From NCBI RefSeq assembly GCF_002886045.1, contig NZ_CP025791.1:1262001-1326000 (forward strand): DNA of 64,000 bases, in the 5' to 3' direction. The notes beneath the pieces are model-generated. The model worked only from the letters and a program-made list of their open reading frames with translations. It searched no databases and was not told the DNA's origin. Source of the stretch: Flavivirga eckloniae. Its GTDB lineage: Bacteria; Bacteroidota; Bacteroidia; Flavobacteriales; Flavobacteriaceae. This document shows, piece after piece, positions 1-64,000 of the stretch; position 1 is the stretch's first letter, and the number at the start of each line of letters is the position of its first letter. A program made the translations under genes and the position numbers.

Positions 1-481
1 GTAAATCAATTTCAATAATAGCTTCTACCTCTTCTTCTTGTTTAACAAAACTTGGTGTATACTTAGTAATCCCCAAAAAAGGCTGTACATAGAAATTACT
101 AGGCGGGATATAAACTTGAGATAATTCCCGAATAACTTCAATAGTCTTTATGGGCACACCAACCTCTTCAAAGGTCTCTCTTACAGCAGCTGCCTCTATC
201 GAGTCATCTTGATTTTCCAGCTTCCCACCTGGAAAGCCTACCTGAGCCGAATGTACCCCATTATAAGTTTTTCTTAAAATTAAAACCAGTTTTGTCGCTT
301 TATTTATGTCTGGATAAAACAATGCCAATACCCCTGCTCTTTTGGCATTTTTAATCGCTTCCTTTTGCGCTTCCATAAGTGCTCTTCTAAAAGGCGGAAC
401 CATTTTAAAGTGAGACGATTCGGCTGGAAGAGGGATATTCTTTATTTTTGAGGTTAATTTTAAGAATCTATCAAAATCCAT
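1..481 (-). CDS. NUDIX hydrolase, CoA pyrophosphatase type (3' end outside window)
   Basis: The predicted protein (160 residues visible, C-terminus cut by the window edge) begins MDFDRFLKL and carries a NUDIX box of the form GGKLE...REtfEEvG at about residues 85-108, preceded by the VGFPGG stretch typical of the CoA pyrophosphatase (NudL/UPF0035) branch. That family hydrolyses CoA and CoA derivatives to 4'-phosphopantetheine and an adenosine phosphate. The start codon lies only 4 bp from the start of the divergent cyclophilin gene, so each promoter must lie inside the other gene or its leader. The family call is firm; substrate is inferred. Confidence 0.85.
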   Translation of the reverse strand, partial: MDFDRFLKLTSKIKNIPLPAESSHFKMVPPFRRALMEAQKEAIKNAKRAGVLALFYPDINKATKLVLILRKTYNGVHSAQVGFPGGKLENQDDSIEAAAVRETFEEVGVPIKTIEVIRELSQVYIPPSNFYVQPFLGITKYTPSFVKQEEEVEAIIEIDL

Positions 482-485
482 ATCT

Positions 486-1196
486 ATGAGACTTCTATTT
501 CTTTTATGTCTATTTTTTTTATTTCTAAACTGTGAAGATAAAAAAACTAAAAAGAAAACAACTTCTGAAACTACGGTAACAAAAAAGCAGAAAAAGGAGA
601 AAGAAGCTATAAAAGATACAGTTGTAGAACCGGAAAGAGAATTTCCTAAACTGAATTCTAAAAATGCTATGGCATTCTTCCTGGAGTACGATAAACAACA
701 CAAAGAAAATAAAGTGCGTATTACCACAGATTTTGGAAATATTGATATTTTACTCTATAATGAAACCAAATTTCACCGTTCCAACTTTATCTTTTTAACC
801 AAGCAAAAGTATTTTGACAATACTCAATTTTACAGAGTTATAAATAATTTTATGATACAAGCCGGTAATAGTGATGATAAAAAAATTGCTAGAAAACGTA
901 CTTATATTGGCAGGTACTTATTACCTCCAGATACAAAACGCGGTTTTAAACATGATAGAGGTGTCATATCAATGCCAAGTAGCGAAATTAACAACCCTTA
1001 TAAATTAGCATCTCCTTTTGAGTTTTTTATTGTACAGCAAAAAGGTGGAGCCCATTTTTTAGATGGCGACTATACCATTTTTGGTAAAGTAATAAAAGGT
1101 ATGGACGTTGTAGATAAAATTGCAGCTGTTGAAACCGATGATGGAGACTGGCCAGACAAAAATATTTATATTAGAAAGGTTGAAATAATAAAATAA
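486..1196 (+). CDS. Cyclophilin-type peptidyl-prolyl isomerase, lipoprotein
   Basis: This 236-residue protein starts with a short lipoprotein signal ending in the lipobox LFLNC (Cys16), followed by a Lys/Thr-rich linker and a cyclophilin domain from about residue 75 to the end (FGNIDILLY, FYRVINNFMIQAG, FEFFIVQQ, YTIFGKVIKGMDVVDKI). Cyclophilins catalyse cis-trans isomerisation at prolyl bonds; the lipobox puts this one in the envelope as a periplasm-facing folding helper. Some canonical active-site positions differ (FEFFIVQ where FFI usually follows SQ), so activity is likely but not certain. It is divergent from the NUDIX gene and followed 47 bp later by a sulfatase gene. Confidence 0.88.
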   Translation: MRLLFLLCLFFLFLNCEDKKTKKKTTSETTVTKKQKKEKEAIKDTVVEPEREFPKLNSKNAMAFFLEYDKQHKENKVRITTDFGNIDILLYNETKFHRSNFIFLTKQKYFDNTQFYRVINNFMIQAGNSDDKKIARKRTYIGRYLLPPDTKRGFKHDRGVISMPSSEINNPYKLASPFEFFIVQQKGGAHFLDGDYTIFGKVIKGMDVVDKIAAVETDDGDWPDKNIYIRKVEIIK

Positions 1197-1243
1197 CAGG
1201 TTTATGACTACTTAGTCTCTAAATCTTCTAACGCCACTCATAT

Positions 1244-3019
1244 ATGTTAAAAATAAAATGGGCAGTGCTTTTGAGTATATTTTTACTACTTAACTCCTGC
1301 AAATCGAAAAACGAGCCCACTGTAATTGAAATTGAGCCTAAGGACAAACCCAATGTCGTCCTTATTTTAATTGACGACTTAAGCCACTTAGGTGTTTCTG
1401 CCTATGGTGCTAATCGAGTTTCATCTAATAGAGGTTTGTTTAAAAATGTTGAATATGCCACACCGCAAATAGATAAACTTGCAGACGAAGGTATTCTATT
1501 TAATAATGCACATGCTTATCCTTTATGCGAAGCCACCAGAATAGCCTTGATGTCTGGAAAACACAATTCCAGAAACTTTTTACGTTGTAAATCCCAACAT
1601 AAATCCGATATAACCTTTGGTGATCTGTTTCAAAAAAATGGTTATGCTACAGGAATTTTTGGAAAATGGAAACAAACCAGAGGCTCGAAAGAAATTCATG
1701 GTAAGGATTATATTTACGAATTTGGATGGGATGAGTTTACCTGTTTTGATGTACTTACGGAAGGGCAACGTTTTATCAACCCGAATTTAGTAGTAAATGG
1801 TCAAGTAATGAATTATGAAGGCAGAACCGATTTAGACCCGGAAACCGGTAGACGTTGGTATGGTCCTGATATTTGCAACAGAGATGCTTTAAAGTTTATT
1901 GATAAAAACAAAGACAAACCGTTTTTCTTATACTACCCGATGTTGTTGGTTCACGACGATCATAAACCTACTCCGGACACCAAACCAAACAGCTTGTTCG
2001 ATAATTTTGATGAAGCCAACAATAACAGAAACGGACATACTGGAGATGACCAAAGATACTTCCCGGATATGGTTTCCTATATGGATAAATTGATTGGAAA
2101 GGTTATTGATAAACTAGACGAACATAATTTACGAGAAAACACCTTGGTAATTGTTATGGGCGATAACGGTACTAAAGAGTCTTTTACGCATGTTTGGCCT
2201 GATGATAAAGTATATCCTGGCAGAAAAGGCGGAACAGCAGATAATGGTACGCATGTGCCTCTTATTCTTAATCAGCCAAAGCAACTTCCAAGTGGTAAAC
2301 AATATAATGGACTGGTTGACCTTACCGATATTTTCCCAACAATTTGTGATGCAGCAGGAATAGAAATTCCTAGAAAAAATGAATTGGACGGTATTAGCTT
2401 TTGGAAACCATTAAAAGAACAAAAACAATCGCACCGCGACGTTATTTATAGTTGGTACAACGCCAATTCGCCTTATACTAATGAAACGGAATTATTAAAA
2501 TATGCCTTTAATAAAGATTTTAAATTTTACGCGCCTACCGAAGAGTTTCCTAATGGTAGGTTTTTCGATTTAAGAACCGATCCATTGGAACGAAAAGGCG
2601 ATTTCTTTAAAGAACGTCTTTTTGGAGTTTTACTTTATAGTGGTTTAAACACAAACGAACTTACCAAAACACAGGAAGACGCCTATAAGTTACTTAAAAA
2701 CACCATTGAAGTACACAAACATGTTCCTGTAAAAAGTTTAAAAATAACTGGCGTAAAGCATGAGTTAAAAGTTGGTGAAGACATGCTATTAATCCACGAG
2801 ATAACACCAAAAAATGCTACCAGAAATAATATTATTTGGCATTCTGAAAACCCGGAAATAGCTTCTATTGACAAATTCGGCACAGTTAAAGCCCATAAAA
2901 AAGGAAAAGTAAACATCGAACTTTACTCCTGGGACGATGCATTTCCTGTTTCTGCAAACGAACCTGTAACGTTTAAAAAAGACGGAATAAAAGATGTTTT
3001 CGAAATCAATATTGAGTAA
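1244..3019 (+). CDS. Sulfatase (arylsulfatase A family) lipoprotein with C-terminal BIG2-like domain
   Basis: The 591-residue protein has a lipobox LNSC (Cys19) and an alkaline-phosphatase-fold sulfatase domain beginning PNVVLILIDD. The modification site reads PLCEATR, with Cys95 as the residue expected to become formylglycine (C-x-A-x-R form). Further sulfatase features are GIFGKWK and VIVMGDNGT. From about residue 495 a bacterial Ig-like group 2 type domain follows (NIIWHSENPEIASIDKFGTVKA). The enzyme should hydrolyse sulfate esters at the cell surface, perhaps on algal polysaccharides. No SusC/SusD pair, glycoside hydrolase or maturase is adjacent, so the substrate cannot be inferred from context. 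Confidence 0.88.
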   Translation: MLKIKWAVLLSIFLLLNSCKSKNEPTVIEIEPKDKPNVVLILIDDLSHLGVSAYGANRVSSNRGLFKNVEYATPQIDKLADEGILFNNAHAYPLCEATRIALMSGKHNSRNFLRCKSQHKSDITFGDLFQKNGYATGIFGKWKQTRGSKEIHGKDYIYEFGWDEFTCFDVLTEGQRFINPNLVVNGQVMNYEGRTDLDPETGRRWYGPDICNRDALKFIDKNKDKPFFLYYPMLLVHDDHKPTPDTKPNSLFDNFDEANNNRNGHTGDDQRYFPDMVSYMDKLIGKVIDKLDEHNLRENTLVIVMGDNGTKESFTHVWPDDKVYPGRKGGTADNGTHVPLILNQPKQLPSGKQYNGLVDLTDIFPTICDAAGIEIPRKNELDGISFWKPLKEQKQSHRDVIYSWYNANSPYTNETELLKYAFNKDFKFYAPTEEFPNGRFFDLRTDPLERKGDFFKERLFGVLLYSGLNTNELTKTQEDAYKLLKNTIEVHKHVPVKSLKITGVKHELKVGEDMLLIHEITPKNATRNNIIWHSENPEIASIDKFGTVKAHKKGKVNIELYSWDDAFPVSANEPVTFKKDGIKDVFEINIE

Positions 3020-3038
3020 ACAGGAAAATAATATTTAA

Positions 3039-3638
3039 CTATTTATAAACTGTTGGCAGTGCTATTTTAAACTTCACTGCTAACAGTCTAACTACAATAA
3101 CAACGATTCCTGCTATTATAAAAACAACATTATTTGTTATGGGTAGTTCTCGTAATAAAAAGAAGGTAACTCCTCCAAGTATACAAGCGGTAGCATAGAT
3201 TTCTTTTCTAAAAATAACAGGAATTTCATTGCATAAAATATCGCGTATAACACCTCCAAAACTAGCTGTCATGGTGCCTAAAGCGATGCAGATAATAGGA
3301 TGCAATTCGGCATTAAGCCCTTTTTCAATACCAACCAAGGTATACAAACCAATACCAATAGTATCAAACAAAAAGAGTGACGTTCTTAAATAATTGATCT
3401 TACTCCTAAAAAGGATTGCAAAAATAGCAGATGCAACAATAACGTAGGTAAAAGTAATGTCCCGCATCCAACTTACTGGCGTATCACCTATAAGCAAATC
3501 TCTTAACGTGCCCCCTCCTACTGCTGTAACAAAACCAATAATTAAGATTCCGAATAAATCCATCTTTTTATTGATTGCCACTAATACACCAGAAATTGCA
3601 AAAGCAACGGTTCCTAAAATATCGATAGTGTAGATCAT
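3039..3638 (-). CDS. Trimeric intracellular cation channel (TRIC/UPF0126) family membrane protein
   Basis: This 199-residue, almost wholly hydrophobic protein shows the duplicated glycine-rich signatures of the YicG/UPF0126 family: GFVTAVGGGTLRDLLIG near residues 35-52 and a second copy, GTMTASFGGVIRDILC, near residues 120-140. Seven membrane segments are expected. Prokaryotic TRIC homologues form trimeric cation (K+) channels; some relatives are linked to amino-acid uptake. It is convergent with the sulfatase gene (19 bp between stops) and monocistronic. The family is certain, the transported species is inferred. Confidence 0.87.
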   Translation of the reverse strand: MIYTIDILGTVAFAISGVLVAINKKMDLFGILIIGFVTAVGGGTLRDLLIGDTPVSWMRDITFTYVIVASAIFAILFRSKINYLRTSLFLFDTIGIGLYTLVGIEKGLNAELHPIICIALGTMTASFGGVIRDILCNEIPVIFRKEIYATACILGGVTFFLLRELPITNNVVFIIAGIVVIVVRLLAVKFKIALPTVYK

Positions 3639-4033
3639 TATTCTCTAATATTTAACAATGTTCTCTCGAGCGCAGAAGTACTGCCATTGACGTCACTTGT
3701 AAGTTTCTTTTATACAAGCAATTGATCTATGTCCGGTCGAGCGCAGTCGAGACCTTCTTAAAACCTCTCGACCGCGCTCCTTTAGACATGACGTCATTAT
3801 TTCCGCTTGATAAAATTTTTGTTTCTAATCTCGACTAAACATTACATCATTTTATATGCTTGATAATTCTTTGTCTTTGATCCCAAAACAGACATCATAA
3901 CTCTTAATTTAATGACATTATTCACTCGAAATAAGTTGTTCTTAAACATTGTTTCTCTTAATCAAGATCCCGAGGCTTTGCTCGGGATAAGCGATTCACA
4001 CACTTTTTGCTAAGGCAAAAAGTGGTTCTCTGC
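3639..4033. repeat. 395-bp intergenic region with several palindromic repeats
   Basis: No gene is seen here. The stretch contains an imperfect inverted pair of a GTCGAGCGCAGTCGAGAC-type repeat (3734-3753 and 3765-3780), bracketed by two TGACGTCA-like octamers, then a hairpin ATCCCGAG/CTCGGGAT (3967-3988) and a stem of 10 bp, CACTTTTTGC/GCAAAAAGTG (4001-4024). The first family resembles the TTCGACTCCGCTCAGTGACC-type repeat also present at 11206-11251. The last hairpin lies just after the RDD gene and may end its transcript. Confidence 0.6.
4001..4024 (-). terminator. Stem-loop after the RDD gene
   Basis: A perfect 10-bp stem (CACTTTTTGC / GCAAAAAGTG) with a 4-nt loop lies about 10 bp downstream of the RDD stop codon on the minus strand. 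There is no long T-tract, so it may act as a terminator or mRNA 3'-end stabiliser. Confidence 0.5.
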
Positions 4034-4753
4034 TTACATATCTTGGGTGTAAAAATTATAATCCTTTAAAATAACATCTATAAACTGCACATCATTGTTA
4101 TGTTTCACTTCTTTTATACCGGCAACCTCTACAATTTTGGTTCTCAACTTTATTAATGTTTCATAATCTCTCGATAGTCTTGCCGTAACAAAAGTATCCT
4201 TTATAATACGCGCGTCATTATCAGACAATTTAATAACATTGGGGTAAGTAGGTTTGTAATCTTGTTTTAAATTCTCTAAAATAGTATGGCTAATATTTAC
4301 GCTATCTTTTAATAAAATTACAGCGGTTCCTGCTGCCATATCCCCTAGTCGTTGTGTTTTCTTGTTAAACAACATAACGAAAAAGCCTAACCCCAGCATA
4401 TAAATATCTGCAATTCTAAAAAACCAGCGTACCACGTAATCGGAGAAAGAAGCTTGATATCCATCTATTTTAACAACCCTAATCTTAAGGGCTTTCTTGC
4501 CTATGGTTTGCCCCTGCAAAAAAGACTCTAAAGCCAAAGTATAGAACATTACTGGAAAACTTAGCACCGTATTAATGGCCATTTGCGACCAACTGTCCAT
4601 ATCCTCAAAAACACCAAATATGTTATTTAAAATAAGATAATACCCTATTTTAATAGCCCAATCTATAAAAAATGCTAACAATCTTTCTCCACCACCTGCA
4701 GCGTTGAACGTTATTTTTACATTTTGGGTCGTGTTAATTTGTAACTCTGACAT
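4034..4753 (-). CDS. RDD family membrane protein
   Basis: The 239-residue protein has an N-terminal RDD domain with the characteristic early Arg and Asp positions (GGGERLLAFFIDWAIK, about residues 20-35), two or three membrane segments up to about residue 130 (including LGLGFFVMLFNKKTQRLGDMAAGTAV), and a soluble C-terminal part. Its role is unknown; RDD proteins have been linked to transport or ion balance. It starts 24 bp from the divergent SpoIIM gene. In Flavobacteriia this RDD gene commonly accompanies the SpoIIM/DUF4129/MoxR/DUF58 cluster, so a shared membrane function is plausible. Confidence 0.85.
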   Translation of the reverse strand: MSELQINTTQNVKITFNAAGGGERLLAFFIDWAIKIGYYLILNNIFGVFEDMDSWSQMAINTVLSFPVMFYTLALESFLQGQTIGKKALKIRVVKIDGYQASFSDYVVRWFFRIADIYMLGLGFFVMLFNKKTQRLGDMAAGTAVILLKDSVNISHTILENLKQDYKPTYPNVIKLSDNDARIIKDTFVTARLSRDYETLIKLRTKIVEVAGIKEVKHNNDVQFIDVILKDYNFYTQDM

Positions 4754-4777
4754 TTTATATTTTATTTTATCAAATCT

Positions 4778-5779
4778 ATGAGGGAGGTTTCATTCATCAA
4801 GCAAAATAAGGAAAAATGGTTAAGTTTTGAAAGAGCTGTCTTTAATAATGACTTTGAAGATCCGGACGAACTTGCATCGCAATACATTCATTTAATAAAC
4901 GATTTAGCGTACGCGCAAACCTATTATCCTAAAAGTAAGGTTATTATATACCTTAATCAATTAGCTGCGAAGGCTTTTCAAAAAATTTATAAAACAAAAC
5001 GAGAAGATACAAATAGAATTTTTGCGTTCTGGAAAACCGAAATTCCCTTGATTTGCTATCAATACCGAAAATTTATTTACGTTGCTTTTATCCTGTTTTT
5101 TATTTTCACCGCTATTGGTGTAATCTCTGCAGCCAATAATGCTGAGTTTTTACGATCGATATTAGGTGATGGTTATGTAGATCAAACCATAGAAAATATA
5201 GAAGCAGGAAACCCCATGGCTATTTATGGTAGCGGAAGTAATTGGGGAAGTTTTATAGAGATTTCGATACATAATATGAAAGTTGGAGCTATGGCATTCA
5301 TATTTGGCGTAACTCTTGGTATACTTACCATTTGGGTTATGTTCGAAAACTTTATCATGCTAGGCTCTTTTCAATATTTCTTTTATGAAAAAGATGTGTT
5401 TTGGGAAAGTGTTCGAGGCATTTGGATTCATGGCGCTATGGAAATATTTGCCATAGTTATTCAAGCCTCCGCCGGTCTTATTCTTGGAGCCAGTATTCTA
5501 TTTCCCGGCACGCATTCCAGATATACATCGTTTAAAAAAGGTGCGAAAACGGGTATTAAAATTTTAATAAGCTCATACCCTTTTATGTTTTCTGCCGGAT
5601 TTCTGGAAGGTTTTGTTACTCGTTATTCTAATGTTATGCCGAATTGGCTATCCATTGGCATTATACTAACCACATTAAGTATTATTAGCTACTATTATTT
5701 AGTGTATCCTTTTAAAGTTCAGAAAAAAATCACCCAACCCCAAATTCTAAACCTGCATATACCACTTGAAAAGCTGTAG
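4778..5779 (+). CDS. Stage II sporulation protein M (SpoIIM/DUF95) family membrane protein
   Basis: The 333-residue protein has a soluble N-terminal 100 residues and then five or so membrane segments with the SpoIIM-family elements FIEISIHNMKVGAMAFIFGVTLG and IHGAMEIFAIVIQASAGLILG. In spore formers SpoIIM takes part in septal peptidoglycan remodelling; in non-sporulating Bacteroidota the function is not established. It heads a five-gene plus-strand operon: the next gene overlaps its end by 14 bp. Confidence 0.85.
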   Translation: MREVSFIKQNKEKWLSFERAVFNNDFEDPDELASQYIHLINDLAYAQTYYPKSKVIIYLNQLAAKAFQKIYKTKREDTNRIFAFWKTEIPLICYQYRKFIYVAFILFFIFTAIGVISAANNAEFLRSILGDGYVDQTIENIEAGNPMAIYGSGSNWGSFIEISIHNMKVGAMAFIFGVTLGILTIWVMFENFIMLGSFQYFFYEKDVFWESVRGIWIHGAMEIFAIVIQASAGLILGASILFPGTHSRYTSFKKGAKTGIKILISSYPFMFSAGFLEGFVTRYSNVMPNWLSIGIILTTLSIISYYYLVYPFKVQKKITQPQILNLHIPLEKL

Positions 5780-6491
5780 ATTACATATAATCTTTTTTTT
5801 ACTTTTTGCGGTTTGTTACTGCCAAATCTCCTTAAGCACTAATACAGTACAACAGCCTGAATTTATAAGACAGTTTGACGACGATTTTAAAGACCGCTAT
5901 TCGGGTAATAAATTCAATTACGAAGGAAAAAAAATTGTAACCGAAACGCCCAATGGTTCTGGCAAATACGAAGATTATAAAAACAAAAAGCCATCACAAA
6001 AGGAAACAAACGATGAAAACGTCATAACCATAAACATTGGTCCTATAGGTTGGCTATTTTATATCGCCATAGCCCTTGCTGTAGTTTATCTGGTTTATAT
6101 TTTATTAAATGAAGGTGGTTCAGGATTGTTTTCTTCAAGAAAAAACCAAACCCTTAACGACTTTGAGGAAATAACTGCCGAAAATATCGAACATGCAGAT
6201 ATACATGCATTAATAAAGAATGCTGAAAATGAAAACAATTACCGACTAGCCATTAGATACTACTACTTGTTAGTTTTAAAAACACTCAGCATAAAAAAAC
6301 ATATAAAATTTGAAGACGATAAAACCAATAGTGAATATTTAAACGAAATAAGCGAAAAACCATTTAGCAAGGCATTTGAATATGCGTCTTACCTATACAA
6401 TTATATCTGGTATGGGAAATTCGCATTAAATGTTAAACAATACAACAAGGCCAAAAACAATTTTCTAACCCTTTTAAATCAGGTAAAATAA
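5766..6491 (+). CDS. DUF4129 domain-containing membrane protein
   Basis: The gene starts with TTG inside the end of the SpoIIM gene (14-bp overlap); this start gives a complete signal-like N-terminus (KSCRLHIIFFLLFAVCYCQ). The 241-residue product has a periplasmic-looking region, one membrane segment at about residues 92-112 (GPIGWLFYIAIALAVVYLVYI), and a C-terminal helical DUF4129-type region (YRLAIRYYYLLVLKTLSIK, YIWYGKFALNVKQYNKAK). DUF4129 proteins commonly neighbour MoxR and DUF58 genes. The molecular function is unknown. Confidence 0.8.
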   Translation: MKSCRLHIIFFLLFAVCYCQISLSTNTVQQPEFIRQFDDDFKDRYSGNKFNYEGKKIVTETPNGSGKYEDYKNKKPSQKETNDENVITINIGPIGWLFYIAIALAVVYLVYILLNEGGSGLFSSRKNQTLNDFEEITAENIEHADIHALIKNAENENNYRLAIRYYYLLVLKTLSIKKHIKFEDDKTNSEYLNEISEKPFSKAFEYASYLYNYIWYGKFALNVKQYNKAKNNFLTLLNQVK

Positions 6492-7699
6492 TGAAGAAAG
6501 TTTTACCTATCGCCATAATACTTGTTGTCTTGATAATTACAGGAGCTGTACTTATTGGCGTAAAGCAAACCAGAACGGTAGATTGGGAAGAATCCTTTAA
6601 CGAAAAAAGTAACAAACCTTACGGGGTTAGTATATTTTATAAGGAATTGCCTAAGCTTTTTAAAGATTATAAAGTTAGAACCGTGTTTCATCAACCCGGA
6701 AGCTATTTAAGTGCGAATTCCGAGGATGGCTATGGGGAACATGTTGCCGAAGGAAGTTTTATTATTATTGGAAATTCCGATTATTTGGATAATGATTCGA
6801 TAGATGAATTATTAAACTTTGCCGATGCTGGAAATGCGTTATTTATATCCGATTATTATTTTTCCCAAAAAATTCATGACACTTTAGATATTGATGTTGA
6901 TTATATTTTAAATGAAAAAAAGGACAGTATTTCATACGAATCACTTAAGCATGTAGATATTAAAAGTACTGTTATAGATAAAAATGCCGGGGACTATTAT
7001 TTTTCTCGCTTCGATACCATAAACTACAATGTTCTAGGGCATTCTAAAATCGATTATAAACATGTTAATTTTATTCATGTTCCTTTTGGTAAAGGCGATA
7101 TATACTTACATTTAGAACCAAAAGCGTTTACAAATTATAATATTCTAAAAGAGGATCGATATAAATATACCGAAGGACTAATTTCTTATTTACCAGAAAA
7201 CAACGTGTATTTCGATTCGTATACTAAAATACAAACAGATTACTATGGCGATGTTGAAAAGGAATCGAATTTAAGCTGGTTTCTCGAACAATTGTCGTTT
7301 AGATGGGCGTGGTACACTGCTATAATTTTTGGCATTTTATTTATGATATTTAATGCCAAACGCAGACAACGTATTATTAAAATTATAAAACCGTTGCAAA
7401 ATACTACCGTCGCTTTTGTAAAGAGTGTATCTAATCTGTATTTCGATACTCAAGACCATAAAAACTTAATTGATAAAAAAATAACGTATTTTTTAGAAAA
7501 AATAAGAACCGATTATAATATAGATACAGCTATATTAAACGATGAATTTATAGTTAGACTGGCAGCCAAAACCGGAAAGAAAAAAGACGATGTTAAAAAA
7601 TTAATCAATTATATTAATTGGCTAAGATCGAAAAACGAATTTTTTGAAGAAAATCTAATAAAGCTAAATAGGCATATTGAAGCTTTTTATACTACATAA
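6491..7699 (+). CDS. DUF4350 domain-containing membrane protein
   Basis: The 402-residue protein is translationally coupled to the preceding gene (the stop and start overlap by one base). It has an N-terminal membrane anchor (residues 5-24), a GATase-like DUF4350 domain recognisable by KPYGVSIFYKELPKLF and the GNALFISDYYF strand-turn, and a second membrane segment at about residues 273-292 followed by a helical cytoplasmic tail. Such proteins sit beside MoxR ATPases in many Bacteroidota; no enzymatic activity is established. Confidence 0.8.
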   Translation: MKKVLPIAIILVVLIITGAVLIGVKQTRTVDWEESFNEKSNKPYGVSIFYKELPKLFKDYKVRTVFHQPGSYLSANSEDGYGEHVAEGSFIIIGNSDYLDNDSIDELLNFADAGNALFISDYYFSQKIHDTLDIDVDYILNEKKDSISYESLKHVDIKSTVIDKNAGDYYFSRFDTINYNVLGHSKIDYKHVNFIHVPFGKGDIYLHLEPKAFTNYNILKEDRYKYTEGLISYLPENNVYFDSYTKIQTDYYGDVEKESNLSWFLEQLSFRWAWYTAIIFGILFMIFNAKRRQRIIKIIKPLQNTTVAFVKSVSNLYFDTQDHKNLIDKKITYFLEKIRTDYNIDTAILNDEFIVRLAAKTGKKKDDVKKLINYINWLRSKNEFFEENLIKLNRHIEAFYTT

Positions 7700-7701
7700 T
7701 T

Positions 7702-8769
7702 ATGGACGAAAATATAGAATCTCAAGACCATCAAGATTTTTTACCGAAATCTGACACCTTATCATCTATTGATAGCAGTGCATTGGAAGACACCAATAAT
7801 TTACAATTTCAAAACCGTTTGGATCTATCTGAACTTCAGCAAAGTGTTAACCAGATAAAACAAGAGGTTGGTAAAATAATCGTTGGTCAAAAAGACATGG
7901 TAGATATGCTTATTGCATCACTTCTGGCTAAAGGACATTCGCTTATAGAAGGTGTTCCAGGTGTTGCAAAGACTGTTACTGCTAAGCTTTTGGCAAAATC
8001 TTTAAGTGTAGATTTTAGCCGTATTCAATTCACACCAGATTTAATGCCTAGTGATATTTTAGGAACTTCTGTTTTCAACTTAAAGAAATCGGAATTCGAA
8101 TTTAAAAAAGGTCCTATTTTTTCGAATATGGTGCTTATTGATGAAATTAATAGAGCGCCTGCCAAAACACAAGCAGCTTTGTTTGAAGTCATGGAAGAGC
8201 AACAAATTACAATTGATGGTAATAAATTTGAACTTGATCCTCCCTTTATGGTTTTAGCCACCCAAAACCCAGTAGAACAAGAAGGAACATACAGACTGCC
8301 AGAAGCACAATTAGACCGGTTTTTGTTTAAAATTGACGTTAACTACCCTAATTTAGATGAAGAAATAGAAATACTTTCCAGAGAACACGAGTTAAAAGAT
8401 AAGTCAAAAACGGACTCACTTACATCTTTTTTAACGGGCGAACAGGTTGTAAAGTATCAAAATTTAGTAAGTCAGGTTATAGTAGAAAAGCATTTACTAA
8501 AATACATTGCGGAACTTATTGTAGCTACCCGTAGCAATCAGTTTTTATATTTAGGAGCTTCACCAAGAGCATCTATTGCCATATTAAAATCTAGTAAGGC
8601 ATTTGCTGCTATGTCTGGTCGCGATTTTGTGACACCAGAGGATATAAAACGTGCTGCTATTCCTGTGTTGCATCATAGGGTTATCGTAACACCAGAACGC
8701 GAAATGGAAGGCGTTTCTAGTAAACAAATTATAAAACAAATTATTGAAACTGTTGAGATACCTCGTTAA
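7702..8769 (+). CDS. MoxR-family AAA+ ATPase
   Basis: The 355-residue protein shows the MoxR-type AAA+ core: Walker A GVPGVAKT at residues 84-91, Walker B VLIDEINRA at 144-152, sensor 1 LATQNP, an Arg-rich segment LPEAQLDRFLFK, and the C-terminal lid domain (SPRASIAILKSSKAFAAMSGR). MoxR ATPases act as chaperone-like factors with von Willebrand or DUF58 partners, in some Bacteroidota within aerotolerance (Bat) clusters. It starts 2 bp after the DUF4350 gene; the partner DUF58 gene follows only after a 204-bp repeat array. Confidence 0.92.
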   Translation: MDENIESQDHQDFLPKSDTLSSIDSSALEDTNNLQFQNRLDLSELQQSVNQIKQEVGKIIVGQKDMVDMLIASLLAKGHSLIEGVPGVAKTVTAKLLAKSLSVDFSRIQFTPDLMPSDILGTSVFNLKKSEFEFKKGPIFSNMVLIDEINRAPAKTQAALFEVMEEQQITIDGNKFELDPPFMVLATQNPVEQEGTYRLPEAQLDRFLFKIDVNYPNLDEEIEILSREHELKDKSKTDSLTSFLTGEQVVKYQNLVSQVIVEKHLLKYIAELIVATRSNQFLYLGASPRASIAILKSSKAFAAMSGRDFVTPEDIKRAAIPVLHHRVIVTPEREMEGVSSKQIIKQIIETVEIPR

Positions 8770-8968
8770 TTAGTTGGCAGTGATAAGTTTCAGTTGGCAG
8801 TCTCAGCAACCAAAAACCAACAACCAGCAACCAACAACCAGTAACCAACAACCAGTAATCAGTAATCAGTAATCAGTAATCAGTAATCAAAATAAAAAAC
8901 CAATGTCATTCAGAGCAAAGCGAAGAATCTCACTTTTAACTTTTAACTTTTAACTTTTAACTTTTAAC
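8770..8968. repeat. Compound heptanucleotide tandem array inside the MoxR-DUF58 operon
   Basis: The spacer is almost entirely tandem 7-bp words. From about 8803 to 8852 units of the type CAACCAA/CAACCAG repeat. From 8853 to 8887 CAGTAAT occurs five times without error. From 8933 to 8967 CTTTTAA occurs five times without error, ending 6 bp before the DUF58 start codon. The left end (8769-8807), read on the minus strand, contains AACTGAA/CACTGCC-type heptamers like those near 20.98, 33.2 and 63.9 kb. Between two arrays (8901-8932) lies a copy of the common GTCATTC...GCGAAGAATCTC repeat. Confidence 0.9.
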
Positions 8969-8973
8969 AAACC

Positions 8974-10305
8974 TTGAAATTATTTAAACCATTCTACATA
9001 CAACCACGTTTTTTCTACGCCGGTATCGGTATCGTAGTATTGTTTGCTTTAAGTTATTTCATTCCGCTACTATTTAATGTTGCGCAACTGTCTATATTAG
9101 TCCTCATTCTTCTCTTCTTTTTAGATCTTCTAATTGTGTTTATAGGAAGAAAAAAACTTGAAGCTACCAGAGTACTGCCAGATAAGTTTTCTAATGGAGA
9201 TAAAAATCAAATAACACTCGATATTAGGAATAACTACCCTATTTCGGTTTATTTGGAAATTATTGATGAGATACCAGAACAGTTTCAAGTTAGGGACTTT
9301 AAAATTAAAGAGCATATCGCTCCTAATAAATCCAAATCGGTTCTTTACCATTTAAAGCCAACCGAACGGGGCGAATATCACTTCGGAAATTTAAACATCT
9401 ATGTATCTTCTATTATAAACTTGGTGGCAAAACGCTTTACATTCAACCATGGAGACATGGTACCAACTTACCCTAGTTTTAAGCAATTAAAGAAGTTCGA
9501 ACTCTTAAACATTAATAAGAATTCGTTGGAATACGGACTTAAAAAAGTAAGGCGACTTGGTCATTCCATGGAATTTGAGCAAATTAAGGAGTATGTTTTA
9601 GGGGACGATTTACGTACCATAAATTGGAAAGCAACAGCAAAGAAAAACCAACTGATGGTTAATCAGTTTCAAGATGAAAAATCGCAACCTGTTTATTCTA
9701 TTATAGATAAAGGTCGTATAATGAAAATGCCTTTTAACGGCTTAAGCCTTTTAGATTATGCCATTAATGCCGCCCTTGTAATTAGTAATGTTGTTTTAAA
9801 GAAACATGATAAGGCAGGCATGTTTTCATTTTCTAAACACATAGACAATGTTGTTGTAGCCGAAAAAAGAAGCTCGCAAATGCAGCTAATTTTAGAATCA
9901 CTTTACAATGTTAAGACAGACTTTTTTGAAAGTGATTTTAGCAGATTATATGGCAGTATAAAGCGTCATATTACGCACAGAAGCCTTATTTTAATGTACA
10001 CCAATTTTGAGACGTTGGATGGCTTAAACAGGCAATTACCCTATTTAAAAGCCATTTCTAAAAGTCATATGCTTGTTGTTATTTTCTTTAAAAATACCGA
10101 GCTTGATAATTTAATTAACGAAAAGGCAGAAACGGTGCAACAAGTTTATGATAAAGTTATTGCCGAAAAATTTGCATTTGAAAAGCGTTTGATTGTTAAC
10201 GAATTGAAAAAGTATGGTATCTATTCCATATTAACTACACCAGAAAATCTTACCATAGATACTATTAATAAGTACTTGGAAATAAAAGCACGTGGCTTGC
10301 TTTAG
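8974..10305 (+). CDS. DUF58 domain-containing protein
   Basis: The 443-residue protein (TTG start) has two N-terminal membrane segments (about residues 14-55), a beta-rich periplasmic-like region, and the DUF58 signature at about residues 205-225 (GDDLRTINWKATAKKNQLMVNQF), which opens a von Willebrand A-like domain. DUF58 proteins are regular partners of MoxR ATPases. The gene belongs with the upstream four genes by function, though a repeat array now separates it from moxR and may carry its own start region. Confidence 0.87.
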   Translation: MKLFKPFYIQPRFFYAGIGIVVLFALSYFIPLLFNVAQLSILVLILLFFLDLLIVFIGRKKLEATRVLPDKFSNGDKNQITLDIRNNYPISVYLEIIDEIPEQFQVRDFKIKEHIAPNKSKSVLYHLKPTERGEYHFGNLNIYVSSIINLVAKRFTFNHGDMVPTYPSFKQLKKFELLNINKNSLEYGLKKVRRLGHSMEFEQIKEYVLGDDLRTINWKATAKKNQLMVNQFQDEKSQPVYSIIDKGRIMKMPFNGLSLLDYAINAALVISNVVLKKHDKAGMFSFSKHIDNVVVAEKRSSQMQLILESLYNVKTDFFESDFSRLYGSIKRHITHRSLILMYTNFETLDGLNRQLPYLKAISKSHMLVVIFFKNTELDNLINEKAETVQQVYDKVIAEKFAFEKRLIVNELKKYGIYSILTTPENLTIDTINKYLEIKARGLL

Positions 10306-10690
10306 TTGCAGTTTCTTTATGTTTAAAAAAAGACACGAATTTCACTAATTTACACGAATTAACGTGAACTTCGATGTAAATTGAAACAGGTAAATAATAT
10401 TTATATTATTGATGAATAATGTTTTGTCAATGTCAGCCCATCGATTCCGCTCAGGATAAATTTTCGAGATATCTCATAAAGATGAGATTCCCTGTCTGCC
10501 GACAGGCAGGCTCCTCGTACCTCGTTCGGAATGACATTGGTTTTTTATTCAAACATACAAATTCCTGATTGTCAGTTTTTAATACACCGAACAGACGTTA
10601 GTTAATCAGTCAATAGACAGATTATATAATTCGTGTAAATTCGTGAAATTCGTGTCAAATTAAAGTACATACAACAAGTATTCAGGAAAC
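10306..10690. repeat. 385-bp intergenic region with nested inverted repeats
   Basis: No gene is seen. A 29-bp sequence at 10332-10360 (GACACGAATTTCACTAATTT then ACACGAATT) recurs inverted at 10628-10656 with a single mismatch. Inside lies a second inverted pair, CAATGTCA near 10429 and TGACATTG near 10532, around a hairpin CCTGTCTGCCGACAGGCAGG at 10491-10510. A further copy of the outer repeat occurs at 20786-20813. Confidence 0.75.
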
Positions 10691-11170
10691 CTAAACCGTT
10701 TCATTCAACCAAGCTTTCATCATCCAAATCGTTTTTTCCTGCTCGGTAATAAAATCGCTCATCATAGAATTGGTACCTTCATCGTTAGCATCGTCCGACT
10801 TATCCAAAATTAATCGTTCAATTTTTAAGAGTTCGGTTAACGAATCAACAATTAAACGTACCGCTTTATCATCCTGAGAGATATTTTTACCAATCGGTAC
10901 CTTAGCTTGTTTTACATAGTCTTCGAATGTATGAAGCGGTGTTTCTCCTAGTGTTAAAATACGTTCTGCTATTAAATCAACTTTTGCATTAGCATCATCG
11001 TATAGCTCCTCAAATTTCACATGTAAATCGAAAAACTGTCTCCCTTTTATATTCCAATGAATACCTCTTAAATTCTGATAGTATGTTTGAAAATTAGCTA
11101 ATAAGCGGTTCAAATCTCCCGCTAAATCTTTGGTCTTTTGGGTATCTAACCCTAAACTATTTAATGTCAT
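10691..11170 (-). CDS. dps: Dps family DNA-protecting ferritin-like protein
   Basis: The 159-residue protein has the Dps fold and the full inter-subunit ferroxidase set with canonical spacing: His38, His50, Glu54, Asp65 and Glu69 (NLRGIHWN, FFDLHVKFEELYDD, KVDLIAERI). Dps dodecamers oxidise Fe(II) with H2O2, store iron and shield DNA during stress. It is divergent from oxyR, 188 bp apart, which suggests OxyR control. A candidate TAAATTTG -7 element lies 109 bp upstream, which would leave two tandem 23-bp repeats in the leader. Confidence 0.93.
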   Translation of the reverse strand: MTLNSLGLDTQKTKDLAGDLNRLLANFQTYYQNLRGIHWNIKGRQFFDLHVKFEELYDDANAKVDLIAERILTLGETPLHTFEDYVKQAKVPIGKNISQDDKAVRLIVDSLTELLKIERLILDKSDDANDEGTNSMMSDFITEQEKTIWMMKAWLNETV

Positions 11171-11205
11171 TTTTTAATTATTTTTTTGTTATTAATAATA
11201 TGGAC

Positions 11206-11251
11206 ACTTCGACTCCGCTCAGTGATCAACTTCGACTCTACTCAGTGACCA
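11206..11251. repeat. Two tandem 23-bp direct repeats in the dps-oxyR intergenic region
   Basis: ACTTCGACTCCGCTCAGTGA-type units at 11206-11228 and 11229-11251 differ at three positions and sit head to tail. The pair is bracketed by ATATGG (11199-11204) and CCATAT (11249-11254). The unit belongs to a repeat family also seen near 3.74 kb and, more loosely, 10.44 kb. Confidence 0.75.
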
Positions 11252-11278
11252 TATGAGAACTTTGTTTTATGATTACAA

Positions 11279-11286
11279 CAAATTTA
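11279..11286 (-). promoter_or_regulatory. Candidate -7 element for dps
   Basis: On the minus strand the bases read TAAATTTG, matching the Bacteroidota -7 consensus TAnnTTTG. No convincing -33 TTG was found at the usual spacing, so this is tentative. It would give a leader of about 100 nt. Confidence 0.35.
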
Positions 11287-11358
11287 ATTTATAATTAACA
11301 GTTGTTTCTATAAATTTTATTGATAGTTTTTATATTTTTATAGTCTAAACTGATTCTT

Positions 11359-12297
11359 ATGACGATTACCCAATTATATTATGTTTTGGCCGTTGCCGAA
11401 AACCAGAATTTCACTAAAGCTGCAGAGAAATGTTTTGTTACTCAACCTACTCTAAGCATGCAGATACAAAAACTTGAAGATCAATTAGATGTACAAATTT
11501 TCGACCGTACTAAAAAGCCCATCGAATTAACCGATGTTGGTAAAAAAATTGTTACGCAAGCCAGAAATATTGTAAACGAATCCTATAGAATTCAAGATAT
11601 TGTAGACCAACAAAAAGGCTTTATTGGTGGTGAATTTAAGCTTGGTATTATACCAACTATAATGCCAACCCTACTGCCTATGTTTTTAAAGAACTTTATA
11701 AAGAAGCATCCTAAGGTTAAGCTTAAAATAGAAGAGTTAACAACAGAAGAAATCATTTCGAGAATTAATGATGGCCATTTAGACGCTGCTATAGCTGCAA
11801 CTCCTTTGGAAGATGAAAACATAAAGGAACGCGTGCTTTATTTCGAACCGTTTGTTGGTTACATTCCTAAAAACCATAGACTGAATGATCAGAAAAAAAT
11901 AGATGTATCTGATCTGGATATTGATGATATGCTATTACTTGAGGACGGACATTGCTTTAGAGATGGTGTTATTAATCTTTGTAAAGCGTTTAAAAACCAT
12001 GAAAACGATCAGTTTCAACTGGAAAGCGGCAGTATAGAAACTCTTATAAAACTTTCAAACGAAGGTTTGGGTATGACGCTCTTACCTTATTTACATACTT
12101 TAGATGCAGACGATAAAGAAAAGGAAAACCTCCACTATTTTAATGAGCCCTCTCCAGCCAGAGAAGTGAGTATTATCTATCATAAGAGTGAATTAAAGAT
12201 GCAAATTATTGAAGCATTACGGGATGTTATATCTGGTGTTATTAGAGGAGCAATTGCTTTTCAAAATGTAAAGATTATTAGTCCGCTTCCTAAGTAA
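11359..12297 (+). CDS. oxyR: OxyR, hydrogen-peroxide-sensing LysR-family regulator
   Basis: The 312-residue protein has an N-terminal LysR winged helix-turn-helix (QNFTKAAEKCFVTQPTLSMQIQKLE, residues 17-40) and a periplasmic-binding-like regulatory domain. The sensing loop reads EDGHCFRDGVINLC, placing cysteines at residues 199 and 208, the same numbers and spacing as the disulfide pair of Escherichia coli OxyR. This supports a true peroxide sensor rather than a generic LysR protein. Its divergent neighbour is dps, a classical OxyR target. Confidence 0.93.
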   Translation: MTITQLYYVLAVAENQNFTKAAEKCFVTQPTLSMQIQKLEDQLDVQIFDRTKKPIELTDVGKKIVTQARNIVNESYRIQDIVDQQKGFIGGEFKLGIIPTIMPTLLPMFLKNFIKKHPKVKLKIEELTTEEIISRINDGHLDAAIAATPLEDENIKERVLYFEPFVGYIPKNHRLNDQKKIDVSDLDIDDMLLLEDGHCFRDGVINLCKAFKNHENDQFQLESGSIETLIKLSNEGLGMTLLPYLHTLDADDKEKENLHYFNEPSPAREVSIIYHKSELKMQIIEALRDVISGVIRGAIAFQNVKIISPLPK

Positions 12298-12357
12298 GCA
12301 AATGATCTTAAAACAATATCAGCTAGATATATACTAAAACTAATAGTTACCGAATCA

Positions 12358-12387
12358 GACCTGTCAGGTTTTAAAACCTGACAGGTC
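12358..12387. repeat. Perfect 30-bp palindrome
   Basis: GACCTGTCAGGTTTT is followed directly by its exact reverse complement. It lies between the convergent oxyR and yajC genes. It may be a dispersed palindromic repeat or an oxyR 3' hairpin. Confidence 0.8.
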
Positions 12388-12446
12388 TATAATTGCTGCC
12401 TATCTTTTGAAATTTTTATCAAACTCTCATTAAAAATTGAGTACAT

Positions 12447-12476
12447 AAAAAGAGCCTCCAAAATGGAAGCTCTTTT
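12447..12476. terminator. Bidirectional terminator between oxyR and yajC
   Basis: An imperfect stem (AAAAGAGCCTCC / GGAAGCTCTTTT, one mismatch) with a 5-nt loop has A-rich and T-rich flanks, so it can work for the yajC transcript and possibly for oxyR. Confidence 0.7.
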
Positions 12477-12501
12477 GTATACATTAATTATAAAAAATGC
12501 T

Positions 12502-12795
12502 TTACTTTTTTGCTGGAGCAGGAGCTTTCAATTTCAAACTCATTTCCATAGAGATGGCAGAACGCTCATACTTAACTTTACCAGACATAGTTTCTATAAC
12601 GCAACTTCCGTCTTTATCGTTAAGCTCTAAAATTTTACCATGCAATCCGCTTTTAGTAATAACCTTATCGCCTTTCTTTAACTCTGCTGCAAATTTCTTT
12701 TCTTTTTTTGCACGTTTCATTTGCGGTGCAATCATAAAGAAATACACAACTACAAACATTAGTATAAATGGCATAAATTGCCCTAGTCCTTCCAT
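12502..12795 (-). CDS. yajC: YajC, Sec translocon accessory subunit
   Basis: The 97-residue protein has a single membrane segment (residues 9-25, FILMFVVVYFFMIAPQMKR) followed by the conserved basic and beta-rich tail (KKEKKFAAELKKGDKVITKSG). YajC associates with SecDF-SecYEG at the inner membrane. It follows the DUF1573 lipoprotein gene by 12 bp, consistent with co-transcription. Confidence 0.93.
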   Translation of the reverse strand: MEGLGQFMPFILMFVVVYFFMIAPQMKRAKKEKKFAAELKKGDKVITKSGLHGKILELNDKDGSCVIETMSGKVKYERSAISMEMSLKLKAPAPAKK

Positions 12796-12807
12796 CTTAT
12801 TTTCTTT

Positions 12808-13308
12808 TTATTTTTGCGCTTGAATTGTTGGCGCAGTTGGGTTGTTTTTTGCTTGTGCATTTGGATCTGGTTTTACAAAAGCTGTAATTTTTACAGTTTC
12901 TGTTCCTTTTTCCGTGTTAGCTGTAACAGTAATTGTTTTAGAAACTTTGTTTGTTCCGCTTCCATTAAATTTAACAGAAAATTGTCCTGAAGCTCCTGGT
13001 TCTAAAGGTTCTCTGCTCCAATCTTGAGGTACTGTACATCCACAAGAACTTTTAATATCTGTAATAACTAAAGGAGCATCTCCAGAGTTTTTATATTTAA
13101 AAACCGTCGAAACTGGTGTTTTAGCTTCAATTTCACCAAAATCATGTTCCTTTTTGTCAAACTCAATTACCGGAAATTTAGATGAACTTGCATCTCTCTC
13201 AGCTGCAGCAGCTATATTGTTTTCATCAATTTTTTTGGCAGCATTTTCTTTACAAGAAGTAAATGCAATTAAACACAAGGCACTTAATCCTAATACTAGT
13301 TTTTTCAT
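12808..13308 (-). CDS. DUF1573 domain lipoprotein
   Basis: From the preferred start (MKKLVLGLSALCLIAFTSC) the protein is 166 residues with a lipobox FTSC; an in-frame ATG six codons upstream (13326) adds only MTKSFK and is less likely. The DUF1573 beta-sandwich follows (KKEHDFGEIEAKTPVSTVFKY, DIKSSCGCTVPQDW). This Ig-like/ASPM-SPD-2-Hydin-type domain is common in Bacteroidota surface lipoproteins; function unknown. It lies between nusB and yajC in the same direction, probably one operon. Confidence 0.85.
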   Translation of the reverse strand: MKKLVLGLSALCLIAFTSCKENAAKKIDENNIAAAAERDASSSKFPVIEFDKKEHDFGEIEAKTPVSTVFKYKNSGDAPLVITDIKSSCGCTVPQDWSREPLEPGASGQFSVKFNGSGTNKVSKTITVTANTEKGTETVKITAFVKPDPNAQAKNNPTAPTIQAQK

Positions 13309-13392
13309 TTTAAAGCTTTTTGTCATTTGTGTTGTAAAAATAGTAATTATTTAATCTATTAAAAATTTTTAATACCTTCTTAACAGAGAAGA

Positions 13393-14337
13393 TTACATTA
13401 ATCCTCTACCCACCTTATTTAGTTTCCCATCTGCAGTGTATTCCTTAACTAATTTATCTAAAATACCATTTATAAATACACTACTTTTTGGTGTGGAGTA
13501 TTCCTTGGCTATTTCCAAATATTCATTAATAGTAACTTTTACAGGAATAGAAGGAAAGTTTTTCAATTCATTAATAGCCATTTGCAATAATACATAATCT
13601 ACCATGGCAATACGTTCAGAATCCCAGTTTTTGGTTTTTATTTCAATCTCCTTATTAAGAGACGATCTGTTTAAAAGTGTTTTCTTAAATAAGTTAACTG
13701 CAAATTGCTGATCTTCGATATCTTTATACAGCTTAGGCGTAAAATGGTTATCTTCAGAAACGGTTTTAACTTTTCTCAATAACTTTAAAATCGTGGTATT
13801 TACCGTTGGAAGGTCATCTAACCAAGTTAGGTTTTTATCCTCTAAATACTCATAAAGCTTTTCGTTTGGCGCAACAATATCTTTAAATACATCTATAATA
13901 AAGTCTTTGTCCTCTTTAAAATCAGATACCCTTGTTTGCATATAATCCTTATACAAATCACTTTTAGTAATGGCTTTAAAAATAACATCTACATACTCGC
14001 TGTCTAATTCCCAATTGGTTATTTTGTGTTTATCAAATAGGTCTTTTAATCGCAGGTTATCTCTTAAAAGCCTAAGCAATTGATTATTAACAAACTTCTT
14101 GTTAGGATCTTTGTCTTCCTGGGTTGCTAAATGTTTCTTTTGCTTTTTTTGTAAATCGTCTTCCGCTCTTTTTTGTACTTCAATTAATAACGAGATTAAC
14201 AACAAGTACAAGTTGTACATGTTATCTATACTAAATAATAGAAACCTTTGATCTTTAGAAAAATCATCACTTTCTCCTCCTTTAAAGGCATATATAGTTT
14301 GCATTACTTTTACACGAATATGTCTTCTATTTAGCAT
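13393..14337 (-). CDS. nusB: NusB transcription antitermination factor (long flavobacterial form)
   Basis: The 314-residue protein begins MLNRRHIRVKVMQTIYAFKG, the NusB N-terminus, and ends with the conserved NusB helix bundle (RIAMVDYVLLQMAINELKNFPSIPVKVTINEYLEIAKEY...SSVFINGILDKLV). A central insertion of roughly 150 residues makes it about twice the length of E. coli NusB, as is usual in Bacteroidota. NusB binds boxA RNA with NusE (S10) and promotes antitermination in rRNA operons. Confidence 0.93.
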   Translation of the reverse strand: MLNRRHIRVKVMQTIYAFKGGESDDFSKDQRFLLFSIDNMYNLYLLLISLLIEVQKRAEDDLQKKQKKHLATQEDKDPNKKFVNNQLLRLLRDNLRLKDLFDKHKITNWELDSEYVDVIFKAITKSDLYKDYMQTRVSDFKEDKDFIIDVFKDIVAPNEKLYEYLEDKNLTWLDDLPTVNTTILKLLRKVKTVSEDNHFTPKLYKDIEDQQFAVNLFKKTLLNRSSLNKEIEIKTKNWDSERIAMVDYVLLQMAINELKNFPSIPVKVTINEYLEIAKEYSTPKSSVFINGILDKLVKEYTADGKLNKVGRGLM

Positions 14338-14514
14338 AATTACAAAGAACTTAAGATTAAAAAATATGAAGGTTTCTCATTGTTTTTCCGCAGCAAAAAT
14401 AATACTATTTTGAAAAGTAGCTTCATATTTTTATTTTATTATTGAATTAATATTTTAAACTATATTTAACAATTACCTATTTCTTATATCCCCTTTTTAT
14501 TCTCATTAATACAT

Positions 14515-14522
14515 TATCTTTG
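14515..14522 (+). promoter_or_regulatory. Bacteroidota-type -7 element (TATCTTTG) before the ABC exporter
   Basis: TATCTTTG fits the TAnnTTTG consensus exactly and lies 20 bp before the ATG of the exporter gene. Confidence 0.6.
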
Positions 14523-14542
14523 CTCTCTTGTTACAATAGTAA

Positions 14543-16306
14543 ATGAAAGAATTACAACATCTAAATAAATACTTTTTAAAATATAAAACCCATCTGTTAA
14601 TAGGTGTGGTAATTACTATTGCTGCCAGAATTTTTCTGCTCTATACACCGCGTTATGTAAAACAAATTTTTGTAGTAGTTGGCGAGGCCAAGAGCGGTAA
14701 AATTACACAAGAGGTTTTTAAGGCAGAACTATTAGAAGCGATTCTTTACATTGTTGGAGCAGCAATAATAGGTGCTATACTCACCTTTTTTATGCGACAA
14801 ACCATTATTAATGTATCTCGTTATATTGAATTTGATTTGAAAAATGAAGTTTATGAGCAGTATCAAAAGCTTTCGTTAAACTTTTACAAAAATAACAGAA
14901 CTGGTGATTTAATGAACCGTATTACCGAGGACGTGGGAAGAGTACGTATGTATGCCGGTCCTGCGATTATGTATAGTATTAACACATTTACATTATTTGT
15001 TATTGTAATTATTTACATGATTAACGCTTCTCCTAAGCTAACATTATACACCGTTTTACCATTACCAATTCTTTCTGTAATTATTTATAAATTAAGTAAA
15101 GAAATACACAAACGAAGTACTATAGTTCAAGAGTATTTATCTAAACTTTCTACGTTTACTCAGGAATCTTTTAGTGGTATCTCGGTAATTAAGGCATATG
15201 GAATCGAGCCGCAAACAGCAACAAATTTTAAATCGTTGGCTTTAGGAAGCAAAGAAAAACAAATAAGTTTGGCTAAGGTTCAAGCTTGGTTTTTCCCAAT
15301 GATGATATTACTTATAGGTACTAGTAATTTACTGGTAATTTATATTGGAGGTATGCAATACATAAATGGTGAAATTGAAAGTTTAGGTACCATAGCCGAG
15401 TTTATTATTTATGTAAATATGCTTACATGGCCGGTGGCAACAGTTGGCTGGGTAACTTCCATTGTACAACAGGCCGAAGCCTCACAAAAGCGAATTAACG
15501 AGTTTTTAAAAATCGAACCCGAAATTAAAAATGCGGTAGCTACTCATACAGAAATTACAGGAGATATCACTTTTAATAATGTTTCCTTTACTTACGATGA
15601 TACAAATATTCAAGCCTTAAAAGGTGTTAGTTTTAATGTAAAAGCGGGTGAAACGCTTGCTATTATAGGGAAAACAGGATCTGGAAAATCTACTATTTTA
15701 GATTTAATTGGTAGACTGTATGATATAAACGAAGGATCAATTGTTATTAATGAAACAAAAATCGAAGACCTTAACCTTATCGATTTAAGAGATAATATTG
15801 GTTATGTACCGCAAGACGCCTTTTTATTCTCAGATTCCATAAAGAACAATATTAAGTTTGGAAAAGAAAACGCTACTGATAATGAGGTTATAGAAGCAGC
15901 AAAAAATGCGCATGTACATAAAAACATTGTTAAATTCAATAATGGCTACGATACGGTATTAGGAGAACGAGGCATTACTCTTTCTGGCGGACAAAAACAA
16001 CGTGTATCTATTGCTAGGGCTATTATAAAATCGCCTAAAATATTACTCTTCGACGATTGTCTTTCTGCTGTCGACACCGAAACCGAAGAAAAAATACTGA
16101 AAAACCTTAATAAAGTTTCAAAAGGCAAGACAACAATCATTGTAAGCCATAGGGTTTCTTCTGCTAAAAATGCCGATAAAATTATAGTACTCGATGATGG
16201 AAAAATTGTTCAGGAAGGCACCCATGAAACCCTTGTAGATACAGAGGGGTACTACAAGCACTTATTCTTAAAACAATTGAGTGAAACAAATTCCGACGAA
16301 TCCTGA
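14543..16306 (+). CDS. ABC exporter half-transporter (MdlA/MsbA type) with degenerate Walker B
   Basis: The 587-residue protein has six membrane segments (residues 15-310) and one ABC ATPase domain: Walker A GKTGSGKST from 376, Q-loop VPQDAF, signature LSGGQKQR from 480, H-loop SHR. The Walker B end reads LLFDDCLSAVD, so Asp505 occupies the position of the catalytic Glu. That substitution is known from degenerate sites of heterodimeric exporters (BmrC, LmrC, TM287) and from MdlA. A partner subunit is therefore expected, but no second exporter gene is adjacent. Substrate unknown; lipid or drug export is inferred from the family. Confidence 0.9.
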   Translation: MKELQHLNKYFLKYKTHLLIGVVITIAARIFLLYTPRYVKQIFVVVGEAKSGKITQEVFKAELLEAILYIVGAAIIGAILTFFMRQTIINVSRYIEFDLKNEVYEQYQKLSLNFYKNNRTGDLMNRITEDVGRVRMYAGPAIMYSINTFTLFVIVIIYMINASPKLTLYTVLPLPILSVIIYKLSKEIHKRSTIVQEYLSKLSTFTQESFSGISVIKAYGIEPQTATNFKSLALGSKEKQISLAKVQAWFFPMMILLIGTSNLLVIYIGGMQYINGEIESLGTIAEFIIYVNMLTWPVATVGWVTSIVQQAEASQKRINEFLKIEPEIKNAVATHTEITGDITFNNVSFTYDDTNIQALKGVSFNVKAGETLAIIGKTGSGKSTILDLIGRLYDINEGSIVINETKIEDLNLIDLRDNIGYVPQDAFLFSDSIKNNIKFGKENATDNEVIEAAKNAHVHKNIVKFNNGYDTVLGERGITLSGGQKQRVSIARAIIKSPKILLFDDCLSAVDTETEEKILKNLNKVSKGKTTIIVSHRVSSAKNADKIIVLDDGKIVQEGTHETLVDTEGYYKHLFLKQLSETNSDES

Positions 16307-16502
16307 TTATAACTGCTGTAAGAAAAATAGATTGGGTAAATTTCGAACCTTCTAACTCCCAATCATATAGCATATAGTTTTTTTCTTTCAATACAATAAA
16401 AAATAACAATTAAAAAAGAAACTTGATAATTTGTTGGTTAATAACGGTTTTTTTTAGATTTTTGATACTTATTAACGATTATTTAATAAATTTCTATACA
16501 CT

Positions 16503-16901
16503 ATGAATAATAATGATATGATGGAGAGAGAAGAGATTTTTTCGAAAGTATTAAGAGCTGGAAGACGTACCTACTTCTTTGATGTTAGAGCCACCAAAGC
16601 AGATGATTATTACTTAACTATCACGGAAAGTAAAAAGTTTACAAACGATGATGGGTCGTTTCATTACAAAAAGCACAAAATATATATTTACAAAGAAGAT
16701 TTTTCTGAATTTAAGGATATATTAGCTGAAATGACCGATTATATCATAGAGAAAAAAGGAGATGAAGTTATAAGCGAACGCCATCAAAAAGACTTTAAAA
16801 AGAACTATGAAGTTAGTACCGCTAAAGTTTCATCAACTAACGACGACATTACAAACAAACCTACAGAAAGCTTTACTGATGTAGATTTTGATGATATATA
16901 A
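16503..16901 (+). CDS. DUF3276 / PUR-alpha-like nucleic-acid-binding protein
   Basis: The 132-residue protein has a PUR repeat-like domain in residues 8-95 (EEIFSKVLRAGRRTYFFDVRATKADDYYLTITESKK) and a charged, Thr/Asp-rich tail. Bacteroidota members of this family are related to eukaryotic Pur-alpha and bind single-stranded DNA or RNA; the cellular role in these bacteria is not settled. The gene is monocistronic with a clear terminator downstream. Confidence 0.87.
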   Translation: MNNNDMMEREEIFSKVLRAGRRTYFFDVRATKADDYYLTITESKKFTNDDGSFHYKKHKIYIYKEDFSEFKDILAEMTDYIIEKKGDEVISERHQKDFKKNYEVSTAKVSSTNDDITNKPTESFTDVDFDDI

Positions 16902-16928
16902 ATAAAATATAATTACCAGTTTTCTTTT

Positions 16929-16960
16929 AAAAGCCGTTGCAATATTGTAGCGGTTTTTTT
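16929..16960 (+). terminator. Rho-independent terminator of the PUR-alpha gene
   Basis: An imperfect stem (AAGCCGTTGCA / TGTAGCGGTT) with a short loop is followed by a run of seven T residues, about 28 bp after the stop codon. Confidence 0.75.
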
Positions 16961-16993
16961 ATGTTTAATTTTGATCATTAAGCCTTAAGAAAA

Positions 16994-17329
16994 CTAAGCT
17001 ACTGGTGTGCCATTTTTTACTCGATTTTCTGGATTTAGCAATATAACATCTTTACCATTTACAGCTCCTAAAACCAAACACTCGCTCATAAACCTAGCAA
17101 TTTGTTTTTTAGGGAAGTTTACAATAGCAACAATTTGTCTTTGTAATAAATCTTCTTTTTTGTAAAGCGTCGTTATTTGTGCCGATGACTTTTTAATCCC
17201 TAAATCTCCAAAATCAATAGTAAGTTTATATGCTGGGTTCCTTGCCTCGGGAAAATCGTCTACTTCAATAATGGTCCCTACGCGTAAATCTATTTTAGTA
17301 AAGTCTTCAAAAGTTATGGTATCATTCAT
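16994..17329 (-). CDS. csaA: CsaA-like tRNA-binding (OB-fold) protein
   Basis: The 111-residue protein is a stand-alone tRNA-binding domain: FEDFTKIDLRVGTIIEVDDFPEARNPAYKL, SAQITTLY, VNFPKKQIARFMSECLVLGA. It is the length of CsaA, a dimeric tRNA-binding/chaperone-like protein that can partly suppress Sec defects. The family is clear; a role in secretion versus tRNA handling is inferred only from homologues. Confidence 0.87.
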   Translation of the reverse strand: MNDTITFEDFTKIDLRVGTIIEVDDFPEARNPAYKLTIDFGDLGIKKSSAQITTLYKKEDLLQRQIVAIVNFPKKQIARFMSECLVLGAVNGKDVILLNPENRVKNGTPVA

Positions 17330-17430
17330 ATATTAAAAATACAATTTAGATGAAACAGAAACTAATTTTAAGATTTATTTTAAAGTTTATTTGGTATTAA
17401 ATAACGAAATTTGATAAAAACTAAATTCTC

Positions 17431-17988
17431 ATGGCAAATACACCCTCAAACATGATTCCTTTGGGTACAAAAGCTCCATCATTTAATTTATTTAATACAG
17501 TATCCGGTAATAACTTATCACTTGATCAATTGAAAGGAGATCAGGCTACGGTTATTATGTTTATCTGTAACCATTGTCCGTTTGTTATTCATGTAAATCC
17601 AGAAATAGTTTCAATTGCAAATTCGTACTCAAAAAAGGGTGTTAGCTTTGTTGCCATTTCTAGTAACGATGTTGTTAACTATCCGCAGGATGGTCCAGAT
17701 AAAATGACTATTCATGCAAAAACTGAAGGCTATCCGTTTCCTTATTTATACGATGAAACACAAGACGTAGCAAAAGCCTATGATGCGGCATGTACACCCG
17801 ATTTTTATGTTTTCGATGCTAATTTAAAGCTCACATATAGAGGGCAATTGGATGACTCACGCCCTGGAAATGGCATGCCTGTTACTGGTAAAGACTTAAA
17901 ACATGCTTTAGATTGTTTAATTGAGAATACCGAAAACACTTCGCCTCAAAAACCCAGTATTGGTTGTAATATTAAGTGGAAACAATAA
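17431..17988 (+). CDS. Thioredoxin-like/AhpC-TSA family protein
   Basis: The 185-residue protein has a thioredoxin fold with redox motif CNHC (Cys46, Cys49) in MFICNHCPFVIHV, then VAISSNDVVNYPQDGP and TPDFYVFDANLKLTYRGQLDD. It lacks a signal peptide, so it is likely cytoplasmic. This group of AhpC/TSA-like proteins is widespread in Bacteroidota; a thiol-disulfide reductase or peroxidase role is inferred. The stop abuts the convergent acetyltransferase gene with no gap. Confidence 0.85.
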   Translation: MANTPSNMIPLGTKAPSFNLFNTVSGNNLSLDQLKGDQATVIMFICNHCPFVIHVNPEIVSIANSYSKKGVSFVAISSNDVVNYPQDGPDKMTIHAKTEGYPFPYLYDETQDVAKAYDAACTPDFYVFDANLKLTYRGQLDDSRPGNGMPVTGKDLKHALDCLIENTENTSPQKPSIGCNIKWKQ

Positions 17989-18471
17989 TTAAAATTTTAA
18001 CTGCCAAAAACCAACATCGAGCCATTTATTAAATTTTAGCCCTACTTCTTTAAAATGGGCTACTTTTTCGAACCCAAACTTTTCGTGAAGCTTAACACTA
18101 GGATCGTTTGGCAGGGTTAAACCTCCCAGAACAATATGATAATTTTGTGCTTTTAGTTGGCTCAATAATTCGGTATATAGTTTAGAGCCTATTTGTTTTC
18201 CTAATGCATCATGTTTTACATAAACTGTAGATTCTACGGTATGTTTATAAGCAGGTTTCGGACGCCACTTGCTTCCATAGGCATATCCCAGAATTTCATC
18301 ATGCTCTTCGAAAACAATGAATGGATAATCGTCATTTATACGTGTAATTTTTTCCTTAAACGTTTCTAAAGACAAGGCTTCGTCATCAAAAGTCACTATA
18401 GAATTCAATACGTAATAGTTATAGATATCCAATAATTGTTGGGTATCTTTTATATTTAGGGGTCTTATCAT
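17989..18471 (-). CDS. GNAT family N-acetyltransferase
   Basis: The 160-residue protein has the GNAT fold, with the acetyl-CoA loop LGKQIGSKLYTELLSQL at about residues 94-110 and the C-terminal HEKFGFEKVAHFKEVGLKF segment typical of phosphinothricin/methionine-sulfoximine acetyltransferase relatives. The acceptor is unknown. It is preceded on the same strand by the YfiT/DinB gene with a 55-bp gap. Confidence 0.86.
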   Translation of the reverse strand: MIRPLNIKDTQQLLDIYNYYVLNSIVTFDDEALSLETFKEKITRINDDYPFIVFEEHDEILGYAYGSKWRPKPAYKHTVESTVYVKHDALGKQIGSKLYTELLSQLKAQNYHIVLGGLTLPNDPSVKLHEKFGFEKVAHFKEVGLKFNKWLDVGFWQLKF

Positions 18472-18526
18472 TTTACTACTAATACTATTTTATAATCTTT
18501 GAGTTTTTCCCAAAATCATATAAATT

Positions 18527-19072
18527 TTAAATCCAATTATTGCGTTTCAATAAATTCTCTATATGCGCATAATGATGATTACTATGCCATGCATAATTTC
18601 CAACATTATAACTTAATAACACTTCAGAATTTGTTTCAGGGTGAACAAAACACTTGTTTAAATCTTCCAGAGTAAGTTTTTTTAACAAATAAACAAGTTT
18701 AAAATGTATGGCCTTTAAGTGATTAATCGACATATCTATAGGAGCTTTTCTGGAATCTATTAGCTCTGCCCATCGCTCTTCAAAATACGCTTTTATAAGA
18801 GGTTTATCTTCTGTTAATGTCCATTTAAAGCGGGTATAACTATGGTGATGACTATCAGATAAGTGATGAATTACCTGTCTTATCGTCCAACCTTCTGGCC
18901 TGTACACAGTATCTAATTGTTCATCTGTTAAGTTTTTAACAAGATTTTCTAAACGGTTAGGAAAATGTTCCAATATAGAAATCCAACTTTCTATATGCTG
19001 TTCTGTAATATTACCGGGGCAATCAAACGTCCCTATTGGATACTTAAGCTTTACTAATGTATGTTCTTCCAT
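18527..19072 (-). CDS. YfiT/BstA-like DinB-superfamily protein
   Basis: The 181-residue protein is a DinB-type four-helix bundle with the metal-ligand histidines spaced as in YfiT: VIHHLSDSHHHSYTRFKW and YAWHSNHHYAHIENLL, opening with YPIGTFDCPGNI as in the YfiT family. Firmicute relatives act as metal-dependent bacillithiol S-transferases. Whether this organism makes bacillithiol cannot be judged here, so the substrate is left open. Confidence 0.84.
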   Translation of the reverse strand: MEEHTLVKLKYPIGTFDCPGNITEQHIESWISILEHFPNRLENLVKNLTDEQLDTVYRPEGWTIRQVIHHLSDSHHHSYTRFKWTLTEDKPLIKAYFEERWAELIDSRKAPIDMSINHLKAIHFKLVYLLKKLTLEDLNKCFVHPETNSEVLLSYNVGNYAWHSNHHYAHIENLLKRNNWI

Positions 19073-19092
19073 ACTAACAAAAGTAAGAATTC

Positions 19093-19533
19093 TTATGTGA
19101 TTTCTATTAACCCATTTTTCACATAATTAACGGCTGCATACAACGAATTGAATCTTTTAATCCTATTATTAAAAAACAGGTTCTCGGTCATAACAGCCAA
19201 TTTTGATATTTTCTCACTAGAAACAATAAGATAACCTTTTAATTTATAGTTGTGTTTAAAAAACTTTAACCAATCTGAAGCCATGGTCGAATAAGAATTA
19301 ATTCTGTTAGAAATAAAAATAAGGTCCTCCCCATTAGTTCCCAAAAAATCCGCAATCTCTTTAGTAAAAAATCTGGCATGCTCTTCCCAGCCAATAACTT
19401 CCCCTTCATTAAATTCGGAAATCATAAAATCCTTAAATACAAATATGGTACCGAAAGAGTAATTAAACTCCTTGATAATATCCTTATAGAAATTTGTATC
19501 TCTTACACTAATCATTAATTTAAAAATATTCAT
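19093..19533 (-). CDS. Conserved hypothetical protein (flavobacterial, STAS-like size)
   Basis: I do not recognise a characterised family. The preferred start gives 146 residues beginning MNIFKLMISVRDTNF; an in-frame ATG at 19602 would add 23 mainly aromatic/hydrophobic residues that look like read-through of non-coding DNA. The product alternates helices and strands (LIFISNRINSYS, GYLIVSSEKISKLAVMTENLFF, RFNSLYAAVNYVKN), a pattern seen in SpoIIAA/STAS-like proteins of this group. No catalytic motif is visible. Gene reality is supported by continuous good codon usage. Confidence 0.6.
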   Translation of the reverse strand: MNIFKLMISVRDTNFYKDIIKEFNYSFGTIFVFKDFMISEFNEGEVIGWEEHARFFTKEIADFLGTNGEDLIFISNRINSYSTMASDWLKFFKHNYKLKGYLIVSSEKISKLAVMTENLFFNNRIKRFNSLYAAVNYVKNGLIEIT

Positions 19534-19631
19534 ATAAAATCTTAAAAATGAAAAAAATCGATGAATAAAATAAATAAGCGCCATGTCGTAAAAACCAGAC
19601 AAACAGAGAAATACAAAACAAATTAAAGCAT

Positions 19632-19655
19632 AAAAAAAACACCTACGAATAGGTG
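19632..19655 (-). terminator. Rho-independent terminator of the cyclophilin-FKBP gene
   Basis: On the minus strand a CACCTA/TAGGTG stem with a 4-nt loop is followed by eight T residues, starting about 28 bp after the stop codon. Confidence 0.8.
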
Positions 19656-19682
19656 CTTTTATAAATTTGTATGTATATACCG

Positions 19683-20615
19683 TTATTTTACCTCCATCAA
19701 CTCTACATCAAAAATAAGGGTGGCATTTGGTGGTATTACACCTCCTGCTCCTCTACTTCCATAGCCTAAGTTACTTGGTATTACAAAACGTGCCTTATCG
19801 CCTACTTTTAGTAAACTAACACCTTCGTCCCAACCTGGTATAACTTGACCAACTCCTAAAGGAAAATCGATTGGCTGATTACGCTTGTATGAAGAATCAA
19901 AAACAGTTCCATCGGCTAATTGACCTTTATAATGAACCGATACTGTTTTTCCTTTCTCTGCTTTTGTACCACTTCCTTCTTGGATTATTTGGTAACGTAA
20001 GCCACTTTCTGTTTTATTAAAACCTGTAGCAATTTTGTCTAATTCAGCTTCAATAGCTTTTTTCTCTTCTTCCAATCTTTTTTCTCTAGATCCTTCAAAA
20101 GTTCTAAAAGCCTCAACAGCATTATATGCTTCTGCTTCGTTACCTACACGGATTATTTCTAAACTATCTATAGAATCTCCTTGGGCGATAGCATCAACGA
20201 CGTCCTGACCTTCGGTTACTTTACCAAAAACTGTGTGGTTATTATCTAACCAAGGCGTTTCAACATGGGTAATGAAAAACTGACTACCGTTGGTTCCTGG
20301 TCCAGCGTTTGCCATAGATAAAACTCCAGGACCATCATGTTTTAATTCTGGATGAAACTCATCATCAAATTGGTATCCTGGGTTTCCAGAACCTGAACCT
20401 TGAGGGCAACCTCCCTGAATCATAAAATCTGGAATAACTCTATGGAACTTTAAACCATCGTAATAAGGTGTTCCTTGAGGTTTCACTTGATTTTCTAGAT
20501 TCCCTTCGGCTAAAGCTACGAAGTTTCCTACCGTTCCCGGTGTTTTTTGATACTCTAAAGCAACAAGAATTTCTCCTTTTGTTGTATTAAATTTTGCGTA
20601 TATACCGTCTTGCAT
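19683..20615 (-). CDS. Bifunctional peptidyl-prolyl isomerase, cyclophilin-FKBP fusion
   Basis: The 310-residue protein joins a cyclophilin domain (residues 1-165; [30 protein letters not shown]) through a charged helical linker (about 170-195) to an FKBP domain (205-310; [61 protein letters not shown]). Active-site residues of both folds are present, including the cyclophilin Phe-Arg and QFFI elements. No signal peptide is seen, so it should act in the cytoplasm. It is monocistronic with its own terminator. Confidence 0.93.
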
Positions 20616-21111
20616 TGTTCTAATTTTTAAGAAAGTGCAAAGATAACGAGGTTTTACTAATTAAGAATTATGAATTATGAATTTTATCACAAAGAGGTTC
20701 TCAAAGTGACGTCGAGATACGTAAAGCTGTTTCTCTAATATTGGGCTATATATACCTTTTTAAGAAAAAACATTGCTCTTTTTTTGACACGAATTTCACT
20801 AATTAGCGCGAATGCTTGAATATTAAATACTGCAAACCGTAAATTTATCGGTGAATTTTTCTCGCGAAGGCGTGAAGGCACAAAGGAAGTAATGGAAACT
20901 TACTGAAAACTACGACTGTTCAACTGCCCCTTGTTTACTAACCCCTTCTTCTCCCTTAGACACAAATAAACTACTGTTTACTGAACACTGCCAACTGAAC
21001 ACTGAAAATACAAACCCAAACTGTTTTTTCTCGCGAAGTCACTGAGACGCTAAGAAACCAAAATTAAACTGTTGGACTGCTTACTGAATACTGAACACTA
21101 ACAACTGAGCA
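20616..21111. repeat. Repeat-rich intergenic region between the PPIase gene and recQ
   Basis: No gene is seen in these 496 bp. They hold a short heptamer array (AAGAATT, ATGAATT, ATGAATT at 20663-20683), one copy of the GACACGAATTTCACTAATT repeat (20786-20813), two TCTCGCGAAG-type repeats (20861-20886 and 21029-21057) and NACTGAA heptamer arrays (20972-21006 and 21067-21116). Confidence 0.85.
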
Positions 21112-21116
21112 CTAAT
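20972..21116. repeat. NACTGAA heptamer arrays reaching into the recQ stop codon
   Basis: Five consecutive heptamers occupy 20972-21006 (TACTGTT, TACTGAA, CACTGCC, AACTGAA, CACTGAA). After a TCTCGCGAAG-type repeat, heptamers resume at 21067 and stay in phase from 21082 (TACTGAA, TACTGAA, CACTAAC, AACTGAG, CACTAAT). The recQ stop codon (21112-21114 on the minus strand) is formed inside the last unit. Confidence 0.9.
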
Positions 21117-23316
21117 TAGCCACTTCGCTAATAAACTTAATACGATACAAACGCAGTTCTTCATGATCATAATCGCCATCAAACTCTTCAATCGCATCAT
21201 CAATTTTATCAGATTCAGATTCCATAAAATAATCATGAATTTCTTCTTGCTGATCTTCATCCAGAATATCATCAATCCAATAACTAATATTCAATTTAGT
21301 ACCAGAATAGACAATAGCTTCCATTTCTTTAATGAAATCTTCCATAGACATTCCTTTTGAGGATGCTATATCGTCTAAAGGCAATTTTCTGTCTATATTT
21401 TGAATGATATACAATTTATTGGCCGAATTGGTTCCAGTTGATTTTACAACTAAATCGTCTGGACGAACAATATCATTTTCTTCAACATAAGTAGAAATTA
21501 ATGCTACGAAATCTTTTCCATATTTTTTAGCTTTACCTTCTCCTACACCATGAACATTTGCTAACTCAGCCAAGTTAATTGGATATTTTAAGGCCATATC
21601 TTCTAGCGAAGGGTCTTGAAATATAACAAATGGAGGTACTCCTAATTTCTTTGCATTCTTTTTACGCAAATCCTTAAGCATCCCCATTAACACTTCGTCT
21701 GCTACTGCTCCACCTCCTTTTGTTGCTGTAATAACTGTACCATCTTCTTGCTCTCCTTCATATATATGGTCTTCCGTCATCATAAACGACACAGGATTTT
21801 TTATATAAGATTTACCAGCATCACTTAGTTTAATAACACCATACGTTTCAATATCTTTTCTAAGATAACCAGCAACCAATAACTGTCTTAACAAAGCCAT
21901 CCAGTATTTATTGTCCTTGCCTTTACCTTTTCCAAAAAATGGCTGTTCATTGGTTTTATGGGAGTTGATTAAAGCATTTTCTTTACCAACTATAACATTT
22001 ACTAAATCTTTAGACTTATACTTTTCGTTAGTTAGTCCTATGGTTTCCAATAATATTGCGGCATCTTCTTTAGCTTCACGCTTCTTTTTTGGGAATCTAA
22101 CATTATCGTCCATGTCGCCACCTTCGCCGGTTGCATTATCAAACTCTTCTCCAAAATAATGTAAAATAAATTTTCTTCTGGAAATAGATGTTTCTGCAAA
22201 AGCAATCACTTCCTGTAATAATGCATGTCCAATTTCTTGTTCTGCTACAGGTTTACCAGACATGAATTTTTCTAATTTCTCAATGTCCTTATAAGCATAG
22301 TACGCCAAACAATGGCCTTCGCCTCCATCACGTCCTGCTCTACCAGTTTCCTGATAATAACTTTCTATACTTTTTGGAATATCATGATGGATTACAAAAC
22401 GCACATCGGGCTTGTCTATCCCCATACCAAAAGCAATTGTGGCTACCACTACATCTACATCTTCCATTAAGAATTTATCTTGGTAGCTGGATCTCGATTT
22501 TGCATCTAGTCCTGCATGGTATGGTACTGCCTTTATACCATTTACTTGTAATACCTGAGCGAGCTCTTCAACTCGTTTTCTACTTAAGCAATACACAATA
22601 CCCGACTTGCCTTCGTTTTGTTTTATAAAACGAATAATATCTGCATCTACATTTTTTGTCTTTGGTCTAACCTCATAATATAAATTAGGTCTATTAAAAG
22701 ATGCTTTGAAAGTCTTGGCATTATTTATACCTAAATTCTTTATAATATCTTCCTGAACCTTTGGTGTTGCGGTGGCAGTTAGACCTATAATTGGAATATT
22801 ATCGCCTATTCTACTAATAATATGACGCAAATTTCTATACTCCGGTCTAAAATCGTGCCCCCATTCACTAATACAGTGAGCCTCGTCGATGGCCATAAAA
22901 GACACCTTTACAGATCGCAAAAACTCAACGTTTTCCTCTTTAGTTAAAGATTCCGGAGCAACATATAATAGTTTAGTTACACCGTTTATAATATCTTCCT
23001 TAACACGTTTAACCTCGGTTTTATTTAAAGAAGAATTTAAAACGTGTGCTATGCCCTCTTCGTTAGACACACCTCTTATCGCGTCAACTTGGTTTTTCAT
23101 TAGAGCTATTAATGGCGATACCACAATAGCTGTTCCATCTTGCATTAATGCTGGCAACTGGTAACATAATGATTTCCCTCCTCCAGTTGGCATTATTACA
23201 AACGTATGATTTCCTGATAAAATACTTTCTACGACATCTTCTTGCAAACCCTTAAACTTATTGAAACCAAAGTTTCTTTTAAGCGCAGAGTGCAAGTCAC
23301 TTTTTGCTACTAACAT
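21112..23316 (-). CDS. recQ: RecQ-family ATP-dependent DNA helicase (zinc-site cysteines absent)
   Basis: The 734-residue protein has the RecQ helicase core: Walker A PTGGGKS at 43-49, DEAH box at 144-147, FRPEYRNL, GLTATA, and motif VI QETGRAGRDG near 322-331. A winged-helix region and an HRDC-like domain (LAELANVHGVGEGKAKKYG) follow, then an acidic tail. The zinc-binding segment has lost its cysteines: residues 375-405 read ETSISRRKFILHYFGEEFD then NATGEGGDMDD, where E. coli RecQ has four cysteines. It unwinds 3'-5' in recombinational repair. The 3' end is formed by a heptamer repeat array. Confidence 0.92.
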   Translation of the reverse strand: MLVAKSDLHSALKRNFGFNKFKGLQEDVVESILSGNHTFVIMPTGGGKSLCYQLPALMQDGTAIVVSPLIALMKNQVDAIRGVSNEEGIAHVLNSSLNKTEVKRVKEDIINGVTKLLYVAPESLTKEENVEFLRSVKVSFMAIDEAHCISEWGHDFRPEYRNLRHIISRIGDNIPIIGLTATATPKVQEDIIKNLGINNAKTFKASFNRPNLYYEVRPKTKNVDADIIRFIKQNEGKSGIVYCLSRKRVEELAQVLQVNGIKAVPYHAGLDAKSRSSYQDKFLMEDVDVVVATIAFGMGIDKPDVRFVIHHDIPKSIESYYQETGRAGRDGGEGHCLAYYAYKDIEKLEKFMSGKPVAEQEIGHALLQEVIAFAETSISRRKFILHYFGEEFDNATGEGGDMDDNVRFPKKKREAKEDAAILLETIGLTNEKYKSKDLVNVIVGKENALINSHKTNEQPFFGKGKGKDNKYWMALLRQLLVAGYLRKDIETYGVIKLSDAGKSYIKNPVSFMMTEDHIYEGEQEDGTVITATKGGGAVADEVLMGMLKDLRKKNAKKLGVPPFVIFQDPSLEDMALKYPINLAELANVHGVGEGKAKKYGKDFVALISTYVEENDIVRPDDLVVKSTGTNSANKLYIIQNIDRKLPLDDIASSKGMSMEDFIKEMEAIVYSGTKLNISYWIDDILDEDQQEEIHDYFMESESDKIDDAIEEFDGDYDHEELRLYRIKFISEVAN

Positions 23317-23412
23317 GAACTGATTAAAATTAATTTACTTATAATAACACACTAAAATATTAAAAATTCATCGATTAATTTAATAGTGTATTTAGAGACC
23401 CCCTCATATTTT

Positions 23413-23436
23413 TTTTCGTTAGTTTTGTAACGAAAA
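23413..23436 (+). promoter_or_regulatory. Promoter -7 element inside a perfect inverted repeat upstream of kdsD
   Basis: TTTTCGTTA and TAACGAAAA form a perfect 9-bp inverted repeat around GTTTTG. The -7-like element TAGTTTTG (23420-23427) spans the loop. The site lies 70-90 bp before the kdsD start and may be an operator or a leader hairpin. Confidence 0.5.
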
Positions 23437-23505
23437 TCCAAATTACAACAAAATTTAATTTGACTACCATTAAAGATAATAAAATCTTTAAAAGCATCAA
23501 CTAAA

Positions 23506-24483
23506 ATGATAGAAATTTTGAATAGTAAACATTCTATTAAACAAACTGCAAAACTAACCATTGACACTGAAAGTCAAGCTATTTCAAACTTATCTAACCT
23601 AATAACTGATGATTTTGCAGATGCTGTACAACTTATATATAACTCCAAAGGTCGGGTAATTATTACAGGAATAGGAAAAAGTGCCATTATTGCCAATAAA
23701 ATTGTAGCTACTTTAAATTCTACTGGAACGCCATCGGTATTTATGCATGCGGCCGATGCCATTCATGGAGATCTGGGACTTATTCTAAAGGATGATGTGG
23801 TTATTTGCATTTCAAAAAGTGGAAACACACCAGAAATTAAGGTTTTAGTTCCTCTAATAAAAAGCGCCAACAATAAAATGATTGCCATAACGGGTAATAA
23901 AGATTCGTTTTTAGGACAACAAGTAGACTATGTTTTAAATGCTTACGTTGAAAAAGAAGCCTGTCCAAATAATCTGGCTCCAACCACAAGTACTACAGCA
24001 CAGCTCGTTATTGGAGATGCGTTAGCTGTTTGCTTATTGGAGTTACGCGGTTTTTCCAGTAATGACTTTGCAAAATATCATCCTGGAGGTGCCTTAGGCA
24101 AAAAATTGTATTTGCGCGTACAGGATATATCGTCTGTTAATCAAAAACCAAAAGTGTTACCTTCTACAAGCATTAAAGATGTTATTATTGAAATTTCAGA
24201 AAAAATGCTTGGGGTTACTGCTGTTGTAGAGGATAACAAAATTATTGGTATTATAACTGATGGTGATTTACGTAGAATGTTAAGTAAAGTTGATGATTTC
24301 TCTTCATTAACTGCTAAAGATATTATGAGTGCCAACCCTAAGCGCATTAATGCTGATGCTATGGCCATTAAAGGCTTAGAAGTTATGGAAGAAAATGGTA
24401 TTTCTCAATTACTTGTAGAAGAAAACGGTAATTATGCTGGGGTAATCCATTTACATGATTTAATAAAAGAAGGCATTATATAA
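23506..24483 (+). CDS. kdsD: KpsF/GutQ family sugar-phosphate isomerase (arabinose-5-phosphate isomerase)
   Basis: The 325-residue protein has a SIS domain (GRVIITGIGKSAIIANKIVATLNSTGTPSVF, DVVICISKSGNTPEI; about residues 35-170) and two C-terminal CBS motifs (about 205-320). It interconverts ribulose-5-phosphate and arabinose-5-phosphate, the first step towards Kdo for lipopolysaccharide core. It overlaps tatC by one base and heads a cluster that also contains lptB. Confidence 0.92.
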   Translation: MIEILNSKHSIKQTAKLTIDTESQAISNLSNLITDDFADAVQLIYNSKGRVIITGIGKSAIIANKIVATLNSTGTPSVFMHAADAIHGDLGLILKDDVVICISKSGNTPEIKVLVPLIKSANNKMIAITGNKDSFLGQQVDYVLNAYVEKEACPNNLAPTTSTTAQLVIGDALAVCLLELRGFSSNDFAKYHPGGALGKKLYLRVQDISSVNQKPKVLPSTSIKDVIIEISEKMLGVTAVVEDNKIIGIITDGDLRRMLSKVDDFSSLTAKDIMSANPKRINADAMAIKGLEVMEENGISQLLVEENGNYAGVIHLHDLIKEGII

Positions 24484-25307
24484 TGGCAAAGAAGAATATA
24501 AATGAGATGTCTTTTTTAGATCATCTTGAAGATTTAAGGTGGCACTTAATTAGAATTTGCTTAGCCATCGTAATAGTTGCGACTTTAGCTTTTATTTTTA
24601 GTCGTTTTATTTTTGACGCCATTATTTTCGCGCCATTGGAAATGAGTTTTCCAACTTATGATTTTTTATGTAAAGCGGCAACGTTTCTAAACTTAGAAAC
24701 GTCTTTCTGTAATGATAAAATTCCTTTAATCTTACAAAACAGAACCATGGCGGGTCAGTTTTCTGCCGACATATGGACTGCTATTTTGGGAGGTTTCATT
24801 ATTTCTTTTCCGTATGTTATTTATCAGCTATGGAAATTTATTAGCCCTGGACTACATGAAAATGAACGCAAGCATTCCAGAGGATTTATTGTTATATCGT
24901 CATTTCTGTTTTTTATAGGTGTACTGTTTGGATACTATATTGTAACACCTTTATCTATTAATTTTTTGGCAAACTATAGTATTTCTACCCTAGTAGACAA
25001 TCAAATAGATATTAGCTCTTATATTGCCTTAGTAAGATCGTCTGCTTTGGCTTCGGGATTAATTTTTGAGCTCCCTATCATTATATACTTTCTAACTAAA
25101 GTAGGACTGGTAACTCCAGAATTCTTAAAAAAGTATAGAAAGTATGCCTTAGTAATTGTATTAATACTCTCCGCTATAATAACTCCACCAGATATTGCCA
25201 GTCAAGTCATTGTGGCTATTCCAATTATAGTATTATATCAAGTGAGTATCTATATTTCTAAAATTGTTATTAGAAATCAAAAAAGAAAAGAAAGAAAACA
25301 TGTCTGA
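24483..25307 (+). CDS. tatC: TatC, twin-arginine translocase receptor subunit
   Basis: The 274-residue protein carries the TatC N-terminus (MSFLDHLEDLRWHLIRICLAI), six membrane segments, and the conserved SPGLHENERKHSRGF and periplasmic/loop signatures (FELPIIIYFLTKVGLVTPEFLKKYRKYALV). It binds twin-arginine signal peptides and forms the core of the Tat translocase. A loop with two cysteines (LCKAATFLNLETSFC) in the first periplasmic region is a Bacteroidota-type insertion. No tatA gene is adjacent. Confidence 0.93.
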   Translation: MAKKNINEMSFLDHLEDLRWHLIRICLAIVIVATLAFIFSRFIFDAIIFAPLEMSFPTYDFLCKAATFLNLETSFCNDKIPLILQNRTMAGQFSADIWTAILGGFIISFPYVIYQLWKFISPGLHENERKHSRGFIVISSFLFFIGVLFGYYIVTPLSINFLANYSISTLVDNQIDISSYIALVRSSALASGLIFELPIIIYFLTKVGLVTPEFLKKYRKYALVIVLILSAIITPPDIASQVIVAIPIIVLYQVSIYISKIVIRNQKRKERKHV

Positions 25308-25647
25308 TATTGTTAACGAATTCAACGAGTATCGTTCTAGAATGAACGATAAAATTTTAGCCGATAATAATAAAGTAATTAAGCGCATATTTAACTTAGA
25401 TACTAACGCTTACGCGGAAGGTGCATTAGATGTTAAAACCAAAGAGCTTTTAGGTTTGGTAGCTTCTGCCGTTTTACGTTGCGACGATTGTATTAAATAC
25501 CATATGGAAACCAGTCATAAAATTGGTTTAAAGAAGGAAGAAGTTGTTGAAGCTCTAAGTATAGCGACCCTAGTTGGAGGTACTATTGTTATTCCTCATT
25601 TACGTCGTGCTTATGAGTTTTGGGATGCGTTAGAAGCACAGGAGTAA
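25300..25647 (+). CDS. Carboxymuconolactone decarboxylase family (AhpD-like) protein
   Basis: The preferred ATG at 25300 overlaps the tatC stop by 8 bp and gives 115 residues beginning MSDIVNEFNEYR; the longer in-frame start at 25264 would lie deep in tatC. The CMD domain carries an AhpD-like redox motif CDDC (AVLRCDDCIKYHMETSHKIG) and ends ATLVGGTIVIPHLRRAYEFWDAL. A peroxide-linked thiol reductase role is possible; decarboxylase activity is unlikely with this motif. Confidence 0.87.
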   Translation: MSDIVNEFNEYRSRMNDKILADNNKVIKRIFNLDTNAYAEGALDVKTKELLGLVASAVLRCDDCIKYHMETSHKIGLKKEEVVEALSIATLVGGTIVIPHLRRAYEFWDALEAQE

Positions 25648-25769
25648 ATAGATTCCAGATCGCCACACTGCTAAATATCTAGAACAAAGAAAGCAAACAA
25701 GATAAAATTCGAACCCATGCTATAATAGTGTATATGATTTTACTATTTTTAGCGTTCAGTATATAACTT

Positions 25770-26510
25770 ATGATTTTAAAAGCCGAAAATTTAATGAAGT
25801 CCTATAGCGGACGAAAAGTGGTTAAGGATGTTTCACTAGAAGTGAATCAAGGTGAGATCGTTGGTCTTTTAGGGCCTAATGGTGCAGGGAAAACCACATC
25901 TTTTTACATGATTGTTGGCTTAATAAAACCTAATGGCGGACACATTTTTTTAGATAATACCGAAATCACCAAATACCCTATGTACAAACGTGCACAAAAT
26001 GGTATTGGTTATTTGGCTCAAGAAGCTTCTGTATTTAGAAAACTTAGTATTGAGGATAATATTTTAAGTGTTTTACAGCTTACCAAGCTTAGTAAAAAAG
26101 AGCAAAACTATAAAATGGAGTCGCTTATTGAAGAGTTCGGCTTAGGACATATTCGTAAAAATCGTGGTGATTTATTATCTGGTGGTGAGCGTCGTCGTAC
26201 AGAGATTGCTCGTGCCTTGGCAACCGATCCTAGTTTTATTTTACTAGATGAACCTTTTGCAGGTGTAGACCCTGTGGCTGTTGAAGATATACAACGTATT
26301 GTGGCGCAGCTTACCAAAAAGAATATTGGTATTTTAATTACAGACCATAACGTACAGGAAACCCTTGCTATTACAGACAGAACCTATTTAATGTTTGAAG
26401 GTAGTATTCTTAAAGCCGGAGTTCCAGAAGACTTAGCAAACGACGACATGGTTCGTAAGGTTTACTTAGGACAGAATTTTGAGCTTCGTAAGAAGAAGAT
26501 TCGAGATTAA
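25770..26510 (+). CDS. lptB: LptB, LPS-export ABC transporter ATPase
   Basis: The 246-residue ATPase has Walker A GPNGAGKT (35-42), the LptB-type Q-loop [16 protein letters not shown], signature LSGGERRR and Walker [21 protein letters not shown]. It powers extraction of LPS from the inner membrane with LptFG. Its place near kdsD fits a lipopolysaccharide assembly cluster. Confidence 0.94.
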
Positions 26511-27018
26511 AGGCTCTTAACCTTATTTGATTACTTCCTTTTTGTTTTTTTTCCAGTGAATGTTTGTCATTCATATACCTTAGTAATTCTATACTCTTAA
26601 CAGAGCATATCTTTATTTATATTCGGATACACCCTAATAAGGATATCTTTTATATTCCATTTTCTACCCCTACTCCATATTAATTTCTGTCATTCTTAAA
26701 CATCTTCCCATAACTAAACATATTATTATGCAAAAATTAATTGCTATAAATGATTCTCGAGGCAAGCGCACGAGGCATTCAATTGAAAATATCCTTTATA
26801 AATTCCGAAGCAAGCTTCGAGGTATTAGACCTAAGATCCCGCCAGATGCTGAAACAAGTTCAGCACAGGAAGCGGGATTAGTTCTTCTTACTATTTTGAA
26901 TGCTTTGCTTCGCAAATTTTCAAAATAGAGTTTCACTAATAAAATTTTGGATAAATCAAAAAATTAATTATATCTTTATGATATCAAAATAATATCATTT
27001 TAAATCACAACATAAATC
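26511..27018. repeat. 508-bp intergenic region with a cluster of hairpins
   Basis: The left 200 bp show nothing recognisable. From 26748 to 26935 several palindromes follow one another: CTCGAGGCAAGCGCACGAG, CGAAGCAAGCTTCG, ATCCCGC/GCGGGAT (26836-26878) enclosing the core CTGAAACAAGTTCAGCACAGG, and an ATTTTGAA/TTCAAAAT stem. A 66-codon reading frame through this block (26728-26928) is made of palindromes and is not called a gene. Confidence 0.65.
26978..26998 (+). promoter_or_regulatory. Inverted repeat upstream of the SPFH gene, possible operator
   Basis: ATGATAT and ATATCAT, separated by 7 bp, form a symmetric site ending 20 bp before the SPFH start codon. Together with the RHH gene downstream it could be an autoregulatory operator. 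Confidence 0.4.
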
Positions 27019-27879
27019 ATGAAAGAAGAAAAAATCATTACACCAGCTAGCGGATACCTCATGCTATTCGTTTTTTTAATCATGTCTATTGGAGGTATAG
27101 CTACTTCAATTATAACCGGAAATTTCACCTTCATTATATTTTTAGTTATTGCAATCCTTATTGCTCCTGGTTTTGTGATGGTACAACCAAATAACTCAAG
27201 AGTGCTATTGCTTTTCGGAAAATACGTGGGCTCCATTAATAAAAATGGTTACTATTGGGTAAATCCTCTTTATACTAAAAAGAAAATATCACTGCGTGCG
27301 AGAAACTTTGATAGTGAACGCTTAAAGGTGAATGACAAAATCGGTAATCCAGTTATGATTAGTACGATTTTAGTTTGGCGGGTTCTAGACACATACAAAG
27401 CTGCTTTTGATGTAGACAATTATGAAAACTTTGTTCGTGTACAAACAGATGCTGCTGTTCGTAAACTAGCAAGTATGTATCCTTATGATAATTTTGCAGA
27501 TGAAGGACTTACTGAAGATATTACATTACGTTCTAGCGTTAACGAAGTTAGCGAAGCACTAGAGAAAGAAATACATGAGCGCCTATCTATTGCAGGTATT
27601 GAAGTATTAGAAGCTAGAATTGGTTATTTAGCTTATGCTCAGGAAATCGCAAGTGCCATGCTAAAACGTCAGCAAGCAACCGCCATAGTAGCGGCAAGGC
27701 ATAAAATTGTAGAAGGCGCTGTAAGTATGGTAGAAATGGCTCTTGACGAGTTGGGAAAGAAAGATATAGTAGATTTAGATGAAGAACGTAAAGCTGCTAT
27801 GGTTAGTAATCTTATGGTTATACTTTGTGGTGATAAAGACGCTTCTCCAGTTTTAAATACAGGCACTTTAAATCAATAA
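27019..27879 (+). CDS. SPFH/band 7 domain membrane protein
   Basis: The 286-residue protein has two close N-terminal membrane segments (about residues 10-55) followed by an SPFH domain (VQPNNSRVLLLFGKYVGSINKNGYYWVNPL, KVNDKIGNPVMISTILVWRVLDTYKAAFDV) and a helical end (AQEIASAMLKRQQATAIVAARHKIVEGAVSMVEMAL). SPFH proteins build membrane-associated scaffolds that organise lipids or proteases. It is followed 45 bp later by a small RHH gene on the same strand, a pairing suggestive of a two-gene unit. Confidence 0.88.
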   Translation: MKEEKIITPASGYLMLFVFLIMSIGGIATSIITGNFTFIIFLVIAILIAPGFVMVQPNNSRVLLLFGKYVGSINKNGYYWVNPLYTKKKISLRARNFDSERLKVNDKIGNPVMISTILVWRVLDTYKAAFDVDNYENFVRVQTDAAVRKLASMYPYDNFADEGLTEDITLRSSVNEVSEALEKEIHERLSIAGIEVLEARIGYLAYAQEIASAMLKRQQATAIVAARHKIVEGAVSMVEMALDELGKKDIVDLDEERKAAMVSNLMVILCGDKDASPVLNTGTLNQ

Positions 27880-27924
27880 GTAATACATTTGTATTTTAAA
27901 TTTTCGAAATAATTAATAACTCAA

Positions 27925-28101
27925 ATGTCTAAAAAGAAAGCTTTCGCATTACGAATAAATGAAGATATGCTCAAAGCTATAGAAAAATGGGCTGCGGATG
28001 AATTCCGCAGCACTAATGGTCAAATTGAATGGATGCTTAACGAAAGCTTGAAAAAAGCTAAACGTAATCCTAAAAATAAAAATTCGGAAGAAAATAGTTA
28101 A
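27925..28101 (+). CDS. Small Arc-type ribbon-helix-helix DNA-binding protein
   Basis: This 58-codon gene encodes MSKKKAFALRINEDMLKAIE, then a helix pair (KWAADEFRSTNGQIEWMLNE) and a lysine-rich tail. The FALRINEDM strand and following helices match the Arc/MetJ ribbon-helix-helix pattern. It probably represses its own operon with the SPFH gene. The coding sequence contains an internal inverted repeat GCTGCGG/CCGCAGC (27991-28011). Confidence 0.8.
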   Translation: MSKKKAFALRINEDMLKAIEKWAADEFRSTNGQIEWMLNESLKKAKRNPKNKNSEENS

Positions 28102-28159
28102 GCTCTTTAACTCAGATTACTTTTAACTTCTGCCCCTTCCTTGGATGGTTTTATTTATA

Positions 28160-28340
28160 AAGCTTTTAGTTAAACTAGTGGATTCCTGCCTTCGCAGGAA
28201 TGACAAAACATTAGAACGTCATACTAAGTATATGGAATATTAGGAACAAAATAGCTAACTAAGTCTTTCATTAAGCAATACTCTATTAAAAGCTGAATTT
28301 GTCATTCCTGCGAAGGCAGGAATCCACTCGAATACTAGAA
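28160..28340. mobile_element. REPIN-like palindrome-pair element, copy A
   Basis: Two inverted copies of the palindrome ATTCCTGCCTTCGCAGGAAT (28182-28201 and its mirror 28304-28323), each with GTGGA outside and TGACAAA inside, flank a spacer of about 100 bp. The spacer and the left flank (CTTTTAGTTAAACTAG) are alignable with copy B at 28675-28875. Confidence 0.75.
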
Positions 28341-28362
28341 ACATAAACCCTTTTCTATGTTC

Positions 28363-28674
28363 TCATTCAATTAAGTAAGTCCAATCCTTAGACAAGTCTT
28401 TCCAATTAGGATTCTCCTTTTCTATTAAGTCAATTTTCCATTGTCGTTTCCACTTCTTCATGTTCTTTTCTCTTTTAATGGCATCCTCAACATATTGATA
28501 CGTTTCAAAATACAGTAATTTATATAAACCGTATTTCTTTGTAAAGCCCTCTATTAATTTATTTTTGTGTTCAAACATACGTCGTTCTAAATCGTTAGTT
28601 ACACCGATATATAATGTTCCGCACGTTTTATTGGTTAAAATGTAAAGGTAGTATTGATGGATTGTTTTATACAT
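28363..28674 (-). CDS. GIY-YIG nuclease (UvrC/Slx1-like single domain) within a repeat cassette
   Basis: From the preferred start MYKTIHQYYLYILTNK the protein is 103 residues. It has the YYLYILTN...LYIG motif pair, the catalytic Arg in GVTNDLERRMFEH, and the metal-binding Glu region (FETYQYVEDAIKREKNMKKW). A longer in-frame start at 28722 adds MSFLRRQESTSITKSF, which is only translation of the adjacent palindrome and should not be annotated. Such proteins cut DNA; biological targets are unknown. The gene lies exactly between two diverged copies of a palindromic element, suggesting a link between nuclease and repeat. Confidence 0.85.
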   Translation of the reverse strand: MYKTIHQYYLYILTNKTCGTLYIGVTNDLERRMFEHKNKLIEGFTKKYGLYKLLYFETYQYVEDAIKREKNMKKWKRQWKIDLIEKENPNWKDLSKDWTYLIE

Positions 28675-28875
28675 GAAACTTTTAGTTATGCTAGTGGATT
28701 CCTGCCTTCGCAGGAATGACAAAATTAGAACACTATATTAAGCCACGTAAAATTCGGAACAAAAAGTTAAATCTTTTATTTGACTATTTTCAATTAAAGT
28801 CACACTTGTCATTCCTGCAACCTGTGCTGAACTTGTTTCAGTAAGGCAGGAATCCAAACGAATGTTAGAAATATT
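28675..28875. mobile_element. REPIN-like palindrome-pair element, copy B
   Basis: Same layout and direction as copy A: palindrome at 28698-28717, spacer, and inverted partner at 28811-28853. The partner's loop is enlarged by an inserted 21-nt core (28821-28841) that also occurs at 26849-26869. The left end touches the GIY-YIG start codon. Confidence 0.72.
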
Positions 28876-28943
28876 AAATCATTACGTTATTTAAAAAAGG
28901 TCTATTATTATTTCGTTTAAAACCCATTCTAAATTAGTCTGCA

Positions 28944-29816
28944 TTAAAATAATTTCTTCTTAATAGCCTTAAACAACATAACCAATACAAGAGCTGCAAA
29001 ACCAACCAATAAGCCAACAATAAAATCCTTTACAAAAGACGGCAATACTTCCAAAAAGTGATGGAAAAATTCAATATTATGAACAAAGATGCCTCCTGCT
29101 ACTAAAATAAGGGCAATGGTACCTATTACCGATAAACTTTTAATAACTACCGGCAATGCTTTTATTAAAAAGTTTCCTATAAACTTTGAAATACTCTTTT
29201 CTTTTTTACTAAAACGAACAAGTCTGTATCCCAAATCGTCCATTCTAACAATTAGAGCTACTATGCCATAAACACCAACAGTAGCTATTAAAGCCACAAT
29301 GGTTACAACTAATATTTGAAATAAAATAGGTTTATCTAAAACTGTCCCTATAGCAATAATGACAATCTCTACTGATAAAATAAAGTCGGTAAAAATGGCT
29401 GATTTTATTTTCTTTTTCTCAAGAATTGACTGTTCTTCTTCAGATAAATCTGAATTAGCAATGGTCTCTACCGCGTGTTTATGAGGCACAAAAAACTCAT
29501 ATATTTTTTCGACACCCTCAAAAGCTAGATAGACACCTCCCAACACCAATGATAAAGTAACTGCCCATGGGGCAAAAGCACTCAATAAAAAAGCAATGGG
29601 TAAAATAATTAATTTGTTAAGTGCAGATCCTTTGGTAATTGCCCATAAAACTGGTAATTCCCTTGAAGAAACAAAACCTGTAGCCTTTTCGGCATTTACG
29701 GCTAAATCATCTCCTAAAATACCTGCTGTTTTTTTGGTAGTAATCTTACTCATCACTACAACGTCGTCCATTAAAGCAGCTATATCATCTAATAGTGCAA
29801 AAAAACCTGATGCCAT
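28944..29816 (-). CDS. DUF808 family inner-membrane protein
   Basis: The 290-residue protein opens MASGFFALLDDIAALMDDVV and TTKKTAGILGDDLAVNAEKATGF, the hallmark of the DUF808/YedI family, followed by about six membrane segments. Function is unknown; some family members are annotated as putative transporters. It lies 6 bp downstream of pssA on the same strand and may share its transcript. Confidence 0.87.
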   Translation of the reverse strand: MASGFFALLDDIAALMDDVVVMSKITTKKTAGILGDDLAVNAEKATGFVSSRELPVLWAITKGSALNKLIILPIAFLLSAFAPWAVTLSLVLGGVYLAFEGVEKIYEFFVPHKHAVETIANSDLSEEEQSILEKKKIKSAIFTDFILSVEIVIIAIGTVLDKPILFQILVVTIVALIATVGVYGIVALIVRMDDLGYRLVRFSKKEKSISKFIGNFLIKALPVVIKSLSVIGTIALILVAGGIFVHNIEFFHHFLEVLPSFVKDFIVGLLVGFAALVLVMLFKAIKKKLF

Positions 29817-29822
29817 TCTTGA

Positions 29823-30575
29823 TTATTTGGTAGTTAAATTGTCTAAAACCGACATGATTATATAAAGCAAAATAATGGTGGGTATCGCAGCAAATTGTAG
29901 CGTAATCAATAGCACGATACAAAGCAGTATAAAAATATACCGTGTTGCGTTTGTTTTAAAACTCCAATCTTTAAACTTTAAAGCGAATAATTTTATGTTT
30001 GCATTTAACAGGTAGCAACTTAAAAAGGTTAAACCAATTAAAAACCATTTGTTAAGAATTATACCATTAATAAAATCACTGTCTTGAAATTCCATTATTA
30101 ACGGCAACGATACAATTAATAATGTGTTTGCCGGAGTTGGTAAACCTTTAAAAAAGTTTTGTTGTTCGGTATCTAAATTAAAATTCGCCAAACGGTAAGC
30201 AGAAGCTAGCGTTATTAACAATCCTAAAAGAGGCAATATTGGTAGATCAAAATCTAACCAACCAGTATTTGATGACCAATCGCCATCTACCGTATTTGAA
30301 GTATTTACTGTTAATGCTAGCAGTTTATACATAACAATCCCGGGCACCAAACCACTTGTTACCATATCTGCAAGCGAATCCAACTGTAAACCCAGTTCAC
30401 TTTGAACATTAAGTTTTCTGGCTGCAAAACCGTCAAAAAAGTCAAAAAAGATACCTAAGAAAACAAAAAATGAAGCTGTAATAAAATTATCTTGGATAGC
30501 AAAAATAACCGCTATACTTCCACATAACAAATTTAAAAGTGTCAGTGCGTTAGGAATATGTTGCTTCATATACAT
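29823..30575 (-). CDS. pssA: CDP-diacylglycerol-serine O-phosphatidyltransferase
   Basis: The 250-residue membrane protein has the CDP-alcohol phosphatidyltransferase motif D-x2-DG-x2-AR-x8-G-x3-D-x3-D complete at about residues 44-71 (DFFDGFAARKL ... GLQLDSLAD), and the NALTLLNLLCGSIAVIFA opening typical of PssA type II. It makes phosphatidylserine, the precursor of phosphatidylethanolamine. An ATG two codons downstream is an alternative start. Confidence 0.9.
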   Translation of the reverse strand: MYMKQHIPNALTLLNLLCGSIAVIFAIQDNFITASFFVFLGIFFDFFDGFAARKLNVQSELGLQLDSLADMVTSGLVPGIVMYKLLALTVNTSNTVDGDWSSNTGWLDFDLPILPLLGLLITLASAYRLANFNLDTEQQNFFKGLPTPANTLLIVSLPLIMEFQDSDFINGIILNKWFLIGLTFLSCYLLNANIKLFALKFKDWSFKTNATRYIFILLCIVLLITLQFAAIPTIILLYIIMSVLDNLTTK

Positions 30576-30771
30576 CTATTTGGTTTTGTAAAAATAACAA
30601 ACAATTACTGTGTAAAACAAGTATTAAACAATATCTATTCTAATTTCAAGTTTATAGGTTAGTAAATTGTATTGTTTAATCATGATTGGCTTAATTTGAG
30701 CAACTATTTATAAAGCGCTTAATGAAAACTATGTAAGTTTAAATCTGATATTTTATGATTAAATTGGTATT

Positions 30772-31869
30772 ATGTGCATATTTGTAAAAAAATTGCAATT
30801 GAAAAATTACATAACCGCATTGTTCTGTACATTATCTGTGACAGTATTCAGCCAAACCGTTAGAAAGTATTCCAACGAGTTTATGAATATTGGTGTAGAT
30901 GCTGCTGCTCTGGGTATGAGTAGTGCTGTTACATCTCATACTGCCGATGTTAATGCTGGTTATTGGAATCCTGCTGGATTGCTAAAAATAGAAGACAATC
31001 AGCTGGCTTTAATGCATTCCAGCTACTTTGCTAATATTGCCAATTACGATTATGCAGCTTTCGCAATGCCTATAGATAAACAAAGTGTTATTGGTATCTC
31101 ATTAATTCGTTTTGCTGTTGATGATATTTTAAACACCACGCAACTTATAGACGAACAAGGCAATATAAACTACGATAGAATTAGTTTATTTTCTGCAGCA
31201 GACTATGGGTTAACATTTTCGTATGCAAGACACCTGCCTGTACAAGGGCTACAGTATGGTGTAAATGCTAAAGTAATTAGACGAGTTATTGGTGATTTTG
31301 CTTCTTCTTGGGGGTTTGGTTTAGATTTTGGAATGCAGTTCGAAACTAATAACAACTGGAAATTTGGTTTTATGGCTCGTGACATTACGACAACGTTCAA
31401 CGCATGGGCTATTGACAAAGATGAATTTGCAAAAATTCAAAATGCTGTAGCAGGTCAAAATCAAGAATTACCAGAAACTTCGGAAATTACTATTCCTAAG
31501 TTACAAATTGGGGTTTCTAAACTCATTGATTTTAACGTCGATTATTCACTACTAACTGCACTAAATTTAAATGTCCGTTTTGAAGAAAACAATGATATCA
31601 TCTCGTCATCATTTGCAAGTGTAAACCCAGCTTTAGGATTTGAGTTTAGTTATATAGACATGGTTTTTTTACGTACCGGTATGGGTAATTTTCAAAATGA
31701 ATTGCAAATTGACAATTCGGAACAGCTAAGCTTTCAACCTAGTTTTGGTGTTGGCTTTAAATACAATGGGGTACAAATTGATTATGCGTTTACCGATATT
31801 GGAGACCAAAGTGTAGCCTTATATTCTAATGTGTTTTCACTAAAACTCGATTTTAGTATCTTTAGATAA
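30772..31869 (+). CDS. PorV2-like outer-membrane beta-barrel protein (type IX secretion related)
   Basis: The 365-residue protein has a signal peptide (cleavage likely after VFSQ near residue 28) and a PorV/PorQ/FadL-type barrel (FMNIGVDAAALGMSSAVTSHTADVNAGYWNPAGLL). It ends with a C-terminal phenylalanine-containing strand (FSLKLDFSIF), expected for barrel insertion. In type IX secretion PorV shuttles cargo to the attachment complex; 'PorV2' paralogues are common in Bacteroidota but less defined. The next gene follows after 11 bp. Confidence 0.82.
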   Translation: MCIFVKKLQLKNYITALFCTLSVTVFSQTVRKYSNEFMNIGVDAAALGMSSAVTSHTADVNAGYWNPAGLLKIEDNQLALMHSSYFANIANYDYAAFAMPIDKQSVIGISLIRFAVDDILNTTQLIDEQGNINYDRISLFSAADYGLTFSYARHLPVQGLQYGVNAKVIRRVIGDFASSWGFGLDFGMQFETNNNWKFGFMARDITTTFNAWAIDKDEFAKIQNAVAGQNQELPETSEITIPKLQIGVSKLIDFNVDYSLLTALNLNVRFEENNDIISSSFASVNPALGFEFSYIDMVFLRTGMGNFQNELQIDNSEQLSFQPSFGVGFKYNGVQIDYAFTDIGDQSVALYSNVFSLKLDFSIFR

Positions 31870-31880
31870 TTTTATTTTAG

Positions 31881-33047
31881 ATGCATAAAACTCTACTCTT
31901 TTTATTTCTTTTTTTATTTGTCGAAATAAGCGCCATCGCGCAAAAAAACACATTATCTCCCAATGCTGAAATTAGCGTGCTTACTATTGGTCCAGGCACC
32001 TCTTTGAATGACGCTTTTGGGCATAGTGCCTTTAGAATAAAAGATTCGAGTGGTATTGATGTAGTTTTTAATTATGGTGTTTATGATTTCGAAGCGCCTT
32101 ATTTTATATTAAAATTCGCCCAGGGAAAATTGAACTACCTCATAGGAGTTGATCGCTATGCAGATTTTTATGGAAGCTATACAGCTCAAAACAGAACCAT
32201 TAAAGAACAAGTTTTAAACTTAACTGAAAAAGAAAAACAAATACTGTTTGATTATTTACTAAACAATATTAAACCAGAAAACAGAAGGTATTTATACGAT
32301 TTCTTTTTTGATAATTGTGCTACAAAAATTAAGGATGTTGCTAATATTAGTTTAAATAATACCATTGTTTTTAATACTCCCGAAGATCAAAAGGAAGCTA
32401 CATTTAGGACTTTAATTCAAAATAACCTTAACAGAAATTCGTGGGGAAGTTTTGGTATTGACCTCGCTTTGGGTTCTGTTATTGATAAAAATGCAACTGC
32501 TGAGGAGCATATGTTTTTACCTGAAAACATCTATCATTTTTTTGCTATTGCCACAATAAACAACAAACCTTTGGTTAAAAAGAGTCAAGTTTTATATACT
32601 AAAAGAGACACCTCAAAACCAAATACATTTTTTACCAGTCCGCTTTTTATTCTAGGTATTATAGGCGCTTTAATCCTTTTTATAACTTATAGAGACTTAA
32701 AAAAGAACAAACAGAGTGTATGGCTGGATGCTGCTCTTTTTAGCATCACTGGTCTTATAGGGATTATGTTATTACTACTTTGGTTTGCAACCGATCATAA
32801 AGGAACGCATCAAAATTATAATTTGCTTTGGGCGTGTGCTTTAAATATTCTGGTTATTCCTCAATTGTTTAGAAAGGCAATAAAACCTTGGTTTATTAAG
32901 TATTTGAAGTTTTTAGTAATCTTGCTATGTCTATTAACATTGCATTGGATTATAGGAGTTCAGGTATTTGCAATTGGGGCAATTCCTTTGTTAATAGCTC
33001 TCTTTATTAGATATATTTATTTGATTTCTTATTACAATAGGAGATAA
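31881..33047 (+). CDS. DUF4105 (Lnb N-terminal periplasmic domain) membrane protein
   Basis: The 388-residue protein has a signal peptide (MHKTLLFLFLFLFVEISAIAQ), a periplasmic domain with conserved His and Cys positions (FGHSAFRIKD near residue 48 and FFDNCATKIKD near 145), and four C-terminal membrane segments from about residue 255. The domain is related to the lipoprotein N-acyltransferase Lnb, where a Cys/His pair performs acyl transfer. Whether this Bacteroidota version acts on lipoproteins is unproven. Probably co-transcribed with the PorV2-like gene. Confidence 0.82.
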   Translation: MHKTLLFLFLFLFVEISAIAQKNTLSPNAEISVLTIGPGTSLNDAFGHSAFRIKDSSGIDVVFNYGVYDFEAPYFILKFAQGKLNYLIGVDRYADFYGSYTAQNRTIKEQVLNLTEKEKQILFDYLLNNIKPENRRYLYDFFFDNCATKIKDVANISLNNTIVFNTPEDQKEATFRTLIQNNLNRNSWGSFGIDLALGSVIDKNATAEEHMFLPENIYHFFAIATINNKPLVKKSQVLYTKRDTSKPNTFFTSPLFILGIIGALILFITYRDLKKNKQSVWLDAALFSITGLIGIMLLLLWFATDHKGTHQNYNLLWACALNILVIPQLFRKAIKPWFIKYLKFLVILLCLLTLHWIIGVQVFAIGAIPLLIALFIRYIYLISYYNRR

Positions 33048-33156
33048 TGCAGAAGTCTCGTGAGTAAGCTATAATCATGAATATTTTATGACCTTGCTAA
33101 GATGCAAGACGCGAAGCTTATAATAGCCCTCATCTGTAAATCAACCGATTCTCTCA

Positions 33157-33297
33157 TACTGAATACTGATTGCTGAAAACTGAATACTTTATAATCTCGC
33201 AAAGGCGCTAAGATCATTGTACCAATCATGAGCAAATCAACTGATTTATTTATACTGATAACTGAAAAACACTGAACACCGAACACTGAACACTAAA
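33157..33297. repeat. NACTGAA heptamer arrays abutting the stop codon of the polysaccharide operon
   Basis: Units TACTGAA, TACTGAT, TGCTGAA, AACTGAA, TACTTTA fill 33157-33191. After a TCTCGCAAAGGCGCTAAG repeat (33195-33212) and some unique sequence, TACTGAT, AACTGAA, then CACTGAA, CACCGAA, CACTGAA, CACTAAA fill 33253-33297 with one 3-bp insertion. The last unit touches the minus-strand stop codon at 33298-33300. Confidence 0.9.
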
Positions 33298-34689
33298 CTA
33301 CTGCCCTCTAAAGTAAATCATGGTACTTATCGTTTTTACCAAAATGTTTAAATCTAAAAAGAAGCTTTTACGTTTTATGTAGTACAGATCGTACTGTAAT
33401 TTTAGTAAGCTATCATCAACAGAGGAACCATATCTGGTTTTAACCTGTGCCCAACCTGTAAGACCTGGTTTAACGATATGACGTGTTTCATAAAAAGGTA
33501 GCATTTGCGACAATTCTTTAACAAAATATGGACGTTCTGGTCTAGGGCCAATTAAACTCATTTCCCCTTTTAGTACGTTAATGAATTGAGGCATTTCATC
33601 TATTCTCGAATATCTTAAAAACTTACCAAAGGAAGTAATTCTTTTATCTCCTTTTTTAGCCCAAACTGCACCTGATTTTTCTGCGTTTTTAATCATGGTT
33701 CTGTATTTCAGAATCTTAAAAACCTTGCCGTTTTTGCCTATTCTCTCTTGAGAGTAAATTAGAGGACCTCGATTCGCAATAATATTCCCTAACAAAATGA
33801 GTGGTAGGAAAAATATCCCTACAAAAACTCCAACTATGGAAACAAAAATGTCGAAAAAACGATGAAAAAATAGATACAATTTATTTTGGTTACTTCTACT
33901 AAATGGGAAATATTTATAAAAATCCTTCCCAACAAATTGTACAGGAATACGCTGTGCTAATTCCTCATACACTTGTGTATATTCTTTTATTGGAAAACCT
34001 TCTTCCAGAAGTGATATAAGCGAATAATAAATCTCTGAAGTAATAGATTCTGAATTATAGCTTGCCACTACAATTTCTGATATGTTTTCATCCTTAATTA
34101 CCTGTCGTATTTGACTGGGCTTATATTCTGGTATTGCATTAAATTTAACAGATTCCATACTGTTTAACTCGCAGTTAATAAACCCTTTTATTTTATAATT
34201 AGGATCCGAATTATTAAATGCTTCAACAATAGTTTCAATATTAGACGTTTCTCCAATTATGAGTACTTTTTTATAAAATCTAGGCGAGATGATAAAAGTT
34301 ATATAGGCAAGCCTCCATAGAAATAGAGCTATGAATATTGCAAAATAAAAATACAAGATTTGTAAACGATTATCTGGTAATACTGGCGTAAAAAATGGTG
34401 TTAAAAAGTAAAATAGAACGGTTATAGACACCGTAAAAACAATACTGGTGAAGATCTTATCAATCTTACTGGACTTCTGTAAATCATAAAGTTCAAAGAT
34501 AGTACCGAATATCCAAATGTATAAAACAAGAATAAGAATCCAAGTCCAGTTTTCTTTTTTGATCGTAAAATAATCAAAATCAAAGGTGTTGCCCACAAAA
34601 TAAAGCACCAATAGTATTGAAAAAATATCTAAAATGCGTAATAAAATTTTACGCTCAGACAGGTTGAAATGAATGCTTTGGTTAGTCAT
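33298..34689 (-). CDS. Undecaprenyl-phosphate sugar-phosphate transferase (WcaJ/WbaP-like)
   Basis: The 463-residue protein has four or five N-terminal membrane segments, a CoA-binding/Rossmann-like middle region (KKVLIIGETSNIETIVEAFNNS) and the C-terminal catalytic bacterial sugar transferase domain: LKYRTMIKNAEK, RYSRIDEMPQFINVLKGEMSLIGPRPERP, KPGLTGWAQV. It transfers a hexose-1-phosphate to undecaprenyl phosphate, starting glycan assembly. It is the last gene of the polysaccharide locus; a 54-bp gap separates it from the upstream glycosyltransferase. Confidence 0.93.
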   Translation of the reverse strand: MTNQSIHFNLSERKILLRILDIFSILLVLYFVGNTFDFDYFTIKKENWTWILILVLYIWIFGTIFELYDLQKSSKIDKIFTSIVFTVSITVLFYFLTPFFTPVLPDNRLQILYFYFAIFIALFLWRLAYITFIISPRFYKKVLIIGETSNIETIVEAFNNSDPNYKIKGFINCELNSMESVKFNAIPEYKPSQIRQVIKDENISEIVVASYNSESITSEIYYSLISLLEEGFPIKEYTQVYEELAQRIPVQFVGKDFYKYFPFSRSNQNKLYLFFHRFFDIFVSIVGVFVGIFFLPLILLGNIIANRGPLIYSQERIGKNGKVFKILKYRTMIKNAEKSGAVWAKKGDKRITSFGKFLRYSRIDEMPQFINVLKGEMSLIGPRPERPYFVKELSQMLPFYETRHIVKPGLTGWAQVKTRYGSSVDDSLLKLQYDLYYIKRKSFFLDLNILVKTISTMIYFRGQ

Positions 34690-34743
34690 TTATAGTTTTA
34701 TTGAGAGACCTTAAAGATAACAAGTAAATTCATTTGTTAAAAC

Positions 34744-35754
34744 TTATTCTAAAACTTTATTCCATTGATTTCTAATTACATTCCAATCAAACTGTTCTAT
34801 CTTTTCTCTCGCATTTATAGCTATAGTATTGGATGCTTCTGGTGAATTCAACAGCTTCTTAACAGCTATAACAAATGCTTTTTCCGAATCTGGCTCTACC
34901 AAAATACCTGTAACATCATTATCAATTAGAAAGGGCATCCCTCCTACGTTCGTAGAAATAACCGGTAAGCCTAAAGCCATAGCTTCAATAACACTAACAG
35001 GCATATTATCAAAATTCGTGGTATTAATAAAAATGTTGTACTTCTTTGAGATTTCTATCCATTCTTGTTTCGATAATTTTCCCGTAAAAGTAACATCTAC
35101 ATCCAACTCCTTTGCGTAGTTCATTACTGTGTCCATACTTCCGTCACTATCTGGCCCTACCATACAAAGCTCAGCTTCTATCTCTAAATCTTTTAAACTC
35201 TTTAAAAGCTTAATTGCTAATATAGGGTTATATATCTTCGAAAAAGATCGTACCCATAACAACCTTACTTTATCAATAGATCTTTTTTTGAATGGATAAT
35301 AATTAAGTTCTATTGAATTTGGAATACAAACGATATTATGATACCCTAAATCTTTAAAATTCGATTGTATATATTCTGATGGTGCAACATTCTTATATGC
35401 ATTATTAAATATTGCCCTAGACAATTTGGGTGATTGTTTTAATCGAACCGGTAGGTTACCTCCATGAAGAATAGGAATATATTTTAGTTTAAGAAGTCTA
35501 CATAGTTGACTTACGAAATAAGCGTAATAAAAATTTAATGTGCTATAGGTATCAATTAAAACAAAGTCTGCCTTGTTTTTGAATTTAAGAACACTGTACA
35601 TCATATCAAACATTCTAAGCAATTTATTTGATTTACTTGAAGATGTTTTAACAATAAAACCTTCAGCCTTTAATAGCTTGCTTAAAATTTCAATTGAGGC
35701 TTTATTTTTACCCTTATTTGATAATTGGTTTCCTATGTATAATAGGTTTTTCAT
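34744..35754 (-). CDS. Glycosyltransferase, GT4 family
   Basis: The 336-residue GT-B protein shows the GT4 C-terminal donor site (YNIFINTTNFDNMPVSVIEAMALGLPVISTNVGGMPFLI, about residues 240-280) with the E-x7-E arrangement. It overlaps the 3' end of the O-antigen-ligase-type gene by 41 bp, so the two are tightly coupled. Sugar specificity cannot be read from sequence. Confidence 0.88.
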   Translation of the reverse strand: MKNLLYIGNQLSNKGKNKASIEILSKLLKAEGFIVKTSSSKSNKLLRMFDMMYSVLKFKNKADFVLIDTYSTLNFYYAYFVSQLCRLLKLKYIPILHGGNLPVRLKQSPKLSRAIFNNAYKNVAPSEYIQSNFKDLGYHNIVCIPNSIELNYYPFKKRSIDKVRLLWVRSFSKIYNPILAIKLLKSLKDLEIEAELCMVGPDSDGSMDTVMNYAKELDVDVTFTGKLSKQEWIEISKKYNIFINTTNFDNMPVSVIEAMALGLPVISTNVGGMPFLIDNDVTGILVEPDSEKAFVIAVKKLLNSPEASNTIAINAREKIEQFDWNVIRNQWNKVLE

Positions 35755-37069
35755 AATGTATATTTAATAAACATAGCCCATAAACAAAAGCTGGCGCTGC
35801 AATACGCATAGACGAATGGCTAATTGTTAGAAACCAAAACAAATAAAATGAGTAGAAATACACATTTTTTTTATTTCTAAATCTTAAAAACAATGGGGTA
35901 AATAATAATATCGAAAAAGCTACAATACCAAAAACCCCATGTTCGCCGACTATTCGACTCATTTCATTATGAGAAGCGGCTGTTATTCCTTCCTTTTCAA
36001 ATCTTAATTCCTTAAGCTTACCAACACCAACACCCAGAAAAGGGTTTTCAAAAAACTCTTTTAATTCATTGGCAAATAAATCTGTTCTTCCTGTAGTAAT
36101 ATCACTTTTTTCTCTCCCTAACGCATCTTGATTACTATATCTTTTATCTATTAACCCTCCTGTATTTAATGAACTTATATACCAAGTAAGAAGCACACCA
36201 AAACAAAAAATAAAACCCGAAAATAACATTCTGTTTCTTGTTATAGACGTTGATTTAAAATATAATAGAACTACAAAAGCAAAAATTATTATTATTGCAA
36301 CAAAAACACCTCCTCTACTAAAAGTCACAATAGCTCTATAAGCCATTAAGGCTAAAATTATAATATTTAAAACTTTTAAAAATAACGCCTTAGATTGTAA
36401 AAACAATCTACCTGCCAACAAGAAAACACCTAACCCTAATACTGTAGATACTTGATTTGGACCAAAGCCCCCAGAAGCTGCAAAGTTTGATTGCGTTCCA
36501 GATAAAACATCTTTAATGCTCGGATTATACAAAAATAAATAGACAGTGGTTGTCATAATTGGCAATATCGTTGCTAATAATATTTCCTGCAATTGCTTTA
36601 TTGTTACGTTTCTTTCAAAACAATACACGGCAACAATTCCTAAACAAACAGGGCCACTTAAATTAAAAGCAATGGCTGTTCTTACATTAGTTTCATATCC
36701 TAGAGTATTGGACGCTACAATAATCCCTGGTATTAATACTAATAAATAAACAACATATATAAATGATTTTTTTCCTGCACCGTCCCCAAGAATCATTCCT
36801 ATTAATAAAAAAAGAATAACGAAATATTTAGATGCCTCATATATAAGGTTACCACCTGTCATTCTTAAAAAAACCTCAGAACCTACTATATAAGCACACG
36901 ATATTAATACGGATAAGTATCTTTTTTGGGGAGAAGCGTTGAATATATTGTAAGTACATAGTACCAATATTGCAATAAAATAAACTTTAGATAAAGACTC
37001 AAAAAAGTAAATACAAACACCAATTAATACGTGTATAATTATCTGCACTATGTAACTATACTGTTTCAC
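35714..37069 (-). CDS. O-antigen ligase / polymerase family membrane protein
   Basis: The 451-residue protein has about eleven membrane segments and the Wzy/WaaL-type periplasmic loop with FENPFLGVGVGKLKEL and the conserved ITAASHNEMSRIVGEHGVFG segment (about residues 340-395). Members either ligate finished glycan to an acceptor (WaaL, PglL) or polymerise repeat units (Wzy). As the locus exports by an ABC transporter, a ligase role is favoured here, by inference. It overlaps the next upstream gene by 4 bp. Confidence 0.86.
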   Translation of the reverse strand: MKQYSYIVQIIIHVLIGVCIYFFESLSKVYFIAILVLCTYNIFNASPQKRYLSVLISCAYIVGSEVFLRMTGGNLIYEASKYFVILFLLIGMILGDGAGKKSFIYVVYLLVLIPGIIVASNTLGYETNVRTAIAFNLSGPVCLGIVAVYCFERNVTIKQLQEILLATILPIMTTTVYLFLYNPSIKDVLSGTQSNFAASGGFGPNQVSTVLGLGVFLLAGRLFLQSKALFLKVLNIIILALMAYRAIVTFSRGGVFVAIIIIFAFVVLLYFKSTSITRNRMLFSGFIFCFGVLLTWYISSLNTGGLIDKRYSNQDALGREKSDITTGRTDLFANELKEFFENPFLGVGVGKLKELRFEKEGITAASHNEMSRIVGEHGVFGIVAFSILLFTPLFLRFRNKKNVYFYSFYLFWFLTISHSSMRIAAPAFVYGLCLLNIHYEKPIIHRKPIIK

Positions 37070-38142
37070 TCTTTTGTGTAAATTGAAATTAATTGGTTAA
37101 TGGAATTTTGCGCGCTAAAATTATCTTCTATATTTTTATAAAGCATTTCTCCAGAGGACACTCTTAAAGTTTTATTATTAATATAATTTGATAAAGCTTC
37201 CGAAAAAGCACTTTCATCATTCGATGCTACTAATACGCCTTCTTTTCGATCTCTAATTACTTTATTGCAATCTCCTACATCTGTAGCGATAACTGCTAAT
37301 TTGGCTAGCCCATATTCTATAATAGCCAAAGGTAACCCTTCAGAAGTTGAAGACAATACTCCTATATCACTTTGTTCTAATATTTGTTTAATATCTTGTT
37401 TTAAACCATACAGGAATACTCTCTTCTCTAAAGAATTCTCCTGTATAAATTTATTTAGATTTTCTGAGTATTCATCGTTAAAATCTTCTCCAATTAAGTG
37501 TAAAGTCCAATCTTTAAAAGCATTACTTATATTAGAAAAAGCTTTAAGTAACAGTATATGATTTTTTGGATTTCTTAAATTTGCCAAACAAACTATACGT
37601 TTACCCTCAACTCCTTCCATTATAGTTTTTCGTTCCTCTTCTTTTTCTTTTAAAACTGAAAAATTTGGCAAATAATAAACATCTTTTACATACAAGGTAT
37701 TTTCTGCCCAAAGCTTTAAATCAATATTTACCACTATGGCTTTATAAAAAAAACGGGAACAAAATTTTAATACACTATTAGCATATAAATTTGACGAACT
37801 TCTATTTCCATTATGGTCATGCCACACAATTTTTATTTTCCAATTAAAAAACTTTAATAATGTAGCAAAAAAATAAGACGTCGCATGTGCATGAATAATC
37901 GTAATTTTATTTTCCTTAATGAACTTATTTAAAGTTTTAATAGCTGTAAAATCTACAGAGGATTTCTTTTTTAAAAACAAATACTTTACTTTTTCATGAA
38001 GAGATTTTTTTAAAGGCCCTTCTTCTCTTGTAGTACATAAAAATACACCTTCAATTTCTTTGGTTAACAAATTGGCATAATTAACCGCAATACTTTCAGC
38101 TCCTCCAATTTGTAAAGAATCTATTAATTGTAAAACTCTCAT
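37066..38142 (-). CDS. Glycosyltransferase, GT4 family
   Basis: The 358-residue protein begins with the GT4 acceptor-domain pattern IDSLQIGGAESIAVNYANLL and ends with the donor-binding segment GVLSSTSEGLPLAIIEYGLAKLAVIATDVGDCNKVI (about residues 258-295). It shares the tight spacing (4-bp or 1-bp overlaps) of its neighbours. Sugar specificity unknown. Confidence 0.89.
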   Translation of the reverse strand: MRVLQLIDSLQIGGAESIAVNYANLLTKEIEGVFLCTTREEGPLKKSLHEKVKYLFLKKKSSVDFTAIKTLNKFIKENKITIIHAHATSYFFATLLKFFNWKIKIVWHDHNGNRSSSNLYANSVLKFCSRFFYKAIVVNIDLKLWAENTLYVKDVYYLPNFSVLKEKEEERKTIMEGVEGKRIVCLANLRNPKNHILLLKAFSNISNAFKDWTLHLIGEDFNDEYSENLNKFIQENSLEKRVFLYGLKQDIKQILEQSDIGVLSSTSEGLPLAIIEYGLAKLAVIATDVGDCNKVIRDRKEGVLVASNDESAFSEALSNYINNKTLRVSSGEMLYKNIEDNFSAQNSINQLISIYTKE

Positions 38143-39257
38143 TATTGATTAAGTAATTTAACTATCTCTTTTTCAAAGGCCTCTAACGTATAATTGTGAG
38201 ACCATCTACTTGCAAATTTAGACATGGTTTCCAAATTATTCTTGTTTTTCAACTGATCCTTTATACTTTCAACTGCAGTATCTATATTAGGTTCTATTAA
38301 AATTCCTCTTTTTCCATAATCTAACATAAAAGGTACGCATGATATTTTTGTAGCAATTGGAATTACTCCAAAAAACATAGCTTCTGCTACGGCTTTTGGC
38401 CATCCTTCAGATTTTGATGGTAATATTAAAAAATGCGATGTTTTTAATACCTCTTGTATAACCTCTTTTGTCTGGCTTCCTTTTAAATGAATTGTAGCTT
38501 CTAAATTATTATCAGCAATATACTGTTGTAATTCATCTTTTAAAATACCATCTCCATACAATTCCAGTACAGCTTTCTTATTTTCTTGTATAGCTTCAAC
38601 AATTTTAATAGCTAACAAAGGATTTTTCCCTTTAACTAAACTTCCAATAAAAACGAAACGAATTTCATTATTATAATCACGCTTTAAAGGAGTTACAACA
38701 TCATCCTCACTAAAACTTGCTGTAAAAAAAGCTTTTATATTTTTTGATTGATTTTTCCAAGCGCCATACACCAACACTTTTATATTTTTACTTAAAAATG
38801 TGTTGCTCAAAATTAATTTTTGAAACCTATAGCTTAATGGTTGCTTACTATTAGGGTCCCAATTCCCTGCATATTTAGCAGTTTTTGTTTTTTTTGGAAA
38901 AAAGATTTGGATTAAACATCCTAGCAAAGCAATATTCCCAGGACAACGTAAATGTATATGATCTGCTTTACGACATGCTTTAAAAATTGAAATAAGAATT
39001 ACAGGTATTTTAATTATTGAATTCAAGCTTTTTATTACTGAAGTAAAAGCTATTGAAGGAATCGTATTAAAAATTATGTCTTCGCGAGTATATGCCATCT
39101 CTAAATTAGTGATTGAGTGCTTAAATTCTGGTGCTATTACTTCTACCTCATCAACATGGTTTAACCATAAGTTCATTTCTCGTACATAAGGTGCATAGGC
39201 ATAGAGTGAATTTCCTAATTGCTTATGTAATGCATGTGAAATGATTAAAAACCTCAT
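38142..39257 (-). CDS. Glycosyltransferase, GT4 family
   Basis: The 371-residue GT-B protein has FVFIGSLVKGKNPLLAIKIVEAI near residue 200 and the GT4 C-terminal motif FLILPSKSEGWPKAVAEAMFFGVIPIATKISCVPFML near 290-325. It overlaps both neighbours by 1-4 bp, so it is part of the same polycistronic message. Function in the glycan is inferred from context only. Confidence 0.88.
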   Translation of the reverse strand: MRFLIISHALHKQLGNSLYAYAPYVREMNLWLNHVDEVEVIAPEFKHSITNLEMAYTREDIIFNTIPSIAFTSVIKSLNSIIKIPVILISIFKACRKADHIHLRCPGNIALLGCLIQIFFPKKTKTAKYAGNWDPNSKQPLSYRFQKLILSNTFLSKNIKVLVYGAWKNQSKNIKAFFTASFSEDDVVTPLKRDYNNEIRFVFIGSLVKGKNPLLAIKIVEAIQENKKAVLELYGDGILKDELQQYIADNNLEATIHLKGSQTKEVIQEVLKTSHFLILPSKSEGWPKAVAEAMFFGVIPIATKISCVPFMLDYGKRGILIEPNIDTAVESIKDQLKNKNNLETMSKFASRWSHNYTLEAFEKEIVKLLNQ

Positions 39258-40249
39258 TTTTGTATTTTTGGTCTGTTAAAAATTAACGAAAACCAACCTA
39301 TAGTCCTTCCTAGGCCCTCGGTTAATGCTTCTTTTCTTTTATTGGTATTAATAGTATTAGAAAATCTAATAATTGTTAATAACAAAGATGTCATATTCCA
39401 TTTAAATCTTGCTTTTAAATTTGGCTTAGGATATTTAATCCGCCAAACATACCAACCGTTTCTAACTACCATTTTTCCGTATTTATACTTATTTGGTCTA
39501 CCGGAATCATCATGGTAATGATATAACTGTGCTGCTGTATTAAGATACAAGTTTCCTATTTTAGAAAGGCGTAAAGAAAAATCGGCATCTTCGTACAGAC
39601 CGTACCCTTCAAAATAGGTAGAAAAGTTTAATTTATTAAATACTTCTTTTTTATAAGAGGAAACGCCTCCCATAATTTGTTCTACTTCATAAATTTTTCT
39701 TGATGGGGGTAAAAAACTAACGGATCTGCCATGGGAAAACGTTGGTGAAAAACCTGGAGCGGCATCTGGTAATAATCCAAATAATCTTCGCAATTTAAAC
39801 CGTGATGGCTCATTACGCATCCAATTATCAAAATAAAACTTGTTTTTATTTTGGGAGTTGTCTGTTTCTTTCCATAAACTATCGTTTACAATATATCCGC
39901 CAACAGCAAGCGCATCACTTTTTATTTTATATGTTTTTAAAATATTTTCGAAGTAATCACTTTTTAAAACTATGTCATCGTCTAAAAAGCATATAATTTC
40001 TGAAGCTTCGTTAACCAGGTTGATTCCAAAATTACGTTGTTTGGTTAAGCCCCTATTTTTTTCATCTACTTTAAAATAGCTTAATTTTTTAAAGTTTTTA
40101 TTTTCTAACAGTTCTTGGGTTTTATCGTCTTTAGAACCATCGATAATTAAAATTTCATCTGGATATAAGGATTGTTTTTCTACTGAAATTAATAATTTCA
40201 ACAGAGGTTCGTCCCTCATATAAGTGCATATAATTAACGAAAAATACAT
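39254..40249 (-). CDS. Glycosyltransferase, GT2 family
   Basis: The 331-residue protein has the GT-A nucleotide-sugar site: FSLIICTYMRDEPLLKLLISV, ILIIDGSKDDKTQELL, and a DDD metal motif in ICFLDDDIVLKSDYFE (about residues 90-105), followed by ADFSLRLSKIG. Typical of GT2 inverting enzymes of surface-glycan loci. Abuts the upstream two-domain GT by 1 bp. Confidence 0.89.
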   Translation of the reverse strand: MYFSLIICTYMRDEPLLKLLISVEKQSLYPDEILIIDGSKDDKTQELLENKNFKKLSYFKVDEKNRGLTKQRNFGINLVNEASEIICFLDDDIVLKSDYFENILKTYKIKSDALAVGGYIVNDSLWKETDNSQNKNKFYFDNWMRNEPSRFKLRRLFGLLPDAAPGFSPTFSHGRSVSFLPPSRKIYEVEQIMGGVSSYKKEVFNKLNFSTYFEGYGLYEDADFSLRLSKIGNLYLNTAAQLYHYHDDSGRPNKYKYGKMVVRNGWYVWRIKYPKPNLKARFKWNMTSLLLTIIRFSNTINTNKRKEALTEGLGRTIGWFSLIFNRPKIQK

Positions 40250-41802
40250 TAATTCTTATTATTGTTTTTTAGTTCGTTTGCCCAATATTTGCTTCGTTGC
40301 CACTGTTTTAAAAACACTTTAAAATATCTTAAAGGGTTTTTAATGTTTTGGTACTTATAATATTCTATTAATAGTCTTGTTTGATATCCTAAAAGTTGAT
40401 GCTCGGTTGTGTTGTTTAACCTATTGAACATAACGGTAGGCGAAGGTTTTGGCTGTATACTATCGTTACTCCAAATATGTTCAATAGTTGTTCTAAACCC
40501 TCCTACTGGTGCTTTTAAGTGTAAAATCTTAATGTTCGGGAAATATATAACATCAACACCAATATTACGTAATTGCATACCAAAATCTACATCTTCGCCA
40601 TAACCATGTTCTAACACCATATTGAATGCTACACTTTTTAAATATTCTGATTTTAAAACACTACTACCAGCTCCAAATGTATACCATTGTATGGGTTCGT
40701 TTTGAGTTTCCTTTTCATCCTTCTGGAGATAGGACATGGTAATGCAACCCAATTTGTAGGTTTCTAAAGTATTAATAACATTATGCAATAAATCATTATG
40801 AAATTCATTATCGTCGTCTGCCAGATACACATAATCTGCCGTAACCTCTTTTAATGCCAGATTTCTAGCATTACATGCTCCGGTTTGGTGAATGAATTTA
40901 TGAATTATCTTAAAGGGCCATGTTTTAGATTCTATATAGTTTAATTCTGTCTTACTATTTTGAACCGGGTCTTGTTCTACTATAATTACTTTTTGAGGTT
41001 TTAAGGTTTGCTTTGACAGATCTTCTAGAACATTATACAGGTATTTTTTTCTACCTATTGTCGGTATAATAACATCAATTGAAGGGGATTCGTTTTCAAT
41101 TTTAGAAAAGTTAACAGTTTCAATTTTAAAATTGTTTTGAAATCTTACTTTAGAATAAAACAAGGCATTTATTAGAGCTCGTAATGGTATCTTTTTTTCA
41201 TGTCTAAAATAATTTATAAACAGCATGATTATCCATGAATATTTGTAATGCTGTTTAACAAATTTGAACAATGTTACTATAGAACTTTGTTCGTTTACTT
41301 CATCTATTGTCTTTTTGTTTATCAAATTCGGATTCGAATAACAAAACAATCCTTTTGCTATTCCTAGTTTAGCAATAGAATTTAACACATAATCAAACGA
41401 ATTGTTTAATGATATCTGACCTTTGAATTTTAATAAAGCAGTCCCATAAATAGCACCTATTTGACTACTCATTATCCATGTGGGGTACTTTACTTGTTTA
41501 TTAACTTTTATAAACGGAGACGTATCTTCTACATATCCTATTTGTTCTGGAAAATAATTCTTTTCTGAACAAGCATACGATACCATTATATTTTGTAGAT
41601 GAAATGACTCTAAAATACCCTTAATATTTAAATTGTCTTTGTGCGCTTCATTACACCATATAATAATTTCATTCGGAAATAGTTTTGCTACTTCAAATAA
41701 TGATACAGATATTTTTTTTTCGTTAATGGGAATAACAGCGTTTTCCTCATTAAGGTTTGTAACGTTTACAATTGTTTTTCCATTATGAGTTAATAAAATC
41801 AT
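40249..41802 (-). CDS. Two-domain protein with C-terminal GT2 glycosyltransferase
   Basis: The 517-residue protein carries a GT2 domain from about residue 248 (SIDVIIPTIGRKKYLYNVLEDLSKQT, metal motif YVYLADDDNEF, EDVDFGMQLRNIGVD). The first 240 residues (MILLTHNGKTIVNVTNLNEE onward) match nothing I recognise; they contain a WCNEAH segment and mixed alpha/beta pattern and could be a second, degenerate transferase domain. The length is well above a usual GT2. Part of the coupled GT series. Confidence 0.85.
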   Translation of the reverse strand: MILLTHNGKTIVNVTNLNEENAVIPINEKKISVSLFEVAKLFPNEIIIWCNEAHKDNLNIKGILESFHLQNIMVSYACSEKNYFPEQIGYVEDTSPFIKVNKQVKYPTWIMSSQIGAIYGTALLKFKGQISLNNSFDYVLNSIAKLGIAKGLFCYSNPNLINKKTIDEVNEQSSIVTLFKFVKQHYKYSWIIMLFINYFRHEKKIPLRALINALFYSKVRFQNNFKIETVNFSKIENESPSIDVIIPTIGRKKYLYNVLEDLSKQTLKPQKVIIVEQDPVQNSKTELNYIESKTWPFKIIHKFIHQTGACNARNLALKEVTADYVYLADDDNEFHNDLLHNVINTLETYKLGCITMSYLQKDEKETQNEPIQWYTFGAGSSVLKSEYLKSVAFNMVLEHGYGEDVDFGMQLRNIGVDVIYFPNIKILHLKAPVGGFRTTIEHIWSNDSIQPKPSPTVMFNRLNNTTEHQLLGYQTRLLIEYYKYQNIKNPLRYFKVFLKQWQRSKYWANELKNNNKN

Positions 41803-42941
41803 ATAAGTGATTTATAATAACTAATATTCTTTTTCACCTGCTTATCAATATCAAAGTCTGCCTTTACCTTTTCTCTGGAGTGCTTACCTATTTTGGTGCA
41901 TAAATCAATATCGTTAAACAAGGTAACAATTCTTTCTGCATACAAATCTATATTATCGGGGTGTACTAAATACCCGCTAATTTGATCGTCAATCAATTCT
42001 TTAGCCCATCCAATATTAGTGTTTACGACAGGTTTTTGCAATGCCATAGATTCAATAGTTACCATTCCTAAAGTTTCTGCAAAAGATGGAAATGCGCATA
42101 CATTGGCACTTTTTATATACTCATTTATTTGGGCATATGGTACTTTACCCAAATAGGAAGCTTGCTTTTTTGCTTGAGGCGTAAATATTTGCTCCATTAA
42201 TTCGTAAGTCGAATGGCTTCCTGTTTTATAATCACCTGAATCACTTCCAATTAAAATAAGCTTGGCATCTGGTACAGATTCTATGACTTTATTGAATGTT
42301 TTGGCAAGTTCAAAAACTCCTTTTTTTCTTATAATAGTACCGATATACAATAACGTATTAGCTTCAAACTTTTGAGGTGTTTCATTTACAAAGCCCTCTA
42401 AATTCAATCCATAATGAATCGTTTTTATCTTATCCTTATTTAAACCAAAAATCTTTTGGGTTTCTTCTCCTGCAAATCTTGTTGGAGCTATATAAGCATC
42501 GGCATTTTTTAAAGCCAGTTTTTCAAAGAAAAAATTCTTAAACTTCTGCTTTCGTTTTTCTAGCTTACAAAAATAAGCGTCGCTACCATGAAACCTTATA
42601 ACTAAAGGTTTTTTGAATGTCATAAAAGCTGTAATACCCGTCCAATCTGGCGCTTCAAGTAGATCTATCTTATTTTTTTCAACAATATTATTTATATATT
42701 TATTAAGATATTTTCTATACAAATACCATCCAAAAGCTTTATAAAACTTAGATTTTATAAGGTGAATTTCAACTCCATTGTCATATATCACGTCATCTTC
42801 ATCTTGATGGTAAACAAACACAATTACTTTTATGTCACTTTTAATTAATTGCGTTATTAAATTTTTAGTACTTGTTGCAAGACCGGCAGCAAGTTTTACT
42901 CTAGGGTGTGGATATTCTGGTGTAATAAAACCTACTGTCAT
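41799..42941 (-). CDS. Glycosyltransferase, GT4 family
   Basis: The 380-residue protein starts VGFITPEYPHPRVKLAAGLATSTKNL, an N-terminal GT4 pattern, and has TLLYIGTIIRKKGVFELAKTFNKVI and CAFPSFAETLGMVTIESMALQKPVVNTNIGWAKELI (about residues 290-325). The donor-site Glu pair is present. It overlaps the upstream gene by 4 bp. Sugar specificity unknown. Confidence 0.89.
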   Translation of the reverse strand: MTVGFITPEYPHPRVKLAAGLATSTKNLITQLIKSDIKVIVFVYHQDEDDVIYDNGVEIHLIKSKFYKAFGWYLYRKYLNKYINNIVEKNKIDLLEAPDWTGITAFMTFKKPLVIRFHGSDAYFCKLEKRKQKFKNFFFEKLALKNADAYIAPTRFAGEETQKIFGLNKDKIKTIHYGLNLEGFVNETPQKFEANTLLYIGTIIRKKGVFELAKTFNKVIESVPDAKLILIGSDSGDYKTGSHSTYELMEQIFTPQAKKQASYLGKVPYAQINEYIKSANVCAFPSFAETLGMVTIESMALQKPVVNTNIGWAKELIDDQISGYLVHPDNIDLYAERIVTLFNDIDLCTKIGKHSREKVKADFDIDKQVKKNISYYKSLI

Positions 42942-44332
42942 CTTTTAATAATGTCTTTAATAGCTAAAACTATGTTATTTGATGCTTCGTCCACTGGATG
43001 CTGGTTTATTATTTTAAACCAATCGGAGGCTGCTTTTATATGGTCTTCGTTATTCGTTAAAGCTTGTTCTAATTTTTGTGCTATTTCTTTTGGATTGTCT
43101 AGCCAAACAACACAATCTTTGGTTGGCATCGACTCAAAGTGTAAATACTTATAAATCTTTTTAACAGACCAATCTTGAAGCTTTTTGTTTGCAACATCAT
43201 AGTTTATATAGGCGCATGGTTTATTTTCGATTACATAGTCAAAAACCATAGTAGAGCCAAGATTGATAACCATTTCTGAATGCAAAACGGTTTCTTTTAG
43301 CAAATGTAAATCTTCCTTTTTAGGTAAAATGGTATCCCATTGTTCATTTAATTTGGTCCATTTAGGATTTATTGGGGTTATCACCTCTTTGAAGTTTTCT
43401 AGTACAGCATCGTATCTGTTAGAAAAATCTACAGGACACCTTCTAAAGATCAAGCCCAAGTTATGGCCTCTGGTATTCAATTCCCGCAATGCTTTAGCAG
43501 TATCTTCCAAATACTGTGGATCATCCGGACTCGTTGTTACATCATCGCCAGAGTAACAAATATATTTTTTTGAATGGTCTAGTTTATATTGCTCAAAAAA
43601 AGCATCTTTAGGTGTTATGTGCTCTCCAAATATTGATTCAAATTGAGGCGTTCCCGTTACGTATACTTTGTCTTCTTCAATGTATGGATAGTAGCGTAAA
43701 AGTTCATCTTTCATATAATCGCTCCAGACTATATAATAATCTGTTTCTACTACCATGGTTGCTTTAGGAAGGTTATCCCAGGAAAAAATAAATGTAGCTG
43801 TTGGTATTCCTAAATCTTTAGCGGCTGTTATTGGAGCAATAGCAATAACCGGTCTTTGATTGGTACAAAATAAAATGGATGGTTTATTTGCCTTTAAACA
43901 GTCTGAACATTGCTTATAGTATAATGTTTTACGTTCAAACTGAATGATTTTGGTTCTTATCTTTAATAATCCTTTTTCTGAGTTATTAAAAAAGATCAAT
44001 GCCCTGCATAATGCGCTTTTAAACGCCTTTTTGGGCGTACTATAATTGAAAGGAAACTTGTATGTACTGAAAGCTGTATTGGAAAACTTCTTTCTATATA
44101 TATTAAGTTCTATATGTTTTCTTGCTGTTTTGTATACATCTGTTAACTTATAAAGCTTAGGTTTTGGAAGTTTTACTTCATTGAATCCCAAATCACCTAA
44201 TTCAAAAGGAGTAGCATTCCAAAAACAAGCTTCAAAACCACTTTTCAACGCTTTTTTATAAAAGTTAGAATAAGCGAAATTTTTTAAGCTTATTCCATCG
44301 GGCAATAGTATTAGAACCTTTAATTTATCCAT
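42938..44332 (-). CDS. Putative GT-B glycosyltransferase next to neuC (candidate sialyltransferase)
   Basis: The 464-residue protein has a GT-B-like pattern: N-terminal KVLILLPDGISLKNFAYSNFY, a central FIFSWDNLPKATMVVETDYYIVWSDYMKDELL, then YVTGTPQFESIFG and a C-terminal VINLGSTMVFDYVIENKPCAYINYD. This resembles capsule-type transferases that bind a nucleotide donor in the C-terminal half. It does not match the GT4 motif set of its neighbours. Because it directly follows neuC, it is a candidate for transferring the CMP-activated sugar; that is inference from position. Confidence 0.65.
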   Translation of the reverse strand: MDKLKVLILLPDGISLKNFAYSNFYKKALKSGFEACFWNATPFELGDLGFNEVKLPKPKLYKLTDVYKTARKHIELNIYRKKFSNTAFSTYKFPFNYSTPKKAFKSALCRALIFFNNSEKGLLKIRTKIIQFERKTLYYKQCSDCLKANKPSILFCTNQRPVIAIAPITAAKDLGIPTATFIFSWDNLPKATMVVETDYYIVWSDYMKDELLRYYPYIEEDKVYVTGTPQFESIFGEHITPKDAFFEQYKLDHSKKYICYSGDDVTTSPDDPQYLEDTAKALRELNTRGHNLGLIFRRCPVDFSNRYDAVLENFKEVITPINPKWTKLNEQWDTILPKKEDLHLLKETVLHSEMVINLGSTMVFDYVIENKPCAYINYDVANKKLQDWSVKKIYKYLHFESMPTKDCVVWLDNPKEIAQKLEQALTNNEDHIKAASDWFKIINQHPVDEASNNIVLAIKDIIKR

Positions 44333-45453
44333 TAAGAGTCTTTAAATTGTTTTTGATGATTTATACTCCAACATCTTTCGGAGTTTAAAAAACTAAAAAA
44401 ATGTTGGGCGCTATTCCCGTTACCATAATCTAATACGGTATTGTTTATTGTTTTTGGCATTTTAAAAATAGCATCCACTATCTCTTTTGCATTATAATTA
44501 ACATTAACAATTTGATTATTAGTAGTCCTGTTTTCTTGTCTGGTACCAATATTTATTGTTGGTATATTATAGGCAGGCGCTTCTCTTATGCCTGCACTAC
44601 TGTTACCAATTATGAATTCAGAATTTTTCAATAGTGTTAAAAAGTATTCAAATCTAATTGAAGGAAAGATTCTAACATTTCTATTGTTTTTAAGTTTTTG
44701 GTACGCTTCTATTATTGTTTTACTCCCCAAATCGTTGTTAGGGTAAATAAGTACGTAGTTTTTATTGCTTTGCGTTAATGCTTCAATAAAATTATCGATA
44801 TGTTCTTTAATACTTTCTATTTCTGTCGTTACGGGATGGTACATTGCCAAAGCATACGACTCAAAATCTATTTCGTAATATTGTTTCACAACATCTAGCG
44901 ATGGCAATACATTTGAAAACATGATATCTAAATCCGGAGACCCAATAATTTCTATGGAATGGGGTAATTCTCCCATTTGTATGAGCCTCTTTTTCGCTAA
45001 TTCATTGGCAACAAAATGTATGTGGCTCATTTTAGACGTTGAATGTCTTATTAATTCATCAATGGTTCCGGTAACCTCCCCGCCTTCTATGTGCGCTACC
45101 AATATATTATTTAACGATCCAACAATAGCTCCTGCCAAAGCTTCTACTCTATCGCCATGAACAACTATTAAGTCTGGTTTTATTTTATTTATAAAAGAAG
45201 AAAAGCCTTGAATGGTCTTCCCTAAGGTTAGATCCATTGTTGCTTCGTCGGTATGATTGTTAAATGTTTCAATATTCTTATACCCGCAGCGTTGCACTTC
45301 TATTAATGTATACCCATATTCTTCTAACATGTGCATCCCTGTTACAAAAACATGCGATTCAAAATTTGCATCATTTTCAATAACTTGAATCAATGATTTA
45401 ATTTTACCAAAATCTGCTCTTGTGCCTGTTAAAAAAACTATTCTTTTTGGCAT
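44332..45453 (-). CDS. neuC: UDP-N-acetylglucosamine 2-epimerase (hydrolysing), NeuC type
   Basis: The 373-residue protein follows the NeuC pattern throughout: RIVFLTGTRADFGKIKSLI, FVTGMHMLEEYG, VHGDRVEALAGA, AHIEGGEVTGTIDELIRHSTSKMSHIH, FPSIRFEYFLTLLKNSEFIIGNSSAGIREAP. It converts UDP-GlcNAc to ManNAc plus UDP, the committed step to sialic acid. Legionaminic-type LegG enzymes share the fold, but the adjacent NeuB is of the Neu5Ac type. It is followed by the candidate sialyltransferase and preceded by neuB (16-bp gap). Confidence 0.92.
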   Translation of the reverse strand: MPKRIVFLTGTRADFGKIKSLIQVIENDANFESHVFVTGMHMLEEYGYTLIEVQRCGYKNIETFNNHTDEATMDLTLGKTIQGFSSFINKIKPDLIVVHGDRVEALAGAIVGSLNNILVAHIEGGEVTGTIDELIRHSTSKMSHIHFVANELAKKRLIQMGELPHSIEIIGSPDLDIMFSNVLPSLDVVKQYYEIDFESYALAMYHPVTTEIESIKEHIDNFIEALTQSNKNYVLIYPNNDLGSKTIIEAYQKLKNNRNVRIFPSIRFEYFLTLLKNSEFIIGNSSAGIREAPAYNIPTINIGTRQENRTTNNQIVNVNYNAKEIVDAIFKMPKTINNTVLDYGNGNSAQHFFSFLNSERCWSINHQKQFKDS

Positions 45454-45469
45454 TAAATACTATTCTAAA

Positions 45470-46522
45470 TTAATTATAACCTTCAATATCGTTTGGAGAT
45501 AAATGGGTATCGTTTTTTACATCTCTTGTTGCTATTTTTCCAATAACATTATTAAAATGTTCGGCTAAAATAGGCCCAGTTCCCGGACGTTTAACCCATA
45601 TATTGTCTTTTGTAAAAACATCTCCTTTTTTTATTTCTTTTATGCTGCAAACGGTAGCAAAAGCAAAATCTATGGTAATCTTCTCTTCTTTTGCTGGTTC
45701 TTTTTTACCGCCTCGCATTAGGGCTATTTCGTTAGCATTTATTATAAGTTCCTTACATGCTTTTTCGTCCATACTGCATATAATATCCGGTCCTTTACGT
45801 TGCATGTGGTCTGTAAAATGACGTTCTAAAACAGAAGCTCCCAATGCTACTGCTCCTAAACAAGCATTGTTATTTAAGGTGTGATCACTTAAGCCAAATA
45901 CCTTATCGGGAAAAGCCTCATGTAATTCTTGCATGGCACCAAAACGTACTAAATGTATAGGTGTTGGATACAAGTTTGTTGTATGCAATAAGACTACAGG
46001 AACATCATGTTTATCGAAAATATCAACCGCTTTCTTTACGCTTTCTATAGTATTCATACCAGTACTTAGAATTACTGGTTTGCCAAACTTAGCAATATGT
46101 TCCAATAATGGATAATTATTACATTCGCCAGAACCAATTTTATAGGCTGGTACTTCCATGCTTTTTAACCTATTAGCTGCTGCTCTGGAAAACGGTGTAG
46201 AAATAAATATCATGCCTTTTTGCTCAACATACTCTTTAAGCGCAATCTCATCAGATTCATTAAGCGCACATCGTTTCATGACTTCGTAAATGGAAACATC
46301 TGTATTTCCTGGTATTACCTTTTTGGCTTCACCACTCATTTCATCTTCTACAATATGGGTTTGATGCTTAATAATTTCAGCTCCTGCTCTATGCGCTGCA
46401 TCAACCATTTCTTTTGCAACTGTTAACGATCCTTCGTGGTTAATTCCAATTTCGGCGATGACTAATGGCGGAAAATCTATTCCTATTTTTCTTCCTGAAA
46501 TTTCTATATAAGGGTTATTCAT
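45470..46522 (-). CDS. neuB: N-acetylneuraminate synthase
   Basis: The 350-residue protein has a TIM-barrel NeuB domain ([75 protein letters not shown]) and a C-terminal SAF domain (about residues 285-348; [20 protein letters not shown]). The motifs are those of the Neisseria/E. coli Neu5Ac synthases rather than the PseI group. It condenses ManNAc with phosphoenolpyruvate. It overlaps neuA by 8 bp. Confidence 0.93.
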
Positions 46523-47204
46523 CTTTTTGTTGTTCTAGAGTAAATTCTGCTAGTTTAAAATCATCCATAGTATCTATGTCTACATTAGCAAATGCATGAT
46601 CTACGATGACAGGTATATTATTATTTGAAATGATTTTATCGTCTAGTATAAGCTCACGCTTTGTTATATACAACAACCCATTTTCATAGTATAAAGGCTC
46701 TAAATCCTGACTTCTTTGCCCCATATTATATAAAAATGGTTCGTATGTGTTGTTTACTATTTTTCCTAGTTTATGATGGTTTTTTGTAACTGTAATTAAA
46801 CTATCTGCGCCTTCTTCTATGATTTTATCACAGGCACTTTTTAATAGATTCTTGGGACGTAAAGGATTGGTTGGTTGTAATAGTATTACAAAATCGTATG
46901 TTTCGTTAAGTGTTAACAAAGCATGCTTTAAGGCTGATACCGTAGAGGCTTTATTACCCGATATTTCTTTGGGTCTATCTATTACCTGTACATTGTTTTT
47001 TAATGCAATCCTTTTTATTTCCTGATCGTCTGTAGTCACGACTATTTTTTCAACATAATCTAAATTGGATTTTGCGAAATCGATACTATACTCAATTAAG
47101 GGTTTGTTTTTAAGAGGTAAAACATTTTTTTTAGGTAACCGTTCTGAACCTCCCCTTGCTGGTATTATAACAACAAATGTTTTATTTAACTTGTTAGTTT
47201 TCAT
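46515..47204 (-). CDS. neuA: CMP-N-acetylneuraminate cytidylyltransferase
   Basis: The 229-residue protein has the cytidylyltransferase loop [21 protein letters not shown] (residues 11-31), the VVTTDDQEI and [12 protein letters not shown] segments, and the C-terminal [13 protein letters not shown] metal site. It activates the product of NeuB with CTP. It overlaps neuB downstream and the FkbM methyltransferase gene upstream (11 bp), so the neu genes are embedded in the long operon. Confidence 0.92.
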
Positions 47205-47931
47205 ACAACAACATTGTTTTTATTGCAGTTACATCCGATTTATCTATAAGCAATTGATAATCGTACTTGCTTAATAATTCTCTAATTTCTGAGAATTGAT
47301 CGGCAGCCTTCTTGTCCGTTCTAAAACCATGTTCGAAATGAATAATTGAAGGTGAAACACTATCAAAATCCATATTCATTATAATATCATAATCATAACC
47401 TTCGGCATCGAGAACTAATAAATCTAATTGCTTGATATTATTCTCGTTTATAAACGCACTTAAACTTGTACATTTTACTTTTTCTTCTGTTATGTATTGC
47501 GATGGTATGTTTGTTTTTTTATGATGGTCTTTATCGAAAGAGGCAATGCCTAATGCAAACTCCGGCAATTTATCTTCATACTGTTTTGCTACTTTAAAAA
47601 TAGACGTTTCGGTTAGGGTATTATGAATAGCGTAGTTTACTGGTTTAATGTTTGGAAAATCCTTGTATGTTTCTTTTAAATCATTAAAATAATCCTGGAT
47701 AGGTTCTAAAACATAACCGCTAACATGTAATCTGTTATATTTTATAAATTCATAAATAGGGTCAAATCTTTTACCGTCGTTTGCTCCTACTTGTATAAAG
47801 TTTATTTTATGTTCTTTTTTTATCTTTTGATATAAAATACTTTCTAAAAAATTAAAATAGGATACAGAACTAATTCTATAGCCCTTTTTATTTATTATAT
47901 GCTTTATTCTTTTTTTAATGTACTTCTTCAT
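47194..47931 (-). CDS. FkbM family SAM-dependent methyltransferase
   Basis: The 245-residue protein has the FkbM fold: NFIQVGANDGKRFDPIYEFIK (about residues 40-60, SAM site), VLEPIQDYFNDL, and the core LDLLVLDAEGYDYDIIMNMDF near 170-190. Family members O-methylate sugars or glycolipids. Here it probably methylates a residue of the exported glycan. One-base overlap with the upstream glycosyltransferase. Confidence 0.87.
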   Translation of the reverse strand: MKKYIKKRIKHIINKKGYRISSVSYFNFLESILYQKIKKEHKINFIQVGANDGKRFDPIYEFIKYNRLHVSGYVLEPIQDYFNDLKETYKDFPNIKPVNYAIHNTLTETSIFKVAKQYEDKLPEFALGIASFDKDHHKKTNIPSQYITEEKVKCTSLSAFINENNIKQLDLLVLDAEGYDYDIIMNMDFDSVSPSIIHFEHGFRTDKKAADQFSEIRELLSKYDYQLLIDKSDVTAIKTMLLYEN

Positions 47932-49028
47932 TAATTTATGTCTATGCTAATTTTAGCATTGTTTATAATGGCATTCATGCCTTTATTCCATTGGTTAGAA
48001 CTGTAAAGCCCTGCTGGTAGTTGTTCTTTTTTATATCTGTTATTTAGAAAGTCCTGAATGGCATTTACCCAATCTTCTATAAAATGTGGGTTATCGATTA
48101 GCTTTCCATACTTTCCATTTTGTAACACTTCTGCAACACCTCCTAAGTTTGAAGCGATACAGTAATTGCCACAGTGTAATGCTTCTATTAAGCTTAACCC
48201 AAAACCTTCATGGGTTAGGGTTGGAAATAAATAACAATCGGATATTTGATAATATTCTGGTAATTCACCATTAGGAACAAGTCCCAAAAACTTCACCCCT
48301 TCAATATCTTGATCTCTTTTAGCCCCAATAATCCAAAGTTCTATGTTTAATTCATTATTGTATATGCGTTTCCATGCATTTAATATAAGCCCCAGACCTT
48401 TTTTAGGTCTGTCTTTTGAACACCATGTAAAAATGGTTTTACCATCTACTTTATGCTTCGTCTTTAGTGCTTTTTTTTCTGATGCTTCAAGTTTATAAAA
48501 TTTAGAAGTATCTATGCCATTATGAAGCACAGAAAACAAACATGGCAAAATGGTATATGTCTCTTTATGCGCTATATAAGAATCATGTGTTAGCACTATC
48601 ATTTCGTCAATAAATTCAAAAAACCATCTACTTTCAAAATTGCCAAAAAAGGGAGGATAGCCATGATAAAAAAACTGGATATAAAACCGGTTTTTGTAAT
48701 TAGATGCATCTAAAAAATCCTTTAGTGCTTTTGCCAAACCAAAATTGTCAACCAATTGAATAATATAGTCCTCTCCGTCAATTATTATCTCGCTTAAAGC
48801 TTTTAAATAGTTGGCGTATGGTTTTTTCGTAATTCTTTTTTTTATTTTGGAAGATATTGAGGCATCTATAGTTTTGTATGTAACCTCTGGAATATGTGTT
48901 TCTGGGGTTTCACAAATGATATAATCTACTAAATGATTGTTACTAAGGTAGTTTTTGTACATAGTAGTCCAACTTCCTATTTTTTGATAAGGGATAGAAA
49001 ATTGGGATATTAAAATTACTTTGGCCAT
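47931..49028 (-). CDS. Glycosyltransferase, GT4 family
   Basis: The 365-residue protein has a GT-B fold with FTWCSKDRPKKGLGLILNAWKRI in the middle and SDCYLFPTLTHEGFGLSLIEALHCGNYCIASNLGGVAEVL (about residues 260-300), the GT4 donor site. It follows the GT2 gene by 15 bp. Sugar specificity unknown. Confidence 0.88.
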   Translation of the reverse strand: MAKVILISQFSIPYQKIGSWTTMYKNYLSNNHLVDYIICETPETHIPEVTYKTIDASISSKIKKRITKKPYANYLKALSEIIIDGEDYIIQLVDNFGLAKALKDFLDASNYKNRFYIQFFYHGYPPFFGNFESRWFFEFIDEMIVLTHDSYIAHKETYTILPCLFSVLHNGIDTSKFYKLEASEKKALKTKHKVDGKTIFTWCSKDRPKKGLGLILNAWKRIYNNELNIELWIIGAKRDQDIEGVKFLGLVPNGELPEYYQISDCYLFPTLTHEGFGLSLIEALHCGNYCIASNLGGVAEVLQNGKYGKLIDNPHFIEDWVNAIQDFLNNRYKKEQLPAGLYSSNQWNKGMNAIINNAKISIDIN

Positions 49029-49043
49029 ACCTTGTATTTATTG

Positions 49044-50123
49044 CTAAACTAATATTTTAAGCATTATAGATTTTAAATCATCCGAAATTTTATAAACATA
49101 ATTATATGTATGTAAGTTAGATACGACATAACTTAACACATTATCGTTTATGGTCTTTAAAGTGATATATTCTGGTATGTTTTTACCAAGCATTTTTTTT
49201 AATGTGTACTTTTTCGATTTAAAAAAAGGGGCTTCTTTAAAAACAACATGAATATTGATTTTAAGCTCATTACTGCATAATACGTTATAAAACCAATTAT
49301 CGAATTCTGTCTTTTTGTTTGAAATGATAATGGGCTTATCGTATTCTATTATTTTGTTAAAAGCTGTTTTATCGATCACTTTACCTATTTCATGATCGTT
49401 AGCCTTTATTTTTCCAGAAACTCTAACTTGCTTTAAGTAGTCATGATTACGTTGTACAATGCCCTTAATATGTAATTTGGCTGTTAATGCTTTTTGCTCG
49501 CTATTAACATAATTTACATGCCATTGATGCAGCATAAGCACTTGATCGCTGTAAAAATGAATATCTTTTTTTGCATGTTTTAATCTAACATGCACATCGG
49601 TGTCTTCTGCTCCCCAAAAATGATAATTTTCATCAAATCCATTAAGGCTTCTTAAATCGTTAGTGTTGAACAGAGATATACCGGTAGCTTCGTTTGTTGA
49701 TTCGAATTTAATTTTATAATCTTCAAACTTCTTCTGCTTTATTGATTCTTCTTTTGATAAAAACCCTACCTTAAAATAAACATTAGAAAAAGTTTTAATC
49801 AAATTAAAACTTGTGTTTATAAATTCCGGATGGAATATCATGTCTATATCTGCAACAAAAAAATAAGGTGTTTTTGCGAGGTTTAAAGCAAAATTAAGTG
49901 CTTTAGATTTATTCCATGGTTGATACACATTATATGCATAATAATAGGTGGCAAAATCATATTTAGAAACCAAGATTTCAACCTGTTTGGCCATTTCTAG
50001 TTTGCTACCATAATCAATAAAAAGAACTGTAAAATCTGTATTTGTTTGAGATACCAGAGATTCGAGAGAATTCTCAATTCTTCGTAAATCCCTGTCTCTA
50101 TATGGATACACTACAGTAATCAT
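49044..50123 (-). CDS. Glycosyltransferase, GT2 family with galactosyltransferase-type C-terminus
   Basis: The 359-residue protein has a GT-A domain (MITVVYPYRDRDLRRIENSL, metal motif FVADIDMIFHPEF near residue 95) and the conserved NTNDLRSLNGFDENYHFWGAEDTDVHVRL block (about 165-195) seen in GT27-like/chondroitin-polymerase type transferases. A C-terminal 120-residue extension is unassigned. Retains the key D-x-D and W-x-x-ED residues. Confidence 0.87.
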   Translation of the reverse strand: MITVVYPYRDRDLRRIENSLESLVSQTNTDFTVLFIDYGSKLEMAKQVEILVSKYDFATYYYAYNVYQPWNKSKALNFALNLAKTPYFFVADIDMIFHPEFINTSFNLIKTFSNVYFKVGFLSKEESIKQKKFEDYKIKFESTNEATGISLFNTNDLRSLNGFDENYHFWGAEDTDVHVRLKHAKKDIHFYSDQVLMLHQWHVNYVNSEQKALTAKLHIKGIVQRNHDYLKQVRVSGKIKANDHEIGKVIDKTAFNKIIEYDKPIIISNKKTEFDNWFYNVLCSNELKINIHVVFKEAPFFKSKKYTLKKMLGKNIPEYITLKTINDNVLSYVVSNLHTYNYVYKISDDLKSIMLKILV

Positions 50124-50131
50124 TAATCAAT

Positions 50132-51076
50132 TTATTTTAATAGTTTTTCTCCTTTTCCGGTTAGTTTTAATGATAGGTATGCTAAACTAAACTTTCCCCA
50201 ATTAATTACAATGTTCATATTAAAAAAAGAAAGTGTTTTTAAGACCTTTATCAAGGCATTAACGCTTTCTTTATCATGGTACAGAAAAGGTAAATATTTA
50301 ATAATCGTCTTAAAATAAAACAGCCTTAGTGTATTGGTTATTCTTTTTTTGGTTATCAAAATATGAATATATTTTGATGTACTTGCTAATATCGATTTTC
50401 TTAATAAAAAATTCTTTTTATTTCCTACCTCTTTGGTTGTACTGGCATCATGCCATCTATAATAAGTTAGGTAGTTATCTATAACAACCATACTGGGATT
50501 ATCTAATAAAACCCTTGCATAAAAGTCTCTATCCTGTCCAGCCAACAAATCTTCATCAAACAGCACTTTATTTTCTAAAAAGCTTTTTTTCCACATAATA
50601 TCTGGTAAATACCAAGTAATTTTTAGGGTTAAAAAGTCTTCTAAAATATTACTAGTTAATGTGGTTCTATTTTCCTGACCTACAATGTTATTTATTGTAT
50701 TTGAAAACATTTTGGTTTTAGAAATAACAGCATCCATATTGTCCTTAAATGCTTCTGCCTTTTTCTTTATAAAATCCGGATGCATGATATCGTCACTGTC
50801 AAACCAATTAACATAACTACCTCTACATTTTTCAAACCCATAATTTCTACAAGAATTTGCGCCTTTAATTTTGTTATTGGGTCTTTTAAAAAGTACAAAT
50901 CTTGAGTCTTCTTCAATAAATCTTTCAATAAGTTTAATAGAATTATCTGTTGAGTGATCGTCTACAATAACACATTCCCAGTTTTTATAAGTCTGGCACT
51001 GTATACTTTCTAAAGTTTCTACTAAAAGCGATTCTCTATTATATACTGGTATTATTATGGATACTAATGCTTCCAA
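50132..51076 (-). CDS. Glycosyltransferase, GT2 family
   Basis: The 314-residue protein starts VSIIIPVYNRESLLVETLESI and has CVIVDDHSTDNSI, NWFDSDDIMHPDFIKKK (metal motif near residue 95) and AGQDRDFYARVLL (about 180-192), the standard GT2 set. Stop and start of this gene and the downstream GT2 are 8 bp apart. Specific sugar unknown. Confidence 0.9.
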   Translation of the reverse strand: MEALVSIIIPVYNRESLLVETLESIQCQTYKNWECVIVDDHSTDNSIKLIERFIEEDSRFVLFKRPNNKIKGANSCRNYGFEKCRGSYVNWFDSDDIMHPDFIKKKAEAFKDNMDAVISKTKMFSNTINNIVGQENRTTLTSNILEDFLTLKITWYLPDIMWKKSFLENKVLFDEDLLAGQDRDFYARVLLDNPSMVVIDNYLTYYRWHDASTTKEVGNKKNFLLRKSILASTSKYIHILITKKRITNTLRLFYFKTIIKYLPFLYHDKESVNALIKVLKTLSFFNMNIVINWGKFSLAYLSLKLTGKGEKLLK

Positions 51077-52195
51077 CTATATTATATTTTGTACTAAACC
51101 GTTTATTGTATTAATATGCCTATCCATTAAAAAATTAGCTTTTATAAATTCCTTTCCTGCTTGTCCTAAGGATATTGCTAAATTTTTGTCTTGTAAAATA
51201 GTTATCATATGCTCCGTCATGGTATCCACATCATGTTCTTTAAAAAGCAACCCTGTTTTTCCATCAATAATAACTTCTGGTATGCCTGCATGTTTAGAAG
51301 TTATAACTGGTACTCCCGCTATACTTGATTCTAGAATGGCTAAGGGTGTTCCTTCCATATCACCATTTGATGCTGTAATAGAGTGTTGTACAAAAGCCAT
51401 GGATTCTTCTAAATAAGCTTTGAACTCCTGAGGTTTTATAACTCCTAGAAAACTAACGGAATTTTCTATTTTTAAATAGTTAACTAAATTTTTACAGGTT
51501 TCCAATAGATTCCCATTACCAGCCATAAGCAGCTTGGCTTCTGGAAACTCTTTTAACACGTTATTAAAAGCTAAAATAGTATAATATGGCGCTTTTTTGT
51601 TTGTAAACCGCCCGGCTGCAATAAATTGAGGTTTTAAAAACTGTGGTTTGGCATCTGCAAACAAATTATTTGGTCCATAGATGTTTTTTACAAGCTTACT
51701 CTCAGGACATCCTAAAGCGATAAGCTTTTTTTTCATGACTTCTGAAACTACAATAATATATTTTGCATATTTAAACATCTCTAAATACTGAGGTTTAAAG
51801 CTATTTATGGTCTCTGTTACTGTGGCATCGTAACCATGAAAATGAATTATTAATGGCAATTTTGAAGTTTTTATCGCATCTATATACATCGCCGCAGTAG
51901 TGCCATATTCTGCTAATATAACCTGTATTTTATTTTTTTTCCACGATTTTACAAGTGCTTTACTTTCTGCTCTTAGGGGTTGTTTTTTTATAACATTAAT
52001 GGCTTTACCTATGTATCTTCCTAAGCCTTTAAAAATTAGGCCTTCACCCTCTAAATGTTGATTATTAGCAGAACCGTAGTAATATTTAACACAACCATGC
52101 AATAATGTTTTATGTGCCTGTATAAAGGTCTCAGAGTACGCATTAAGGTTGGGTGTTAATATAGCTATATTTGGTTTTTCTTTCACAGTTTGCAT
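51077..52195 (-). CDS. Glycosyltransferase, GT4 family (WcaL-like)
   Basis: The 372-residue protein opens NIAILTPNLNAYSETFIQAH as in colanic-acid WcaL-type enzymes, has PQFIAAGRFTNKKAPYYTILAF and MAFVQHSITASNGDMEGTPLAILESSIAGVPVITSKHAGIPEVI (about residues 255-300). The neighbours touch it directly (0-1 bp gaps). A galactosyl or similar transfer is possible by family analogy. Confidence 0.89.
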   Translation of the reverse strand: MQTVKEKPNIAILTPNLNAYSETFIQAHKTLLHGCVKYYYGSANNQHLEGEGLIFKGLGRYIGKAINVIKKQPLRAESKALVKSWKKNKIQVILAEYGTTAAMYIDAIKTSKLPLIIHFHGYDATVTETINSFKPQYLEMFKYAKYIIVVSEVMKKKLIALGCPESKLVKNIYGPNNLFADAKPQFLKPQFIAAGRFTNKKAPYYTILAFNNVLKEFPEAKLLMAGNGNLLETCKNLVNYLKIENSVSFLGVIKPQEFKAYLEESMAFVQHSITASNGDMEGTPLAILESSIAGVPVITSKHAGIPEVIIDGKTGLLFKEHDVDTMTEHMITILQDKNLAISLGQAGKEFIKANFLMDRHINTINGLVQNII

Positions 52196-52196
52196 A

Positions 52197-53021
52197 TTAA
52201 TTTAACCTTCTTTTTAATACTCTTTTAATCTTATTTTTTCCGATGTTTAAAATTTCTGAACCATGATACTTTTTTATAGACTTCAAATGTTTGATATGTA
52301 CTTTAAACTCAGACATAAAAAATGTCATTAACCTCATTCTACTTTTGTGATAGTCTATGAGTTTTAAATTAGAGGTAACCCCATTTTCATTTTTTCTATA
52401 TACCCCCATGTTCCCATCTAAAAGCTTTAAATTTCCTTTTGAAGCGACTAAGGCGAAAAGTGCCATATCGCCACTTTTAACGTCCTTAAACCATTCTGGA
52501 AATGCTAAGCAATCTCTTCTAAACACAATAGAAGATGTATGAAATAATGCCGTTTTTGAGAATGTATCTTTTAATGTAAATACATCTTTAGTATACGATC
52601 TCCATGGTTTGCTTTTAAAATCGGGCAACATTTCATTAGTTACAAATACATTATGGAAACACCCCGCAAACTCTATATTAGATTCTAAAAAATCTATTTG
52701 TTTTTGCAGTTTTGAAGAATCTGTCCAATAATCGTCCCCTTCACATAGCGCTATATACTTTCCTTTACATTGTTTTAGCGCAAAAATAAAATTAGGCATC
52801 ATGCCTAAATTTTCTTTATGGTTAAAATATGTGAAAGACACATTTTTATGGGCTACTCCTAAAAACTCATTTATTATGGCATTGGTTTTATCTGTAGAGG
52901 CATCATTAGAAATTACAAACTCAACATTAAATGATGTTTTTTGATTGAGCACACCTTGTATCGCTTCATGAATATACTTTTCATGATTAAACGTTATCAT
53001 ACAAACAGAAACCGTAATCAT
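52197..53021 (-). CDS. Glycosyltransferase, GT2 family
   Basis: The 274-residue protein has VSVCMITFNHEKYIHEAIQGV, FVISNDASTDKTNAII and YIALCEGDDYWTDSSKLQKQIDFL (metal motif near residue 95), characteristic of GT2 enzymes of O-antigen clusters. It lies 10 bp downstream of the acetyltransferase gene. Acceptor and donor are unknown. Confidence 0.89.
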   Translation of the reverse strand: MITVSVCMITFNHEKYIHEAIQGVLNQKTSFNVEFVISNDASTDKTNAIINEFLGVAHKNVSFTYFNHKENLGMMPNFIFALKQCKGKYIALCEGDDYWTDSSKLQKQIDFLESNIEFAGCFHNVFVTNEMLPDFKSKPWRSYTKDVFTLKDTFSKTALFHTSSIVFRRDCLAFPEWFKDVKSGDMALFALVASKGNLKLLDGNMGVYRKNENGVTSNLKLIDYHKSRMRLMTFFMSEFKVHIKHLKSIKKYHGSEILNIGKNKIKRVLKRRLN

Positions 53022-53031
53022 ATCATCCTTT

Positions 53032-53664
53032 TTAACTAATAATTCTACCAGGAACCCCTACAATCGTGCAATTATCCGGTACATCTTTTAAAACTACAGC
53101 CCCTGCTCCTACAATGACATGTTCACCCAATACTACATCTGGTAAGATTATTGCCCCAGCTCCTATAGAGGTGTAACTCCCTATTTTACATCTGCCTAAA
53201 ATAGTCGCATTTGGCGATATTTCTACAAAGTCTCCTATCTGACAATCATGTGTTACGACACTATTGTAGTAAACCAGACATCCTATTCCCAGTTTTGCAC
53301 TACTTGATATGATTGCTCCTGAAAGTACCGAAGTTCCTAAGCCAATGGTTACATCATGGTCATTAATCTGTGCGCTTTTTGATAGTATTGATTTTGGAAC
53401 ACCCCCTAAGTCGATAAATTTATTATATAAATTGTTTCTCAATTTCGGGCTTCCCAGTCCAAGTATAAAACTATTATTTTTAGTTTTGATATGTTGTTTT
53501 ACCTCTTCTAAAGATCTTATTATGGTATAGTTTGAAGCTAAGGATTCATCTAGCTCAGGTGACACATCATCAAAAAAGAATATATCTTCTTTTTTATAGT
53601 TTAAATCAACCAATAACATGTGAAGTATTTCTTTGGCAAAACCTTTAGCTCCTACAACAATCAT
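53032..53664 (-). CDS. NeuD/PglD-like sugar O/N-acetyltransferase
   Basis: The 210-residue protein combines a Rossmann-like N-terminus (MIVVGAKGFAKEILHMLL) with a left-handed beta-helix of hexapeptide repeats from about residue 95 (ITSSAKLGIGCLVYYNS-type repeats, GSYTSIGAGAIILPDVVLGEHVIVGAGAVV). PglD N-acetylates UDP-4-amino sugars, NeuD O-acetylates sialic acid. It overlaps the aminotransferase gene by 4 bp, which favours a PglD-type partner role; a NeuD role with the neu genes 6 kb away remains possible. Confidence 0.87.
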   Translation of the reverse strand: MIVVGAKGFAKEILHMLLVDLNYKKEDIFFFDDVSPELDESLASNYTIIRSLEEVKQHIKTKNNSFILGLGSPKLRNNLYNKFIDLGGVPKSILSKSAQINDHDVTIGLGTSVLSGAIISSSAKLGIGCLVYYNSVVTHDCQIGDFVEISPNATILGRCKIGSYTSIGAGAIILPDVVLGEHVIVGAGAVVLKDVPDNCTIVGVPGRIIS

Positions 53665-54734
53665 GATACATTTTGTTTTATTTTATTTACCATCAAATCA
53701 ATGTCCTCATTTTTTAATCCTAAATAAACAGGTAAACATAGTATTCTTGAAGCAATCGATTCCGATATTGGCATTTCCGGGGTATTAATATAAGGCAATT
53801 TATTGAGTGAAGGATAAAAATACCTTCGTGGATAAATTTCGAGGGCATTTAACTGTTCTAAAACTTTTAATAGTATGGCTTCACTTTCAAAAACCACCGG
53901 AAAATAACTATAATTCCATGTAGTTCCTTCACGTATTTTTAAAAATTGAATTGGTAAGCTAGCCAATGTGTCCTTATAATAATCTACTACTTTTTTCCGC
54001 TCTATTATTATATGATCGATATAAGGAAAAACAGCAAGTCCCATAGCGGCCTGGAGTTCGGACATTTTACCGTTTATACCTAAACCATGAAAATCTAGTG
54101 GTCCGTCATGCCCAAAATTATGACTATAAAATAAGGTCTCATAACTTTCATCATTACAAAATATAGCACCTCCTTCTCCTGTTTGAAACAACTTAGTCGC
54201 ATGGAAACTACAAGCACTCACATTACCATAATTAAAGACAGATTCTCCTTTGTAAGACACACCAAAACAATGAGCTGCATCATATATTACCTTAAGACCA
54301 TGCTTTTTTGCAATGTTTTCAATAACCGATACATGACATGGATTCCCAAAAACGTGAGTTGCCAAAATCGCTGTAGTTTTAGCAGTAATAGCAGCTTCGA
54401 TTTTGGTTTCATCTATAGTAAAATATTCCGGATGTATATCGACAAAAACAGGTTTGCAATTTTCCCAAATAATTGAAGACACTGTTGCTACATACGAAAA
54501 AGGCGTTGTAATAACCTCTCCTTTATTTGCAAAGATCTTTAATGCTATTTGTAATGGAATGGTTCCATTATTAGTCAATATAAGTGCGTTCGTTTTTAGA
54601 TGGTTTTTTAATTTATCCTCTAACTCTAAAACCAACTCGCCCCTGTTAGTTATCCATGATTTATCCCATGCCCGTTTTAGAATAGCATTATATTCCTCTT
54701 GTGGAGGCAAAAATGTTTTGGTTACATTTATCAT
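53661..54734 (-). CDS. DegT/DnrJ/EryC1/StrS family sugar aminotransferase
   Basis: The 357-residue PLP enzyme has the internal aldimine lysine at 181 (SFHATKLFQTGEGG), PLP-contacting Asp152 and His155 (VIYDAAHCFGV) and the N-terminal NNGTIPLQIAL. Such enzymes aminate 4-keto (PglE, PerA) or 3-keto nucleotide sugars. The next gene is an overlapping acetyltransferase, together giving an acetamido sugar. A nucleotide-sugar 4,6-dehydratase needed upstream in the pathway is absent from the window. Confidence 0.91.
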   Translation of the reverse strand: MINVTKTFLPPQEEYNAILKRAWDKSWITNRGELVLELEDKLKNHLKTNALILTNNGTIPLQIALKIFANKGEVITTPFSYVATVSSIIWENCKPVFVDIHPEYFTIDETKIEAAITAKTTAILATHVFGNPCHVSVIENIAKKHGLKVIYDAAHCFGVSYKGESVFNYGNVSACSFHATKLFQTGEGGAIFCNDESYETLFYSHNFGHDGPLDFHGLGINGKMSELQAAMGLAVFPYIDHIIIERKKVVDYYKDTLASLPIQFLKIREGTTWNYSYFPVVFESEAILLKVLEQLNALEIYPRRYFYPSLNKLPYINTPEMPISESIASRILCLPVYLGLKNEDIDLMVNKIKQNVS

Positions 54735-55516
54735 TTCTTTACAACATATAAAACACTCGTTCTGCTAATTCCAAACCTCTCATATACTTCCTTTCCAAAA
54801 TAGTTGATGTCTAGTGCGTTCATTTTAAAGCCAGAATTAGTAATTCGCTCCATAAAATCAGATTTACTATAAAGACGTTCATGGTCTTCTTGTCCAAAAT
54901 ATTTCCAACGTTCTGCCTCTGTATAGCTTTTATTTTTATCTGCTTCAACAGATTTATCAATTTCCAATATAATTGGCACCATTAAGATTGCTATACCTCC
55001 TTCTTTAAGCACTCTATATATTTCGTCAATGGCTTTTTGATCGTTTTTTACATGCTCTAGAACATGAGAGCAAATAATAACATCCCAGGTATTATCTTCA
55101 TACAGTTTCATGTCCTGTATATCGATTTTATCGTCTACACCTTCCATGGCTAAATCTGCAGTACGATATTTTCCTGAAACAATATGTTTTTTAAAATAAT
55201 CTTGTAAATGTTTTGTTGGCGCTATATCTAATAAAGACAGGCTTTTATCTGCATTGTTTTTATTAAAGTAATCTGTTAAATACAAAGCCATCAACCTCGA
55301 TCTATCTGCCGAACTACACTTTTCGCACGAATAGTTAAACAGGTTTAATGTCTCAAATAAAAAGATGGAGTGTACAAACCCAAATTTATCAAACGACCTT
55401 AAATATTTTTGCGGTAATGGCATTAAATTAACAGCATCGGTTCCACAAACAGAGCAAGAGAAACTCCCTCTAGGTTTTTTAATTTTTCTCTTTATTTTTT
55501 TTAAAATTTTAAACAT
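54731..55516 (-). CDS. Class I SAM methyltransferase with N-terminal zinc-ribbon-like cysteines
   Basis: The 261-residue protein has a CSVC...CEKC cysteine arrangement in its first 65 residues, then a class I methyltransferase domain (LSLLDIAPTKHLQDYF, DVIICSHVLEHVKNDQKAIDEIYRVLKEGGIAILMVPI; about residues 95-180). The gene overlaps wzt by 8 bp. In ABC-exported O-antigens such as E. coli O9a, a methyl cap is recognised by the Wzt C-terminal domain, so a chain-terminating role is a reasonable inference. Confidence 0.84.
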   Translation of the reverse strand: MFKILKKIKRKIKKPRGSFSCSVCGTDAVNLMPLPQKYLRSFDKFGFVHSIFLFETLNLFNYSCEKCSSADRSRLMALYLTDYFNKNNADKSLSLLDIAPTKHLQDYFKKHIVSGKYRTADLAMEGVDDKIDIQDMKLYEDNTWDVIICSHVLEHVKNDQKAIDEIYRVLKEGGIAILMVPIILEIDKSVEADKNKSYTEAERWKYFGQEDHERLYSKSDFMERITNSGFKMNALDINYFGKEVYERFGISRTSVLYVVKK

Positions 55517-56786
55517 TATGTTGAGAGATTTGCCATGTTATTAATTCTTGTGGCCTTACAGCTCCAATCCATTTGCCGTACCAGGATACGTCCCTTTTAT
55601 CCTCTAAAAAGGATAATTGTAATACATTATACTCGTTACATAACGGTTTAGAAGTATCTTCAACCAATAAAGCCCTAACAGAATAAGTATCTACATTTAA
55701 TAAGTTTTTAGGAATTATAGCTGTTATTGTAAATTTTCCTGTATTGCATTTATAAACATCAGATATAACATTAAATGCCGGTGTTTCAGAACTTGTGTAA
55801 AATACTATACTAATATTTAAATCTCTTTCTTTATCGCTTAAATTTTCAATATTGAACTCTAATTCCAAATCATTAGAAATAAATAAAGACTTCTCTGGCA
55901 CATTTGCCCGTACTCCTAACAATTTACAATCGGCACTTCCTGGAGCCTCTTCAATAGACCATTCCTTATTTAAAACATTCGATTTTTTCTCTGTTTTTAA
56001 ATATTCATCAACTGTATCTTCTGGTGTACCTCTATAAATAACCCTTCCTTTATCTATCAATATAGCTTCTGTGCACAAGCTTTTAATTGCCGACATATTA
56101 TGACTTACAAAAAGTACGGTGCGCCCTTCCCCTTTAGCTATATCTTTCATCTTACCAATAGCCTTTTTTTGGAACTCTGCATCTCCAACAGCCAAAACCT
56201 CATCAATCACTAATATTTCGGGTTCTAAAAACGCAGCTACCGCAAATGCTAATCGTACTGTCATCCCAGACGAGTATCGCTTTACCGGTGTATCAATGTA
56301 ACGCTCGCAACCAGAAAACGCAATGATTTCCTCGATTTTAGAACGAATCTCCTTTTTGGTCATTCCTAAAATAGCTCCATTTAAAAAGATGTTTTCCCGT
56401 CCTGTCATTTCCGAATGAAACCCGGTTCCTACCTCAAGCAACGAGGCTATTCGGCCTCTGGTTTTAATTTTTCCAGTGGTTGGACTCGTAACCTTTGATA
56501 ATATTTTTAGCAACGTAGATTTACCCGCTCCATTTTTACCAATAATACCTAAAACCTGCCCTTTTTTTACTTCAAAACCAATATCTTTTAACGCCCATAC
56601 ATAATCTGAATTTCCTTTTGTGCTTCTATCATTTACATCTCCAATCTTTAAATAAGGATCTTCTTTACCTCTTATTTTATACCACCATCTATTAAGATCG
56701 TGACTAATAGTACCTGTACCTATCAATCCCAATCGATATTGTTTAGATAAGTTCTCTACTTTTAATATGGTATCGTTATTACTCAT
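55509..56786 (-). CDS. wzt: Wzt-type ATPase of the polysaccharide ABC exporter, with C-terminal glycan-binding domain
   Basis: The 425-residue protein has an N-terminal ABC ATPase (Walker A GKNGAGKST at 83-91, signature YSSGMTVRLAF, Walker B ILVIDEVLAVGD) and, from about residue 265, a beta-rich Wzt C-terminal domain (KLLGVRANVPEKSLFISNDLELEFNIENL, VDTYSVRALLVED). That domain binds the terminal residue of the finished chain in model systems. Partner permease is two genes downstream in transcription order reversed (57606-58490). Confidence 0.92.
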   Translation of the reverse strand: MSNNDTILKVENLSKQYRLGLIGTGTISHDLNRWWYKIRGKEDPYLKIGDVNDRSTKGNSDYVWALKDIGFEVKKGQVLGIIGKNGAGKSTLLKILSKVTSPTTGKIKTRGRIASLLEVGTGFHSEMTGRENIFLNGAILGMTKKEIRSKIEEIIAFSGCERYIDTPVKRYSSGMTVRLAFAVAAFLEPEILVIDEVLAVGDAEFQKKAIGKMKDIAKGEGRTVLFVSHNMSAIKSLCTEAILIDKGRVIYRGTPEDTVDEYLKTEKKSNVLNKEWSIEEAPGSADCKLLGVRANVPEKSLFISNDLELEFNIENLSDKERDLNISIVFYTSSETPAFNVISDVYKCNTGKFTITAIIPKNLLNVDTYSVRALLVEDTSKPLCNEYNVLQLSFLEDKRDVSWYGKWIGAVRPQELITWQISQHNV

Positions 56787-57601
56787 TAATTAAACGGACA
56801 TGATTTTAACAAGCCTTCTTGGCGTTGTTTTAATAAACTTGGGTTAATCGTCATTACAGATTTATTTTGTAAAAACAATGCTTCTATAGTATCTACCGTT
56901 AAGTCTTTTACAGGAATACTAATTGTTTCTTTAAATGCGATACCAACCGATTCGAAATAATCATAAAACTTAATATCGTCCCCAAAAAGCTTATCAGAAA
57001 ACTTAACCCATAATGCTGGTATATGATACGCATGAGAAACTATTACGCCATGTAATGAAGACGAAATAATTTGTTCACATTCTAAAATCTCGTCTGTTGT
57101 TTTTTCAACATCATACGTAAGCAAATCTATAACTTTAACTGCATCATTATCTTTAAAACGCTTGTTAACCTCTTCATAATCTACGTAATGAGGAATAATA
57201 CCTATTGCATATTTTTTTGAAACTTGTTTATTATAGTAGCAGGGTATTAGTAAAGCCGGATCTCCATAAATTTCGGGACAACTAAAGCCTTTTTCTATAA
57301 TACCAGCTCTTGTTAAAGGGCCTCTTACTGCCAAAAATTTAGCATTTCTAATAGTATCGTTATTTTTAATAATACCACTACCCCAAACAATAGATTTTTT
57401 ATTAGCATATGAAACAATACTTCCAATAGACAAATAATGTTTCAGCAAATATTTATAACGCCGCTTTGAGGGATTCAAAACAGTTTTCACCTTTTCATTA
57501 GATATTTTTTCTACAAGATATTTAGACATCAAATCGCCATAATTCTCTCTTCCATCTTGTCTTTTTCCTTGCCACCAAAACAATCTAATCCCCATAACCA
57601 A
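56786..57601 (-). CDS. Polysaccharide pyruvyl transferase family protein
   Basis: The 271-residue protein matches the pyruvyltransferase family: LFWWQGKRQDGRENYGDLMSKYLVEKI, KFLAVRGPLTRAGIIEKG, IYGDPALLIPCYY, and CEQIISSSLHGVIVSHAYHIPALWVKFSD (about residues 190-220). It would add a pyruvate ketal to a sugar from phosphoenolpyruvate, giving negative charge. It sits between wzm and wzt and overlaps wzt by one base. Confidence 0.88.
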   Translation of the reverse strand: MVMGIRLFWWQGKRQDGRENYGDLMSKYLVEKISNEKVKTVLNPSKRRYKYLLKHYLSIGSIVSYANKKSIVWGSGIIKNNDTIRNAKFLAVRGPLTRAGIIEKGFSCPEIYGDPALLIPCYYNKQVSKKYAIGIIPHYVDYEEVNKRFKDNDAVKVIDLLTYDVEKTTDEILECEQIISSSLHGVIVSHAYHIPALWVKFSDKLFGDDIKFYDYFESVGIAFKETISIPVKDLTVDTIEALFLQNKSVMTINPSLLKQRQEGLLKSCPFN

Positions 57602-57605
57602 TTAA

Positions 57606-58490
57606 TTATACGTTATCTATAAAGCTTTTTTCTGTTTTGTTAAAAACAATTAAACCGGCTAAAAATATAGCAACACTAACAACTGATACATATATTAGTT
57701 TTGCTAATGAATAGTCGCCTATTCCTAAGGTCATATACCGAAATAATTCTACAATAGTTGTCATTGGGTTATATTCAATAAACTGTCCTGCGATCACTGG
57801 TATTTTTCCTTCTTCAACTTTTCTTCTTATTAAATCCAAAGGATACATAACTGCCGAAGCATACATAAGTAATTGGATTCCAAACCCCACTAAAAACGTT
57901 AAATCTCTATATTTAGTGGTCATAGATGAAATTATCATTCCAAAGCCTAGACCTAAAAGTCCCATTAATAAAATTATAAGCGGGAATAATAAAAGCTCAA
58001 ATTGAGGAATCGCATTTTCAGCATGGTCAGTAAAGAATACAAAATAAACGTAAAACGTTATGAATACTAATAGCTGAATTCCAAACTTAAGAAGATTAGA
58101 AACTACGACGGACATTGGCATGATAACCCTTGGAAAGTAGACTTTCCCAAAAATGTTTTGATTCTTTTTAAAGGTATCGCTTGTTCCCTTTAAACACTCG
58201 CTAAAGTAATTCCATGAAGTAATGCCTGCCAAGTTAAATAATAAATCTGGCACCCCATCTCCTGTAGGTATATTGGCCAAATTATTAAAAACTAGTGTAA
58301 AAATTAATGAGGTAAATAATGGCTGAATAAAATACCATAAAGGTCCTAAAATGGTTTGTTTATATACAGTAATTACATCTCTCTTTACAAACAACACCAA
58401 TAAATCTCGATACCTCCATATTTCATTGAAATTTAAATCAATCAAACGCTTTTTGGAAGAGATTGTATATAACCACTGTTCTTCTTTCAA
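57606..58490 (-). CDS. wzm: Wzm-type permease of the polysaccharide ABC exporter
   Basis: The 294-residue protein starts with a cytoplasmic segment (EIWRYRDLLVLFVKRDVITVYKQTILGPLWYFIQPLF) typical of ABC-2 glycan permeases, followed by six membrane helices. With Wzt it moves undecaprenyl-linked chains across the inner membrane. It is transcribed after wzc (40-bp gap) and before the pyruvyltransferase gene. Confidence 0.92.
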   Translation of the reverse strand: MKEEQWLYTISSKKRLIDLNFNEIWRYRDLLVLFVKRDVITVYKQTILGPLWYFIQPLFTSLIFTLVFNNLANIPTGDGVPDLLFNLAGITSWNYFSECLKGTSDTFKKNQNIFGKVYFPRVIMPMSVVVSNLLKFGIQLLVFITFYVYFVFFTDHAENAIPQFELLLFPLIILLMGLLGLGFGMIISSMTTKYRDLTFLVGFGIQLLMYASAVMYPLDLIRRKVEEGKIPVIAGQFIEYNPMTTIVELFRYMTLGIGDYSLAKLIYVSVVSVAIFLAGLIVFNKTEKSFIDNV

Positions 58491-58530
58491 AATTCTTTAA
58501 TTTGTTGGGTTTACATGGTTAAATTAAAAA

Positions 58531-61002
58531 CTAATTCCTCTTGAATTTGCTTTTTATCTTATTTAACAAACCTGTTTTTTCGTACGATTCGTGATAAGCA
58601 TTACCATAAGCACCATAGCCATAACCATAGCCGTAACCGTAACCATAGCCATAATTATGATTTGCTTTATAATAGTTTAATATATAGCTTATATTTTTTA
58701 GTTCTCCCGATGCATATTTAGCATTAACAAGTTCTAACATGCCTTTTTTAGTATAGTCTAATCGTATAACGAAAAGAGATGCGTCTGCATATTGAGATAA
58801 TATTAATGCATCTGTAACTAAACCTAAAGGAGGGGAATCTAACACAATAATATCGTATGTATTTCTTAAACGATCAACAAGCTCGTGCATCGTATCACTC
58901 ATTAATAATTCAGAAGGGTTAGGCGGTATTGGCCCCGATGTTATAATATCCAAATTATCAATATGACTTTTATACGTAACCTCTTCTAATGTTTTATCTC
59001 CGATTAAATAGTTAGTGACTCCGATACTGTTATCTAAATCAAAATCACCAAAAATCTTAGGCTTACGTAAATCTAATCCTAATAAAATCGTTTTCTTTCC
59101 AGATAAAGCATAGGCACTTGCTATATTAATAGAACAAAAAGTCTTTCCTTCACCACTAACGGACGAGGTAATCATAATTGTTTTACCACCTTTTTTATCT
59201 AATTTTTTATAAAAGAATTGTAAACTCGATCGTACTGCTCTAAAAGCCTCTGCCACTGCCGATTTAGGCTTTTCAAAAACGACTAAGTTGTTATCATGTT
59301 TATATTTACCTATCAACCCTAAAATAGGAATCTTAGATAAGCGCTTCACTTCATCTGGTCCATGAACAGTATTATCCATTAAAAAAAGAGCAAACACTAA
59401 AGCCATTGGTCCAAAAAAGCCAATCAATAGCGCCATCATATAATTAAGATTCTTGTTTGGTCCAATGGGGCCATTACCAGAATCTTTAGCTTCTTCAATA
59501 ACTAGTATATCCGATATATTGGCCGCTTTAATAATAGCAGCCTCACTCCTTTTATCCATGAAGAAATTATACGATTCCTGACTTAAGTTTAACTTCCGTT
59601 GTATTTTTAGGAATTCCTGCTGATCTTCAGGTAAACCACTTAAACGGTTTTCTAGATTTGCTTTATTAGTTTGAATAGTTCGCAATTGAATACGAATGGT
59701 ATTTTTTGTTGAAGCTATGGTTTCTAAAAGCACACTTTTTTCTGCATTTATACTACCATCTAATTCCCTTAGCGACGACGACCCTTCCTGTACTAACTGC
59801 TCTAACTCTCGACGTTTTATAGCCAGATCCGTAATTTTGGCAACACTATTAACGATATTCCCCTCTTCTACTCCTACCGAAGTTGGTGCTGCAATATTTG
59901 TATAATCCTTCTTTGTTTTTAAATAGTTTTCTAAAATATCTAAATACTGTAACTTGGTCTGGTTCTCTTCTTTTTTTAAATCTAATTCGCTAATTTTTTC
60001 AGAGACCAATGTCATCTCATCATTTACATCAAACACCTTATTTTTCTTTCTAAAAGAATTCATTGTATAGTTTGCTGCTTTTAAGGTATCGCTTACAATA
60101 CTAAGGCTGCTATCAATAAACTTTATGGTATTTGTAGCATATAAATTTTTACGTTCTAAATCTGCTTTTCTCAATATTTGAGTGTTCGCATTTAAATAAT
60201 CGGCAATTTTTTGTTTGTTGGTTCCTGTTAAGGATAAAACTAATATGGAAGATGACGTTTTGGAATAAGGCTTAACCGAAACAGCTCTTTTATAACGATT
60301 TACGACACTATTAAAATTTAAAAATCGGATAAAATATTCCGAATCTGCAATAATCTTACTACCTGGCCTGGCATGCAAAGTAAATGCTCCAAAAGGAAGT
60401 TCTACGAGCTGACCAATATTATATACTTCTTTAAAACTTCTTTTAGAAAGCGCCACACGTTCAAACGACTTGTCATGATATTTTTGCCCGAGTATGCTTT
60501 CGGTTTCAAAATCAACGCTAAGCTCATATTGAAAATCATTAATAAAACGAATACTAATAGGTTTGTTTATTACCTGCGGTTTAGTCTTATTTATATCAAG
60601 ATAAAAAGGAGCTTTTTTATAAATATCAACTTTTCTGTACTTTCCTTGTTTTAAATACTGCAAGTAAAATTGTAGCGAGTCAACTGCTTTTTCATTATGA
60701 TTTCTGGTTCCTATGCCAATCATAATCTTTCCTACTTTACCAGAAACACCTCCCCAATTGAAAGAAATACTAGTATTTGCTGCAAAAAACGGATTTTGAT
60801 CATTCTCTACAGACATTAGCGTACTTAACTTATAAACATTTTGTTTTCTAATATTAATCCAATAGGCGACAAAAAAGGACACACCTATACATAAAACAAA
60901 TAGTTTCCAAAACTTTAATATTTTGAATAAAAGACCCTTGATGTCGAAATTAACACCTTTAGATTCTAAATGATTTATATCTTCTAATTCATTGTAAGAC
61001 AT
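58531..61002 (-). CDS. wzc: Wzc-type polysaccharide co-polymerase / bacterial tyrosine autokinase
   Basis: The 823-residue protein has an N-terminal Wzz-like membrane anchor and long coiled periplasmic region, a second membrane segment near residue 515, and a BY-kinase domain (Walker A-type SVSGEGKT ending near 621, Walker A' LLGLDLRKP, Walker B DIIVLDSPP). The C-terminal tail is tyrosine-rich: seven YG pairs at residues 784-797 plus further tyrosines to 807, the expected autophosphorylation cluster. The YG run is encoded by a 42-bp hexanucleotide tandem repeat. It controls chain length and export with Wza, 3 bp upstream. Confidence 0.93.
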   Translation of the reverse strand: MSYNELEDINHLESKGVNFDIKGLLFKILKFWKLFVLCIGVSFFVAYWINIRKQNVYKLSTLMSVENDQNPFFAANTSISFNWGGVSGKVGKIMIGIGTRNHNEKAVDSLQFYLQYLKQGKYRKVDIYKKAPFYLDINKTKPQVINKPISIRFINDFQYELSVDFETESILGQKYHDKSFERVALSKRSFKEVYNIGQLVELPFGAFTLHARPGSKIIADSEYFIRFLNFNSVVNRYKRAVSVKPYSKTSSSILVLSLTGTNKQKIADYLNANTQILRKADLERKNLYATNTIKFIDSSLSIVSDTLKAANYTMNSFRKKNKVFDVNDEMTLVSEKISELDLKKEENQTKLQYLDILENYLKTKKDYTNIAAPTSVGVEEGNIVNSVAKITDLAIKRRELEQLVQEGSSSLRELDGSINAEKSVLLETIASTKNTIRIQLRTIQTNKANLENRLSGLPEDQQEFLKIQRKLNLSQESYNFFMDKRSEAAIIKAANISDILVIEEAKDSGNGPIGPNKNLNYMMALLIGFFGPMALVFALFLMDNTVHGPDEVKRLSKIPILGLIGKYKHDNNLVVFEKPKSAVAEAFRAVRSSLQFFYKKLDKKGGKTIMITSSVSGEGKTFCSINIASAYALSGKKTILLGLDLRKPKIFGDFDLDNSIGVTNYLIGDKTLEEVTYKSHIDNLDIITSGPIPPNPSELLMSDTMHELVDRLRNTYDIIVLDSPPLGLVTDALILSQYADASLFVIRLDYTKKGMLELVNAKYASGELKNISYILNYYKANHNYGYGYGYGYGYGYGAYGNAYHESYEKTGLLNKIKSKFKRN
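58612..58653 (-). repeat. Hexanucleotide tandem repeat coding the Wzc Tyr-Gly tail
   Basis: Seven consecutive 6-bp units (variants of GGTTAT/GGCTAT on the coding strand) encode seven Tyr-Gly pairs. Slippage in whole units would change the number of phosphorylatable tyrosines without a frameshift. Confidence 0.85.
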
Positions 61003-61005
61003 AGG

Positions 61006-61800
61006 CTATATTCTGTTCAATAATAAAACGGTGGTAGTTATCAAGGATACAACAGTTGCCAATGCTCCAATATTTTGTAGGGCATTGGTTCCTGTTCCCC
61101 AAGATTTCTGTTTTATAGGCTTTACATAAATCATATCATTCGGCTGAATGTAATAATATGGCGAATTCATAACAGCAACATCAGTTAAATCTAAATGAAA
61201 TATCTTTTGCCCTTGAGGAAATTGCCTAATAATCAAAACATCTTTTTTATCACCTGTATCCAAAATATCACCCGAATTAGCCAAGGCTTCAAAAACATTA
61301 ACACGTTCCTTAAACAAAATGCTAGTGCCTTTATTCCCTACTTCTCCAGTGGCTGTATATTGCAACCCTGTAAGCTTTACAGTTACAAAAATGTCATTAG
61401 CCGCCTTGTACTCGGTTTCTAACAATTTTTTCTCAACAATCTGTTTAATTTCGTCTGTAGTAAATCCTAATACATTTATATTTCCTAATTTTGGAAGGCG
61501 AATATTTCCATGCAAATCAACCGTAAAACCATCAAAATAGGCACGTTCCTGACTATCCGCATTTAAATTTCCCTCTCCTATTGGGTTAAAAATTGAAACC
61601 GTTTCTTGCTTGGCCGCTTTAATACGAATATTTAGAATATCATTTATTTGTACACGATAAGGTTTTTGCTTTTCAACAATAACCTGGGTAGAATCTGTTG
61701 CTTTACTTTTATTTTGAAAATAAACAGTATCTTTATATGGAACACAGGATACTAACACTGCACCTATAACCATTATAGTGACAAAAAAGCATTTCTTCAT
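61006..61800 (-). CDS. wza: Wza-type outer-membrane polysaccharide export lipoprotein
   Basis: From the start MKKCFFVTIMVIGAVLVSC the protein is 264 residues with lipobox LVSC. A longer in-frame ATG at 61821 lies inside the promoter's -7 element and is rejected. The polysaccharide export domain follows (YRVQINDILNIRIKAAK, DLHGNIRLPKLGNINVLGFTTDEIKQIV) with a SLBB-like region and a C-terminal membrane segment. It is the first gene of the locus and forms the outer-membrane exit pore with Wzc. Confidence 0.91.
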   Translation of the reverse strand: MKKCFFVTIMVIGAVLVSCVPYKDTVYFQNKSKATDSTQVIVEKQKPYRVQINDILNIRIKAAKQETVSIFNPIGEGNLNADSQERAYFDGFTVDLHGNIRLPKLGNINVLGFTTDEIKQIVEKKLLETEYKAANDIFVTVKLTGLQYTATGEVGNKGTSILFKERVNVFEALANSGDILDTGDKKDVLIIRQFPQGQKIFHLDLTDVAVMNSPYYYIQPNDMIYVKPIKQKSWGTGTNALQNIGALATVVSLITTTVLLLNRI

Positions 61801-61820
61801 AAAGGTGATTTGATTTATCA

Positions 61821-61850
61821 CAAATATAAGTTTTCGTCCTGAACAACAAA
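61821..61850 (-). promoter_or_regulatory. Promoter of the polysaccharide operon (before wza)
   Basis: On the minus strand TTTG (61847-61850) and TATATTTG (61821-61828) are separated by 18 bp, matching the Bacteroidota -33 TTG / -7 TAnnTTTG promoter. The predicted transcript begins about 15 nt before the wza ATG at 61800. This is the best promoter in the window and fixes the wza start. Confidence 0.75.
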
Positions 61851-61903
61851 ACTTATGATCTATTTTTTAGTTTTTTATCCGTTATTTGCAAGAAAAATAT
61901 CTC

Positions 61904-63763
61904 TTGAATTATTTAACAGTTGAAAACATATCAAAATCCTACGGAGAGCTAACACTTTTTGAAGACATTTCCTTTAGCGTACATAAAGATCAGAAAATTG
62001 CTTTTGTTGCAAAAAACGGAACTGGCAAAACCTCCATCTTAAATATTATTTCGGGTGATGATGAATCCGATTCTGGCTCTGTAGTCTATAGAAAAGGTAT
62101 TGCCGTATCGTTTCTATCTCAAGACCCTAAATTTGATGATAAGCTAACTATTGAAGAAACCATTTTTGCGAGCGACAACCCTATTTTAAAGGTTATTGCC
62201 AATTACGAAAAAGCACTCTTAAACCCAGATGACACTGATGCATACCAAACTGCTTTCGAACAGATGGAACAACATCAGGCATGGGATTTTGAAACACTAT
62301 ACAAACAAATCCTTTTTAAACTAAAACTGGATAATTTAAGCCAAAAAGTAAGCACACTTTCTGGTGGACAAAAAAAACGACTATCGCTTGCCAATGCCTT
62401 AATAAATAAACCCGATTTGTTAATACTAGACGAGCCTACAAACCATTTGGATCTGGAAATGATTGAGTGGCTGGAAGCTTTTTTTGCCAAGGAAAACATT
62501 ACACTGTTTATGGTAACACACGATCGCTATTTTTTAGAACGTGTTTGCAACGAAATTATAGAATTAGACGAAGGCAAGCTATACAGTTATAAAGGTAATT
62601 ATTCCTATTACCTAGAAAAACGAGAAGCAAGAATAGAACGTGAATCTGTTGAATTAGGCAAAGCAAAACAACTGTTTAAAAAAGAATTGTCCTGGATGCG
62701 CCGACAGCCAAAAGCCAGAACAACCAAATCGAAATCTCGAATCGACGATTTTAAAGATATAAAGCATCGTGCCCACCAACGTAGAAACGATCATGAAGTT
62801 CAACTTGAATTAAACATGGAACGTCTCGGCAGTAAAATTTTAGAATTTCATAAAGTATCAAAAGCATTTAAAGACAAGACCATACTTGACAAGTTCGAAT
62901 ACACGTTCCAAAAAGGAGAACGTGCCGGTATAATAGGTAAAAATGGTACAGGAAAAACGACCTTTCTAAATATATTAACCCAAACAGCACAGCCAGATTC
63001 CGGTAAAGTAGTAAAGGGAGATACGGTAAAGTTCGGATACTACACCCAAAATGGAATTACTATAAAACCCGAACAAAAAGTTATAGACGTTATTAGAGAG
63101 TTCGGAGACTATATTCCACTAAAAAAGGGCAGACAAATTAGCGCACAGCAACTTTTAGAACGTTTTTTATTCAGTAGAAAAAAGCAATACGATTTTGTTG
63201 AAAAATTAAGCGGAGGTGAACGCAAACGCCTGTATTTATGTACTGTTTTAATTCAGAATCCAAACTTCTTGATTCTTGATGAGCCTACTAACGATTTAGA
63301 TATCGTAACACTTAATGTACTCGAAAGTTTTCTTCTGGATTTTCCCGGTTGTGTTATTGTCGTATCTCACGACCGTTATTTTATGGATAAGGTTGTAGAC
63401 CACCTTTTTGTATTTAAAGGCGAAGGCGTTATAGAGGATTTCCCAGGAAATTATACAGACTATAGAGTTTACGAAGATAGTCAGCCTGTCGTTTCAAATG
63501 TACAGGAAGATAAAAAGGATAAAAATGCCTGGAAGAAAAACGAGTCCAAACTATCATATAACGAAGAAAAAGAGCTTAAAAACATTGAAAGTAAATTAAA
63601 ATCGTTGGCATTCGATAAGAAAGAACTAGAACATAAATTCAATAATCCAGATCTTACACAAGATGACATAAATAAGTTATCTGATGAATTACAAAAAATT
63701 ATAGATACTATTGAAGCTAAAGAAGAACGTTGGTTTGAGTTGTCTGCTAAACTTGAAGATTGA
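61904..63763 (+). CDS. ABC-F family ATPase (Uup/EttA-like)
   Basis: The protein from the preferred TTG start (NYLTVENISKSYGELTLF) is 619 residues; another TTG six codons upstream (61886) is less likely. It has two ABC ATPase domains without membrane segments (Walker A GTGKTS and GKNGTGKTT, signatures LSGGQKKR and LSGGERKR), the ABC-F linker (KELSWMRRQPKARTTKSKSRID), and a C-terminal coiled-coil (ELKNIESKLKSLAFDKKELEHKF) as in Uup. ABC-F proteins act on ribosomes or branched DNA. It is divergent from wza. Confidence 0.92.
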   Translation: MNYLTVENISKSYGELTLFEDISFSVHKDQKIAFVAKNGTGKTSILNIISGDDESDSGSVVYRKGIAVSFLSQDPKFDDKLTIEETIFASDNPILKVIANYEKALLNPDDTDAYQTAFEQMEQHQAWDFETLYKQILFKLKLDNLSQKVSTLSGGQKKRLSLANALINKPDLLILDEPTNHLDLEMIEWLEAFFAKENITLFMVTHDRYFLERVCNEIIELDEGKLYSYKGNYSYYLEKREARIERESVELGKAKQLFKKELSWMRRQPKARTTKSKSRIDDFKDIKHRAHQRRNDHEVQLELNMERLGSKILEFHKVSKAFKDKTILDKFEYTFQKGERAGIIGKNGTGKTTFLNILTQTAQPDSGKVVKGDTVKFGYYTQNGITIKPEQKVIDVIREFGDYIPLKKGRQISAQQLLERFLFSRKKQYDFVEKLSGGERKRLYLCTVLIQNPNFLILDEPTNDLDIVTLNVLESFLLDFPGCVIVVSHDRYFMDKVVDHLFVFKGEGVIEDFPGNYTDYRVYEDSQPVVSNVQEDKKDKNAWKKNESKLSYNEEKELKNIESKLKSLAFDKKELEHKFNNPDLTQDDINKLSDELQKIIDTIEAKEERWFELSAKLED

Positions 63764-63852
63764 TTTAGTTATTTCACAGATAATCAAAGAGTTAACACTG
63801 AGACACACTAAGGTTTAGTTTATCCTCGCTAAAACGCCAAGACATGAAACGT

Positions 63853-63929
63853 CACTGAATACCGAACACTGAACACTGAATACTGAATACTGAATACTGC
63901 AAACCAAACACTGAACACTGAACACTAAA
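63853..63929 (+). repeat. Perfectly phased 11-unit heptamer array ending at a start codon
   Basis: Eleven consecutive 7-bp units without a gap: CACTGAA, TACCGAA, CACTGAA, CACTGAA, TACTGAA, TACTGAA, TACTGCA, AACCAAA, CACTGAA, CACTGAA, CACTAAA. The next three bases are the ATG of the following gene. A CTCGCTAAAACGCCAAGAC repeat (63825-63843) lies just before it. Confidence 0.93.
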
Positions 63930-64000
63930 ATGTATCAAATCATTCAATACATAAAATTTTTAGTAAGGTCTACCAATCAACACGGTGTGCACTCTCCCTT
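63930..64000 (+). CDS. N-terminus of a SAM-dependent methyltransferase-like protein (runs off window)
   Basis: Only 23 codons are visible, reading MYQIIQYIKFLVRSTNQHGV then HSPF. The STNQHGVHSPF motif is characteristic of the N-terminus of a flavobacterial class I methyltransferase group. The start codon directly follows a heptamer array, so the leader is repeat DNA. Confidence 0.6.
   Translation, partial: MYQIIQYIKFLVRSTNQHGVHSP

Follow-up and report, generated by a model that had tools for sequence, protein, structure and literature searches.

Cyanobacteria, Calothrix among them, carry STRR heptanucleotides, which are arranged in tandem like the repeats described here. In the 2007 work of Mrazek, heptanucleotides were reportedly the commonest class among longer repeat units, and slippage favoring 7-bp steps is said to have been proposed; strand polarity is absent from the citations at hand of that work on long simple sequence repeats.

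TAACTGA repeats are described in Beggiatoaceae, Cyanobacteria, and some Bacteroidetes (MacGregor 2015, PMC4679880). The same paper documents arrays of heptamers from Gramella forsetii, Aequorivita sublithincola, and Elizabethkingia anophelis, with TAACTGA arrays accompanied by other heptamers in the first two; in three of the four Gramella/Aequorivita array sets, the spacer of a close relative is shorter and has no obvious repeats. These arrays are the flavobacterial counterpart that the sequence-only reading of our region did not know of. The arrays of Flavivirga eckloniae resemble the TAACTGA repeats in their 7-bp period and intergenic location, the latter often being a few bases 5′ of a start codon in forward orientation and sometimes 3′ of a stop codon in reversed orientation. 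As with TAACTGA, for which 7-nt length steps are reported between two Cyanothece strains, an array may be absent in close relatives. TAACTGA is also a rotation of ACTG plus ATA and thus has the same core. Unlike it, the main Flavivirga word is ACTGAAC/T, its triplet is more variable, and stop-side arrays outnumber start-side arrays 14 to 2 in our random sample of the own genome (compared with PMC4679880).

In Xanthomonas and Nostoc, GGGNATC repeats are reported to occupy the non-coding strand immediately 5′ of starts and the coding strand immediately 3′ of stops (Rehm 2015, PMC4692102). They share with the present arrays the 7-bp period, the variable length, and a noncoding location that related species mostly keep between the same genes. 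The strand rule is also the same when TTCAGTG, the G/T-richer strand, is taken as the counterpart of GGGNATC. However, GGGNATC forms G-quadruplexes in vitro, whereas the Flavivirga TTCAGTG has no G-tract (compared with PMC4692102).

Heptamer arrays and the excess of period 7

The window, by which we mean the whole 64-kb stretch of DNA analyzed, contains near its end a heptamer array on the forward strand at 63853..63929. As proposed from the letters alone, it consists of 11 in-phase units followed by ATG; exactly NACTGAA is found in 7 of the 11. The unit order is CACTGAA, TACCGAA, CACTGAA, CACTGAA, TACTGAA, TACTGAA, TACTGCA, AACCAAA, CACTGAA, CACTGAA, and CACTAAA, the last lying directly 5′ of the ATG. 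Scored by Tandem Repeats Finder, the array reached 85 with a period of 7 and 98 with a period of 21. A 256-aa methyltransferase-like frame begins at the ATG (63930..64000, + strand, running past the window), and its first residues are shared by congener relatives; the closest named relatives of the protein, with 80-85 percent identity, are from Flavivirga species. An ABC-F-type ATPase gene (61886..63763, + strand) lies 5′ of the array spacer, and the frames beyond the methyltransferase-like gene appear to encode a cobalamin adenosyltransferase and SecA, all these names being read from sequence.

The claim that comparable arrays occur elsewhere in the window held for 8770-8968, where Tandem Repeats Finder detected three period-7 words on the + strand: CAACCAG/CAACCAA (8807..8854), CAGTAAT (8853..8889), and ACTTTTA (8932..8968), the last shortly 5′ of a reading frame at 8974. 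The regions 20972-21116 and 33157-33297 were only partly comparable, consisting of short ACTG chains with unrelated sequence between them. In the chain listing, these comprised, again on the + strand, five units at 20973..21007, six units at 21076..21117, a short, degenerate chain at 33158..33185, and four units at 33271..33298. The last unit of the six-unit chain overlaps the TAG stop of a minus-strand frame (21112-23316), and the four-unit chain touches the stop of another (33298-34689).

We surveyed periodicity in 60 stretches of 20 kb, distributed evenly over the own genome, together with the 64-kb window (1.264 Mb in all), using a threshold of 18 of 21 matches and counting every array under the smallest period that fits it. 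Seventeen noncoding arrays had period 7, compared with 0 at periods 5, 6, 8, 9, and 10, 3 at period 4, and 5 at period 21; 6 of the 17 fall inside the window. Runs at this threshold in the window occupied six regions at lag 7, recurred at the multiples 14, 21, and 28, appeared a single time at each of 12, 18, and 23, and were absent at lags 3-6, 8-11, and 13. For the first 800 kb, a Markov control produced 1 match by chance at period 7, compared with 7 observed. In 20 stretches (400 kb) of the congener G001, two noncoding period-7 arrays were found and 0 at periods 5, 6, 8, and 9. In related species, 80 named loci (1.23 Mb) contained 39 noncoding arrays of period 7, 12 of period 8, 3 of period 6, 1 of period 9, and 0 of periods 5 and 10, several of the 39 being orthologous copies, notably of an AACTTTT array behind the methyltransferase.

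When averaged over intergenic bases, lag identity was barely higher at 7 (0.3058) than at 6 (0.3052) and 8 (0.2955), and was 0.3062 at 2; the period-7 excess therefore sits in discrete arrays. Genome-wide, ACTGAANACTGAANACTGAA with at most two mismatches was found at 223 places, versus 3 for the reversed pattern, and the heptamer pattern was matched in 12 of 12 genus genomes, own included. These results confirm the heptamer arrays, show that they occur throughout the genome, and place them in a known class. The suspected excess of 7 over 6 and 8 is thus borne out and large, at 17 versus 0 in the own genome and 39 versus 3 and 12 in the related-species loci. The sequence-only reading took a strict period with several words to suggest one generating mechanism rather than random slippage. 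A single period with several words, together with the excess of 7, does fit one process, but the contrast with slippage is weak because slippage favoring 7-bp steps also gives a strict period with many words.

Words and their turnover at fixed sites

Own chains of at least three units consist of a core, ACTG, and a variable triplet. Among 203 units, the triplet was AAC in 76, AAT in 18, ATT in 17, AAA in 12, ATC in 11, and ATA in 2, with others making up the rest, in a count that presupposes the ACTG core by construction. In an independent test on 55 middle units flanked by identical neighbors, mismatches were found at 4 of 220 core positions versus 14 of 165 triplet positions (p 0.003). TAACTGA in direct repeat was not found as the word of the own chains, ATA being the triplet in those 2 of the 203 units; ACTGATA arrays are present in other members of the family, among them G040, G099, and G323.

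A four-unit ACTG pattern was matched in 148 of 395 Bacteroidota genomes, own included. ACTG was rejected as a phylum marker because a backwards control (GTCA every 7 bases) was large in some genomes, where other words dominate. The control was abundant without ACTG in G132 (117+141 vs 0+0), G303, G112, and G190; G124, also of the Bacteroidota, had both patterns (113+88 for ACTG and 208+227 for GTCA), and the congener G006 had 59 pattern matches and 19 in the control. Elsewhere in the phylum, other heptamer words seem dominant.

We compared three gene starts in the genus group of 12 genomes, own included. Arrays of at least two units were present at the methyltransferase start in 9 of 12, at a hemW-like start in 6 of 12, and at a yheT-like start in 8 of 12, with differing lengths and variants. 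The methyltransferase spacer of G004 and the yheT-like spacer of G003, shortened by false reading frames in one extraction, were taken from other extractions. Unit numbers differ between species, and a variant unit may form a local run, as do ACCAAAC in G005 and ACCGAAC in G010. At hemW, G009 and G010 have ten units each, most of them different, between nearly identical flanks.

In the wider set, ACTG or CAGT pairs were found in the methyltransferase spacer of 11 of 76 named loci (the 80 named loci minus 4 without the upstream gene; the array of L094 was hidden by a false frame), and many of these spacers in related species have no array at all. Other words occupy the site in L103 (TTGACTG), L124 (GTTGATG), L140 (TTGTTTG), and L141 (AACTCGG), as do words of other lengths, namely the 6-base GACTGA in L112 and 8-base words in L131 and L154. 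The arrays are thus not kept base for base: units and words change while the sites persist. The different words at the methyltransferase site form a natural series on array origin and replacement in related species.

The 240-bp methyltransferase spacer of L089 and L170 contains a tandem duplication spanning the ABC-F gene end and the methyltransferase start, with GAATACTAAA 5′ of the ATG in both copies. By eye, the window spacers at 63776-63845 (approximate), 20616-21111, and 33048-33297, together with L069:6152-6486 and L086:4009-4208, are mosaics in which ACTG arrays alternate with the 8-base-period word CTTTGCGTCTTTGCGACTTAGCGAG and its variants. A CAGAGATTCACAAAG-like word was seen in the same way near the ABC-F stop, and in several of these spacers the heptamer array comes first from the gene edge and the octamer word next.

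Strand polarity at gene edges

Read on the ACTG strand, the 3′ end of an array faces a gene start or stop. Among 26 noncoding chains of the own genome (3 coding chains were set aside), the 3′ end but not the 5′ end lay within 20 bp of a boundary in 16, and the reverse was found in 0. Fourteen of the 16 were at stops of an opposite-strand gene and 2 at starts. At pattern-chosen loci of six congeners, 18 of 23 chains touched a boundary by the 3′ end only, 2 by both ends, and 0 by the 5′ end only; the 20 touching chains were at 11 stops and 9 starts. At 30 phylum loci, of which one belongs to the own genome, the corresponding numbers among 35 noncoding chains were 20, 3, and 1 (15 stops, 8 starts), after 4 coding chains were set aside and with "only" and "both" sorted by hand. 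Pooled over the own genome, one G001 array, the six congeners, and the phylum loci, the polarity was 55 to 1. The p-value of this ratio is too small because some loci are orthologous, and genes were called solely as reading frames. At L070:7050-7142, arrays lie head to head in one spacer.

Among 869 own genes, a CAGT pair followed the stop within 45 bases in 16 and an ACTG pair in 0; the 50 nt before the start contained an ACTG pair in 2 genes and a CAGT pair in a single gene. Start-side ACTG arrays have the forward orientation near the start codon, as for TAACTGA, and two such chains occur in the random own sample. The evidence for polarity is strong on the stop side and thinner on the start side. 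Plain tetramer counts made the polarity visible at own stops (ACTG 215, CAGT 106) and ran opposite to it at own starts (ACTG 100, CAGT 148). At 72 loci of other genera they showed little polarity (ACTG/CAGT 121/102 at starts and 135/150 at stops). At the eight closest loci, which are copies of one syntenic region, they gave ACTG 43 versus CAGT 5 before starts and, contrary to the rule, ACTG 17 versus CAGT 51 at stops. A neighboring gene's arrays enter these counts because 150 nt of spacer was counted.

Gene-edge base composition was rejected as an explanation for the polarity: although starts are A-rich, A and T are nearly balanced after stops, which leaves the stop side unexplained. A G/T-strand rule covering all words was not supported as general here. 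Non-ACTG arrays, many of them orthologous copies of one site, fit it in 12 of 14 cases on the stop side (within 30 bp, at a looser threshold), but split 7 versus 8, with one equal, on the start side. G-quadruplexes were excluded for the ACTG word, in which G-tracts are lacking; in 1505 bases of the CAGT strand we found three GGG runs. Because the ACTG word has no G-tracts, quadruplexes cannot be the general cause of the polarity.

The heptamer arrays of Xanthomonas and Nostoc have been discussed mainly as G-quadruplexes. Their orientation rule, seen again in Flavivirga and at phylum-wide loci with a G-tract-free word, is thereby separated from quadruplexes and becomes a testable question of directional growth, start/stop seeding, or RNA selection. 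Array direction needs a non-quadruplex cause, perhaps the way the RNA copies behave. Among the matches listed from the open-licence literature, no paper compares the strand rule of Rehm with the G-tract-free Flavivirga word. We think that the polarity of a word unable to form quadruplexes, the strand-specific RNA properties described below, and the exchange of one word for another at a fixed site are new here.

At the phylum loci L302, L306, and L314, ACTG chains end a few bases 5′ of GGGGGATTAGCTCAGC, interpreted as the first bases of a putative tRNA gene within a ribosomal RNA spacer.

Generation and orientation of the arrays

The two strands differ in codons and in predicted folding. In 1505 bases of own ACTG chains, ATG, GTG, and TTG occur 1, 1, and 3 times on the ACTG strand, with 149 stops, and 2, 91, and 19 times on the CAGT strand, with 77 stops. 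In the array at 63853-63929, all three start codons are absent from the ACTG strand, which has 3, 2, and 3 stops per frame; the opposite strand has 6 GTG and 2 TTG, with 0, 0, and 1 stops per frame. The sense RNA of this array with the first codons is predicted to be unpaired in the centroid structure, with a minimum of -2.0 kcal/mol, whereas the antisense array is predicted to fold at -12 kcal/mol versus a shuffled mean of -5.1 (z -4.0). Among own arrays of at least four units, the CAGT strand was predicted to be more stable in 15 of 20 (p 0.011); for other words, 8 comparisons were for this difference, 2 against, and 11 tied. In Flavobacterium johnsoniae, initiation is reported to be favored by low structure and by A at positions -3, -6, -12, and -13 (Baez 2019, PMC6847099); the CACTAAA before our ATG places A at -3 and -6.

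The reading we favor, tentatively and at slightly below an even chance, combines 7-bp slippage in untranslated spacers as the generator with selection on RNA as the orientation filter. The arrays would be fast-evolving 7-bp tandem repeats filling untranslated spacers beside gene starts and stops, their units gained, lost, and locally multiplied by 7-bp steps, most likely through replication slippage or unequal exchange. Selection would set the orientation that survives at each place. Before a start codon, the ACTG strand would be retained as sense because this yields an unstructured RNA with almost no ATG, GTG, or TTG, many stops, and an A-rich end that suits initiation in flavobacteria. Downstream of stops, the sense strand would be its complement, which is GU-rich and more structured. 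The data show the excess of period 7, sites that persist as their units and words change, the array polarity, and the codon and folding differences between the strands; we infer slippage as the generator, RNA-level selection as the cause of the polarity, and any benefit to the cell. The bar on the ACTG strand after stops (14 to 0) is only loosely explained by RNA selection, and our estimate was lowered from an even chance because the start side is thin. Also counted against this reading were the tetramer counts at own starts and in other genera, the many ties in folding for other words, the lower variability of the ACTG core than of the triplet, which is unexpected under plain slippage, the perfect ACTGAAC arrays at several unrelated loci, and the arrays ending before a putative tRNA gene at three phylum loci.

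The nearest rival, which we consider rather unlikely, is seeding at the boundary: arrays would grow by slippage from ACTAAA before ATG and from TAGT at a TAG stop, with no selection on the array. Since these seeds are reverse complements, polarity would follow from them. Consistent with seeding, ACTA was the last core in 13 of 32 own chains and the first in 3 of 32 (p 0.004), and TAG stops were found at 8 of 16 array-touching genes versus 161 of 869 genes overall (p 0.004). A CAGT pair followed 9 of 141 stops with TAGT nearby versus 8 of 1087 without, although TAGT may itself be a mutated array unit, which makes the argument partly circular. On the start side, the bases adjacent to the hemW ATG are nearly identical in G009 and G010 while the ten units behind them differ, and ACTAA precedes the methyltransferase ATG at 11 of 48 testable loci (9 of the 11 without an ACTG pair) versus 22 of 548 own starts. 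However, the scrambled words AATCA (21) and ATCAA (17) are as common as ACTAA before own starts genome-wide, and the start-side contrast is only 2/90 versus 1/1108.

It is improbable that the arrays are putative regulatory sites under selection, at which a protein binds ACTG every 7 bases. The ACTG core is more conserved than the triplet and is shared by the TAACTGA of other phyla, for which S1, Csp, or Csr type proteins are suggested (MacGregor 2015, PMC4679880), but relatives carry other words at the same site, and the genes neighboring arrays appear, from their predicted products, unrelated in function.

Dispersal within a mobile element, or through copying from one locus to another, is more doubtful still. 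Perfect ACTGAAC arrays recur at several loci, and those of L032 and L041 share 60 bp upstream at 93 percent identity; against this, flanks differ at other arrays, and the L032/L041 flank has only two strong genome matches, for which reason a mobile element was rejected.

Directional telomere-like repeat addition at broken ends, with the G/T-richer strand extended outwards from the gene, is very improbable: the polarity of 55 to 1, head-to-head arrays as at L070:7050-7142, and the same rule with other words reported by Rehm 2015 (PMC4692102) would fit it, but start-side arrays of other words have no G/T bias (7 vs 8), and the triplets are too variable for one template. It is hardly more than conceivable that the Bacteroidota, Xanthomonas, and Nostoc arrays, with their unrelated words, follow a common strand rule because one conserved process lays units from the gene edge outwards on the G/T-richer strand, in the manner of telomere addition at chromosome ends. 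If so, arrays of neighboring genes would meet head to head (e.g., L070:7050-7142), and polarity would be a record of synthesis direction, caused by neither quadruplexes nor regulation.

L032 and L041, near 673 kb and 3900 kb of the own genome, have long perfect ACTGAAC arrays at two unrelated genes and an inverted TTATTAA...TTAATAA in a longer shared flank, a weaker version of which precedes an mpl-like gene in L042. In L044, near 4200 kb of the own genome, a GAAGATA heptamer array lies right at the stop of a putative sigma factor gene, and an ACTGAAC array is found in the same spacer.
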